This document shows, one piece after another, positions 1-64,000 of a stretch of DNA of 64,000 nucleotides. The translations under genes and the position numbers were made by a program. Under the pieces are notes generated by a model that saw only the letters and a list, made by a program, of their open reading frames with translations, was not told the DNA's origin and did no database searches. Positions within the stretch are counted from its first letter, which is position 1. Every line of letters begins with the position of its first letter. This DNA is from Nymphaea colorata. Lineage: Eukaryota > Streptophyta > Magnoliopsida > Nymphaeales > Nymphaeaceae. The stretch lies in assembly GCF_008831285.2 (NCBI RefSeq), contig NC_045144.1, positions 16,824,590-16,888,589 on the forward strand, given 5' to 3'.

Positions 1-520
<520 letters not shown>

Positions 521-609
521 TACTTTAAATTTTTTCACAAACTGTTTTATTCTTATAAAAAAAGATTTTCTTTTTACTAATCAAACGACATTTTGATCAT
601 TATCACTAG

Positions 610-930
610 AGGGTAAGGCTGGACCGTCGGGTACTCAGTCGAGTACCCGACGGGTACCCAGTACTCGGCCCGAGTCGGGCCTGGCTCGAGCCAAAAAATG
701 AATCAAGCCGGCCTGGCTGAGCCCAATTCGACCCAATACCTGATAAGATTTTTTTTTAGTACATATTTTATTGATTTATATATATAATTATAATATTTAT
801 ATTATATATATGTTTTTAATTTAATTCGCCTCGCGCTTGGGTTTTAGATGTCATGCCAGGCCCGGGCTCGGTTTTCCCGTTTCAAGTGTCCTTATCGGGC
901 TGGGCTGGCCCATGCCCAAGCTTACTAAAA
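610..930. mobile_element. hAT-like non-autonomous element, GC-rich end family
   Basis: GC-rich ends made of degenerate GGGTACCCGA / CGGGCCTGGC / GGGCTGGGCTGGCCC words flank an AT-rich centre (about 750-825, TATATAATTATAATATTTATA). The same architecture recurs at about 20095-20345, 23518-23877, 51590-51760, 56490-56715, 60110-60340 and 63258-63810. The compositional contrast and the ends of sister copies fit a hAT-type MITE family. Termini and target duplication were not resolved here. Confidence 0.4.
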
Positions 931-1054
931 CATCACTAGAATGTGCATATAATATAGCCAGCTTCGGAAGTTGTCAAGTTGATCCCCGAAAATAAAAGGA
1001 ATAAGTGGGTATGAGAAAATGACTTTAAAAAGTTGGAACCCGTTGAATTTGAAA

Positions 1055-2470
<1,416 letters not shown>

Positions 2471-2472
2471 TC

Positions 2473-2480
2473 TATAAATA
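2473..2480 (+). promoter_or_regulatory. TATA box of X8 gene X1
   Basis: TATAAATA lies 76 bp upstream of the ATG and is followed by a conserved leader containing CACTTGCAAGAGC. The equivalent positions in X2 (15015) and X3 (24226) also carry TATAAAT. This supports a core promoter about 30 bp upstream of transcription start. Confidence 0.75.
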
Positions 2481-2555
2481 GAGACGCTGCCCACTCACTC
2501 TCACTTGCAAGAGCCACCACCTGAACATCAGTCTTTCTTCTTCTGCTCGAGTAAT

Positions 2556-3788
2556 ATGGCATCTAGAGTGACCATGACTCTCTTGGCCATTCTTCTTCTC
2601 ATCTTCTTCTCGACTTACGGTATTGCTCTCCTACTATTTATTCCTTCGTACCTTACATTATATATCGTTCCCTTTTTTGTCTCTCCTGGCCCAATTTTGG
2701 GTACTGCCTGTGGTTTTCTGCTAAGTTTGTCGATGTATCATGTAAATTGCGAATATCTTTTCACGTTAGTTTCAGTCTTCATGAATAATTTCTCATTTTG
2801 TTTTCATGATCGACAATTTTTCAGGCCCATTCGTGAAGGCGGTAAATGGGCAGGTACTGTTCTACATCCTGCGATGCTAATTTGGTTTCTACATGAAGTT
2901 CTTCCAGTAAACTACCCTTGCATTTTATCATAACCTGAACAATTACGGAGTTCGCCTTATAATTCACAAGGTGGCAGAAGTGCTGATGGAATATTGAACT
3001 TCCATTTGCCGTCTCTTCTTCTGCTGCAGAATTTGGTGCTGTGACCTCCTAATCCAGTATTCCATACTGTCTGCCTCCTTTTTCCTTTTTTCGCGGATCC
3101 CAATTTGAGTAGAATCAAGAATGAGTTCTGATCATTTGTCTTGCTTCTTCTAAGTCCCTTGTTTGATTCCTATTCATCTTGACTATTTTACACTTAAAAG
3201 GAGAACTGTAACATAGCTTGTTTCTACATGTACCAAAATCTTATCATCTGAAAAGACAAAGTTGCTGAAAAGCTGCTAATGTTGTATTTATTCATCGTTG
3301 TGAACAGAACAATACCTGGTGCATAGCAAGGCCCTCTACTGAAGAAACTGTGCTTCAAAACAACATTGATTTCGCGTGCTCCAATGGCGTCGACTGCAGC
3401 GTGCTGGCTCCAGGGCAGAGGTGCTCTCTCCCGAACACCAGACTCAACCATGCCTCCGTTGTCATGAACCTCTACTACAGTGCCAATGGCAGGCAACCCT
3501 ACACTTGTAGCTTTGGCAATTCTGGCCTCATCACCATTGTAGACCCAAGTAATATTTCTTGCTCCCCTTAGATATAGACACACACACACACACACAGAAC
3601 AAAGAAGCAGACCAACATTTAATGTCAGTCTCTTAGTTGACTACTTCTTTATGGAAAGTAAAGTTCTTATTCCGGAAGTTACAAAATTTTGTTCCTTTTT
3701 CACTCACACCCTTTCCCAAAAAGAGTTAACTAGCAGAAACTAATGCAGTTCCTGTTTTGCAGGCTATGGCAGCTGCGTCTTTCCGTAG
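2556..3788 (+). CDS. X8 (CBM43) domain secreted protein, copy X1
   Basis: Predicted small secreted callose (beta-1,3-glucan) binding protein of the Ole e 10 type: a signal peptide plus one X8 domain. Exons by eye: 2556-2619, 2825-2853 (29 bp), 3308-3548 and 3763-3788, all with GT..AG introns, giving 360 bp and 119 aa. Residues 1-21 are a hydrophobic signal peptide (MASRVTMTLLAILLL). The X8 domain starts at NTWC (about residue 33). It has the six family cysteines in WC, FAC, VDC, QRC, YTC and GSC, and it ends in YGSCVFP. There is no Ser-rich linker or hydrophobic tail, so no GPI anchor is expected, unlike the plasmodesmal PDCB proteins. X2 has identical exon lengths, which supports the model. 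It is first in a tandem array. The glucan-binding role is known for the family and inferred here. Confidence 0.85.
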
Positions 3789-5640
3789 ACATGCTACAGC
3801 TGGAAAAAATACAAAGCGGAATCTTCCATGAATAATGTTTGATTGTGGTGCCGCAGCAGCCGCTGCTGCTATGTGGTCATTTTTAGGATAGGTCGATGTG
3901 TGATAGCTTTGCCGTTCAATTTTCAATTCCCAGTGTAGCTTAGTGTTGTTGCTCAGACTTGCTTGTGCTTGGTCAAAGCAATACATGTTGCAGAAAATAA
4001 TTTTTTGATTTCAACTGCTAGCTGCAGTCAGCAGATGTCTGAAAACCTCTCTCTCTCTCTCTCTCTCTCTCTTGGCTTTAAGTTGTTTAGCTAGCAAAGT
4101 TTCAGGATACATTTCCTTTATGAAGGATGTGGCAATTCAAGCTCAAAATTACTTATACGAGCAACTGTTCAAGAAACTATACACCATAAAGAAAAAAAAT
4201 TATATAGACAATTATAAAGAGTTTTTTCATTCCTGAAGAATATGCAAATCTGGAGGATGACTTCTCCGTTCTAAACATCAACGCTGATTTTGTCCAATGC
4301 TTTTGACCACACCATCCACATTTTGTGCATGATCTTCTTTTAACAGAGGCTTGTGATACCGTTAGTTGCCAAGATACTTAAGAACAAACATATTTTAAGA
4401 ATAATTTGGCCCCTTCAACTCGAAACTTACATAATTGAGCACCCGAACTTAAAACTTAAAACTCTGCCACTGCTAGCAGCAGAGTCAACGTTATTGGGCC
4501 GGGAACAGAAAACAATATTATGACTGCCAATAATGAAACCTGATATTCGACTGACTTTTTCATGGAGAAAAGGGCGGGCATAGTCATCACTTTAGGTTCC
4601 ATTCTCTGGCACTGCATTTCACCATTAAAACCTCACATGCCACTTACTACTCTCCGTCACTCCGTGTCGGACCAAAAAAGTTATCATCCAGTAAGGAATT
4701 TAAAGAGGCATAGTCCTGGATAATATGATGGAATCCTGGATTTCCAAGACGCTGTCCTGTAAATCTGTCGCATTGCAACTTTTCTCTTACTTTCATATTA
4801 ATTTTACTCACTTCATGAATATGAATCTAGCATTTCATCAACTTTGAAATGATTGGTACAGTAGTAAACCTTAAGAAATGATCCCATGTATCAAAATGTG
4901 CAGAATATGCCAAATCGCAACTCTTCTAAAAATCCGAAGTTTGCCGTCCAACTGCCTCTTCTTTCACACAGCCTGCCAAACTTGAGCTTCCAATGATATA
5001 TATAATATGTGTGTGTGTGTATGTATGTAGATGCAGTTCGCAATTAAAATAAGTTGGGTCCTATACAGTCTGTTTGCTTGAGATTCAATCACCTATAAAT
5101 TTCCTCACAGAAGTGGATGAATTGGAAAGTCAAAGATCTAAAAACCTTCATATATCACCTCCTCTTTCTCTTTGAATTAGGAAACTGAGGTACTCTCAGG
5201 TACTCTCTGCTTATAATACTCTACTTTTTGGTCATATGCTTTATAGGTTCAAGTCGATCAGGTGATCGGACTCACCTACTTTAGAGCACCACACGTGAAT
5301 AACCATATCTAACCCTGCTTGAGTTGAGGTCCTCTCCATATCTAATCCTTGTTGAAATGGTTCTAGTCTGGGACTAGACAGAGGTCCCGTTCAACCAATA
5401 AAGATAGAAGAAGGTCGTATTTTCAATTATGACAAGCTCCATGTAAGCGGAAGAGGCTAGAGGTGCAATTAATAAGAAGTGAATGGCCCCTGACAGAAAG
5501 CATGGCTAACCTTGAAGACTGCAGATTATTAGCCTCTTCAGTTGACAGCTCAAAATTTTGAATAACTAGAAGGCATAAAACATAATTTTATAGAAAGATT
5601 AAATAATTAATACCCAACCTAATCAGCCAAAAAAAAAGAG
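3789..5640. other. Intergenic, X8 3' flank then unique DNA
   Basis: 3789-4270 is the X8 3' flank. It is shared with X2 (about 16570-16955), X3 (about 31303-31790) and X4 (about 41331-41750), including a 'caagaaact...caccataaag' stretch and a 'ggaggatgacttc' block. A (CT)n tract lies at 4049-4072. From 4270 to 5640 I see no gene and no recognised repeat apart from a short TG/TA tract near 5000. Confidence 0.6.
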
Positions 5641-5661
5641 AGTCACGTAGTAGATAAGATG

Positions 5662-5669
5662 TATAAATA
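5662..5669 (+). promoter_or_regulatory. Possible TATA box of GDSL gene
   Basis: TATAAATA is followed by A/C/T-rich leader sequence and CT-rich tracts (about 5810-5840, 5958-5970) before the ATG at 5982. A second candidate, TATATATTT near 5766, is closer to the ATG. The sequence alone does not decide between them. Confidence 0.4.
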
Positions 5670-5981
5670 GGCCATGCTTCCATCACTTCAAAAAAATAAT
5701 CGTGCAACTAAATTTAAATAACAGGACTCATACAATCGAAATCTGTTTTACAGTATCTCTCCCTCTATATATTTAGCTCTCAAGGACCTGTTACGTTCAT
5801 TTGGTATCTCACTCCGTCTCTCTGTCTCTATCTCTCTCTCTTACAGCCACCTGCAACTACATTGCCATGTCTAAAATCCTAATTACTTTTATAGCATCGT
5901 TCCCCATTTTTATTAATTAGCTGCCCAGCCTTCAAGTTCCTAAGTTCACTTGGAATCTCTCTCTCTCTATACCATCTTACT

Positions 5982-8900
5982 ATGCGTTTTCAACATTTTT
6001 CTGTATCAAGAAAGATGAGGCATGCTCTTCTGTCCACTCTTGTTGTCTCTTTTCTCCTGGTTCCCACTTCTTCTAAGTCTGCTTGTTACACCTCAATCTT
6101 TAGCTTTGGGGACTCTCTTGCTGACACTGGCAACCTGGTGCAATCACTAGTTGGCAGGTATGTGCCTATGGCGAACCTCCCTTATGGAGAAACTTTCTTT
6201 GGGCACCCCACCGGCAGATGTTCGAATGGAAGGTTAATCATCGATTTCTTAGGTTTGATGAATACTGCTTTCTCAATTCCATTCTTTCCTTATGATGGTA
6301 ATGATTTTGTTCAGTTGTTTCCAATTTCTTTGTCAGGTTTAACAATTAAATGGTAATAAACTGCTTCTATGTGTGGAATTTCCATGTCCAGTCGCTTCAA
6401 CCAAACATAGAATTCCTAACTGCGTCTGAATTTCAGAAATGAACTTAATTCTGTTTCAAATGTTCTGGATTTTAGGTTCAAATGCATCTTAGTATATGAA
6501 GCAACACTCTGGGGCTGAACAGTTCTCTCTTTCCCCTTTATGGCGGAACAAATTAAGTCTCTGTCTGTCTCTCCTCATTTGAATGAAAGAAAGTGAACAA
6601 TATTCTACCATCAAAACCCTGTTTATGATCATCTTCTATAACGCTTAGACCAAAGCCTTAAATAAAAATCTATTTGGTTGAGGCTATTGGCTTAGCATTA
6701 GTGCTACTATTGATCAACAAATTCACCACTCTACTAAATCCAGACTTGTTTTGCAGCCCAGGCATACAGGCTTCCACTGCTTCCTCCATACCTGGCTGAT
6801 CCTTATGAGGGTAGAGAATACACCAAAGGAGTGAATTTTGCAGTTGCAGGAGCTACAGCTCTTGACGTTTCAGATCTTCTGAGCAAGAACATCAGACCCT
6901 TGACTAACCACTCACTAAGTGTCCAACTTGGATGGTTTGACAGGCTTTTGCCTTCATTATGCTCTACAAAAGCAGGTAAGGACAAGTAAAATGTCAATAA
7001 TTGTATTTGTATAACCATGGATTCAGCAAGGTAATTTCTTGGGCATGCCAAACCTGTTTCTCTGCATTGTTCCATTAATGAAACATTTTATCTGGTAATC
7101 ATCTTTCCTTTTCTAGGATGCTTCTCAAATAGCTCTCTTGCTTTACCATTTTCCATGTCGGTGCTTCCCTTTATTTATTCTTGAAACATGAGCAAACGTA
7201 ATCAATCGAGTTCCTATAGAAAAAGATTGCTTTGCTTTCCTTTGAAGGATGGGTTTTTATAAAATTAAAAGGAGCATGGATTGTTTTAGAAAATAGAAGA
7301 AAACAAGGTTTTAAGATGACTAACTAGTTTACTAATTGTATGTAAGATGACTTGGATAGAAGAATTTGAGATCAATGCGAGAGAGAGAGAGAGACAGGCA
7401 GAGAGAGGTCATCATGAACCCATGTTTTAAACACTAATTTTAGTTAATTGGTGACCAACGCGCATAATTTGGGTAGTATCTCATGGGTGGATTTGCTCTC
7501 AAGTCGAAAGGACAGAAACCTATATCGATATGAAAAATGGCGAAACAGAGAAATTATTTCTTTCATTTAATGAAGTACGGCTCTTATTCGTGGTTATTGA
7601 TGGCTTCAATGCCTCTGTGACTAACATCTGTTATTCATTCTGGTGCATTGATGGCAAAAGAATGCCATGAGTACCTCAGATCGTCGTTATTTCTAGTTGG
7701 GGAGATTGGAGGGAACGATTACAACTATGCCTTCTTTCAAGGCATGAGCATCGAAAAGGTCAAGCCTTATGTCCATGATGTGGTAACAGCCATTGCAAAT
7801 GGAGTGAATGTAAGTTGATCTGTTTCACCTTCTTATTTTCCTCTCCATCTAGAAAAAGCTTGAACATAAATTAAGTTAGATCATCTTCTATTGCGCAATC
7901 TTTGCCAACAGAAAACCAATTACCACCCACAAAAGCACACATAGATTAGCATTAATTCACCAAAAGAACAGAAGCTTTTGAGTCATTTTTGCTCGAGTTA
8001 AACAGGTTTCTATAATTGTGACTGCTCAAGTTAAGACTAGACTGCTGTCTATCTAAGAAAAGTTGTCAACTTCAAATTGGTTTTACTTTGCTTCAAGCCT
8101 TTTACTTTTTACGTGGCTAGGGGAGCAGCACCTAACGAATCAAGTGAACTGCATGCAGACACTGATAAAACATGGAGCAATGCAACTAATGGTTCCCGGA
8201 AACCTCCCTATCGGCTGCATATCGCTCTACCTAACGATCTTTTCGTCCCGGAATTTGTCAGACTATGACCCCAAGATTGGTTGCCTGAAGCACTACAATG
8301 AGTTTGCCGTGTACCACAATTCATATCTTCTGGGCACGCTCAAAAGGCTAAGAGAGCAGCACCCACATGCAAGAATCATTTATGCTGACTACTACACTGC
8401 TGCTATGTCCTTCTTCAAGAACCCCAAAAAATATGGTATGACACTGAATTGAATCAAATTTATTGTTCTTCTGCAGCCATTTCTAAATTTCATTATGAAA
8501 GAGCAGATAGTACCAGCAGCACATTAATGATTCCAAAACATTGGTACATGGGAATAATTCCTGCACTGATATTGCAAAGACAAACACTGCCTTAAGTAGC
8601 CAGGTGCAAAACTGGTTTTCATTTTAAAGGGCATGCAATTTTCGTTTAGGAACCATCCTTTTACCAAAATCTCAAACGACATGCCTCATCTTTTTTTTCT
8701 TCTCTCGCATGTGAGATGTCTGCTTTGCTGAGAACTACCAAAAAAAAGCCTCTCAAAGCTAAATCATGCCATGCTGGAAGTAATGAATCGACGTTGCTAT
8801 TTTAAATCAAAGAAATACTTTTTTCCCTTCACATTTACAACCGCGTATAGTGCAACCCAAAGGCACCTTCTGTGTGCTTGTCTCTATTAAATATATATTT

Positions 8901-9639
8901 ACCTCAAATTGCCCATGGAATTGGTTAACCATTGTTGTCGAAGACTACAAGACCAACAATTTCTAACTTAAAGTCAAGCTAGAGATCAATCATCAAAGAT
9001 TAGCTAACAACCATTTTCACCTTCTTATGTCATTCAACATAGAGAGTCTTTCAATTTGTTCAGTTGTAAATATGCTCATATAAGTACAGTAACAACTTAG
9101 CAAGACCTGAAATAAGATCCAAGTTATTGAGCAACACACAGGTGATGGCCAGATCTCATCAAGTGAGAGAAGACCCTCAACAGAAGGGATTCTTGTGAAT
9201 TTGTACTATGCATATTAACACAAAATATGAAGAACAAGGGCTTATTGACTTGAAATACAAGATCTTCCTAGCAATTTACTTTCATAAAAACTTATAGCAT
9301 CCATAATTCGAATACTCCATTGTTAGAGCACTAACTAGTTTGAATACTAGTACTAATCACGCATGTTGCTTCATGATCAAGTTTTCCTTTTCTAATATTG
9401 CTTTCTTTTCAGGATTTGAAAGTGCTCTGAGAGCCTGTTGTGGTGATGGTGAGCCATACAACTTCAATTCCAAGGTTCTTTGCGGACAAAAGGGAATTAA
9501 AGCATGTGATGACCCTTCTAGATATGTGAATTGGGATGGAATTCATCTTACTGATAAGGCATACAACTTGATGGCCAATGGGTTACTCTCTGGCCGATTT
9601 GCTCACCCTGTTCCGTTGACTCCCCAATCTTGCAACTAA
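5982..9639 (+). CDS. GDSL esterase/lipase (SGNH hydrolase), five exons
   Basis: Predicted secreted serine esterase/lipase of the plant GDSL family. Exons: 5982-6252, 6757-6975, 7661-7809, 8159-8435 and 9413-9639. Phases agree and give 1143 bp, 380 aa, a usual length for the family. Residues 1 to about 33 are a signal peptide; a second in-frame Met at residue 12 could be the start instead. Block I is [10 protein letters not shown] with nucleophile Ser45. Block II is [11 protein letters not shown] with Gly122 as oxyanion residue. Block III is GEIGGNDYN with Asn182. Block V is [12 protein letters not shown] with Asp347 and His350. All SGNH residues are present and no break is seen. It resembles the five-exon subgroup with [16 protein letters not shown] near the start. 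Substrate unknown. It is a single copy between X8 copies X1 and X2. Confidence 0.9.
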
Positions 9640-10905
9640 ATACCCAATTTATCTTCATGTTTCGTTTCACAGATGGGATTAGTACAAACCTGTGTATTAA
9701 ACTCTAGCTTCAATGTTCTAATTTGTTTTCAATTGGTCCAATCAATTGGCTCATATACATAATTTTCATGCTTAATTAGGCAAGGATCAAACTATGAATT
9801 AGTTTTTTCTAATCCAGATCATGTTTATCTAGTTATAAAGTTTTGGAATTGTCACCACACAAGCACTATAAAATCCTTTGGTTTGTATGCGCCCAGTATC
9901 CGAAGGTCCAAACTCAAGATGAAGCGCATTCATGCTGTATGTGAATTAATTGCACCAATGTCCACTATGCTCCTACTATATAGACGAATGCATGAATTGC
10001 AATTCAAGCTATTGTACACTGCAACTTCAGCATCCAAATATCCGGAGTCATGTGTCTCTATATATATTAAATGGATGGTTAAGTCAATATATTATCCGTA
10101 CAACATTATTAGATGGCTGATCATCATGATGATAAATATATGGTGAGAATAGGAACTTGAACATAGCTTTCCTAATAAAAATGTAAAGTTTTTTGGTAAT
10201 GTGAATGTGTTCATGCATTATGGCTATCATGTGGTAATGTGTTAAGAATATGAAACTGGCCTTTCTTAATAAAATATGTATACGTTATTAGCAGTAGAAT
10301 AGTTACGAAATTTATGAGTCGGTGCAAGAATTATCAATTTTAGTGAAGATGTGTTTATATATATATATATATACACACACAAAAAGAGAGAGAGAAGGGA
10401 GAGAGAGAGCAAGTATTGATTTGTATTAGGTTACTTATGTAAATCACGTACGTCTGGCAATTTATTGCAAAAGACATACTAACATGCAATAAATAATAGG
10501 CATACGAGGAGGAGTTAACATTGGCTCGTGCATGCGCTACACGGGTACCTACTAGCTAATTTTGAGGTCATATTAATTTATCCATTACTTTACTTATCCA
10601 CATAATTTACTATCTCCATGCGATCTCCATTAACCAAAATTTGAAATTAATAATGATTTTTTCTATTGTAGATAGCATTTATAAGCCATGAAACTAGGTT
10701 AAGTTGGTCAAATTTCAAAAAATATAATATAATGTAATGTTCGTAATAATATTGCATCCCTGTGCTACTTCCAGAAACTTTTGGAAAAAAATCCACGTCA
10801 AGTAAATTACCTTGATACAATGGGAGTTTATTATGTACAATGGGACTTTGCAAGTAAAACAATGACTCCGATTGAGAAGTACATCAATTTTCATGAAATT
10901 TTGTT
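9640..10905. other. Intergenic, no gene recognised
   Basis: AT-rich DNA 3' of the GDSL gene. The short reading frames at 9883-10146 and 10647-10862 show no recognisable motif and no codon bias that I can see. A (TA)n-(CA)n-(GA)n tract lies at about 10355-10410. Confidence 0.6.
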
Positions 10906-10907
10906 GT

Positions 10908-11600
10908 CCTTAAGGGCCAGTTTGGCAATCAAAACAATATGTAACTGTTTCATGCATATGATCCAAATATTAAGGCAAATCATGGAAAACCTTCAAAAGA
11001 ATTCTACAAATCTGCTTATACTTTTAGGTAGATCATGAAACAGTTGCATGCATTTAACCCAAAAATTGATTAGATTCATTGGGAGTTTAAATAATGTTCC
11101 ATTAATTTTGTTCACTTTTTGGGGCAGTAATTGATATTGTCCCCAAATAGCCCCCTAAGAAGTAGATTCATGGACACCTAATTCTATTGTTCTATAAATC
11201 TATCCAAAACTTCGAGTTAGATTTACGGAATATTCACATAGTGTTCCAACTGCCAAATGATCCATAAGGGGCTGTTTGGCAATGAATATGTTTGAATTTT
11301 TGGGGCATATTCATAAAACAGTTATAAAGAATTCTCATTACCAAAGAGCCCCTGAATCTGTCCAAAAGATTGGGTCAACTTCATAGAATATTAATACTAG
11401 TGCTCCATGAATCTGCCTTAGATTCATAAAATATTTACAAAGTGTCATTGCAGCAACTAAAACATTTATAAAGTGCTCTATGAATACAACTAAAGATTGG
11501 GCCCACTTCATGAACACCTAATTTTAGTGTTATATGAATCAGTTCAATCCCTAAGAAGACTCATCCAACACATACAGAGTGTTCCAACTGCCAAATGAAC
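10908..11600. mobile_element. MITE-like repeat cluster with GTTTGGCAAT ends
   Basis: GGGCCAGTTTGGCAATC at about 10912 is opposed by AACTGCCAAATGA at about 11247 and AACTGCCAAATGAAC at about 11588. Inside lies a small fold-back at 11270-11352: GGGGCTGTTTGGCAAT at its left and the imperfect inverse ATTACCAAAGAGCCCC at its right. Words such as 'agtgttccaactgcc' and 'tcatgaacacctaatt' repeat across the block. The ends resemble terminal repeats of small plant DNA transposons; the superfamily is not resolved. No coding capacity. Confidence 0.4.
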
Positions 11601-11639
11601 TTGAAATATGATAGGTAGTCAAAGTTGTATCAAGGAAAA

Positions 11640-13730
11640 GGATTTACGTGTATGATGAAGGACAAGGGATACACTTCATGATCTTGAAGAGGAAACTTTC
11701 TACCATTGTTTTTTCTTGGAAAGTTTTTAAAACAGGTAAAGTCGTAGCATATAAAGACATATGAACAGGTGCTAACACCTTCACGTACATGCAAAACAAT
11801 CATAACTAGACCATGCTCCTTCTTTATCTCAGCCTCTTTTCTGTACCAATTTCTTCGTACTGGTGTTTGGTAGTAAGAAGCACAATACTCCTATTTAAAT
11901 CTGGTTAGGTCTAATGGATCTCTAAATTTTTTGTTTCCAAATTTTTTCACTCGTCTTCTTATATAGAGTGGAATATTTCTTAGGGTGTACCTCTAGCTAC
12001 CAGAACCCTAGTTTCGTAAAGCACAAGATTTATCTAGAGCAAAGGCATTATTATCTACCCTAAACCGAGCTCCTACCTAATTACTTTCTATTATTTAGTT
12101 TCAACAGAGAAAGAATATATTTGGTATTTTGATTTTGCGTGAGTAGAAGTATTTCATCTGATTGCTTACAGGAGAGCTTATACTCTCATCCAACTCATTT
12201 TTCCTCCAAGATATAGGATTGACTTTGATGTCTTGGCATGCCACCCCCACCATGCTTCAATTTGTGTGCAAGTAGCTCGTCTTTTATAGCACAAGGGGTT
12301 GAGTACACCTGAAGGATTCAAAAGGAAAACTTGCTGCCTACCAGCTTCCATCCCAACTATTGCGACCTGCTCACGGAACGGTGGTTGATTATCATCTCAA
12401 ACTCATTAGTCATGTTAAATCGAAAAGAAATTAGAGTTGATAATTAAACTTAAGTCCATTAATCAAGGATACATAATCTTATAATTAATGCTCGTGCTGC
12501 AGTAAGAACTTGAATTAAGTTCCGTATTTGCTAAATTAGAATACAAATCTAATTAATCCTAAGAAGATTATGGGTACTGCTTTCTCAATTGTATGACCGG
12601 GCACTGCTCGCTTCTGAGTCTCCGTTCATCTTTTTTTTTTTTTCAAAATTTCTCAATACGTCTACTTCTTTCTGAATTTTCTGATAAATTAACCTTTTAG
12701 AGCCACCACCGAGAAATTGAAGGCACATCATGATGTTATGATGTTAACATGAGAAGGCATGTTCCCACGTTTTAATAGCATTGACATTTTGATAATTCTA
12801 TAGGGGCGAACTTTTTCACATTCCAGTTTTGCGGTCATGAAGAGAGGGGTCCTCCATTTAACTTGCAGGAGCATTTTAGTTTTTTTATCTCATCATCTCT
12901 TAGGGACCATAACATATAACCTGTTTTTCCTTAAAATAGAAAAGTTAAAGGTGAAACTAATTTCTTTACAGCACAGTAAAAGCAAAATGTCCTTAAAAAA
13001 CTTTTTCCTGAAACAAAATTCAATCAACACAGATCTTCCTGCCCAAACCATAAGATTGACATAAAAATAATTTTCTAGAGTTACCCTGACATCTGAAGCT
13101 TGGATTGTTGAGAGAAAAGCAAAGGTGGAAACCAAATTAGATGTGATGAAAATGTTCATTACTTTTTTTTTCCTTGTTATTCTTTTTTGATCCATCATGT
13201 TGGATCGATCGGTCCTGATTACATTGTTAGATAACTTTGAAAAGGTAAAATCACCATTCAATTTTTCTCTCTCTATATATAATTTTGAATCATGAATCTA
13301 GAGATAACATACATGTAGGAACATCTACATCAAATCTAAACCGAGTAATCTAAGATGGGACGGTCCAAATTTTTCTCCTTCATCCCTCCCTCTTCCACGT
13401 GCTGCAAAGGGGAGCCACCGAGGCTCCTCCTTTTGCTCTACCCGCCTGTGACGGCAGGGGAGGAGCTGCCGGGCTCCTTCTTTTGCAAGACGAGAGAGAG
13501 AATGAGAGGGAAAAGGGAGGGCCATCTAGATTGTAAATCTGATGGCCTAGATTTGATGTTCTTAGATGACTAGATTGAGGCAAGAAATCAAGAACTAAAA
13601 TGCTCTTGTGCTTGATAAAAGGGACGACTAGATCTCCCTTTTGCAAAAATAAAAAATAAAAATATGCGATTTCTGAAAATGATGTCTAAATCACCTGGGC
13701 TTTTTTCCAAGCCTGTGTGTTTTTAGGCAG
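11640..13730. repeat. X8-unit upstream block (copy 2) and unique DNA
   Basis: 11640-12600 matches the upstream blocks at 60-330, 20640-21200 and 62105-62600, for example 'gaaggacaagggatacacttc' and 'tataTAGAGTGGAATATT'-type words. From 12600 to 13730 I see no gene. Overlapping reading frames at 12837-13261 and 13325-13646 lack recognisable domains and occur on both strands of the same low-complexity DNA. Confidence 0.45.
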
Positions 13731-13731
13731 G

Positions 13732-14055
13732 TAGAGATGTCAACATATCTGATTTGGATCAGATATTTGATGGAAATGTTTCAAATATGATCCGATTAAG
13801 AAATGACATCCAAAGATTCGGGTTTGGATCAGATTTAAGTTTAAATAAATATCCTTCATCCAATGCTCATATGTTTTGAAGATTGGCAAGATTCTATTCA
13901 ATGTTGGCATTCAGATTCAGATACGAATGTACAAATGACACTTGGATTAAGAATTGGATTTCAGATATGACTTTTTTTTTATTCAAATTCAAATATATGA
14001 ATATATGAAAAAGTGGATATGGTATGTCTGATTAAAATCCAATCCATTGACTACA
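13732..14055. mobile_element. hAT-like MITE, GGATCAGATAT family
   Basis: It starts with AGAGATGTCAACATATCTGA and is filled with degenerate GGATCAGATAT / ATCCAAATCC words. It ends near 'ccaatccattgac', a weak inverse of the start. Relatives with clearer ends are at 17526-17996, 19305-19752 and 61412-61800, whose termini read (T)AGGGATGTCAA..TTGACATCC. Confidence 0.4.
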
Positions 14056-14059
14056 CACG

Positions 14060-14585
14060 AATGATGAATTTGAGAAATGTCTAAAAGGTAAATGTTAACA
14101 GAGAAAAATAGTCAAGATAGGCAAAAGAGAAAAAAAAAAGGAATCACGAACGAAGCCTTCTTTGCATCGTTATACCGTCTCCTTCTTTGTTCTCCAATAT
14201 TATTGCCGCCTTCTGACGGCATGTTGGTCTATTTGGAAGCTTGCTTTTCTCCCGCGCGTTCCCTGCTTGCTTCCTATCTCGATGGCTGCATCCTAAGAGA
14301 TGTTTTTCCTCTTGGTGCGCTACCGGAGGCAATGTTGCAAACATTGGTTCTTGAACCGAATCGGCAGGGTTACCACTCAATTGGTTGTGAACCAGTCAAA
14401 AATAATTACAAAGATTTGAAAACTTCAATAAAAATATATAAAATGAATGAACGATATTAAACTACTTTATAAAGAAACTATTTTGAAATATGTGATGCCT
14501 TTTGACCAGCCACCAATGGTCAGCTTGCCACCAATTCGATTAGAACTAGCTGACCCTCAACATCTGCTTAGGGTCTTCTCCATTT

Positions 14586-14622
<37 letters not shown>

Positions 14623-15010
14623 TGAAAATACTAATAGCAAAAAAATATATATGACCATACATGATAAACGAATTGAAAGTAATATAAGGGTAAATGAAAA
14701 TGGATGGCGTATTGACAACAGCATTGTTATAATGTTATGTTTTCTTATTCTAAAAACATATATACAATGAGTGGAGAAGTGTGAGGATTCCAAAACGGAC
14801 AAATTGAAAGAATCGATCATGAAGCGGAGGCGAAGTGAATTATTTGCAGTGAAACATTGTTAAGTGAATTACTGAAATGCTGGCCTTCCCACGTTTGAGA
14901 AACAGTTTCTGTAAGCTACATTCCTGGCCCTTTCTGTAAGGACGTTTCAGGTAAATATAGAGCGGCGTGAGGTGATTAGGTGGCCTTCTTTGGACTGTTG
15001 TGAATTTTTT
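14060..15010. repeat. X8-unit upstream block (copy 2, proximal part)
   Basis: Segmental duplicate of about 1060-2470. It shares 'ctgacggcatgtt', an approximate 'cggcagggtt.ccactcaattggttgtgaacca' and 'gacaaattgaaagaatcga' with the region before X1. (TA)n at 14588-14620. No gene supported. Confidence 0.6.
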
Positions 15011-15014
15011 CATC

Positions 15015-15022
15015 TATAAATT
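15015..15022 (+). promoter_or_regulatory. TATA box of X8 gene X2
   Basis: TATAAATT lies 81 bp upstream of the ATG, in the same position and leader context (CACTTGCAAGAGCATCAT) as in X1 and X3. Confidence 0.7.
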
Positions 15023-15102
15023 GGGACGCTTCCTCTCACTCTCACTTGCAAGAGCATCATACACCACCTGAACATCAGTCTTTCTTCTTCTGCTAGAGTA
15101 AT

Positions 15103-16569
15103 ATGGCGTCTAGAGTGACCATGACTCCCTTCGCAGTTGTTCTTCTGATGTTCATCTCGACTTATGGTACTGATCTCTTACTATTGCTTTTGTATCATAC
15201 AGTGTATATTGTTCCCTCTTGTTGTTTCTCTTCCTCATTTTGAACAGTTTTTTGCTGATCAGTTTGTTGATATATCTTGTAAATTGCGGATAGAATTTTC
15301 ACATTAGTTTTAAGTTCTTCATTGATAGTTTCTCACTTTGTTTCGATGACTGACGATTTTTCAGGATCGTTGGTGAAGGTGGCAAATGGGCAGGTACTTT
15401 TATACATTCTGCAATGGCTGCATTTCATTCTGTTTATACAACTTCCATTTTTCGTCTCTTCTGCTGCTGCAGAATTCGTGTCCTTAACCTTCTGGTCCAG
15501 TTTTCCATACTGTCTGCCTCTATTTTATTCTTTTTTCTCTGATCCCACTTTGAGTAGACTCAATTCTTATGGACTGTCTTGCTTCTTCTGAGGTCCCTAT
15601 TTGTTTTCATTCCATCTTAAAAATTTTACATTGGAAGAACTGAAACAGAGCTCAGTTCTACATGTACCAAAAAAGCTCGGTCATTTTCCTTATCATCTGA
15701 AGAAGGACAAAGTTGCTGACAAGCTGCTGACGTTTTATTTATACATGGTTGCGAACAGAACAATACCTGGTGCATAGCGAGGCCCTCTGCTGAGCAAACT
15801 GTGCTTCAGAACAACATTGACTTCGCATGCTCCAATGGCGTCGACTGCAGCGTGCTGGCTTCAGGTCAGGCCTGCTCTCTCCCGGACACCATAATCAACC
15901 ATGCCTCCGTTGTCATGAACCTCTATTACAGTGCCAATGGCAGGCAGCCCTACACTTGTAGCTTTGCCAATTCTGGCCTCATCACCACTGTAGATCCGAG
16001 TAAGCCTTCTTCCTCCTCCTCATCTCTCCACTGCTAAACACTTAGATGCTATATATATACAGAACAAAATAAACCCTTGATCTTTTCCAAATCAAGCAGA
16101 AAAAAAAAGTGAAAAACCAATACCAGATGTCAGAAATGCCTATCACATTATTCTTCTTGATTTTCTTTCAACAATCTAAAAATGATAAAGAGCAGAGACT
16201 GTTCCTTCCGTCTATAGCCTCTAATGTCTATATATATAAAAACAAAAATAGGCAGGCCAACTTGAAATCTCAGGTTATGCATCTTGAAATTCCACAATAA
16301 GATGAACCTTATGTAACTGTTGGGCTAGTGTACTTTATGCCCTTATATTCAGGGAAAAAAAAAATTACAGTATAGATCCTATTGGGAAAATCACAAAATT
16401 TTGTTCACCTTTGGGAATTATAAACAAAAGGTAGGCCTAAAAAGGAAATCTCCCTTTTCCTTAGGTGTGAATGAATAGGAAATCCCTTTCCAAGTAAGTG
16501 AAATTACCTAGCAGATCAAACTAATGCAGTTCCTATTTTGCAGGCTATGGCAGCTGTGTCTATCCGTGA
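15103..16569 (+). CDS. X8 (CBM43) domain secreted protein, copy X2
   Basis: Paralog of X1 with the same architecture. Exons: 15103-15166, 15365-15393 (29 bp), 15759-15999 and 16544-16569, giving 360 bp and 119 aa. The signal peptide is MASRVTMTPFAVVLLMF. The X8 domain begins NTWCIARPS, keeps all six cysteines and ends YGSCVYP. As in X1 there is no GPI signal, so a secreted wall or matrix protein binding beta-1,3-glucan is inferred from the family. Exon lengths identical to X1, conserved GT/AG sites and a conserved TATA box argue for a working gene. Most differences from X1 are conservative, for example QRC to QAC and GNSG to ANSG. Confidence 0.85.
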
Positions 16570-17525
16570 AGATGCTTCAGCTGGGAAATAACAGTGCAGA
16601 ATCTACCATGAATAATTGTTAGCTTATAGTGCTGCAGCAGCCGCCGCTGCTATCTGGTCCCTCTATTTTGTAGAATTCTGGATTAGGAAAGGTGTGTGAT
16701 AGCTTTGCCATTCACATTCAATGCCCGCTGTAGTTTAATGTGTTGCTCACACTTGCTTATGCTTGGTCAGAGCAATACGTATTGCAGAAAATAATTTTTT
16801 GATTGCATCTACCTGCTGCAGATGTCTGAGGAGTCTGAACACTTCTATTAAAGCTCAAACATAATTACATAAGCAACAGTTTGAAAAAGAAAGTATAAGC
16901 AACCATGATGGGATCTTTCATTCCTGTAGAATATGCAAATCTGGAGGATGACTTCATATATCAACACTAGAACAACATAAGACTCGTGCCATCAAGCATA
17001 AATACAAATCGAGTTGACATAATTCACATAAAGCTTTCAAGCCATGGCAGAAATCGAGAATCCTTCTTAATTTCTTATATCTTCTCTGCCAAAATGAAAA
17101 TTTTTCAAATTGTTTCCACTTTGCATTTGTTAGATATCCAGGATACTGTCAGGTCCTTGGCATGAGAATCCCCAACTTATTAAGACCCACCATATCTGCG
17201 AAGATAAAATGAGATTTCTTATAAATTCCTGCACATAAGGCCCCAAGAATAGGAAGCAGAAGGCAGACAATATATGAACTTCTTAACGCATGTATCACTA
17301 AATCCTAAATAAATACAAAAGAGAAACTTATGAAAAAGCCCAATTGACCATACTATAGGCCTTTGCATGTCTTCTTAATACGATAATAGCAACGCAGAAC
17401 ACTAGCGTGAGCCCAACATCTCATCGGTCTTGAGAACCGTTTCATGAATGAACCTAGCATAATTGCGCAACGGGGACCATTTGTTGAATGAAACTCTGAG
17501 TGAAGGAGAAGTTCCATCATTCCTT
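16570..17525. other. X8 3' flank and intergenic DNA
   Basis: 16570-16955 repeats the X8 3' flank, including a GCAGCAGCCGCCGCTGCTAT-type run and a 'ggaggatgacttcat' block. 17035-17330 resembles 31830-32040 and 41800-42000 ('aagccacggcc..aatc', 'cttctcatttgttaga', 'ctgtcaggtccttg'). No gene seen. Confidence 0.55.
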
Positions 17526-17998
17526 GTGGGGATGCCAATGGATCAGTATCTGAATTGGATATGTTGTAACCGTATCCATTTTCTGAACGAAGAAAGTCAT
17601 ATCAGAATCCAAATCCAAAATCTGATTTTACGATCCGTATCTACTTTTCGGGTATTCACATATTCAAATTCGAAGATGAACAAAGAAAAGTCATATCCAA
17701 ATCCAAATCTGAAATCAGATTTCAAATGACTGTTTTTTATATCCATATTTGAATGCAAATCCCAATTTTTAACCAAATCTTGCCAATGGCTAGAATATTT
17801 AGTTAAAACTAAATCCATTAAATCTGAATTCGGTCTTGTATATCCAAATTAGAATATGATCGGATGTCATTTCTTAAATCTGAATCAAATCCAATTTAGT
17901 AATCAGTTATTAATTTTTTTTTCATATCCAATTTTTTCAAAACCGTTCAGCTGGATATCTGATTTAAATCAGATACGTTTGACATCCCTACCTAGTTA
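17526..17998. mobile_element. hAT-like MITE, GGATCAGATAT family
   Basis: Left end GGGGATGCCAATGGATCAG, right end inverse GATACGTTTGACATCCCTA. The interior is degenerate 'atccaaatccaaaatc' words and T-rich strings. No coding capacity: the reading frames across it are Ser/Asn/Ile-rich artefacts of the repeat. Family copies at 13732, 19305 and 61412. Confidence 0.5.
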
Positions 17999-17999
17999 T

Positions 18000-18825
18000 A
18001 GAATCCTACTTAGGGTGAGCGATCTTATACAACCAACTATGACAAAAGAAGAACATCCAGAAAAAAAAGGCACTCAAGACAATCTTGGTCTTAACCATTT
18101 TCACTAATATCTTCACCAATAAGTTAACCAAACCCAACATGCCATCTCTGTGCCTTGTGCACTGTAAGGTTTCCCCTAAGTTTGACATTGTTACCATTCT
18201 TCCCTATTAACAGGTTGATCAGCTTAATATTAGTCTGAGTTGATGTAAAACAACATTCAGCTAAATTCTTCATTAACTTTCCATTGAAAGAAACCTTAGA
18301 GAACATATTTTAAAAATTTTCGCAAGTGTCTGCTGACTTCAGAATAAAGCACCTGACGGTGCATTATTCTTCTTGGCGTAAACGTTTTTCTTTCACTAGC
18401 ATGAACAGTACGTTTTGCATGCGCTGTCATTCTTCGGATCTAGTGTCCTTATGTCTCTCTCTCTATGTGTGTGTAATTTTTTGGAAAATCTAAGAGTAAG
18501 AGCACTCAAAAGTATAGGAATAAAATATATAATCAAAGAAATATCATGTCCACTAAAAGCTAGCTTTTCATGGAAATACTGCACCACTAAGGAGCCGTGC
18601 TTCAATACCTGTTCTGAAATGCTTTATAAAAATTGTTTCAATCTAGTTTTTTTTTAATGTTTACTTAGAAGAAAGGAAACGGCCTTGCGTAAATCCTCCA
18701 AGCGTATGCCATTATGCCTCTAAGTTTGGCTTATTTTTGGATTTGGGTGGATTTACGGGACATCTTTCAATTCGGATGTCGTGTTCGACACCGTTTTTAA
18801 TCCAAAAGAATAACACATTGAAATG
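18000..18825. other. Intergenic, no gene recognised
   Basis: Short reading frames on both strands (60-83 aa) with no motif. I see nothing else beyond a CT/GT-rich stretch at about 18448-18476. Confidence 0.5.
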
Positions 18826-18945
18826 TGGTAGCAATAATGAGATTCTAACCTTGGATTTGGAATGTGATAGCAATCATGAGATTCGAACCTTGGATCCCTT
18901 ATGAGCTGACTGGTTGCGCTATGCCATCATCCTGAAAGCCCATAG
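18826..18945 (-). mobile_element. Candidate tRNA-derived SINE fragment
   Basis: On the minus strand, a box-A-like TAGCGCAACCAG (complement at about 18911-18922) is followed about 30 bp on by a box-B-like GGTTCGAATCTC (complement at about 18877-18888). This is the internal Pol III promoter layout of plant SINEs. The box B segment is tandemly duplicated with a period of about 44 bp, the second copy degraded to GGTTAGAATCTC. No poly-A tail or target duplication was identified. Confidence 0.35.
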
Positions 18946-18949
18946 TACT

Positions 18950-19035
18950 ATACTCTCAACCCTTACACGCTCAACAGGTAAAACTTACACTCCTCTCAAC
19001 CCTTAAACGCTCAACACGTAAAACTTACACTCTCA
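18950..19035. repeat. 40 bp direct repeat, two copies plus partial
   Basis: A unit beginning CTCTCAACCCTTA and continuing to AAACTTACACTC occurs at about 18953 and 18993. A partial third copy follows. Confidence 0.7.
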
Positions 19036-19049
19036 ACGGTAAGGACTAA

Positions 19050-19125
19050 GGAGGGTAATGCCCATGAGAATCGAACCTAACGCGACCTTTCCATGTGCTG
19101 CAGATCCAACCAGTTACATTAAACA
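19050..19125 (-). mobile_element. Candidate tRNA-derived SINE fragment 2
   Basis: Minus strand shows a box-A-like TGTAACTGGTTGG followed by a box-B-like AGGTTCGATTCTC, spaced as in tRNA-derived SINEs. Ends not resolved, and it could be a decayed tRNA-like repeat rather than a SINE. Confidence 0.35.
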
Positions 19126-19304
19126 ATAGTTGGCAAAGATGAATTACCAAATGGTTTCGAACTTACACGTAAATGTTTCATCCCTACATGCCATCCCAAC
19201 CATATTGTATTGGCCACAAGATGGGGTAATTGAAAAATAAAGGTTCAAGGTTTTGTGAAGGGCAGTCGATATATATATATAGTTCTTCACAAACTCATGT
19301 AAAT

Positions 19305-19752
19305 AGGGATGTCAACTGATCGGATTCGGATCAGATATATCCTTAATCATATCTGCTTTTTTGGATATTCATATATTCGGATTCAAATTTGGATTCGAAT
19401 TCAAATAAAGAAAAGTCATATCCGAATCCAAATCTAAAATCCAATTTTACAATCCAAATTCGATCCGAATCCGTTTTTTATATTTATATCCAAATCCGAA
19501 TTTTGACGAATTTTGCCAATTTTTCAAATTTAATAGCATTAGATACACGGTATTTGTCTAAAAATGTATCTGATCTGAGTCCGTATTTGAACCCAATTGG
19601 ATATCTATGTATGTCCGAATCCGATCAGATTTCATTTATTAAACCCAAATCCAATCCAATTTCTTTGATATTAAATTGTTTTCAATATCCGATTTTTTTG
19701 GATCAGTTTGGTCTGATATCCGTTTCAAATAGGATATATTGACATCCTTAGG
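19305..19752. mobile_element. hAT-like MITE, GGATCAGATAT family (clearest ends)
   Basis: Left terminus TAGGGATGTCAACTGATCGG. Right terminus ATATTGACATCCTTA, whose inverse is TAAGGATGTCAATAT: 11 of the first 12 positions agree. Interior words such as GGATTCGGATCAGATATATCC recur degenerately in both orientations. Length about 450 bp. The terminal sequence is hAT-like, but no exact 8 bp target duplication is visible. Confidence 0.55.
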
Positions 19753-20092
19753 GTTAAAAAAGCTAGTCACCTGTTCAAATGTGAAAAACTCAACTATCTT
19801 GGTGAATGTCCGCCATATTGATTTGGTGATCATATATTCTGGTAAAATAAACTTGCCCACTTAATTTCTTACTATGTTTATACTTTTGTAGTAATTCTGT
19901 TACTTAAATGTCACTTAATGTCATTATTGATAGCGAACAGTTTGCAACGTGGTTCAAACTCAAGGAGTAAGAGGTTTAAAACCTGTGGTTGCTGAAACAT
20001 TTTGCTATTGCTATGGAATGTAAATTTATCCAACCTCTGAACAAAACCAAAACCTTTGATGTATACAGGCATGGTCTTGGAAAGAACGCTGG

Positions 20093-20345
20093 GCAAGGGG
20101 TCGGGTACCCAACCCGGTCTTGGGCTCGGGCCGACAAGTTATCAGGCCGGCCCAGTGGGCCCAACTAAGCCCACTTCGTTTCGACAAGATTTTTTAATAT
20201 ATATTTTATTGATTATTATATATAATTATAATATTTTAATATAATTAATTATATTTACACATTATATTTTTTATTAAAAATATATATTTTTAATTTAATC
20301 GAACTGGCCAGATGCCCAGACTTGCTTGAGAATTCGACGCAGCAG
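20093..20345. mobile_element. hAT-like element, GC-rich end family
   Basis: GGGTCGGGTACCCAACCCGG and a GGGCTCGGGCCG segment at the left, then an AT-rich core (about 20190-20300). Same architecture as 610-930, but the right end is truncated where the next duplication block begins. Confidence 0.4.
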
Positions 20346-21336
20346 CGGTTCTCCTTAATAAAACATTGAAAAAAAAAATCAGTTTGAAAATCAATGAGAA
20401 TGCTTGAAAATTATCTTTTAAAAATAAAACGCCGTTGATTTAAAAAAAGATTATCAAAATACTCAAAGCAGTACGTAGTTAAAACGGACATTATTGCTGT
20501 TCTACAATCGGCCGTCAAACTGGTTCAAATTGAAGCCAATTCAGGCGGTTAGTGTATAAATATACGTAGCGACTTCCCCAAGATACGTATTTTCAAGGCA
20601 AGGTGAGTTTTATAAGGAACCAAAGTTTTCCCAGTAGAAGATATGGTGTCTGTGAGCATATATGGTCATGAACAAGGTATGTTCTGCGTGCACAATCCCA
20701 AGGAGAAAGATTTCAAGCATTCTTTTATTGAAAGATATATTAAAACAGGCCAAGTGGTTACTTATAAAGACAAATGAATAGGCGATCCAGGTACGAGCGA
20801 ATCTATTCATCACTAGAGCATTCTCCTTCCAACATAGGATTTTGTCTGTCTAATTTTTTTTTTATATTATTTTATGCAAGTAACATAATAATATATTCAC
20901 CTTATTTGAGATTTAGTTCTTTTGAAGCAGGTTAGATATAGTTTCTGCCGATTTTTCTTGCTTGTCCTCTTATGTAGAGTGGAATATTAGGTCCGTGCCT
21001 TAGGCTAATAATCACTCCAAACTTTTGAAGCTCAAAATTCTAACTCCAGCATGCATTGGCACTACAGGCCACCCTAAACTAACCAAACTCTTCCTGACTC
21101 TATAGGGAAAGAATATGATTTTGGATATTATCCGGTGCCTTGATTATACTCTGAAACTCATTAGTCTGGTTAATTTGATCCGAAATTAGAGCCCAATTAG
21201 TCATCAAACTTTAGTCTGTTAATGAACGATCTTCTTACTGGTTCCAATCCCAATCTGATTCCTGGGGCATGTGGAAACTCCAGCTTGGCAGTGTATTGTT
21301 TATATAGGAATCCAAATCTAATTCCAAAAACACTAA
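20345..21336. repeat. X8-unit upstream block (copy 3)
   Basis: Aligns by eye over about 950 bp with 61800-62720 at the right end of the window. Shared words include 'cagtttgaaaatcaatgagaat', 'gcagtacgtagttaaaac', 'gcataTATGGTCATGAACAAGG' and 'ggatattatccggtgccttgat'. No gene supported. The block is interrupted at about 21336 by the gene-carrying insertion and resumes at 23354. Confidence 0.7.
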
Positions 21337-21597
21337 TAAGTCGTTTGATGGCCAAAAAAACACGCGGAACAGGACACACTTGTTTTATTTAGTTGAGTTT
21401 TCATTTGGACACAGTAAACAGAACGGACGCCTGGACAAAGGTATAAATTACTTCCTGTCTTAAACTTAGACTGTTCCGAGCTCGGAACAGGCTAGCACCA
21501 TCTCCTGCCCCGAGAACCCACCCCGGACCTCCTGAGTTGCCCTCTTGTCGAGCTCCTTCTCCCCCTTCTGAGTCTCCCTCTCGCCCCCGCGGAAGAA

Positions 21598-22015
21598 ATG
21601 GCGGCGAGAGCCAGAGGAGGAGGGGGAGGTAGGGTTGTTGAAATGCTGGCGAGGAGGAGCCAGGAGGCGAGCCCCGAGAGGATGATGGTCTGGACGGAGC
21701 AAAGGGCGCCGAGGCAGGAGCGCAGGGTTCTGGTGCTTTACTACCTCTGCAAGAACGGTCAGCTCGAGCATCTGCATTTCATGGAGGTTCCTCTGTATTC
21801 TGTCGAGGGGCTGTGCCTCAGAGGTGAGATTCTCCGAGAGCCTTCCGTCGTCCTTCCTATGCGCTGTTCGTTTCCGTGTTTTTCTCGTTTGTTTTTGTTG
21901 CTTTCGTTTCTTCCCGCTTCCTGAAATCGATCCTGGTTGTTCTTGTCCTTGCAGATGTGACGAGCCATCTAAACTTCCTCAGGGGAAAACGAATCACTTC
22001 TATGTACTCCAAGCG
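21598..22015 (+). pseudogene. SOSEKI (DUF966) N-terminal fragment, two exons
   Basis: Exon 21598-21823 and exon 21955-22015, with a GT..AG intron retained between them. They encode the start of a SOSEKI protein: a Gly/Arg-rich N-terminus, then the DIX-like domain (RRVLVLYYLCKNGQLEH, HFMEVPLYSVEGL, LNFLRGKRITSMYSKR). Full SOSEKI proteins run several hundred residues and act as polymerising polarity proteins at cell edges. Here only about 95 codons remain and the domain stops before its usual WHDL segment. The SMYSWS motif usual before SKR lacks WS. It sits inside the 2.0 kb transposon-like insertion, so it is a captured fragment rather than a native gene. The frame is open across both exons. 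Confidence 0.75.
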
Positions 22016-22435
22016 GTATGGATCGTCCATTTTCCCCTTTCTTCATCTTACTTTTTTTGCTTCTTTGTTTCCTTCTTCATCTTACTTTTTTTTGCTGAAG
22101 TTACTGTGTCTTACTCAACTTTAGCTCTGAATTTACTATTTTTTGTCGTATTTATTATACTTAGCATTTTTAGACTTTTCTTTACAGTTGCTTTGTTGAT
22201 CATTGTGTATCTTCTGATTCTTAGTCTGAACCATGTTTCTTTTTTTCAAATTTTAAGTTTTTATCCTTTAATGATTTAATTTTTCTAGAAAAGGGTGCAA
22301 ACATTTCTTACGAGTTTCGTATCTCTTTCCTTGAACAGCCGCAATTCCTGCCTACTTCATCATTGCTGACAAGACAATCCTATAGTGTGCATGGAGAAAT
22401 ACTCAGGCAAATTTTAACAATTCTTTGATTTCTAG

Positions 22436-22748
22436 CCACTCCACGCACTTGGCTTACTCTGTTTCGTCTGTTGATTTTCCCCATAGTGGTGGAGCTCATT
22501 TAGGTGGATATAGCTTCAATAATGCTGCTTACCAACAGCATCCAATGACCATGATGAACATCAATAGGTCGAACCAGAACCAGAACCAGATGCTGAATGA
22601 GAGATACATGCAGATGATGTACAACAGGTCTTCTCTCACCCCACTTGCTACCACTTCCTACTACAACTATCAGCCACAATCACAGACAGCAGAGTATGCT
22701 ACCTATTTGTTCAGTGATGATAACACCAGCAGTTGTGCCATCATGTGA
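22436..22748 (+). pseudogene. HIPP C-terminal fragment with CaaX box
   Basis: An open frame of about 103 codons that reads as the C-terminal low-complexity tail of a heavy-metal-associated isoprenylated plant protein: MTMMNINRSNQNQNQMLNE, then YMQMMYNRS, then EYATYLFSDDNTSSCAIM. The last four residues, CAIM, form a farnesylation (CaaX) motif. The N-terminal HMA metal-binding domains are absent. The AG acceptor at 22434-22435 puts this exon in frame with the upstream SOSEKI exon (5' part 287 nt, this part 313 nt, total 600 nt). No ATG starts the fragment itself, so alone it is not a gene. A/G-rich 3' UTR-like DNA follows. Confidence 0.7.
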
Positions 22749-23075
22749 AGGGGAATGAAAAAAAAAGAAAAACAAAGAAATAAACATGATGTCTTTGTCT
22801 ACCGTGTTTAGAATGTAGGAGATAAGGCCTTATTAAGTGTTTCCCCTTTTTTTTTTTTATTTCAGTCCTTTGTTGAATGATCTACGGTGTTCTCGTTGGT
22901 TGCACAACATCTTGTTCGGCATAAGAGGATATGGTTCTGGCCGAATGTGTTGGAACGATATAGTTGGATGTTGCTGTAACAATGATGTGTTGCTGTAACA
23001 ATGATGTATCATGGACTAAGCTCTGTAATAAACTTCTTGCTGCTGGTTTTGTTTATGAAAATGGGATTTGCTTAT

Positions 23076-23078
<3 letters not shown>

Positions 23079-23103
<25 letters not shown>
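23079..23103. repeat. (GA)n microsatellite
   Basis: About 25 bp of GA repeats inside the Pack-type insertion, 3' of the HIPP fragment. Confidence 0.9.
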
Positions 23104-23106
<3 letters not shown>

Positions 23107-23517
23107 AAAACAAAATTGACTATAAAAAAACACAAACATTGGACAAAACAAAAACAGACACCGAAATGAACCGACAGAACGGATAAAACAAACATTTGCG
23201 AAACAAACGCTGGACAAGAGGAACTTAGTGTTTTGTTTCTAAAATCATCAAACGTTGGACAAAGAGCACCATTATCCATGAGGACATGACAGTAGTCTCA
23301 TGGACAGGATGTCCTATCCGTCGTGTCTCAATAAACAACAATCAAACGACCTTTAAGAGTACGAAGTTTCTCAATGATTAGGTGTGAGTGAGAAAAGTAT
23401 TTTATCTTAGGTGAAAGAGTTGAATCTCATTAGTGGAACCGGTAATAATAACATCTAATTCAATTAGGTTGCATTTGATGGCCTTTGATCTATATAATGA
23501 TTGAAAAACTTAGAAAT

Positions 23518-23877
23518 AAGGGTGGCAATGAATTGGGTACTCAATGGAGAGTTGGGTATCCAGCCCGCGATGGGCCAGGCTTTCGCACAATTGAACTGGC
23601 CCGATTAAAATATTTGCCAGATTGGGTTATCCCGAGTTGGGTATTGGGGGCCGACTTGACCGGATACATATATAGTCACATTACTTATTTTGTTTTCTCT
23701 CTCCTCCCCCTTTATGTGTGCGTTTGTGTGCTTGTGTGTGCCATCTTTAGCATATGACACCAGCAATTGTTGAACATGATATTTAAGCGGGCTAAACTTA
23801 GCCGCCGGCAATGACTTCGGGCCACTTCGAGCACCAGTTCGAGCACAACTTTGTCGAGCCCATGCCTACCCTTACTT
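23518..23877. mobile_element. hAT-like element, GC-rich end family
   Basis: Left end AGGGTGGCAATGAATTGGG. Right end GAGCCCATGCCTACCCTTA, whose inverse TAAGGGTAGGCATGGGCTC partly matches the left end. It contains a TG-rich stretch near 23716-23742. The paralog at 63258-63810 occupies the same place in its duplication unit, so the insertion predates that duplication. Confidence 0.5.
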
Positions 23878-24225
23878 GAAATGAAAGGATATGAATTTGA
23901 GAAGTGTCCAAAAAAGGTGGAGACTACCGAAGAAAAGACTCAAAAAATAAACAACAAAAAGGAAAGGTATGTGATCACGGATGAGGCTTCGTTTCCTTTT
24001 TTATCCATCTCCTTCATTTTCCATGATTTAAGCGTTTTAGATTTCGGGGAATGAGTAGGTGTTGCTGGTTTTTTACGCGTCTTGGTCCATTTAATGTTAC
24101 ATATTGATCGCTTTAATTTGTAATGTCTCGCCGGCCTCTGTCTTCTTCCTTTCTCAGTGCCTTCATCCAATGGAAGAACCAGAAAATTTATTAAGCGGCC
24201 TTTCTGTTTTGAGATTTTTTTCCTC
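23878..24225. repeat. X8-unit proximal upstream block (copy 3)
   Basis: Matches 63827-64000 at the window end, for example 'gtgatcacggatgag', 'cttcgtttccttttttatcc' and 'ttcggggaatgagtaggt'. It leads directly into the X3 promoter. Confidence 0.7.
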
Positions 24226-24233
24226 TATAAATA
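24226..24233 (+). promoter_or_regulatory. TATA box of X8 pseudogene X3
   Basis: TATAAATA lies 88 bp upstream of the ATG and is followed by the conserved CTTGCAAGAGCATCAT leader, as in X1 and X2. Confidence 0.7.
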
Positions 24234-25262
24234 GAGAGACGCTACCCGCCACTCTTACTTGCAAGAGCATCATAGACCACCTGAACATCAATCCTTCTTC
24301 TTCTGCTCCAGTGATGGAATCTAGAGTGACCTTGAATTCCTTGGCTCTTCTTCTCCTGATGTTAATCGTCAGTCATGGTACTGAGATCTCCTATTGTTGC
24401 TTTGTTATCTCACATTATTCTTTCCCCTTGTTTCTGCAGTCCTAATCTCGAATCCTGCCTATAGTTTTATGCTGCAGATCTTGAAATTGTGAATATATTT
24501 TCTTTCTTGTTAGCTTCAATCTTCACAGGTAACTTCTCATTTTGTTTTCGTGTTTTGACATTTTTTTCAGGATCATTCGTGAAGGTGGTAAACGGGCAGG
24601 TACTTTTCTACATTCTGAAATGATTAATGTATTTGTTCTAGAATCAAATGGTTCCGATAAACTACCCGCTTCAGTACTCCATACTTTCTGCCTCGTTCTT
24701 CTTTTCTTTTGGTTCCCAATTTGAGCTTCTCAAGTATGACAGTCCCCTGTTTGTCTCCTTTCCATTGTTTTACTATTGTTAGTGCTAAGCAAATAGTTCC
24801 CAATTAACCATGTCTGATCATCAAAATAGTCTATCTCAAATAAATGAATGCTGAGACTTTTCTTCCTTACCATTGCTTCTTTCAACAGAAGTACTTGACT
24901 ACGATGCTAAATTCGATTCTGACCTGATCATCTGTAATGTATTTTGCTGTTCCGGATTTGATCCATCTCTTGTACTCAGATAATATGGTAAAGAAGGTTT
25001 ATAACTAATTAAGGGGAGCGTCTGATGAGCAGAATAGTTTTCATCATTCAGAAACTCACTCTTCATATTGCCGCTTAGTTCAAAGGGAAAAAGAAAATGC
25101 ATCAAATGCCACTTAAAGATTTCATACTTGAAAATGAAATCTATAACACAGCTTGGTTGTGAACAGAACCACACCTGGTGCATAGCGAGGCCCTCTAGTG
25201 AAGAAACTATGCTTCAGAACAACATTGATTTAGCGTGCTCCAATGGCGTCGACTGCAGCGTG

Positions 25263-25573
25263 TGTTAGCAGAATTACAGGGATTGCCTCCATTTCTTAGG
25301 AAGGTGAATCAAATCACGCCTTTCCTTTCTCACTATTTCCATATCATTTGTTTCCTTTTTTTCTTCAAAGGAACAGTTATGAGAATTCTGCGTGATTCTC
25401 TTACCATAATCTGGTATGGCCTGTACTCTATAAATTGAGGATTCATCCTCCCTATCCTGTATCAAAGAAAATAAAGGAGAGCTCCCTTTCTCGTGGACGT
25501 AGGCATTAGAATGCCGAACCACGTACATGCTTGAGTATTGCTGTGTTCCCAATCTTTATATCTCTTTTTAACA
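25263..25573 (+). repeat. Copia 5' LTR
   Basis: 311 bp, TGTTAGCAG..TTTTTAACA, with TGTTA/TAACA inverted ends. A TATAAATT near 25429 and the GC-richer 'ctccctttctcgtgg' stretch form the likely promoter and leader. Confidence 0.95.
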
Positions 25574-25585
25574 TGGTATCAGAGC
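25574..25585 (+). other. Copia primer-binding site
   Basis: TGGTATCAGAGC directly follows the 5' LTR. It is complementary to the 3' end of initiator methionine tRNA, the usual primer of plant copia elements. Confidence 0.9.
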
Positions 25586-26360
25586 TAGGTTCTTGAAAGG
25601 GATTCTTGTCTGCTGTCTGCCGCTAGTTCACGTTTTCTGCTAGTTCATGTTTTCTGATTCCCAGCAACTCCATTCACCAGACGTGACGCCGGCAAGCAGA
25701 GTTTATTCGAAGGAAGTGACGCCGGCAAGCAGAGGAGGCACCTTCTTCCCATCTTCCAAAATTGGGGATTTCTTTGATCTGCCTTGATATCAAAGACGAA
25801 GATCACAAAAAAAAAAAAAGGGAACCCATCTTCCAAAATTGGGGATTCCTCTGTTCTGCTTTGCTATCAAAGAAGAGAGAAAAAAAAAAGAGGGAATATC
25901 CTGCGTCGGTTATTTTCCCACAGCAACATCACTCACCGTGAAGATCTGGCAAGCGGCATCGACTGCAAGTCGTGGATCCGGAGTACCTTGTTCCTCCGAG
26001 CGAGATTCCACGTTTCCCAGAGAACTCACCGTGAGATTTAGCAGACGCTTCATCGTCTGTCTCCCATCAACAGAACCAAGAGTGCCGCTCCTGCTCGCCT
26101 GGTGGAATCGCCGCCGGCATGCCTCGCCTGGTGGAATCGCCGCCGGCTCGCCTCACCCGGTGAAAGAGAAGTCGCCGCCGGCTCCTAACAGCGTACGGGA
26201 AAGCGTTCTGAGCGGTGGAGTGCCCTTCCTCATTTACCTCATTCTTACTCCGCCCCTTTCAGTTCTCCTTTTTTTTTTATTGTCGAGAGGAAGAAAGTTT
26301 CTTTCACCAACCGGAGCAGGGCATACTAAATTTGCTTTAGGGCGTATTAAATTTGCTTTC

Positions 26361-27230
26361 ATGGCCAGCATTCAAACTGGAGCTGCTCAAGGAGACGAAA
26401 ATTCGAGAGGATTAAAATCATCTGATCAACATGACAATACATTAAAAATCACATCTACTCTCCTCAACGGCGCAAATTATTTAAGTTGGGCCAGGGCTGC
26501 ACGTTTATTTTTGAGTGGGAGATCTAAAGCAGGATACATCAACAGAAAAATCCTCTGAGTGGGAGATCTAAGGCAAGATACATCAACAGAAAAATCCAGC
26601 AGCCTGCATCTAATGATCCTAGGTACGAGGAATGGGAGTCGGAAAATGATATGGTCATGTCCTGGTTAATAAATTCTATGGAACCGTCTATAGCTAACAT
26701 GTTCATGTATCAAGAAACGGCCCAAGGCATTTGGGAGTCGCTGAAAGAACTCTTCAGCGAGCAAAATAATCTTGCTCGTATATATCAAATTAAATGTGAG
26801 ATTGCTAATCTCACTGTGGGAAACAAAGATATTCAACTTTATATCGAGCGTCTTCACAGTCTCTTCGATGAACTTCTTCAATACCGACCGGCCACATCGG
26901 ATCCCGATATCTTCAAGCAACGGTTCGAGGAAGATAAAATTTTCAAAGTGTTAGCTGGTCTCACGGACGACTTTGAAACCTTGCGCAGTCAAATCTTGAA
27001 CTCTTCTCCTTTTCCAACATTCAACACTGTCTGCCAAATCATTCAAAGAGAAGTATCTAGGCGAAGAGTCATGAATTCATCCCACAAAGATGAAGTTGCA
27101 GGTTAAAACTCTGAGAAAATGGTGTATGTTTCTCGCACCCAAGATGGACAGAGACGTGGACGCAACAATATGAGACCACGCAGCAAGATGAAGTACACTC
27201 ATTGCAAAAAGATCGGTCACACCCGTGAAC
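26361..27230 (+). pseudogene. Copia gag (UBN2-type) with zinc knuckle, broken
   Basis: Begins MASIQTGAAQGDE at 26361 and includes the LNGANYLSWARAARLFLSG motif typical of copia gag N-termini. A 44 bp tandem duplication (second copy from about 26556) shifts the frame and stops it at 26558. The frame continues from about 26580 (WESENDMVMSWLINSMEP, GIWESLKELFSEQNNLARIY, FEEDKIFKVLAGL) to a TAA at 27104-27106. It then reads to a degenerate CCHC knuckle, YTHCKKIGHTRERC (about 27190-27231), whose first Cys is Tyr. The protein cannot be made as one chain, and nucleic-acid binding would be impaired. Confidence 0.85.
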
Positions 27231-27231
27231 G

Positions 27232-28010
27232 ATGCGTGAACGATACTGGGAGATCATAGGGAGACCCGAGAAAGAGAAACCAACCACATTTTTGAAGGAG
27301 ATCAATTTGGCAAATTTGGTTAAAAAAGACGATTTGGAAAATTTTTTTCAAAGGTTCTCCAAGACCAATCTCGTCTCATCTCAACCTGTCAATGAAAGCT
27401 CTGAAGGTAAGACGATGACTTTTCTTTCTATGACCAAAAATAATACTTGGATTATTGACTCCGGAGCAACCGATCACATGACTAGTGAATCATCTACACT
27501 TAGTGAATTTGTCAAAGATTATAAACAGTCTGTATTCACTGCTGATGGGTCTTCCATAAACGTTGAAGGTGCTGGAAAAATGACGTTTTTAGGAAATAAA
27601 AAATCTACAGTTCTCCTTATTCCAAAACTTGCTGCAAATTTAATTTCAGTTAGTAAGATTACTCAAGCTCACAATTGTTTGGCATTTTTTTCTCCCAAGG
27701 ACGTGACGTTTCAGGAACTAAACTCGAAGAAAGTGATTGGTAAGGGTCATCTCCAAAGAGGATTATATGTTCTAGACGATGATTGTGTTAGCCTTCTCAC
27801 CAACAGCCAACAAAACTCTGAGTACCGGATATGGCATTCAAGATTGGGGCATATTTCAAATCGAAGCATCAAACAACTTATTCCTCACCTCACCACAGAA
27901 GATTGGGCATGTGACGCGTGTAAGTTCTCAAAATTCACTAGACTTCCTTTCCAATCATCTGTAGAAAGATCTTTAGAAATGTTTGATCTTATACACTCGG
28001 ATGTATGGGG
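27232..28010 (+). pseudogene. Copia protease and N-terminal integrase, frame-shifted from neighbours
   Basis: Starts right at an 11 bp tandem duplication (CGTGAACGATG / CGTGAACGATA, about 27225-27246) that separates it from gag. It encodes the aspartic protease motif WIIDSGATDHMT. Then comes the GAG-pre-integrase HHCC zinc finger (WHSRLGHIS..WACDACKFSK) and the first catalytic Asp of integrase in LIHSDVWG. A one-base loss at about 28006-28012 shifts it against the downstream pol frame. Family function: polyprotein processing and integration. Confidence 0.85.
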
Positions 28011-30560
28011 CCGGCTCCTGAGATATCTCATACCAGATATAGATATTATGTTTCTTTTATTGATGATATGACTCGTGTAACTTGGATTTATTTCCTCAAG
28101 AATAAAGGTGAGGTACCAAATATATTTGAAGAGTTCTATAATCTCATTTATACTCAGTACGAAATCAAGATAAAGAAACTTCGTTCCGATAATAGTGGAG
28201 AGTATGTTAATGACCATCTTAAAGAGTTTATGCGAAAAAAAGACATACAACCCCAATACACGTGTGCTAGAACCCCTCAACAAAATGGTGTTGTAGAGAG
28301 GAAAAATCATCAACGTCTAAACATCGCTCGTGCTCTCATGATACACATGACTGTACCACAAAAATATTGGAATGAAGCTATTGGTACCGACTGCTATATA
28401 TCCAATCGGATTCCTAATTCTAGCATTGATGGAAAGGTACCTCTTGAACTCCTCCTCAAACGGTTGATCTCCGTTAGACATCTCAAAGTCTTCGGGTGCA
28501 AGTGTTATGTCCATGTGCAGGAAAAAAACAGAAATAAATTTCAGAAATGTGTAGTTAAAGGGATTTTTATGGGATATTCCAGCAAAAAACATAGCTACCG
28601 ATGTCTTGATCCCATTACAAACAAGATGATAGTCTCACGAGATGTAAAGTTTTACGAGTCTGAAAGATACTTTGAAAATATACAACAAGATGAGAATTCT
28701 TCTCAGCCCGCCAATGAAATGAGCAATATCTCTTGCCCATTGACTGATATCTTTAATCAAGTACCTCACCGGCAAATCAATGAGGTAAACCAGCCCTTGC
28801 AAATTCAAGAAGTGACTGGTGAAAGAGGAAATCAAACTCCTACCTTAGACGACACTACTGTTCCTCAAGTCAAACATTCTTCTCGTCAATGCAGGCCTCC
28901 GGTCAGGTTAAGTGATTACTATACCTATCTTGCCACTGACAATATTCATTCTATTGAAAAGTATTTATCTTTTGACGGATTCTCAGAGCAGTATAAATCT
29001 TATGTTCATGCAACCTACAAACTCCAAGAGCCGAAAAAATTTGAAGAAGCCTGCAAAGATGTCAAATGGATAGATGCCATGAAAGAGGAACTTAAAGCTC
29101 ATGAAAAAAATCGTACGTGGGAATTTGTCCCTTGTCTAGAGAAAAAAAAATTGGTTGGATGCAAATGGATTTACAAAATTAAATTCAAAAGCAATGGAGA
29201 AGTAAAACGATACAAAGCGCGACTTGCTACAAAGGAATTCACTCAGACTGAGGGTATTGACTACACAGAGACTTTTGCCCCGATAGCAAAAATGAATACG
29301 GTAAGGGCTCTTCTTGCCATTGCTTCCATAAAACGATGGAGTCTCTTGCAACTTGACGTTAAAAACGCCTTTCTCCATGGCGAATTGAGCGAAGAAGTAT
29401 TCATGCATGTCCCAGAAGGCGTCACAAGTAAACCTGATCACGTGTGTAGACTAAAAAAGACTTTGTATGGTCTCAAACAATCGCCTCGCACGTGGTTCTC
29501 TCGTCTTAGCCTTGCTCTCAACAAGTATGGGTTCAAACAAAGTACAGCAGACTATACTATGTTCACAGCCACTCGAAATGATAAGGTAACTATCCTACTC
29601 GTATATGTTGATGATATTATACTTAATCGAGATGATACCGAGTACATACATATGATAAAGAAGTATCTCAACAAAGAATTTGAAATCAAGGATTTGGGAA
29701 CTCTTCGATGCTTTCTTGGAATTGAAGTTGCTCACCCCGACAAAGGAGTTTTTATTTGTCAACGGAAATACATCATTGATCTTCTCAAAAAAACCGGTTA
29801 TCTAGGCTCAAAAGCTGTAGAAACGCCTCTTGAGACAAATTGCAAGCTGAAGAAAGAAGAAGGCAACATTGTCGAAAATATAGAAAGTTTTCAGAAACTC
29901 GTCGGCAAACTTATATATGTTACAGTCACTCGTGCAAATATAACATACGCAGTCAGCCTTATCAGCCAATTTATGAATAGACCAAGGTCTAGCCATGTCG
30001 AGACAGCACAGAGAATACTCAGATACTTAAAGGGTAGTCCAGGCAAGGGCATTTTGATGAAACGAAGTCCTTCCCTTACCATATCTGGGTACTGTGACGC
30101 CGATTGGGCTGGAGACCCTAACGACCGGAGATCAACATCAGGATACTGCACATTTATTGGGGAAAATCTTGTAACGTGGAAAAGCAAGAAACAAACTGTT
30201 GTGGCGCGGTCAAGTGCTGAAGCCGAATACAGAGCTATGGCAGTGTGCACATGTGAACTCATTTGGATCAAAGCTCTTCTCAAGGATATGAATTTGGATA
30301 TAAGGGAATCGATGGAACTGAAGTGCGATAACATGGCAGCTATTCATATTGGGGCAAATCCTGCATTCCACGAGCGAACCAAGCGTATTGAAGTCGACTG
30401 TCATTTTGTTCGGAAAAAAATTCAGGATCACACTATTTGTACTTCACATGTTAGAAGTGAGAAACAGTTGGCTGACGTCTTCACCAAGAGTCTGGGAAAA
30501 GAAAGGCATAAGTATATGATCGACAAGTTGGGACAGATTGATATTTGTCTACCAACTTGA
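28005..30560 (+). CDS. Copia integrase core, reverse transcriptase and RNase H (pol 3' part)
   Basis: Open for 851 codons. The integrase core completes a D..D-35-E triad: Asp62 in LRSDNSGEY and Glu98 in QQNGVVERK; the first Asp is in the frame upstream. The copia motif KVFGCKCYVHV follows. The reverse transcriptase starts near residue 373 (EFVPCLEKKKLVGCKWIYK), with Asp451 in QLDVKNAFLHG and the YVDD box at 534-537. RNase H has YCDADWAGDP with Asp698, and the chain ends shortly after ADVFTKSLG. No native start codon is needed, as it is normally part of a polyprotein. The enzymes look intact, but gag and protease are broken, so mobilisation would need another element in trans. Confidence 0.9.
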   Translation: MGPAPEISHTRYRYYVSFIDDMTRVTWIYFLKNKGEVPNIFEEFYNLIYTQYEIKIKKLRSDNSGEYVNDHLKEFMRKKDIQPQYTCARTPQQNGVVERKNHQRLNIARALMIHMTVPQKYWNEAIGTDCYISNRIPNSSIDGKVPLELLLKRLISVRHLKVFGCKCYVHVQEKNRNKFQKCVVKGIFMGYSSKKHSYRCLDPITNKMIVSRDVKFYESERYFENIQQDENSSQPANEMSNISCPLTDIFNQVPHRQINEVNQPLQIQEVTGERGNQTPTLDDTTVPQVKHSSRQCRPPVRLSDYYTYLATDNIHSIEKYLSFDGFSEQYKSYVHATYKLQEPKKFEEACKDVKWIDAMKEELKAHEKNRTWEFVPCLEKKKLVGCKWIYKIKFKSNGEVKRYKARLATKEFTQTEGIDYTETFAPIAKMNTVRALLAIASIKRWSLLQLDVKNAFLHGELSEEVFMHVPEGVTSKPDHVCRLKKTLYGLKQSPRTWFSRLSLALNKYGFKQSTADYTMFTATRNDKVTILLVYVDDIILNRDDTEYIHMIKKYLNKEFEIKDLGTLRCFLGIEVAHPDKGVFICQRKYIIDLLKKTGYLGSKAVETPLETNCKLKKEEGNIVENIESFQKLVGKLIYVTVTRANITYAVSLISQFMNRPRSSHVETAQRILRYLKGSPGKGILMKRSPSLTISGYCDADWAGDPNDRRSTSGYCTFIGENLVTWKSKKQTVVARSSAEAEYRAMAVCTCELIWIKALLKDMNLDIRESMELKCDNMAAIHIGANPAFHERTKRIEVDCHFVRKKIQDHTICTSHVRSEKQLADVFTKSLGKERHKYMIDKLGQIDICLPT

Positions 30561-30568
30561 GGGGGAGA
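30559..30568 (+). other. Copia polypurine tract
   Basis: GAGGGGGAGA lies one base before the 3' LTR. It is the standard plus-strand primer position for LTR retrotransposons. Confidence 0.9.
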
Positions 30569-30569
30569 T

Positions 30570-30880
30570 TGTTAGCAGAATTACAGGGATTGCTTCCATT
30601 TCTTAGGAAGGTGAATCAAATCACGCATTTCCTTTCTCACTATTTATATATCATTCGTTTCCTTTTTTTCTTCAAAGGAACAGTTATGAGAATTCTGCGT
30701 GATTCTCTTACCATAATCTGGTATGGCCTGTACTCTCTAAATTGAGGATTCATCCTCCCTATCCTGTATCAAAGAAAATAAAGGAGAGCTCCCTTTCTCG
30801 TGGACGTAGGCATTAGAATGCCGAACCACGTACATGCTTGAGTATTGCTGTGTTCCCTTTCTTTATATCTCTTTTTAACA
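30570..30880 (+). repeat. Copia 3' LTR
   Basis: 311 bp, same ends as the 5' LTR, about 8 substitutions and no length change. It is followed by GCCTG, the mutated target duplicate, and then the rest of X8 exon 3. Confidence 0.95.
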
Positions 30881-31038
30881 GCCTGCTGGCTTCAGGGCAG
30901 GCCTGCTCTCTCCCAGACACCATAATCAACCATGCCTCCGTTGTCATGAACCTCTACTACAGTGCCAATGGCAGGCAGCCCCACACTTGTAGCTTTGGCA
31001 ATTCTGGCCTCATCACCACTGTCGACCCAAGTAAGCCT

Positions 31039-31143
<105 letters not shown>

Positions 31144-31302
31144 CAGCATAAATTTTATTCCCTTTGTTTTTAGAATTGTAAACAAAAGGTAAGCGTGAAA
31201 TGGAAATCTCCCTATTCCTTAGGTGGGAGTGAACTTGAAATGCCAAGCAGAAACTAATGCAGTTCCTGTTTTGCAGGCTATGGCAGCTGTGTCTATCCGT
31301 AA

Positions 31303-32495
31303 AGATGCTACAGCAGGAGAAAATGAAGTAGAATCTTCCATCAATAAAGGTTTCATTGTAGTAATGCGGCAGCCGCTGCTGATATTGGTCCCTCTATTTT
31401 GTAGAATTTTGGTTTACGTCCAGATGTGATAGTTTTGCCAGTCGAGTGGATTTGTCTCTGGGTAGTTCAAGTCCTGCTGTAGTTTATCATGTTGCTCACT
31501 CTTGCTTATGATTGGTCGGAGTAAGACAAAACGCAGAGAAATAATTTTTTGATCGCTTCTACTTGTTGCAGATATTTGAGCACATAGTTTTTCTTGCTTT
31601 TTTTTGTTTTTACTCTCAAAATATCAGCATTTCTTTTAATAAAGAATTGCCAGGCAGAGCATAACCTTACTGATATCAGCAACTGTTCAAGAAACTAAAC
31701 ACCATAAAGAATTAAAAAAAGACAAAAAACAAGGTTGTTCATCCCTGCAGAATATTCCGTTCTGGAGGATGACTTCCCAATTCTACATATCAACATTGGA
31801 ACACAAGACATGAAATGATTCAGTTAAACCTTTCAAGCCACGGCCTCAATCAAAATCCTTCTTGATGTCTCTCCTCTCCTCCACAATGAACAGTTCTGCA
31901 AATTTTTCGACTTCTCATTTCTTAGAGGTCCAAGATACTCTCAGGTCCTTGCGATGAAAATATCCCTACCAACTTTTTAAAACCCGCCATATCTAGAAAG
32001 ATAAAATATGAAGATTCTTTATAAAGTCCTCTGCATTAATCTGCATCCTCATCATATTTGATCGGGTACATGGCAAGCCTTTTCTGGCCCATTTTTGCAG
32101 AATTTAGTTTGATGAGTTCTGTTTGGAGGAACAGATCCTTGCTTTGGGCCAAATAAGCAAACTTCTCTTTTCACACCAACCCAACTTGATAGTACTCCTT
32201 CACCGTCAGAATTCTCTTGAACATATTTTTCTGGAGAAGATGCTATTGAATTTAAAGTATCTATTCTCACAAATTAATCTGTTTATGAAGAACCAGGGCA
32301 AGGTAATTGTTTAAGGAGAAAGGACTAACAATGCATAGTTAAGGGATTGTTTGCCAGTACAGACAGTAGAGACACTTTGTGAGTTTTTTATGAATCTGCC
32401 TAAAAGTTTGTGGCAGATTCATTACACACATAACTATTATTTCATGAACCTGTTCTAATCTTCAGGTGGGGAATATGTTCACAAGAAATCATCCA

Positions 32496-32566
<71 letters not shown>

Positions 32567-33106
32567 ATTCGGATGAATTTTTTATATTTTCCAATGCAAA
32601 AAACGTTCACATTTATTTGATGGCTAAAGAGTTATGACCAATGAATTGTCATCGTGAATGCACTATTTAAATGTTTTAACTGCTTACCATTTGAAGTTCA
32701 TTGGACTTGACCGATATATTTGAACTGAAGTTATAAAAACAAAGAAAAAAAAATTAATGGCAGCAAATGTGAGGGCCATTTCCAGAAAAACTTTTAGAAA
32801 AAAAAAAAGGCAAAGGATGTTTTTCAGAAGTATGTGACAAATTAACTACTTAAATACAATGATTACGGTGCACTTTTTGTGGTCTAACCTGGCAGTTACG
32901 ATTTCAAGATTGAACGACTCTTATAACATTGATATTTTGCTGGTGGAGAAATCTCCATCTTTCATAACAACAAACTATAACATGTTTCGTATTAAATTAG
33001 TTTTTATATACACATTAGGATGTTTCTATTTTGTTTAAAATATTTTTAGCAAAACAATTGAATGGTCTGGTTTTGTCTCTGACCTAACGGTCTGGGATGG
33101 TGTGTG

Positions 33107-33171
<65 letters not shown>

Positions 33172-33949
33172 CCGGGAGCATTGCCCAGCCATACCTATAC
33201 ATGTTTGACAAGATATAATTAATAACCTATGTTCTTGTGAGATGTATGTAAGATTTAATGATTATGCACAATTTTCATTAAGAAAATTTCACTCAATAAA
33301 CTCATCATTTTGATCATAATCCAGGCCTTCCGGGCAATACCCAGCTTAACTTTTTGGTGGCGACTGTTTATGAGTTTCAAACTGGCCCCTGCTTCCGCCC
33401 CTGGTTGGGCAGGACCAGACTCAAGTTTTATTGGGCTCGAGGGTCAAACTTCGACTTAGACTCAGCTCGACTCGGCCTACCTACTTCCAAGCTAGTCATA
33501 GGACTGACTGTAATTTGTGGGCTCTACAGTATTTGATGGAACCCCACTACACAATTTTGTACTGATTGAAGGGGACGCATAGAGAATATGCTGGGTCCGA
33601 TTGGTGTAATTTCTCCCACTATCTTTTACACTCTCTATCAGGCTTTAATATATATACTCCTTCCACTCACCCAACTATTGTCGATCATAGGACATATTCA
33701 AATTAGAGTCAATTATGAAAAAACATACTCAATGATCAACATGTATGAGCGATAAGACTTAGTCAAAAGCATATAATGCCCTGATGATGTAGTCAAATAA
33801 GAAAATTGGGATCAAGTCACTACTTGTTTGAATCACCCATCATCATGAAACACATGACTGGTTTTGCCAGAGTGGTCGATAGAATGCGTTGACAACTAGA
33901 TGAAAGACTTTCATGGTTGGTCGACTTATGTTTCCTAAATTTTTTCCAT
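31303..33949. repeat. X8 3' flank and start of the repeat block shared with the STIG1 array
   Basis: 31303-32450 matches 41331-42370, the 3' flank of X4. 32690-33949 matches parts of the downstream repeat blocks (about 50425-51520, 55388-56440, 58988-60040), for example 'aatggtctggttttgtctctgacc', 'ggccttccgggcaatac' and 'gaatgcgttgacaactagatg'. Microsatellites: (TA)n-(GA)n at 32497-32564 and (TA)n at 33116-33167. No gene supported. Homology stops at about 33949, where the second copia element begins. Confidence 0.65.
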
Positions 33950-34176
33950 TGAAATTAGAAAGTTTATACTTAAGTGTGGTAGTTTTCTGATTATTTAAAA
34001 GTTAGAGTCTTCTTTAGTCATTTATATCTTTATTTGTCTCTTTTGTGTAAAGACTCTAGCCGACCCTTATTCTCTCTTTAAATAAGAGATTAGGGTTAGC
34101 AATGAATAAGGATGTTTATTCTCTCTCTCTTTTCTCGTTCTCTTTGGTTCCCTCTCTTTCTCAATCTTTCTCAACA
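33950..34176 (+). repeat. Candidate 5' LTR of second copia element
   Basis: From TGAAATTAGAAAG to TTCTCAACA, about 227 bp, ending directly before the primer-binding site. TTTAAATAAGAGATTAGGG near 34077 may be promoter-like. There is no second copy to confirm the left edge; an alternative start is TGTGGTAG at 33975. Confidence 0.55.
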
Positions 34177-34188
34177 TGGGATCAGAGC
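34177..34188 (+). other. Primer-binding site of second copia element
   Basis: TGGGATCAGAGC, one base different from the initiator-tRNA match in the first element (TGGTATCAGAGC), directly after the LTR end CA. Confidence 0.75.
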
Positions 34189-34939
34189 TAGCGGCGTGAT
34201 CCCTTCAGGCTGCCGGTGACTGGCAGACTTCCGGCGACATCCTCTTTGGTAACTGTCAGACTTCTTTCTCTCCTTTCTCCTCTTCTTCTTCTTCTTCCTC
34301 TCTTTTCTCATCTTCTTCCTCTCCTCTACCGCTCGCTGGTTGGTGGAATCTGATCACGCCTATGTAGAACACGTGATCAGATCCACTAGTGGAACGTGTA
34401 TAGCCTATTGCTGTTTCTGATTAGAGATGGTCTGTTGCTGTTGTGATCGTGGAGAAAGCCTGTTTTTTTTTTATTAGAGATGGTTGGGTGTTGTTGCTGA
34501 TTATGGAGATAACCTGCTAATTGTGGAGATAACCTGTTGATGTTGTTGACTGTGAAACAGCAAGATGTGGACTTGTTGTTTGAGAAGTTGAGGTTGGGAT
34601 CAGCAGAAGCAGTGACAGTCTTCGACGTTTCGTCTGTAAGTCTTTTTGTTCAGAGTCATGAAGAGGGTGTGGCTGTTGTCTGATATGACTGCAAGTTAAC
34701 AACGTCTGGAAGCTAGAAACTGTTTTCTAGCTTAAATTTTTTGTATTATCTAGTCATGGAATGACGCACAACACAGTTTTCTTATATCGCTGAAGTCTTA
34801 GGTCATGTTGAAAGTTCTTAAAGTTGTATGAAAATAAGTTTTTGTTGGCTGTCGTTATGTCTGTGCACAACTTATGATATTATTGCTCACGTCTGCCCTT
34901 GGAAAAATATACATATACTTAGTTCAAAGATGTTGGCCT

Positions 34940-35181
34940 AATCATCGCTGTGACATTAGTGGCATGTGGTAGTGGTGTTGCGTGTGATATATTGTTGATT
35001 TCCACTTTGCTGATCAGCCCCTTGACCTATGATAGTGGTGCTGCAACTGCGAGTGATATTGTTGAGTTTTGTGTTGAAATCATTGTTGTGACATTAGTGG
35101 CATGTGGCAGTGGTGCTGCGTGTGATATATTGTTGATTTTCACTTTGCTGGTCACTCCCTTGACGTATGACAGTGGTGCTT
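34940..35181. repeat. Tandem repeat of about 145 bp in second copia element
   Basis: Copy 1 from about 34944 and copy 2 from about 35089 share GTGACATTAGTGGCATGTGG, then 'gcgtgtgatatattgttgatt' and 'ttgac.tatgacagtggtgct'. Copy 2 is cut after GTGCT by the nested element and continues at 38451 with TGCTGCGACTACGAGTGATA, matching copy 1. Confidence 0.85.
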
Positions 35182-35348
35182 TGTAATCACCCCAAATTTT
35201 TCTAAAAGATTATGATGTTTTATTAACTACGAAACCCAAATTTAGGCACAAGATTCAAATCCAAAATACAACTCTTAGATCCAAATTAAATCCAAAATAC
35301 TACTTTCAGATCCAAAACCCAAGTTCAGATCCAAATCGATCATTTAAG

Positions 35349-35772
35349 ACCCATTTGCCCCTTCTTTTGACAAAAATCTCATTTTAGATGGTGATTTTAG
35401 TCTTTTTGGGTGGACATGACCCATTTGTCCTTTCTTTTGACAAAAAGTCTCATTTTAGAGGGTGATTTTAATCTTCTTTGGTGGACAAGACCAATTTGCC
35501 CTTTCTTTTGACAAAAATCTCCTTTTAGAAGGTGATTTTAGTCTTTTTGGGTGGACAAGACCAATTTGTCCTTTTTTTTTTACAAAAATCTCCTTTTAGA
35601 AGGTGATTTTAGTCTTTTTGGGTGGACAAGACCAATTTGTCCTTTTTTTTACAAAAAAATTCTCCTTTTAGAGGGTGATTTTAGTCTTTTTGGGGTGGAC
35701 AAGACCAATTTGCCCTTCTTTTTTGACAAAAAATCTCCTTTTAGAGAGTGATTTTAGTCTTTTTAGGTCAAA
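35349..35772. repeat. Six tandem ~70 bp repeats inside the nested element
   Basis: Units start GACCAATTTG(C/T)CC and run through a T-run, ACAAAAATCTCCTTTTAGA, GGTGATTTTAGTC and TTTTTGGGTGGACAA. Copies at about 35349, 35418, 35489, 35558, 35629 and 35701; the last two thirds are most alike. The short plus-strand frame across them is a by-product of the repeat. Confidence 0.9.
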
Positions 35773-36077
35773 AAATTCAAATTTAGTGTTTTGGCTCCAA
35801 AATCCTCTATAAATACCCTTCACTTCTCCTCTCTTGGGTAAGATTGGCCCTTGGGAGAAACTCTAGTGTATTCTCACTTGAAGACTTAATGTTTCTCTTG
35901 ACCTCTCTCTCTCCCTCTTCCTCTCTCCATTTTCCTCTCCAACTTGGAGCAAGCTACAACCCTTTTGGAGGCATCATCTTGGAGCTTGAAGGGGATCTTC
36001 AAGTGAAGGTGTTTATCTTCCTTAGGTCATTTATCATTAGAGGTATGTAATCATCATCCCTCTTATTTCTTTTTTTT

Positions 36078-36850
36078 TTTTCTCTCATCTTCATCTCCCC
36101 ATGGCCAAAGGAGATAACACTCAACCTCTTTTTAGAGACAAGAGGCTATGCTCAAGTGCACCGGGAGCATGAGAAGATGAGATAATATTTTATTTTATGA
36201 TTAAATCATGTTCTTTCAAGTATTTTTGTTGTTGTTATTTTTCATTAATATGTTCTTATTATTATGCTATTCATTTTTCTTGAACATAGTTTTGTTGATT
36301 ATTTTTATTTTCTCTTCTCATCTTCATCTCCCCATGGTCAAAGGAGATAGCACTCAACCTCTTTTTAGAGACAAGAGGCTATGCTCAAATGCACCGGGAG
36401 CATGAGAAGATGAGATGATATTTTGTTTTATGATTAAATTATGCTCTTTCAAGTATTCTTGTTGTTATTTTTTATTAATATGTTATTATTATGCTATTTC
36501 TTTTTCTTGAACATAGTCTTGTTATTGTTTTCATCTTCCCTTCTCATCTTCATCTCCCCATGGCCAAAGGAGATAGCACTCAACCTCTTTTTAGAGACAA
36601 GAGGCTAGACTCAAGTGCACCGTGAGGATGGAAAGATGAGATAATCTTTCATTTCATGATTGAATAATGTTTTCCCTTTTATTAAATGTAGCATTATCTT
36701 CCTTTCTTCATTTTCTTCTCATCTTTATCTCTCCATGGCCAAAAAAGATAGCACTCAATCTCTTCTTAGAGACAAGAGGCTATGCTCAAGTGCACCGGGA
36801 GCATGAAAAGATGAGATGATCCTTTATTTCATAGTTATATTATGTCCTCC
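36078..36850. repeat. Four tandem ~176-232 bp repeats inside the nested element
   Basis: Each unit contains TCTCATCTTCATCTCCCCAT, GGCCAAAGGAGATAGCACTC, TTTTTAGAGACAAGAGGC and CATGAGAAGATGAGAT. Starts are near 36082, 36315, 36541 and 36717. The last unit is shortest and most diverged. Confidence 0.9.
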
Positions 36851-38300
36851 TTCCTAGTTGAATATTTCTCTTCCTATCATCCTCTCTCTCTCTTTCTCTA
36901 TCTCTTTCCTTCCTTGAATATTGTCCATGTATCACCCATGCATAGTTGTTTGGTTTTCAATCTATATGTGAATGTATGATGAGAATCAGAGTGTGGTTTG
37001 GGGATTCTTTATCTTCATATTGATTTTTGAGGTTGGGACTTGTCCAACCTAGGGAAACCCTCATGAATATATACATGTTAATATGTATTTGCAAGACATT
37101 TCGCGTTAGTTTCCTTTTAATCATCCCATTAGGAACCTAATGAGCATCTTATTGTACGATTTGTTTTCTTCCATACCCAATGGTGGAAGAAATATATCCC
37201 TTGTGGCAAACTAGATCATAACATTCTATGTTTTTATATAAATCATATTTTCCAAAACATTTTCAAAAGAGATCTCTAATGCGGCCTTGGAGACTTAGCT
37301 TAGGCTCTTGCATGAGTCCAAGCTCCCTTCCGGCCTATATCAAAATTTGAAGTCGGCTATTTTCAAATCATTCATTGATTTTCATATTCATGAAAATGTA
37401 TGCGTATATACATGTCATATACGTATGCATGCACATGAATATCTTTCTTTGTTGCTTCTCTTTCAATAATTTAACATACTTTTATAAACTCTCGTATACG
37501 TATATATAAATATATATATGTACGTGTATTCCATTTTAAAATTCCTCCTTCTCTTTCTAAAATGATACTCTTCTCTACTTGATATAAACATCATTTTCAT
37601 AAGCTTTAATATATGTATACGAATACATATCTTTCTTTTTCAAAACATGTGATTTTATGATTTTCAAGATCTTTTTCTTTTCCTATATCCCTCTTGGGAT
37701 GTAGTCCTTCATCTTTTCTATTCTTTCAATATCTTACCATTTAAGATTTTAATTTTTCATTTGCCGACTTCATAAGACCACAAACCAAGTAATGACCCAA
37801 TATTGGATTCATGCTTGATGGTCTACAATCCCAATCCATTTTCAAAAACTTTTCCTTCATATATGTGATATTTACAAAAACAAAAATCTTAGATGTATGT
37901 TATGGTAGGAATGAATGATTTTCCCTTTCAATCATATAGGATCAATGCATCCATTCATTTTCACTCACTTAATGTCACGTATGATCACAAGCATATCTCC
38001 AAAAGAACCTAAGAAAGATGAGACGAAGCTCTAACTAGATGGTAACCGAATTAGAGCAAATTCTCAAACCTACTTAATGTCTTAAGAGAACACTAAAATG
38101 ATTTCAAAATAACTTTTCAAGCTTCCCAATGATATTCACAATGATTTCATTGTAGTTTTTCCAAAACATTTCACATTCTCAAGCAACTCTTCAAGAACCT
38201 TTTCAAAAGTTTGAAACATCAAACCTTCAATATTTTTCTACACCGCATATAGAATCAAAGAGATATTCAAGTTAAAACGAAATGCATCAATAATAAACAT
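36851..38300. other. 3' half of nested element, non-coding
   Basis: AT-rich, no open frame of note. It contains scattered CGTATATA / TACGTATG palindromic words at about 37390-37640 and ends with a GC-richer stretch (38310-38370, CCCCGGTAAAGGCACCAAG). Confidence 0.55.
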
Positions 38301-38577
38301 AGCTCTTGGGTTGATTACCCCCGGTAAAGGCACCAAGAACGGTCGACCCTCGTACCGATGGGGCGAGTCCCTTTCTTTCCTATTTCAAAACAAAAAACTC
38401 ATTTTTCTAGAGCACTCCAAAACCAACCAAAAATTTTGGGGATGCAAACATGCTGCGACTACGAGTGATATTGTTGAGTTTTGTGTTGTTGATCAGCCCC
38501 TTGCCTGATTGATTAATTATAAGTTCGACGCCCTTTTGTGTTTTCAAACTGTTGCAACATTGTTTTGGTGCCCCTGC

Positions 38578-39260
38578 TGTGTTCATTATGGCTGAGATTA
38601 GCAAACCAGATGATGACAATGACTATAAAGGAATTGGAAATCCCTCCTCCTTTGGATCTACAACCATAGTTAACATTGACAGATTTGAGTATGAACAGTT
38701 TTTGACACAAAAAGCCTCACAGGCTTCAGCTTCCACTGCTTTGATTGATCGAGCTCTCTCTACGAGTATATCCACGCTTGATTCAGGTATCTCTTGGATT
38801 ATTGAATCAGGAGCATCGAGACATTTTTGCAGTAGACCTGATTTGTTCACTACGTTGCATAGATTCTCTCAGCCACGTCATGTCAAAATTGTAGATGGTA
38901 GAATGTCACCTATATTGCATTATGGAGATGTGAAGCTTTCTCAGTGTATAACCATTCTACATGTCTTATATGCTCTTGAATTTCCATCACATTTGCTCTT
39001 TGTTAAATAGTTGACTATTGATTTACACTGTCACAATTATTTTTGACCCTGGTGCATGCTCATTTCAGGACTTACAAACTGTGAAGACTATTGGTGGTGA
39101 CTATGAAAAAGGGGGTGTCTACATCCTGTCGAACCCTATGGGTCTTGTTGCTAGCTCTTCTACATCGAATTCTACACCATTTCAGTGGCATCTCAGGCTC
39201 GGTCATCCTTCAGGGTCCAAACTCTGTTCTATCCTACCTCACCTTTCAGTCCCATAGTCA
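38578..39260 (+). pseudogene. Second copia: protease and pre-integrase fragments
   Basis: The protease motif WIIESGASRHFCS (about 38795-38833) lies in a frame open 38552-39010. A second frame, 39018-39257, has DLQTVKTIGG and WHLRLGHPSG, the start of the HHCC zinc finger. The second zinc-finger half and the integrase start lie in other frames (about 39260-39460). Several frameshifts; no gag precedes it. Confidence 0.75.
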
Positions 39261-39494
39261 TTTCAGTGTGAGGCCTGTCAACTTGGCAAACATACTCGTA
39301 GTAGTTTTCCTTCGAGTCTTAGTCCTTCAAGTCAAGGGTTGTTTGATCTTCTTCATCTTGATGTGTGGGGTCCTAGCAGGGTCGCTAGCCGATCTAAGTT
39401 TAGGTATTTTCTGGTTGTTGTTGATGATTACTCTCGAGTTAGTTGGGTATTTCTTTTGAAATAAAGGTATGAAGTAATACTTATTCTCAAAAAC

Positions 39495-39945
39495 TTGATT
39501 ATTAAAATAAAAACTCAGTTTGGTTCTCTGGTCAAGTGTATTCGCACTGATAATGCTATTGAGTTCAAATCATCTATCTTAATGACCTTTTATGCTGAAA
39601 ATGGTATCTCTCCCCAATTTATATGTCTTCATACCTCACAACAGAATGGAGTTGTCGAACGAAAACATAGGCAACTTCTAACTGTTGCTCGTACCTTAAT
39701 GCTTCATAGTCATGTACCTGCATACTTATGGGGTGATGCCATACTCATGGCTTGTTACCTAACAAACCGTTTGCCGTCATCCTCCATTGACAACAAAATT
39801 ACCGATTAAAATTGTTTATCCCAATCGAAGCTTATTTCCCGTTGCACCAAAAGTATTTGGCTTTACCTGTTTTGTTCACATCCTTGGGCCTAAACGTGAT
39901 AAACTTGCTGCTCAAGTCATTAAGTGTTTTGTGTCCTTGTCTCTT
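39495..39945 (+). pseudogene. Second copia: integrase core fragment
   Basis: IRTDNAIEFKS and QQNGVVERKHRQLL give the second Asp and the Glu of the integrase triad, followed by LTNRLPSSSI. After a frameshift, VFGFTCFVHILGPKRDKL continues. The sequence stops at IKC, just before the motif that normally follows, where X8 intron DNA starts. Confidence 0.8.
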
Positions 39946-40913
39946 GCTTCAGTACTCCATACTTTCTGCCTAGCTCTTCTTCTCTTTTGGTTCCCAATTT
40001 GAGTTTCTCAAGTATGACAGCCCCCTGTTTGTTTCCTTTCCATTTTTTTATCATTGGAAGTGCTAATCAAATAGTTCCCAATTAACCATGTCTAATAATC
40101 AAAATAGTCCATCTCAAATAAATGAATGCTGAGCTTTTCTTCCTTACCATTGCTTCATTCAACAGAATTGCTTGATTACAATACCCTTAAATAGGTATTT
40201 CTATTTTTTCTGCTCTATTACTTCTTGAAATTACAAATTCCATAGGCTGGTTTCTTTTTCCAATAGATCAATAGTACTTTATGTATATACCTTCCAATTT
40301 AACGTTTCAACTTGTTATGAAAGAAATGATTGGTGCCCAAAAGTGTTTGAGGTTCATGATCAAGTGAACTGGCTTAAAACTTCTGAGTGTCCATCTGTAC
40401 CATACCCAATTCGATTCTGACCCGATCATCTCTAATGTATTTTGCTGTTACGGATTCGATCCATCTCTTGCACTCATATCATTTGGTAAAGAAGGTTTAT
40501 AACTAATTAAGGGGAGTGTTTGATGAGCACAACAGTTTTCATCATGACGAAACTCTCTCTTCATATTGCCGCTTAGTTTAAAGGGAAAAAGAAAATGCGT
40601 CAAATGACACTTAAAGATTATACACTTGAAAAGGAAATCTGTAATACAGCTTGGTTGTGAACAGAACCACACCTGGTGCGTAGCGAGGCCCTCTAGTGAA
40701 GAAACTATGCCTCAGAACAACATTGATTTCGCGTGCTCCAATGGCATTGACTGCAGCGTGCTGGCCTCAGGGCAGGCCTGCTCTCTCCCAGACCCCAGAA
40801 TCAACCATGCCTCTGTTGTCATGAACCTCTACTACAGTGCCAATGTCAGGCAACCCTACACTTGTAGGTTTGCCAATTCTGGCCTCATCACCACTGTCGA
40901 CCCAAGTAAGCCT

Positions 40914-40960
<47 letters not shown>

Positions 40961-41330
40961 AAAATGAGCAGACCAACTTAAAATGTCAGGTGTGTTAGCA
41001 TTTGAAGTTCCAAATGTTTTTGCAATAAGTGAATTCAATGTAATTACGGGGCTAGTGTACTGTAGGCCCATGTTTTCATGTTGTAGGAATTTACTTTAAG
41101 CTCTTAGTTGACAACTTTTCCATTGAAAGAACACTTGTTATTAGGAAAATCATAAAATTTTATTTCTTTTTTTTGTTTGAATTATAAACAAAAGGTAGGC
41201 CTGAAATGGAAATCTCCCTATTCCTTAGGTGGGACTGAATTAGAAAACCCTTTCCCAGCAGGAGAAATTATCAAGGAGAAACTAATGCTGTACCTGTTTT
41301 GCAGGCTATGGCAGCTGTGTCTATCCGTAA
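39946..41330 (+). pseudogene. X8 domain gene copy X4, lacking exons 1-2
   Basis: 39946-40664 is the 3' part of X8 intron 2 (match to 24668 onward in X3). Exon 3 is 40665-40905 (241 bp) and exon 4 is 41305-41330, both with intact splice sites and open frames: NHTWCVARPSSEE through YTCRFANSG to YGSCVYP, then TAA. The signal-peptide exon and the 29 bp exon are missing, replaced by the second copia remnant, so no secreted product is expected unless a new start is used. All six cysteines remain. SANGR has become SANVR and CSF has become CRF. Confidence 0.85.
40915..40959. repeat. (CT)n microsatellite in X4 intron 3
   Basis: About 45 bp, ten bases after the exon 3 donor site, equivalent to the tract in X3. 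Confidence 0.9.
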
Positions 41331-42538
41331 ACATGCTACAGCAGAAGAGAATGAAGTAGAATCTTCCATCACATAAGGGTTTCATTGTAGTGATGCAGCA
41401 TTCGCTGCTGCTATCGGTCCCTTTATTTTGTAGAATTTTGGTTTAGGTCGACATGTGATAGCTTATGATTGGTCGGAGTAACACAAAATGCACACAAATA
41501 ATTTTTTGATTGCTTCTACTTATTGCAGATATTTGAGCAACATTTTTTCTTGCTTTTTTACTGTCGATGTATCATCATTTCCTTTAATGAAAAATTGCCT
41601 TGCAAAGCATAACCTTACTGATATCAGCAACCATTCAAGAAACTAAACACCATAAAGAATTTAAAAAACAAAAAGAAAAAGACAAAAAGTAAGGTTGTTC
41701 ATCCCTGTAGAATATTCCATTCTAGAGGATGAATTCTCAATTCCACATATCAACACTGGAACAACACAAGACATGAAATGATTCAGATAAACCATTCAAG
41801 CCACGGCCTCAATCAAAAACCTTCTTGATGTGTCTCCTCTCCTCCACAATGAACAGTTTTACAAATTTTTTCCACTTCTCATTTGTTAGAGGTCCAGGAT
41901 ACTGTCAGGTCCTTGCGATGAAAATATCCCAACCAACTTTTTAAAACCCACCATATCTATGAAGATAAAATCAGAACATTCTTTATATAAAGACCTCTGC
42001 ATTAATCTGCAAACTCATCATACCTGACAGGTACATGACAAGCATTTTCTGACACATTTTTGCAGAATTCAATTTGATGAGTTCTGTTTGGAGGAACAGA
42101 TCCTTGCTTTTCCACAATTCTCTTGAACAGATTTTTCTGGAGAAGATGCTATTGAAGTTGAAGTATCTATCCTTAAAAATTAACGTTCATAAAGAACCAG
42201 AGCACATTAATTGCTCGAGGAGAAAGCACCAACAATGCATGGTTAAGGGATTGTTTGTCCCCAGAAACACTTTGTGAGTTTTTCATGAATCTGCCTAAAA
42301 TTTTGTGGCAAATTCATTGGACACATAACTATTATTCCTAATCTTTGGGGTGAAGAATATGTTCACAAGAATGTAAGATTGCTAACTGATGACGGTTGAC
42401 GACCGTTCCGAGCATTTATTTACAACAAAATGAGGGCATTTTATTATTTTATGAAGAAGGAAACTTTTGGATCGCCTAGTAAAGCGGGTAGGCTCACCAA
42501 TTAGGTAATATTGTCCATCCAAAGCTACTCGGTCATTG

Positions 42539-42575
<37 letters not shown>

Positions 42576-43800
42576 CCCATGGCTGGATAGTTTTTTCTTT
42601 ATATTTTGTGATATTAAAAACTGTTGTAAATAGCGCATTCATGATGACAGTTCATTGGTCATAACTCTTTAGACATGAAATCCATCATTTGTGGATAATT
42701 TTTATCATTGCAAAATAAAAAAAAAATCATCTATTATATATATATATATATATAACTTATTTCTTTTAGTCAGATTTTGTGAAGAATAAGTAGTAAATTC
42801 AAATTCAGTTTGCGGTTAACTGAATTCAAATATGAATCTGAGGCTATTTGACACACAAAGGTCAGATGTTGGCCTTTCGAAACTCAGACACAAACTGGGT
42901 TTTGAAAATCCCTGTTCCATTATTGATCTTCTTAATTTAAACCCTTTTACGTGGATTCGATAAAGAAATCTGGACTCTTAATTGGATTACCGTTCAGGTG
43001 CAATTAACCAAATTTTAATCCGAGTGTGTAGAAATGTACAACGAGCTAAGATCAAGTCACATATTTCTTGTTCAAGCTTGGATCGAGCTTTACGAGATGT
43101 ACTCTAGCTTGACTCGGTAAAGCTCATGTCACTTGATTCATATTTTGTATGCACAAACAATCTTCTGTATGATCCACACATGTTATAAATTTTGTAATAA
43201 CAGGCTACCAATTACATAAATTAGCTATTCAAGACGCCATGAACAACAACACTGTAGACACTGAGGTAAGAACATTGGGCATAACGATCATAAACCAAAC
43301 TCCAACTGTAGAAACACATTACAAATTACAATGAGAGAGGGGGACAAAATGATTGTGAAGAGAAGTCACAAAGAAATAAGAATGGAAAGAATGCAAAACA
43401 AAATACAAACAAACAAACAAACAAAAGGAGGCAAAACTAGAGAGGGGCAACTAGTCGCTAGCTGGCCGCAGGGATCGACAAATGCGGATGGAGAGAGACC
43501 AAAACCAAGATACTCAAAGGAAAGTACAATAAAAAAAGTACAATGAAGAATGGAAGGCATCTTAAACGAAGGTCATACAGTATAACATAAATTAAGTATG
43601 CAAGTTGAACTGAAAAAGAGAGAGAGAGGTGCACAATGTAGCACCAAATTTTAATGCCAATAACATTCAAGGGGAAGACGTGCAGTCTTGTTGCTTTGAG
43701 TTTGTAGTTAATAAATAGATAAATGGTTTTTGATGCTTATTTAAAACAAGGAATCGATATTTCTCGATCAAGAAGTTGGTTCTTGCAGCAGTGCTTCGTA
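41331..43800. other. X8 3' flank and intergenic DNA
   Basis: 41331-42370 duplicates 31303-32490. (TA)n at 42539-42568 and about 42734-42755. 43330-43800 is the 3' flank of the first STIG1-like gene and is duplicated at 53530-53830. The short plus-strand frames show no motif. Confidence 0.55.
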
Positions 43801-43819
43801 AACATCACAGCAGCAAGCA

Positions 43820-44290
43820 CTAAGCGTAGCCACACATGCCATATAGGCAGGAGGACCCCTTACGGCACTTGTTCATGCATCTCCCACAGTTCTTTCTGTC
43901 GAACGCCAGATTCACGCACCTGCCCTTGCAGCACGTCTTAGTGAACCTGCACCTCCTCCCACATTTGCCGCAGTTGAGGCGATCGGTCTTCCGATCCACG
44001 CACTTCTTGTTGCAGCAGTCAGGGCCAGGGCTTCCCTTCAGTTTGCAGAACTTCCGGTTTTTGTCGCACCTCTGCGGCTTCCAGGATCTGGCCAGGTACC
44101 GGCGCAGTCCGAGCGACGGCAGGTCGCCAGAGTAAGGCTCCTCCTCGGCGGTGGGGTCCTCAATGCCGCCAACTACACCTTCCTCTGGTTCCTCGTGTTC
44201 TTCGGTTGCGGCTGGGAGTGTCGTGGATGCGACCAGCAAAATGAGAGCCCCGATGACTGCTGCTGTTAGGAGTAACCGTGGTACGGCCAT
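43820..44290 (-). CDS. STIG1-like cysteine-rich secreted protein A
   Basis: 156 aa, single exon. Residues 1 to about 30 form a signal peptide (MAVPRLLLTAAVIGALILL). An acidic linker (EEHEEPEEG) follows, then the basic segment RRYLARSW. Then comes a STIG1 domain with 16 cysteines: CDKNRKFC, PDCCNKKCVD, NCGKCGRRC, TCCKGRC, NCGRCMNKC and CLYGMCGYA. The terminal MCGYA matches the family's usual end. Known family members are secreted peptides of stigma and pollen tube that act through pollen receptor kinases (tomato STIG1), or in ROS-linked cell death (Arabidopsis GRI). The role here is inferred. A TATA box lies about 95 bp upstream. It looks intact and is probably the best functional copy of the array. 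Confidence 0.85.
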   Translation of the reverse strand: MAVPRLLLTAAVIGALILLVASTTLPAATEEHEEPEEGVVGGIEDPTAEEEPYSGDLPSLGLRRYLARSWKPQRCDKNRKFCKLKGSPGPDCCNKKCVDRKTDRLNCGKCGRRCRFTKTCCKGRCVNLAFDRKNCGRCMNKCRKGSSCLYGMCGYA

Positions 44291-44384
44291 GGTCGTGGCG
44301 GCGGAGGCGGAGGTGGTGGTGGTCGTACGGCTAATGATGGAAGCAAGAGGTGGATTGAGAGGGAAAGAAATGAGATGATGTTGG

Positions 44385-44391
44385 TTTTATA
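44385..44391 (-). promoter_or_regulatory. TATA box of STIG1-like gene A
   Basis: TATAAAA on the minus strand, about 95 bp upstream of the start codon. The identical context is upstream of gene C. Confidence 0.7.
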
Positions 44392-44399
44392 GAGAATTA

Positions 44400-47300
44400 G
44401 CCAGTACTGCTTGGGCTCTTAGTTGCTGCCATGATTGGGCTCGAGTTTAACACTCAGGCTTAGCTCATAGCGAATGCAAGATAATTAATGATTGTTATAA
44501 TGAAATAGACCCCGAATCCAACACTCACAATCAATGGAATGTCAGGTCACGTATGATTAGTTGTAAAAACAACGTATTAATTTCAGTAAGTCATTATATA
44601 AAACCTACTTATTCAGCCTTCATGTTTACCAAAAGTACTGAATTAATCACAATCAATTAACACAAATTCATTTAAAATATAAATGTAAACAAAAATATTA
44701 GTAACGTACCTCCGCCCCTGCTTGGGCCAGACCAGACTCAAGTTTTATTGGACTCGAAGGACAAACTTCGACTTAGACTCGGCTTGGCCTACCTACTTCC
44801 GAGCTAGTCATAGGACTGACTGTAATTTGTGGGCTCTACAATATTTGATGGAACCCCACTACACAATTTTGTACTGATTGAAAGGGACACATAGAGAATA
44901 TGTTCGGTCCGATTGGTGTAATTTCCCCCACTATCTTTTACACTCACCCAACTATTGTCGAGCATAGGATATATTTAAATTAGAGTCAATTGTGAAAAAA
45001 ATGCTTAATGATCTACATGTATGAGTGATAAGACTTAGTCAAAAGCATCTAATGCCCTGATGATGTAGTCAAATAAGAAAATCGGGATCAAGTCACTACT
45101 TGTTTGAATCACCCAGCATCACGAAACACATGACTGGTTTTGCTCGAGTGGTCAATAGAATGCATTGAGAACTAGATGAAAGACCTTCATGGTTGGGTGA
45201 CTTATGTTTCCTAAATTTTTTCATTGGTACTAGTTGGGAGAGCTGAAGGAGTATGTTATTTTACCAAGAATGCCGAAACTCCTACCTTCCCTCCATTCTT
45301 TATTGCAAGGATTGGCTTGAGATAGGTGTTCTGTTGTGCTTTTTGTTGGTACTAGAGACTAAAGGTGCATTTGGATGACATCCTTCTCTAACCCAGTTTT
45401 GTAAAAACTGGCTTTTGTGAAAACCAAGTTTTTTAATAAGTTTTAGAAACTTTGTTTTTATGTTTCGGTGACACATTAAAACTTGATTTTGAAAAGCTTA
45501 TGGGGGACCAAGCTTCTCAGTCACTCTTACAAAACCAGGTTTTCTTAAAACCAGGTTCTTTCAAACCAGTTTTGATGGCACCCAAACACTCCACAAACGT
45601 GGTTTTGGAGATGTTTTATTTTTCATTCAAAACTCGACTTTCTAGTGTCACCCAAGCATCCCCTCAAGTTTTTTTTGGAGGGAGAGTGTGTAGAAAATAA
45701 ATGAGGAATGACAAAAGTTCAAAGCCACTTATGTGAAGAGAAAGTTTGCGTGCAGAAGCAGGCCAAACGGTCCAACGAATTTATCCGGGTAAAGTCAAAC
45801 TAAATCCGAATCCAAAAAATACATTATGCAACTAAAAGTTTTTAATTTTTTTAATGTAATTTTTTTTAATTAGTTGGGGTAGGGTCACAACCTAAGCGGG
45901 CCCCCTCCCTCTGCCCCTGTTTGCTGGGCTCTAAAGTAAACGTAAGTATTTGGTAATTTTTGAAAAAAAAAAGTTCTTTTTACTGTTTTCAATCTTCTAT
46001 TAACGAAAACAGTTTCAACTTAAGTATTTGGATGTGACGTATCAAGTTTGGAGTGCACATCGGACCTATCAATCGTGGATAACTCGTCAGTGACCCGTTT
46101 TGAAGACTGGATCTGCAAAAAAAAAAAAATGAAAAAAGAAAATAGGATGTACCAATGAGTGCCACGAGGGTGAAACGTCAAGAATAAAATAAGTAAACAT
46201 GGGCTTTGCTTGCAGCCCATATAATATTGCATGTCCTGTTTTTCCAGGAACGCCAGGTCGGAAACGTTCTGTCCTCCCTTATTCTCTCTCCAACATAGTG
46301 GATAAGAACTCCCAGCTCCGTGGGTACCATTAGTATGCAACAAAAATAAAATAAGTAAATGTCAAAATTATATTAAATTTTGTAGAAAATGTGGTATTGA
46401 TAAATAAAATTAATGTATGTCAATATAAGATTAAAAAAAACTATTATTTGTTTGTCGTGAGCTTAGCTCGGTAAAAAGTTTGCACCTCTCTAAATCCTTT
46501 AATTTGGATTTTTTTTTTATTCTTTATCATGTATACACATATTGGATCTATTATGAGGACCGTTTGATGAATGAAACTCGAGTGAAGGAGAAGGTCCATC
46601 ATTCCTGGTTATAGGGATGTCAACGGATCAGATCTAAATTACATCTCGTGTCCGGTTTTTCCAGGAACGACGGGTCGGAATGTTCTGTCCTCGCTTATTG
46701 TCTCCAACATAGCAGATAAGAACTCCCAACTCCATGGGTATCATTAGTACGCAACAAAAATAAGAGAAGTAAATGTCAAAATTATATTAAATTTTGTTGA
46801 AAATGTGACATTAATAAATAAAATTTATATATGTCGACATAAGATGGAAAAAAAATTATTTGTTTGTCGTCAGCTTGGCTCAGTAAAAAGTTTGTGCCTC
46901 TAAATCCTTCAATTTGGATATTTTTTTGGAAATTCTTTATCATGTATACGTATATTGGATCTGTGATGAATACTGATATTTAGTGAGGAATTTAATTCAT
47001 TAGGAAACTTTTAATTTTTTTGAAGCAGGTAAAGAATTTTGCTTTAGGTAATTGGCGTTTAGAAATGTTTACAATAAAAAAAAAAAAGTTCAGCATTAGC
47101 AAATTTTGATGCTTTAACAAATCTTAGATTTCAAATTTTTCCGGTTTTCATTTCCGCTACCTTTTTTTTTCCAGATTGCCTTTAATTTCCTTTAACTTTA
47201 ATTTCAGGTCATTTCTTAGTACTCCTTGTTTAATTTCTTCGTTATTTCAGGTTATTTTCATACTTTTCATAGCTAATATTCAATTTACACCCGTAGACGA

Positions 47301-47700
47301 TAGACAATTTATTTCCAACTCACATTTGAGTTTGCGTCACTGTTAAACGTTTGCAATGAAGAATCATTTGACTTAAATACATGTATGAACGTTGGTGAGC
47401 TAGGAATTTTTCATTAGAGAGGCCAAGCAAAATTTTAACATGTGCTGCAATATGACTTTTCAAGATTTTTATATAACCTAAATGATTTTTTTTTTTAAAT
47501 TACATGTAAGTTTTTTTTCTGAAAATTGTAGGGGAACCATGGCAGCCCCTGCATATGAACCTAACCAAACCTTATGATGGAAGTATCCAATGGCACATGC
47601 TCATGTAGGCTTTGCTGATTTACATACTAATGCATCATAGTTATTTACTTAGTCATTCATTTATCTATATATTGGTGCCTCTTAACTATTGACTTTTTGA
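44400..47700. repeat. Repeat block 2 of the STIG1 array
   Basis: No gene supported. 44400-44640 is STIG1 upstream DNA, also at 49550-49830 and 54450-54720. 44700-45240 matches 33390-33949, 50980-51530, 55915-56450 and 59480-60045. 45364-45665 is a MITE-like element. 46080-46360 (an 'agactggatctgcaaaaaa' stretch, then 'actcccagctccgtgggtacc') and 46490-46600 recur downstream. A second, shorter copy of this last part follows at 46620-46990, so it is locally duplicated. 46614 starts with a piece of the GGATCAGATAT MITE. Confidence 0.65.
45364..45665. mobile_element. MITE-like element with GTGACACT/GGATGACA ends
   Basis: Left GGTGCATTTGGATGACATCC. Right AGTGTCACCCAAGCATCCCC, a rough inverse. The interior is built from 'aaaccaggttttc' and 'aaaactggctttt' words in both orientations. 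Copies at about 51798-52030 (partial), 56742-57053 and 60375-60675. The 45452-45700 reading frame across it is not a gene. Confidence 0.45.
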
Positions 47701-47761
47701 AAGTTCTGCGCCTCAATCAAAAATTTCTAGTTCCACCTTTTGGATCAAGTACAAGCTAGAG

Positions 47762-48175
47762 TCACTTCCACAAAGCTTTGCATCCTTGATGATGACTATA
47801 CGGAGGGACGGAGTTACAAATTTTTTGTTGCAAAGGCTCGCACTTGTTCCCACACTTACCGCAGTTGAGGCTGTCAGTTTTGAGGTCCACGCACTTCTTC
47901 TCGCAACAGTGATCAGGGCCACCCTTTGTTGATGATCCGCAGATGCTTGGGTCCTTATCACACGTCAATTCTTTAGATTTAGCGAGAAACCGACGAATGG
48001 TAGGCACCGGTAGGCGGCCGGAGTCCGGCTTGCCGTCGCCGGCAGCTGAAGCTTCCTCAGCAGGCAGTTGATTGGGTTCATCTGCCTCATTTGGCAGCGG
48101 CGACGGCGCCAATGTTGTGATGATGATGAGAATGACTATGATGGAAAATGTTAGTAGTAACCTTGGTGTTGCCAT
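47762..48175 (-). pseudogene. STIG1-like protein B, C-terminal domain truncated
   Basis: Start chosen at MATPRLLLTFSIIV, homologous to the start of A. An in-frame ATG further upstream (48370) would precede the TATA-like box and was rejected. 137 aa. It has a signal peptide, a linker (PNEADEPNQLPAEE), RRFLAKS and the first half of the STIG1 domain: TCDKDPSIC, HCCEKKCVD, NCGKCGNKC. After that the frame reads CEPLQQKICNSV and ends at KALWK, so the TCCxGxC, NCGxCxxxC and CxYGMCGY parts are missing. It is the most diverged copy. It may be a decaying gene, or a shortened form still expressed; a pseudogene is more likely. Confidence 0.6.
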
Positions 48176-48301
48176 GGTTATAGCGGTGGCGGCGCCGGTG
48201 GCAGTTTCAGCCAAAGTGGTGGCCGTGATGCTGATAAGAGCTTCCAATGTATGAAGCAAATTAAGGTGGGCAGAGTGGGGAAGGAATGAGAATGGTGTTG
48301 G

Positions 48302-48309
48302 TTTATATA
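48302..48309 (-). promoter_or_regulatory. TATA-like box of STIG1-like gene B
   Basis: TATATAAA on the minus strand, about 130 bp upstream of the chosen start codon, in a 'gttggtttatata' context like genes A and C. Confidence 0.5.
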
Positions 48310-48379
48310 TGCAAGTGGAGGGATGCAGTGTTAATGGGGATGGCATTGGACTTACACTGGACTTGGACATGCATTGGTA

Positions 48380-48965
48380 TCAGTGACCTTGAATCACGTA
48401 AAAGTAATTTGATTATCGTTAGTCATGTTTTGATGTGTTAAGTAGCTCATGACAAGACTGTTTCTGTAGCAAAATACATAGCATCATCGGATTTGGGTCT
48501 AGTTCATGAAAATCTCATACCAAAAGTTCATTATTATTTAACTGCAAAATTATCATCATTTAAATTTCAAATAGCAAACATCTACAACATAGCCCATGTA
48601 TACATTATCCTTCATCTAAATTTCAAACAACAAACATTTTGGTTCCTTTTCTTTTTTCTTTTTGAATTCAGTTAGAGATTTACTTCCATTGACGCAAATA
48701 TCACTGTTTTAAGGGAAAAAATGAAAAAAAAAAGTGACCACTAACTGCATATCATAGTTGGTAGGTTGCATAGAAAGGTATTATTAGTTTGATTCATGTA
48801 TCTGTTACTTTAAAAATGTGATTGCATAGAAAGGTATTATTAGTTTGATTCCTATAGGCCTTACTTTAAAAATGTGATACTCTGTTTGACCTGTGTGTCG
48901 TACCTTACCTAAGTCTTGAAACAGTACATAACCCAGGAGCAGGGGAAAAAAGAAGAACCTTCAAA

Positions 48966-49002
<37 letters not shown>

Positions 49003-50262
49003 ATATATAGGGGGAGAGAGAGAGAGAAAGGGAGAGAGGGAGAGATTATGTGACTGATGATGTAAAAGTGAGCAGGTTATAATATACTCCAAATTTTCGG
49101 GTCAGTGATGTCGAATTCGATCCCCTTACTACCATACAACCTAAGGGGTTTTAGTTCGATTAAATCCTAGCATGAGGACACTGCACCTTTTGGTATTTAT
49201 TTTACGGCTTGCCTTACAATCAATATTGTTCTACCCCAAGCGTAATCTTATACACATGTTTAAGATTTCATTGAGAAATTAAATAAATGTAGTATTTTAC
49301 GATCTACGCCATTCAGATGTATTCCATCATTTTTATTATCAATTTCATTTACTTCTTAGTTTTAAATATTTTCTTCAATTATTTTGCTCTAAACATGAAC
49401 TTGAAACTGGCTGAAGCCCAAGAGAAGCATTCTTCCTGAAACAGATATGACAATATTTAATCGTCAATCCATGGGCTTACTGTATTTAAATCTATATGAC
49501 TTGGTCCTTAATTGTTGATAATCCAAAGCCTTGACTTAATTGTGCCACCATGATTTAGTTAGCCCGTACTGCTTGGGCTCTTAGTTGCTGCCATGACTGG
49601 GCTTGACTTCGCCACTCAGGCTTAGCTCATAGCGACTTGGTCTATACAAGATAATTAATTATTATTATAATGAAATGGACTGAGTCTAGATCGTCATACG
49701 TAATCACAGACTGAGTCCAACGTTCACAATTCATAGAAAGTGAAGTCACGAATGATTAGTTTTAAAAACAACGTATTAATTTCAAGAAGTCATTATATAA
49801 AACCCACTCATTCAGCCTTCATGTTTACCAAAAATACTGAATTAATCAAAATTAATTAACACAAATTCATTTAAAATATAAATGTAATAAAAACTAAAAA
49901 ATATTAGTAACGCAGAATGGAATTTAATTAAAAATTTATGTATTAAACCATTGTATTTTTTTCACCAAAAGTTCTAACCTTTTGTTTCGTAACCAGAATT
50001 TTCTAGCTGTGCCAGAGCCCCTGATCGAAAGACTTAGTTGCTACTTGCAAGAACCCAGAGTTATACAACTATGTCAATTTAGCTACATAATAAGATCATG
50101 GTATCCATTTAAATTGTCATAAAGCAATTTAGCTGCTTACCACATTCTCTTTCTAAATTGCACCGGGCAAAGTTTGTCACAGTACGTGGGAACAAAGTCT
50201 CACCTAGAAAATGAGGCTACATCACTGCCTTTCGTTTACTTACCAGCTTGACGTTTAACACA

Positions 50263-50296
<34 letters not shown>

Positions 50297-50703
50297 TTCC
50301 GTTTAAAATTGCATATACATTTATGCTTTCACCTGACATTATTAATAATATTATTATTATTATGATTATTATTATTATTATTATTATTATTTAAGGTATG
50401 TCCCAGAATACAAACCAGACTACTTAAATACAATGATTATGGTGCACCTTTTTGTGGTCTAACCTCACAGTTACGTTTTCAAGAACAAGCGGATGGATAA
50501 TAGATATTAAGTTAATAATTGTTTAATTTAATAGTATTTTTATAATGACTAAAATTGAACGACTCTTGTAACATTGATATTTTGATGGTGGAGAAATCTA
50601 CATCCTTCATAAAAACAAACTAACATGTTTCCTATTAAATTAGTTTTTATGTACATGTTAGGATGTCTTATTTCTGACATAACGGTCTGGGATGGACCAA
50701 CTT

Positions 50704-50741
<38 letters not shown>

Positions 50742-53530
50742 CCGAGCAGGTTGCGCAGCCATACCTATGGATATTTGACAAGATATAATTAATAATCTAC
50801 AATAACCTATGTTCGTGTGAGATGTATGTAAGATTTAATGATTATGCACAATTTTCATTAAGAAAATTTCACTCAATGAACCCAACATTTTGATCATAAT
50901 CCAGGCCTTCCGGGCAATACCCAGCTTAACTTTTGGTGGCGACCATTTATGAGTTTTCAACCTGGCCCCTGCTTCTGCCCCTGGTTGGTTTAGACCAGAC
51001 TCAAGTTTTATTGGGCTCGAGGGTCAAACTTCGACTGTCAAACTTTGACTTAGACTCGGCTCCGCTCGTCTCTGCCTACCTACTTCCGAGGTAGTCATAG
51101 GACTGGCTGTAATTTGTGGGCTCTACAGTACTTGATGGAACCCCACTGCACAATTTTGTACTGATATAAGGGGACGCATAGAGAATATGCTTGGTCCGAT
51201 TAATGTAATTTCTCTCACTATCTTTTACACTCTCTATCAGGCTTTAATATATGTACTCCTTCCACTCAATATATTCAAATTAGACTCAATTATAAAAAAA
51301 ATACTTAATGATCAGCTTGTATGAGTGATAAGACCTAGTTGAAAGCATATAATGCCCTGATGATGTAGTCAAATAAGAAAATTGGGGTCAAGTCACTACT
51401 TGTTTGAATCACCCGTCATGACGAAACACATGATTGGTTTTACCAGAGTGGTCGATAGAATGCATTGACAACTAGATGAAAGACTTTCATGGTTGGTCGA
51501 CTTATGTTTCTTAAATTTTTTCATTGGTGTTAGTTGGGATGCTGAAACTCTTCCCCTTCCCTATCCCCAATTGCACGCGTTTGCTTTTGGTGGCTTGGGA
51601 TTGGCGTCGAGGCCTGCTCATCGGGCTGGGCTGGGCTGGCCCGACACCCGAAAATCAAGTTCAGGCCCGGCTCGAGACCCCACATCCGAGCTGGTGCCCA
51701 GCTATATCATTATTAAATACAAATTATATTAGCAAATAAATTTGGCCCGATGCACAGGCTTATTCCTGTTGTGCTTTTTATTGGTATTAGAAATTAAGGG
51801 GGGATTTGGATGACATTCTTCTCTAACCCATTTTTATAAAAACTAGCTTTTAAGAAAACCAAGTTTTTTAATAAGTTTTAGAAACTTTGTTTTTATGTTT
51901 GGGTGACACATCCAAAACTTGATTTTGAATAGCTTATAGGGGATCAGGCTTTCACTCTCTCTTTCAAAGTCTCTCTTTCAAAGCCAGATTTCTTAAAACT
52001 GGGTTTTCTTTGAACCAATTTTGATATTCTTTATAGTCCTTTTACTTTTTTCAGTCTCCACAATCATCAAATGTGTTTCTATAATGAAAACAGTTCCGAC
52101 TTAATTATTCAGGTGTGAGATATCAAGTTTGGAGCGCACATCGCACCCATCATGTTATCATCTCATGGAGAAGCCACACCGATGGTCAATGGATTGTGGA
52201 TAACTCATCATGACCCGTTTTGAAGACTGGATCTGCAAAAAAAAAAAGAAGAAAAAAAAGGAAAGAAAACAGGCGGTACAAATAACTGCCACGAGGGCGA
52301 AACGTCAAGAACATGGAGAATGGGGACGCAAACAAGGGCTTATATATCGTGTGTCCCGTTTTTCCAGGAACGCCAGGGCGAGTCCTCGCTTATTCTCTCC
52401 AACATAGCAGATAATAACTCCCAGCTCCATGGGACCGTGGGTACCATTAGTACACAACAAAAATAACAGAAGTGAGTGTCAAAATTGTATTAAATTTTGT
52501 AGAAAATGTGATATTGATAAATAAAATTTATATATGTCGATATAAGATGAAAAAAAAATTATTTTTTTGTTGTCAGCTTAGCTCGGTAAAAAGCTTGTGC
52601 CTCTCTAAATCCTTTAATTTGGATATTTTTGAAAAATTCTTTATCATGTATACTTATATTGGATCTATTATGAAGACTGATATTTAGAGAGCAGTTTAAC
52701 CCATTTGGATTTTTTTGAAGCTGGTGAATAATTTTCCTTTAGGTAATTGGCGTTTAGAAATGTTTACAATAAAAATAGAGGTTTGGCATTAGCAAATTTT
52801 GATGCTTTAACAAATCTTAGATTTCAAATTTTTCCGGTTTTCATTTCCGCTACCTTTTTTTTCCCAGATTGCCTTTAATTTCCTTTAACTTTTTTCAGGT
52901 CATTTCTTAGTACTTCTTGTTTATTTTGGTCGTTATTTCAGGTTATTTTCATACTTTTCCTAGATAATATTAAATTTACAACGTAGATTATAGACAATTT
53001 ATTTCCAACCCACATTTGGGTTTGTGTAGCGGTTAAACATTTGCAATGAAGAATCATTTGAGTTAAATATATGCATATGAACTTTGACGAGATAAAAAAT
53101 TTTCATTAGAGAGGACAAACAAAATTTTAACAAGGGCTGGAATATAACTTTTTAAGATTTTATATAACTTAAATGATTTTTTTTAAATTACATGTAAGTT
53201 TTTTTTTAAAAAAAAATTGTAGGGCACATCATGGCAGCCCCTGAATATGAACCTTGCCAAACCATATGATGGGAGTATCCAATGGCACACGCTCATGTAG
53301 GCTTTGCTGATTTACATACTATTGCGTCATAGTAATTTAATTAGTAATTCATTTATTTATATATTGGTGCCTCTTAACTATTAACTTTTTAAAGGTCCTG
53401 CGCTTCAATCAGGAATTTCCACCACCACCTTTAGATGTAGTAGGGTTCGACGAAAGCCTTTCTTTCGAGAAGATGCTTTGAAGGGGAAGGCAAGCAACTG
53501 GCATAATCCTCTCCACCCCAACTCCTTCTC
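48380..53530. repeat. Repeat block 3 of the STIG1 array, no gene
   Basis: 48380-49540: nothing recognised beyond (TA)n-(GA)n at 48971-49045 and a near-duplicate pair at 48775-48885 ('gcataGAAAGGTATTATTAG'). 49550-49930 is STIG1-type upstream DNA without its gene. 50400-52030 matches repeat blocks 1, 4 and 5. 52210-52700 and 52700-53420 match 46080-46600 and 47000-47740. Microsatellites: (TA)n at 50265-50292 and 50707-50738, and (ATT)n at about 50340-50391. Confidence 0.6.
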
Positions 53531-53806
53531 ACACTTGAGAGGGGGAACTAGTCGGTAGCTGGCCGCCGGGATCGACGAACGCAGATGGAGAGAGACCATA
53601 ACCAAGATACTCTAAGGAAAGTGCAATGAAGAATGGTAGGCATCTTAAAAATTGAACTGAAAATGAGAGAGAGAGGTAGCAAACGTAGCACCAAATTTTA
53701 ATGCCAATAACATTCAAGGGGACGACGAGCAGTCTTGTTGTTTTGAGTTTGTAGTTAATAAATGGTTTTTGATGCTTATTTGGAACAAGGAATCGATATT
53801 TCTCGA

Positions 53807-54331
53807 TCAAGAAGTTGGTTCTTGCAGCAGTGCTTCGTAAACAACACAGCTGCAAGCACTAAGGGTATAGCCACACATGCCGTAGATACAGTAGGACCCC
53901 TTACGGCAATTGTTCCCGCATCTCCCGCAGTTCTCTCTATCGAACGCCAGATTCACGCACCTTCCCTTGCAGCACGTCTCCGTGAACCTGCACCTCCTCC
54001 CGCAGTTGCCGCAGTTGAAGCGATCGGTCTTCCAATCCACGCACTTCTTTTTGCAGCAGTCAGGGCCAGGGCTCCCCTTCAGTTTGCAGATCTTCGGTTT
54101 TTTGTCGCACGTATGCGGCTTCCAGGACCTGGCCAGGTACCGGCGGATTCTGAGCGACGGCAGGTCACCGGAGTAAGGCTCCACCTCGGCGGTAGGGTCC
54201 TCACTGGCACCAACTTCACCTTCTTCTGGTTCCTCGTGTTCTTCGGCTACTACTGGGAGTGTCGTGGATGCGACCAGCAAAATGAGAGCGCCGATGACTG
54301 CTGCTGTTTGGAGTAACCATGGTGCGGCCAT
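53807..54331 (-). CDS. STIG1-like cysteine-rich secreted protein C, extended C-terminus
   Basis: 174 aa, single exon, close paralog of A. Signal peptide MAAPWLLQTAAVIGALILL, acidic linker, RRYLARSW, then the 16-cysteine STIG1 domain (CDKKPKIC, PDCCKKKC, NCGNCGRRC, TCCKGRC, NCGRCGNNC, CIYGMCGY). At the position where A has its stop after GYA, C has two extra bases. It therefore reads on through former 3' UTR, adding about 20 residues with two more cysteines (LSACSCVV) before a stop at 53807. The first 155 residues look functional; the effect of the tail is unknown. TATA box as in A. Confidence 0.8.
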   Translation of the reverse strand: MAAPWLLQTAAVIGALILLVASTTLPVVAEEHEEPEEGEVGASEDPTAEVEPYSGDLPSLRIRRYLARSWKPHTCDKKPKICKLKGSPGPDCCKKKCVDWKTDRFNCGNCGRRCRFTETCCKGRCVNLAFDRENCGRCGNNCRKGSYCIYGMCGYTLSACSCVVYEALLQEPTS

Positions 54332-54434
54332 GGTGGTGCTGGCGGGGGCGGCGGAGGCCGAGGTGGTCGTCGTCGTACGGCTAATTATGGAAGCAAGAGG
54401 TGGATTGAGAGGGAAAGAAATGAGATGATGTTGG

Positions 54435-54441
54435 TTTTATA
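54435..54441 (-). promoter_or_regulatory. TATA box of STIG1-like gene C
   Basis: TATAAAA on the minus strand, about 105 bp upstream of the ATG, in the same context as gene A. Confidence 0.7.
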
Positions 54442-54449
54442 GAGAATTA

Positions 54450-55311
54450 GCCAGTACTGCTTGGGATCTTAGTTGCTGCCATGACTGGGCTCGAGTTTAA
54501 CAGTCAGGATTAGCTCATAGCCAATGCAAGATAATTAATGATTGTTATAATGAAATAGACCGAGTCTAGATCGTCATACGTAATCACACACGGAATCCAA
54601 CATTCACAATCAATGGAATGTGAAGTCACGTATGATTAGTTTTAAAAACAACGTATTAGTTTCAATAAGTCATTATATAAAACCTAGTTATTCAGTCTTC
54701 ATGTTTACCAAAAGTACTGAATTAATCACAATTAATTAACACAAATTCATTTAAAATATAAAGGTAAATAATAATAAAAAAAATATTAGTAACATAGAAT
54801 GGAATTTAATTAAAAATTTATGTATTAAACCATTGTATTTGCAAGTCCAGTAGCGTGCTCTAACATTTCTTTTAACAAAGAACCTATCAATTGAAGTTCA
54901 TTGGACCTGACCAATATATTTGAACTGAAGTTATGAAATCAAAGAAAAACAAAATTAATGGCAGCAAATGTGAGGGACTCTTCCAGAAAAACTTTTTTTT
55001 TTAAAAAAATGCAGAAGGTGTTTTTCAGAAATATGTGGCCCAAGATTGGGCATCAAAGTGAAAATTTTCTAAATATATTTGGGTAGTTTCTGGATCTATT
55101 GTATAAGGAAACCACACATCATGCCTGGGCCCAGAGCAAAGGCGGAGGCAGGTCAGAACACCATGTGGGAAGTAGCCCAAAAAAAAAAAAAAGTTTATAT
55201 ATATATATATGTACACCAGTAGGAGATAAAATCTTCCAGTTATCTTGAGTTCCACTTAATATTGCATATACATTATTGTTGACCTAACATTATTCTTGTT
55301 ATTGTTACGTC

Positions 55312-55353
<42 letters not shown>

Positions 55354-55636
55354 TAATTGGTATGTCCCAGAATACAAACCAGACTACTTAAATACAATGA
55401 TTATGGTGCACTTTTTGTGGTCTAACCTGGCAGTTATGATTTCAAAATTGAACGACTTATAAAATTGATAGTTTGATGGTGGAGAAATCTCCATCTTTCA
55501 TAAAAACAAACTTCTACATCTTTCGTATTAAATTAGTTTTGACATACATACTAGGATGTTTTTATTTTGTTTACAATATTTTTTAGCAAAACAATTGAAT
55601 GGTCTGGTTTTATCTCTGACCTAAGGCTCTGGGATG

Positions 55637-55696
<60 letters not shown>

Positions 55697-57860
55697 GAGA
55701 ACGAGAGCGTTGTGCAGCCATACCTATATATGTTTGACAGGATGTAAACTATGTTCTAGTGAGATGTATATAAGTTTGAATGATTATGCACAACTTTCTT
55801 TAGGAAAATTTCACTCAATAACCCAACGTTTTGATCATAATCTAGACCTTCGGGGAAATACCCACCTTAACTTTTGGTGGCGACTGTTTATGAGTTTCAA
55901 CCTGGTGCCTGCCTCCACCCCTGGTTTGGCCAGACCAGAGTTAAGTCTTATTGGGCTCGAGGGTCAAACTTCGACTTTGACTTAGATTCGGCTCGGCTCG
56001 GCCTACCTACTTCCAAGCTAATCATATGACTGTAATTTGTGGGCTCTACTGATTGAAGGGGATGCATAGAGAATATGCTTGGTCCGATTGGGGTAATTTC
56101 TCCCACTATCTTTTACACTTTCTATCAGGCTTTAATATATATACTCCTTCCACTTAGCCAACTATTGTCGATCATAGGATATATTAAAATTAGAGTCAAT
56201 TATGAAAAAAAATACTTAATGATCAGCATGTATGAGTGATAAGACTTAGTCGAAAGCGTATAATGCCCTAATGATATAGTCAAATAAGAAAATTGGGATC
56301 AAGTCACTACTTGTTTGAGTCACCCAGCATCACGAAACACATGACAGGTTTTGCCAGAGTGGTCGATAGAATGCGTTGACAATTACATGAAAGACTTTCA
56401 TGGTAAGGCGACTTATGTTTCCTAAATTTTTTCATTGGTACTAGTTGGGATGCTGAAACTCTTACCCTTCTTCGTCCCCAATTGCACGTGATTGGCCCGA
56501 ACTCGCCCGGCCTGACACCCGAAAATCGAGTTCTGGCCCGGCTCGAAACCCCACATCGGAGCATGTGCCCTGCTTGGTTAAAACAAAAAAAATATTAATG
56601 TAAAATCTAAATTTTTAAATAAAAATTATTTTTTTAGTAATGAAATATGTATCATTATTAAATAAAAATAATATTAAAAAGTAAATTGGGCCCGATTCCA
56701 AGGCTTAGTCCTGCTGTGCTTTTCATTGGAACTAGAGATTAAGGGGGTATTTGGATGACATCCATCTCTAAGCCAGTTTTGTAAAAACTAGCTTTTATGA
56801 AAACCAAGTTTTTAGATAAGTTTTAGAAACTTGGCTTTTATGTTTGGGAGACATCCAAAACTTGATTTTGAATAGCCTATATCAGGCTTCTCACTTTCTC
56901 TTGCAAAGCCAAGTTTTCTTTAAATTAGGCTTTCTTCAAACCAGTTTTGATGGCACCCAAAAACTTCAAAAACGCGGTTTTGGAGGGCAAAACTATGTTT
57001 TGTTTTGCATTCAAAAACCTGGCTTTCAAGTGTCACCCAAGCATCCCCTTTTGCTTTTTGAAAAAAAAAAGTTGTTTATAGTCTTTTTACTTTTTTCAAT
57101 TTCCACGGACATCAAACGTGTTTTTATAAGGAAAACAGTTCCAACTTAATTATTCGGGTGTGAGGTATCTACGTTTGGAGCGCAGATCGGACCTATCAAG
57201 TTGTCATTTGGTGGAAAAACCACACGGATGGTCAATGGATCTTGGATAACTCGTCAGTGACCCGTTTTGAAGACTGGATCTGCAAAAAAGAAGGGAAAAC
57301 AAAAAAGAAAACCGGTTATGAATGCCACAAGGGGCGAAACATCAAGAACATGGGGAATGGGGATGCAAACATGGGCTGCTTGCAGCCCATATATATTGCA
57401 TGTCCTGTTTTTCCAGGACCGCCAGGTTTTTTCCAGGACCACCAGGTTGGAACGTTCTGTCCTCCCTTGTTCTCTCCAACATAGCAGATAAAAACTCCCA
57501 GCTCCGTGGGTACCATTAGACAACAAAAATAAAATAAGTAAATGTCAAAATTATATTAAATTTTGTAGAAAATGTGGTATTGATAAATAAAATTAATATA
57601 TGCAATATAAGATGAAAAAAACAACTATTATTTGTTTGTCGTCAGCTCAGCTCGGTAAAAAGTTTGCGCCTCTCTAAATCCTTTAATTTGGATACTTTTT
57701 TTTTTTTTTTAATTCTTTATGATGTATACGTATATTGGATCTATTATGAGGACCGTTTGATGAATGAAACTCGAGTAAAGGAGAAGTTCCATTTGTGAAT
57801 TAAAGCATTGTATTTGCAAGTCCAGTAGCGTGTTCTAACATTTCTTTTAACAGAGAACCT
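54450..57860. repeat. Repeat block 4 of the STIG1 array
   Basis: 54450-54840 is STIG1 upstream DNA. 54890-55130 recurs at 58385-58660. 55380-56450 matches blocks 1-3 and 5. 56490-56715 is the GC-rich hAT-like family, 56742-57053 the GTGACACT MITE, and 57240-57790 the 'ggatctgcaaaaaa' and 'agctccgtgggtacc' segment. Microsatellites: (TA)n-(GA)n at 55312-55345, and (TA)n runs broken by TACATA at about 55643-55696. No gene supported. Confidence 0.65.
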
Positions 57861-59239
57861 ATCAATTGAGACCATTGTATGTGGGCACTATAACTTTGTG
57901 TCCTAAGTGGTGGAGCATGGCATCATGTCCTAACTTATTTCTAGGCATTGGTTGTTAACTTCACCTATAAAAAGCCTCTACTGAAACAGCCTGTTTAACC
58001 ATGGGTTTACTACAAGTAATATTGAGAGGAGGGTGGTTGCAAGATAATTTTATTACATAAAAATTACGAGCACACCCCCAAAAGCCTAGTGAATTATGTT
58101 TTGCCCCTAAAACACAAAAACAGGATTATGTCTACGTTCTAGAGAGAGAGAGAGAGAGTGAACGAAGTGACTGGAGAAAATTTACTCTACCTCTTCGTGT
58201 GGACATAATAATAAGCCAAGATTTGTAGGAGCTCACACACAGAGCAAGGAAAGAAGAAAAAAGCATGGAATAAATCACAATTGATTCTTTCAATTAACAG
58301 TGAACTTTCTTTCTTTCTAGTAATTAAATCAATATTGGGATGAGAGATGGCGTATCGCTGTTAAATTTTTACTGCCTAAAATTTGAAGTTCATTTGACCT
58401 GGCCAATATATTTGAACTGAAGTTACAAAAACAAAGAAAAAAAATTAATGGCAGCAAATGTGAGGGCCATTTACAGCAAAACTTTTAGAAAAAAAAAAAA
58501 AGCAACCGAGGTTTTTCAGAAGTATGTGACACAAGGTTGGGCATCAAAGCGGAAATTTTCTAAATATATTTGTGTAGTTTCTGGATCTAATGTATAAGGA
58601 AACCATGCACCTTGCCTGAGTCCAGAGTAGAGGCGGAGGCAGTTGTGAACACCGTGTGGGCAGTAGCCCAAACAAACAAAAAAAAAGTTTATTTTCTTAT
58701 TGATAGATTAGGGTAATTTTTTTTTTTTTTTTGTATATTGACGCTCTTTAAAGTTTAAATTTTATAACTTATGTCTCGTAGCCAGAATTTTTTAGAACTG
58801 TCCCTGGTCGAAAGACTTAGTTGCTACTTGCTAGAGCCCAGAGTTACATAACTATGGCAAGTTAGCTACTCAATCCGGTTACCTTGAGTTCCGTTTAATA
58901 TTGCATATACATTTATGCTTTGACTTAATATTATTGCCATTAATATATGTGTAATATATATATATATATATATATACAAACCAGACTACTTAAATACAAT
59001 GATTATGGTGTACTTTGTGTGGTCTAACCTGGCATTTACGATTTCAAGATTGAACGACTCTTCTAACATTGATATTTTGATGGTGGAGAAATCTCCATCT
59101 TTCATAACAACAAACTATAACATGTTTCGTATTAAATTAGTTTTTATATACACATTAGGATGTTTTTATTTTGTTTAAAATATTTTTAGCAAAACAATTG
59201 AATGGTCTGGTTTTTCCTCTGACCTAACGGTCTGGGATG

Positions 59240-59277
<38 letters not shown>

Positions 59278-61411
59278 GACCTCTATATGTTTGACAAGAC
59301 ATAATTAATAACCTATGTTCTTGTGAGATGTATGTAAGATTTGATGATTATGCACAAATTTCTTTAAGAAAATTTCACTGAAAATCCCAACATTTTCATC
59401 AGAATCCAGGCCTTCTGGGCATACCCAGCTTAACTTTTGGTGGCGACTGTTTATGAGTTTCAACCTGGCCCCTGCCTCTGACCCTGGTTGGGGCAGACCA
59501 GGCTCAAGTTTTATTGGGCTTGAAGGTCAAACTTCGACTTAGACTTGGCTCTACTCGGCTCGGCCTACCTACTTCGGAGCTAGTCATAGGACAGACTGTA
59601 ATCTGTGGGCTCTACAATATTTGATGGAACCCCACTATAAAATTTTGTACTGATTGAAGGGGACGCATAGAGAATATGCTTGGTCTGATTAGTGTAATTT
59701 CTCCCACTATCTTTTACACTCTTTATCATGCTTTAATATATATACTCCTTCCACAGACCCAACTATTCTCGATCATAGGTTATATTCAAATTAGAGTCAA
59801 TTATGAAAAAAATACTTAATGATCAGCATGTATGAGTGATAAGACTTAATCGAAAGCATATAATGCCTGATGGAGTAGTCGAATAAAAAAATTGGGATCA
59901 AGTCACCACTTGTTTGAATAACCCGTCATCACCAAACACATGATTGGTTTTGCCAGAGTGGTCGATAGAATGCGTTGACAACTATATGAAAAACTTTAAT
60001 GATTGGTTGACTTATGTTTTCTAAATTTTTTCATTGGTACTAGTTGGGATTCTGAAACTCTTACCCTTCCCCATCCCCAATTGCATGTGATTACTTTTGG
60101 TGGCTTGGGATCGGCGTCGAGGCCTGGGCATCGGTTTGGCCCGGCCCGGCCCGACACCCGAAAAACGAGTTCATGCCCAGCTCGAAACCCCACATCCGAG
60201 CATGTGCCCAGCTTGGTTAAAACAAAAAAAATATTAATGTAAAACCAAAATTTTTAAATATAAAATATTTTTTTAGTAATAAAATATGTATCATTATTAA
60301 ATAAAAATAATATTAAAAAATAAATTGGGCCCGGCTTAGTCCTGCTATGCTTTTCATTGGAACTGGAGATTAAAGGGGTATTTGGATGACATCCATCTCT
60401 AACCCAATTTTGTAAAAACTAGCTTTTATGAAGACCAAGTTTTTTAATAAGTTTTAGAAACTTGGCTTTTATGTTTTGGAGACATCCAAAACTTGATTTT
60501 GAATAGCTTATTGGGGATCAGGCATCTCACTTTCTCTTACAAAGCCAGGTTTTTTTAAAATTGGGTTTTCTTCAAACCAGTTTTGATGGCACCCTAACAG
60601 TTCAAAGACGTGGTTTTGGAGGGAAAACTATGTTTTGTTTTGCATTCAAAACCTGGTCACCCAAGCATCCCCTTAAGCTTTTTGAAAAAAAAAAGGTTCT
60701 TTATTGTCTTTTTACTTTTCCAATTTCCCCAGCCATCAAACATGTTTTGTATAACGAAAACAGTTCCAACTTATTTATTCAGGTGCGAGGTATCTACGTT
60801 TGGAGCGCACATCGGACCTATCTAGTTGTCGTCTCGTGGAGAAACCACACGGATGGTCAATGGATCGTGGATAACTCGTCAGTGTCCCATTTTAAAGACT
60901 GGATCTGCGAAAAAAAGGGAAAAGAAAAAAGAAAACGGGCGGTACGATGAGTGCAACTAGGGCGAAACGTCAAGAACATGGGGAATGGGGACGCAAACAT
61001 GGGCTGCTTGCAGGCCATATACATTGCATGTCCTGTTTTCCCAGGAACGCCAAGTCGGAACGCTCTGTCCTCCCTTATTCTGTCCAACATGGCAGATAAG
61101 AACTCCCAGCTCCGTGGGTACCATTAGTATGCAAGAAAAATAAAAGAAGTAAATGTCAATATTATATTAAATTTTGTAGAAAATGTGGTCTTGATAAATA
61201 AAATTAATATATGTCAATATAAGATGAGAAAAAAAACTATTATTTGTTTGTCATCTGCTTAGCTCGGTAAAAAGTTTGCGCCTCTCTAAATCCTTTAATT
61301 TGGATACTTTTTTTTTTTAATTCTTTGTGATGTATATGTATATTGGATCTATTATGAGGACAGTTTGATGAATGAAACTCGAGTAAAGGAGAAGTTCCAT
61401 CATTCCTGGTT
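57860..61411. repeat. Repeat block 5 of the STIG1 array, no gene
   Basis: 57860-58380 shows no recognised gene and is not clearly in other blocks. 58385-58700 matches 54890-55200. 58985-60045 matches blocks 1-4. 60110-60340 is the GC-rich hAT-like family, 60375-60675 the GTGACACT MITE, and 60880-61390 the 'ggatctgcg' and 'agctccgtgggtacc' segment. This block has no STIG1 gene. Confidence 0.6.
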
Positions 61412-61800
61412 ATAGGGATGTTAACGGATCAGATCTAAATTGGATATCCTTTTTTTTGGATATTCACATATTCAGATTTGAAGATATGAATAAAAAAAGT
61501 CATATCAGAATCCAAATCCAAAATCTGATTTCAGGATCCGTATCCGCTTTTTCTGATATTCACATATTAGTATTGGAAGATGAACAAAGAAAAGTCATAT
61601 CCAAATTCACAATCCGAATCTGATTTTTATATTCGTACTTGAATGCAAATCCGAATTTTGAACCGAATGTGGCCAATTTTCAAAATGTAACAGATGTGAA
61701 TATAGAATATTTATTTAAAACTAAATCCGTTAAATCTGAGTGTGGTCGTGTATATCGAAACTAGAATCTCCTCGGATGTCATTTCCTAAATCCGAATCAG
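61412..61800. mobile_element. hAT-like MITE, GGATCAGATAT family, 3'-truncated
   Basis: Begins TAGGGATGTTAACGGATCAG and contains the usual degenerate 'atccaaatccaaaatctg' words. It ends without the inverse terminus where the X8-unit upstream block starts. A shorter piece of the same end is at 46614. Confidence 0.5.
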
Positions 61801-62872
61801 CGGTTCCTGAGTAAAACATTAAAAAAAAACGTCAGTTTGAAAATCAATGAGAATACGTGAAAATTATCTGTTAAAAAATAAAAACAGCATTGATTTAAAA
61901 AAGATTATCAAAATATTCAAAGCAGTACGTAGTTAAAACAGACATTATTACTGTTCTACAATCGGGCATCAAACTGGTTCGGTTGAAGCCAATTCAGTCG
62001 CTGATTCTGAAGACTGTAGCGCTTAGTGTATAAATATACGTAGGGACTTCCCCAAGATACATGTTTTCAAGGCAAGGTGAGTTTTATGAGGAACCAAAAG
62101 TTTCCTACTAGAACATTGGTCTCTGATCATATATGGTCATGAACAAGGTATGTTCTGCGTGCACAATCCCACAGAGAAATTTTTCAACCATTCTTTTACT
62201 GAAAGATAATTATTAAAACAGGTCAAGTGGTTACATATAAGGACATATGAATAGGTGATCCAGGTACGAGCAAATCTATTCATCAATAGGGCATTCTCCT
62301 TCCAAGATAGGATCCTTTCTGTCAATTTTTTTTTAAATTATTGTATGCGAGTAACATAATAATATATTCACCTTATTTGAGATTTAGTTCTTTTGAAGCT
62401 GGTTAGATATTGTTTCTGCCGATTTGTCTTCCTTGTCCTCTTATGTAGAGTGGAATATTATGTTCGTGCCTTTAGCTAATAATCACTCTTCCTGACTCTA
62501 CAGGTCAAAAATATGATTTTGGATATTATCCGGTGCCTTGATTATATTCTGAAAGAAATAAGCCTGGTTAATTTGATCAGGAATTAGTCATCAAACTTGA
62601 GTCCGTTAATGAATCATCTTCTTACTAGTTCCAATCCCTATCTGATTCCTGGGGCATTTGAAAACTCCAACTGCTGTGTATTGTTTATATAGGAATCCAA
62701 ATCAAATACCAGGAACGCTTGGAGTATGAAGTATCTCAATGATTGGATGTGAGTAGGAAAAGTATTCTATCGTACTTCTTGGTGAAAGAGTTGTATCTCA
62801 TTAGTAACGTATAATTCAGTAAGGTTGTGTTTGATAGCCTTAGATATACATAAAAAGGCGGTTGGATTTTTT

Positions 62873-62893
62873 GGGGGGGGGGGGGGGGGGGGG
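62873..62893. repeat. Poly-G tract (21 G)
   Basis: 21 consecutive G, followed by TGGGGTGG and more GG doublets. Able to form G-quadruplex on the plus strand. Its length may be affected by sequencing error. Confidence 0.9.
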
Positions 62894-63257
62894 TGGGGTG
62901 GTTGGTGGTGGCCTTAAATCGATTGATCTAAGACCCTGGAATTTTAGATCACTATGGATTTCAGTTCTGTGGCGAAACAATCACAACCTTATGATCCACT
63001 TTTATAAAAATCTAAGAATAGAATAAGAAACAAAGAAAATATCTTCTTATATATAGTTCAGAAATTGTGGATATCCAAGCTTTTGAATGTTCTTAAATTC
63101 ATAAACATTTTTTAAAGTCTTTTATGTTGATTCCACAGAGACAACGTGAGGCCAAGCAATTAATACTTTAATGGAGGGTGGGAAATGACTAAAATACCCT
63201 TGTTAGGATTAGGGCTTTCACCAGGAAAGTGAAATAATGATTAAAAAAATTGAAAAT

Positions 63258-63810
63258 AAGAGTGGGCAATGGACTGGAAACTCAATAGGTAGTTGGGTAC
63301 CCGGCCGTGATGGGGGCTTGGGCTGGCTATTAGACACTTGACCAGCGTAATTAAAAAAATTCACGAGATTGGGTTGACTCCAATTGGTTATTAGGAGGCA
63401 GACTTGGGCGGATATATATATATATATATATGTGTGTCTGTTTTGCATATGACACTAGCGATCCTTTCACTTAGAAACTCTAGGTGCTTTGCTGATGCAC
63501 TCCCTTGGAAACTCTTTGTGTCACTAATAATACCCTTAGAAACTCTTGGCACATCGCTATATGTGTCACCAATAATACCCTTAGAAACTCTTGGCACATC
63601 CCTATGTGTTTTTAAAATACTAAAATATAAAATATTAAGGGTTTCAAGACACCCAACAACAGACACCCGATGGGTATATTATTGACAGACAGACCGGACC
63701 CGATAACTAAGCGGGCTAGGCTTGTGCCGCCGGCAAGGACTTCGAGCCAGCCTGAGCTTGGCTTTGTCGAGCCTTGGGCTGGCCAGACACAGCCCGATGT
63801 CCAGCCTTAT
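63258..63810. mobile_element. hAT-like element, GC-rich end family, with internal insertion
   Basis: Paralog of 23518-23877: AGTGGGCAATGGACTGG at the left and CAGACACAGCCCGATGTCC-type words at the right. It is lengthened by the 63462-63660 insertion. Confidence 0.45.
63522..63612. repeat. 45 bp tandem repeat, two copies plus a diverged third
   Basis: Units begin CAC(T/C)AATAATACCCTTAGAA and continue CTCTTGGCACATC(G/C)CTAT, starting at 63522 and 63567. A degenerate unit (CTTAGAAACTCTAGGTG) precedes at about 63469. Confidence 0.85.
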
Positions 63811-64000
63811 TTGGAAAGAAACTATATGAATTTAAGAAGTGTAAAAAAAAAATTGAGATTACCCAAGAAAAGACAAAAAAAAACAACACAAAGAAAATGG
63901 AATGTGATCACGGATGAGACTTCGTTTCCTTTTTTATCCATGTCCTTCATTTCCATGATTTAAGCGTTGCAGATTTCGGGGAATGAGTAGGTATTGCTGG

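Follow-up and report, generated by a model that had tools for sequence, protein, structure and literature searches.

A Pack-PIF-type element at a TAA site in Nymphaea colorata carries pieces of a SOSEKI and a HIPP gene, most likely as drifting passengers

The insertion, its ends, and the empty site

This work describes a transposable element in a 64,000-nt stretch of the Nymphaea colorata genome (contig NC_045144.1, positions 16,824,590 to 16,888,589 of the forward strand), referred to here as the window. The window also holds three STIG1-like frames (PF04885) on the minus strand (43820-44290, 47762-48370, and 53807-54331), a tandem array with a 71-bp unit in 5.9 copies (35346-35768), and Copia-type retrotransposon coding sequence (gag, RVT_2, and Pol_BBD) at 26651-30560 and 38552-39809. 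The element itself is an insertion of 2,017 bp that spans positions 21337-23353 and has a TAA target-site duplication (TSD) on either side (21334-21336 on the left and 23354-23356 on the right). Its left terminal inverted repeat (TIR) is TAAGTCGTTTGAT (21337-21349, plus strand), and its right TIR, reading inward on the minus strand, is AAGGTCGTTTGAT (23341-23353). The common form of the left repeat in the element family is GAGGTCGTTTGAT; the window copy lacks the initial G of this repeat at both ends, with T as the first base of one end and A as that of the other. Two plus-strand modules form the transposon ends: a left module (21337-21587), which resembles the left ends of copies on contigs C6, C13, and C4 and whose boundary with the adjoining SOSEKI sequence is approximate, and a right module (23103-23353).

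When the element and one TAA are removed, the flanks form an unbroken alignment to a paralogous empty site at 62480-62900 (plus strand), with the junction at approximately 62719-62722. A second paralogue without the insertion is present at 12379-12589 (plus strand); this match is weaker, with 64% identity, and extends just 19 bases past the site. To gauge the inverted ends, random end pairs were drawn from the window: a 10-base run in register was found in 22 of 400,000 pairs, and such a run together with a matching 3-bp flank was found in none of 400,000. When the window was scanned for inverted pairs of 10-mers located 200 to 6,000 bases apart and flanked by TAA or TTA, however, five rows were returned, this element among them, and the ends alone are therefore insufficient as proof. 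The empty site and the copies elsewhere in the genome do prove insertion. A TAA-flanked, transposon-like insertion of approximately 2 kb at 21337-23353, as originally predicted, is thus what the TSD, the inverted ends, the empty site, and the related genomic copies agree on, and the paralogous empty site that had been proposed near 62720 gives the clear boundary claimed for it, since the flanks rejoin through the junction once the element and one TAA are excised. The inverted ends TAAGTCGTTTGAT and AAGGTCGTTTGAT likewise stood; the second matching stretch reported alongside them did not, as 3,743 of 20,000 random pairs score equally high. For longer end stretches, local alignment gave nothing better than 200 shuffles.

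Two further sequence features were observed within the ends. A perfect 20-bp palindrome, CTGTTCCGAGCTCGGAACAG, lies at 21470-21489, towards the left of the element. In addition, the motif TGGACA occurs six times on a single strand across both ends (at 21406, 21432, 23140, 23211, 23256, and 23301), a count that was reached in none of 2,000 other stretches of equal length (two regions excluded).

Cargo of the window copy and its donor genes

Between its ends, the window copy carries three segments, all in plus orientation. The first is a SOSEKI segment (21592-22220) that matches a donor gene on C5 over a stretch starting approximately 6 bases upstream of the start codon and ending within intron 2, and that comprises the predicted coding part of exon 1 (21598-21823) and the predicted exon 2 (21955-22015), the latter with a 9-bp deletion common to the window, C6, C13, and C4. 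The captured piece retains its introns. It matches PF06136 (E value, 2.8e-18) over profile positions 1 to 51 of 89, as well as PDB entry 6rsn (E value, 2.6e-13), and these matches, along with the similarity to the C5 donor, bear out the original identification of SOSEKI exons 1 and 2 with their intron. A captured SOSEKI promoter was considered and rejected, since similarity to the donor starts only approximately 6 bases before the start codon.

The second segment (22234-22488), which we call X, holds the ATAG that serves as a predicted splice acceptor. X matches neither donor, and no clear conserved reading frame was found in it by eye; 11 places in the genome match it, the window included. 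X occurs at positions 1944-2622 of locus L017 (C2:27699443-27700121) and at 10 other places; it is found in several family elements as well as at sites that have no recognised family ends. The third segment (22486-23101) consists of the coding end and 3' untranslated region (UTR) of a HIPP gene. At the X-HIPP joint of the window lies a GTG that both sources share. A predicted third exon (22487-22748) continues the frame of SOSEKI exons 1 and 2 and encodes the HIPP tail, which terminates in CAIM. Alone, the HIPP piece gave no Pfam family above the cutoff, but it is 94% identical to the end of an intact C11 gene. Comparison with this gene shows that the window piece starts partway through a coding exon. 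The HIPP C-terminal part had therefore been called correctly, and its description as an exon had not: the piece starts mid-exon, and the predicted splice acceptor is located within X. Similarly, the capture of two unrelated genes stands, while the cargo count rises to three pieces, the third being X.

The donors were sought in the whole genome assembly (407.8 Mb, 783 contigs). A search for the SOSEKI domain returned 21 match rows. Twelve of these represent the first, middle, and last parts of four full loci (C6:1054k, C12:17989k, C5:3996k, and C4:24758k), and five loci are represented by the first part alone (the window, C6:22510k, C4:3091k, C13:15131k, and C12:4126.9k). The remaining four rows are copies with stop codons at C6:17679k and C6:17825k and last-part matches at C1:10854k and C4:25411k. 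Of these full loci, the C5 gene alone was also found by a DNA search with the element (86%). This gene has a complete DIX-like domain, with the first, middle, and last parts of PF06136, of which the captured piece covers positions 1 to 51 of 89. For the HIPP tail, seven matches were obtained: the window, C6, C12, C13, C14, a distant frame on C9 (53%), and the intact C11 gene (94%). The C11 gene encodes an HMA domain (PF00403; E value, 4.9e-14 with two exons joined) followed by the CAIM end, and the captured piece represents the tail only. The intact donors thus lie on separate contigs, SOSEKI on C5 and HIPP on C11, an outcome in favour of the original prediction, which adjacent fragments in the same order at a donor locus would have refuted. 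SOSEKI and HIPP sequences do adjoin on C12; there, however, they are oppositely oriented, and the adjacency is accounted for by insertion of a family element carrying HIPP into a SOSEKI copy.

Classification of the element family

The original prediction called for a search for other elements with the same ends, and many were found. With the right end (23138-23353) as the query, 294 candidates were obtained from the genome; the best 40 of the 294 were scored, and all 40 match, the window and C6 included. Ten loci were taken from the right-end matches (L019 to L028), and seven were extended upstream (L034 to L040). A left end was found in six of the seven extended loci (not in L036) and, with weaker similarity, in L020 and L021. 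In a table of flanks for 12 loci, identical TAA or TTA trinucleotides were found on both sides at the exact register in eight (L034, L035, L037, L039, L040, L020, L021, and L010), and unequal flanks in four (L038, L009, L014, and L015). The C6 copy reads CTT/TTA, L038 reads CCT/TTA, and the C12 copy (L014) reads CTT/TTA, which becomes TTA/TTA with a one-base shift; for the C14 copy, the left terminus was not located in this table. One member, the element in L035 (positions 6638-9732 of C11:4355600-4365500), has the same ends as the window family and contains a stretch that looked like a P450 (F5H) piece, an assignment that Pfam and PDB searches did not support.

One family member that informs classification is L037, a 7.3-kb element on C9 with a TAA TSD. 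It encodes a Myb/SANT-like piece (PF12776; E value, 1.8e-10) and, in separate frames, two pieces of DDE_Tnp_4 (PF13359; E values, 1.3e-5 and 1.4e-17), and because of these coding pieces we assign the family to PIF/Harbinger. The TIR motif described for PIF/Harbinger elements is G(N)5GTT (PMC2213677). The window copy has GTT at TIR positions 7 to 9 and lacks the first G of the motif, and 9 of the 12 tabulated left ends begin with GAGG, fitting the motif, as does the common family form. The identified modules fill nearly all of the 2,017 bp, and therefore no space is left for a transposase. Judged by its sequence, the window element is non-autonomous, with host gene sequence inside and no transposase, and can be classed as a Pack-PIF.

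Two other origins for the locus were weighed, and we assign a negligible probability to each. The element could belong to another superfamily, such as CACTA, hAT, or Mutator; the left flank does chance to read CACTAA, and a CACTA identity was considered on this basis and rejected, as the empty-site alignment places the CACT in the flanking sequence. The 3-bp TAA/TTA TSD, the GTT at positions 7 to 9 as in the PIF/Harbinger motif (PMC2213677), and the DDE_Tnp_4 and Myb/SANT pieces in a family member all speak against another superfamily and make it hardly credible. Alternatively, the gene pieces could have been copied jointly in a segmental duplication and have come to lie beside transposon ends by accident. 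The captured SOSEKI piece keeps its introns and is therefore of DNA origin, as such a duplication would have it; the exact TSD and empty site, the location of the donors on different contigs, and the same-ended copies on several other contigs (e.g., the C13 element, with TAA/TAA) render a segmental origin extremely improbable. The reading that we regard as very probable is that of an element of the Pack-PIF type, inserted at a TAA in one of several paralogous stretches of the window, whose cargo was assembled stepwise inside the family and now drifts as a passenger.

Relatives carrying cargo and the proposed order of assembly

Several relatives carry some or all of the same pieces. The copy on C6 has the left end, SOSEKI, X, HIPP, and the right end in the same order as the window. 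The C13 element (L010) is 3,581 bp long, is flanked by TAA/TAA, and contains SOSEKI, a short piece of X, approximately 1.4 kb of pentatricopeptide-type (PPR) sequence (PF13041; E value, 3.1e-54), and the HIPP tail. A single frame runs from its PPR part into the HIPP tail and comprises 528 amino acids from a TTG or 537 from stop to stop. At positions 2336-3922 of L010 (minus strand, C13), PPR repeats and an E motif were observed to run into the HIPP tail, with CAIV followed by further residues. The C4 copy has a left end, a SOSEKI piece split by 3.4 kb, and a partial X; no right end was found within L011 or the following 9.9 kb (L031). On C1, a left end is followed by X, and a right end is absent from 9.9 kb (L032). 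The copies on C12 and C14 contain both X and HIPP; each has a right end and, with less similarity, a left end, neither has SOSEKI in the same orientation, and stop codons are present in both HIPP pieces. In the C12 copy, approximately 1.1 kb between the left end and X lies beyond the recognised modules. This family element with HIPP (approximately 1579-4342 of L014, C12:4125500-4132000) lies inside exon 1 of a SOSEKI copy, in opposite orientation; with the element removed, its flanks align to the C5 gene over 550 bp at 72%.

Comparison of junctions and derived changes among these copies bears on the order in which the pieces were joined. Relative to the C5 donor, the four captured SOSEKI copies (window, C6, C13, and C4) have in common a P-to-L change, an S-to-Y change, and the 9-bp deletion, and the SOSEKI-X junction is identical in all four. 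The fifth SOSEKI fragment, on C12, is without the P-to-L change and without the 9-bp deletion, and is for this reason considered a separate copy. C12 and C14 have a common X-HIPP junction, at which X stops at its position 464 in both; the window and C6 have a common, shorter X-HIPP joint. These shared junctions and derived changes indicate that the pieces were joined stepwise and that the composite was copied or moved later.

The model that we propose runs as follows. The ends were probably mobilised in trans by the transposase of longer related elements. X would have been joined to the end of the HIPP gene, and the first two SOSEKI exons to X; a deletion with 3 bp of microhomology would then have placed X against the HIPP tail, and the composite would have moved to give the window and C6 copies. 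The joining mechanism may have involved the outermost ends of adjacent insertions, accompanied by repair and by exchange among copies. We infer the order of these joins and the direction of some of the steps.

Movement as a unit with its cargo fits the identical order on C6, but the flanks of that copy (CTT/TTA) are unequal and its modules differ unevenly from those of the window. Between the two copies, differences number 56 of 223 positions in the left end, 52 of 887 in SOSEKI plus X, 3 of 252 in the HIPP coding part, 42 of 329 in the HIPP 3' UTR, and 26 of 242 in the right end. Both the contrast between HIPP coding and SOSEKI plus X (P = 0.0012) and that between the left end and SOSEKI plus X (P = 5.5e-15) are significant. 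Because divergence is uneven among modules, the window and C6 copies are not regarded as simple sisters, and exchange between copies is assumed; exchange or gene conversion would be the simplest reading of these sequence differences.

Coding potential of the composite

The structure of the cargo raises the question of whether the element carries a working chimeric gene, in which a SOSEKI head-contact fragment fused to a farnesylation-type HIPP tail would cap SOSEKI polymers at membranes. Predicted splicing yields three exons with one 182-amino-acid frame; a TATAAA is present at 21442, no ATG occurs in 21440-21597, and AATAAA signals are present at 22779 and 23027. The C6 copy is also in frame across the joint (199 amino acids), and the CAIM end fits a farnesylation motif (PMC12609287). 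Head and tail contact residues have been named for SOK4 (PMC7042713), and in an alignment to SOK4 the fragment retains H34, H36, and F37. Against a working gene, the fragment covers only positions 1 to 51 of the 89 in the domain profile and so may not fold, the tail-side residues F81, W83, Y84, and D85 fall outside it, and D33 and P35 are replaced by E and L, respectively. The reading frame fares poorly in the relatives as well: the CaaX motif of C6 has been lost through a 10-bp deletion, exon 1 of C13 has a 1-bp deletion (frameshift), and the C4 copy is interrupted by a 3.4-kb insertion. In-frame joining, moreover, has a 1-in-3 chance.

The pattern of substitutions bears on both sides. For the SOSEKI exons, dN/dS is below 1 in 9 of 10 copy pairs, ranging from 0.19 to 0.61; the exception is the window versus the donor, with 4 synonymous and 14 nonsynonymous changes (dN/dS, 1.05; P = 1.0). 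A synonymous excess that is significant when taken singly was found in four of the 10 pairs, three of them with the C4 copy, including window versus C4 (P = 0.006), and the fourth being C6 versus C13 (P = 0.04). No significant excess was found for the window against the donor, C6, or C13 (P = 1.0, 0.38, and 0.19, respectively), and between the window and C6 the SOSEKI exons (17 differences in 287 positions) are about as divergent as the introns (23 in 340; Fisher P = 0.74). Of the exon changes private to C4, 13 of 17 are C-to-T or G-to-A. We read the synonymous excess as reflecting decay of GC-rich sites more than selection, with past constraint during part of the history being possible. The low HIPP divergence had suggested purifying selection on the frame; this explanation was dropped, given that all three window-C6 HIPP differences are nonsynonymous and that SOSEKI exons and introns are similar. 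We thus consider a working chimeric gene very unlikely; a capping protein is imaginable from the sequence, though not likely. Still bolder, and in our estimation highly improbable, would be a view of the whole family as an exon-shuffling line that repeatedly fuses host exons (SOSEKI and PPR) in frame to a farnesylation-type tail, with the SOSEKI-HIPP protein of the window being expressed and capping SOSEKI polarity polymers while bound to membranes. The cargo most likely represents a drifting passenger.

Comparison with known systems

Gene-carrying transposons are already known, and a Pack-PIF with multigene cargo is of a known type. Gene fusions that add a prenylation motif have also been described (PMC12609287). 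Among the papers listed in a literature search on SOSEKI or HIPP together with Pack elements, none joined the two subjects, which does not prove absence, and the HIPP tail letters did not occur in the papers listed in a literature search for them. How TIR transposons capture unlinked gene pieces is described as unsettled in a 2026 review, according to which an undiscovered mechanism may exist (PMC13317346).

The MtPH elements of Medicago (PMC2213677) resemble the window family in having TIRs such as GGGTCCGTTTGGTTC, with GTT at positions 7 to 9, and a 3-bp TAA/TTA TSD; the passages on MtPH differ in that they deal not with gene capture but with elements that bear a transposase and with copies descended from these. 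In soybean, Tgm-Express1 (PMC1947982) is likewise a TIR element with unrelated host gene fragments, five in that case; unlike the window element, it is a CACTA transposon, and chimeric spliced transcripts were demonstrated there, whereas the splice product of the window is predicted. Also close in kind is the Zm-Pack-PIF 18 cluster of maize, which has non-autonomous PIF/Harbinger ends, a TAA/TTA TSD, and pieces of host genes (PMC8903248); within its subgroup B1, one element combines fragments from two genes, of 163 and 58 bp (PMC8903248). The two-gene case in maize (PMC8903248) and the five-fragment case in soybean (PMC1947982) weaken the earlier suggestion that dual capture is uncommon.

The value of the present family lies in an unusually full record within one genome, which includes the donors, the partial assemblies (X plus HIPP and SOSEKI plus X), and the composite, present twice, and which also spans the PPR addition, the nested C12 case, and a transposase-bearing relative. 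Since the join order and break-point sequences are readable, the family should be useful for testing models of capture, though the end product looks non-functional. Compared with Zm-Pack-PIF 18 as described in maize (PMC8903248), the pieces in the window are larger, with approximately 630 bp of SOSEKI including introns and approximately 616 bp of HIPP; the window adds a third segment, one relative adds PPR sequence, and the donors and partial assemblies can be matched individually.
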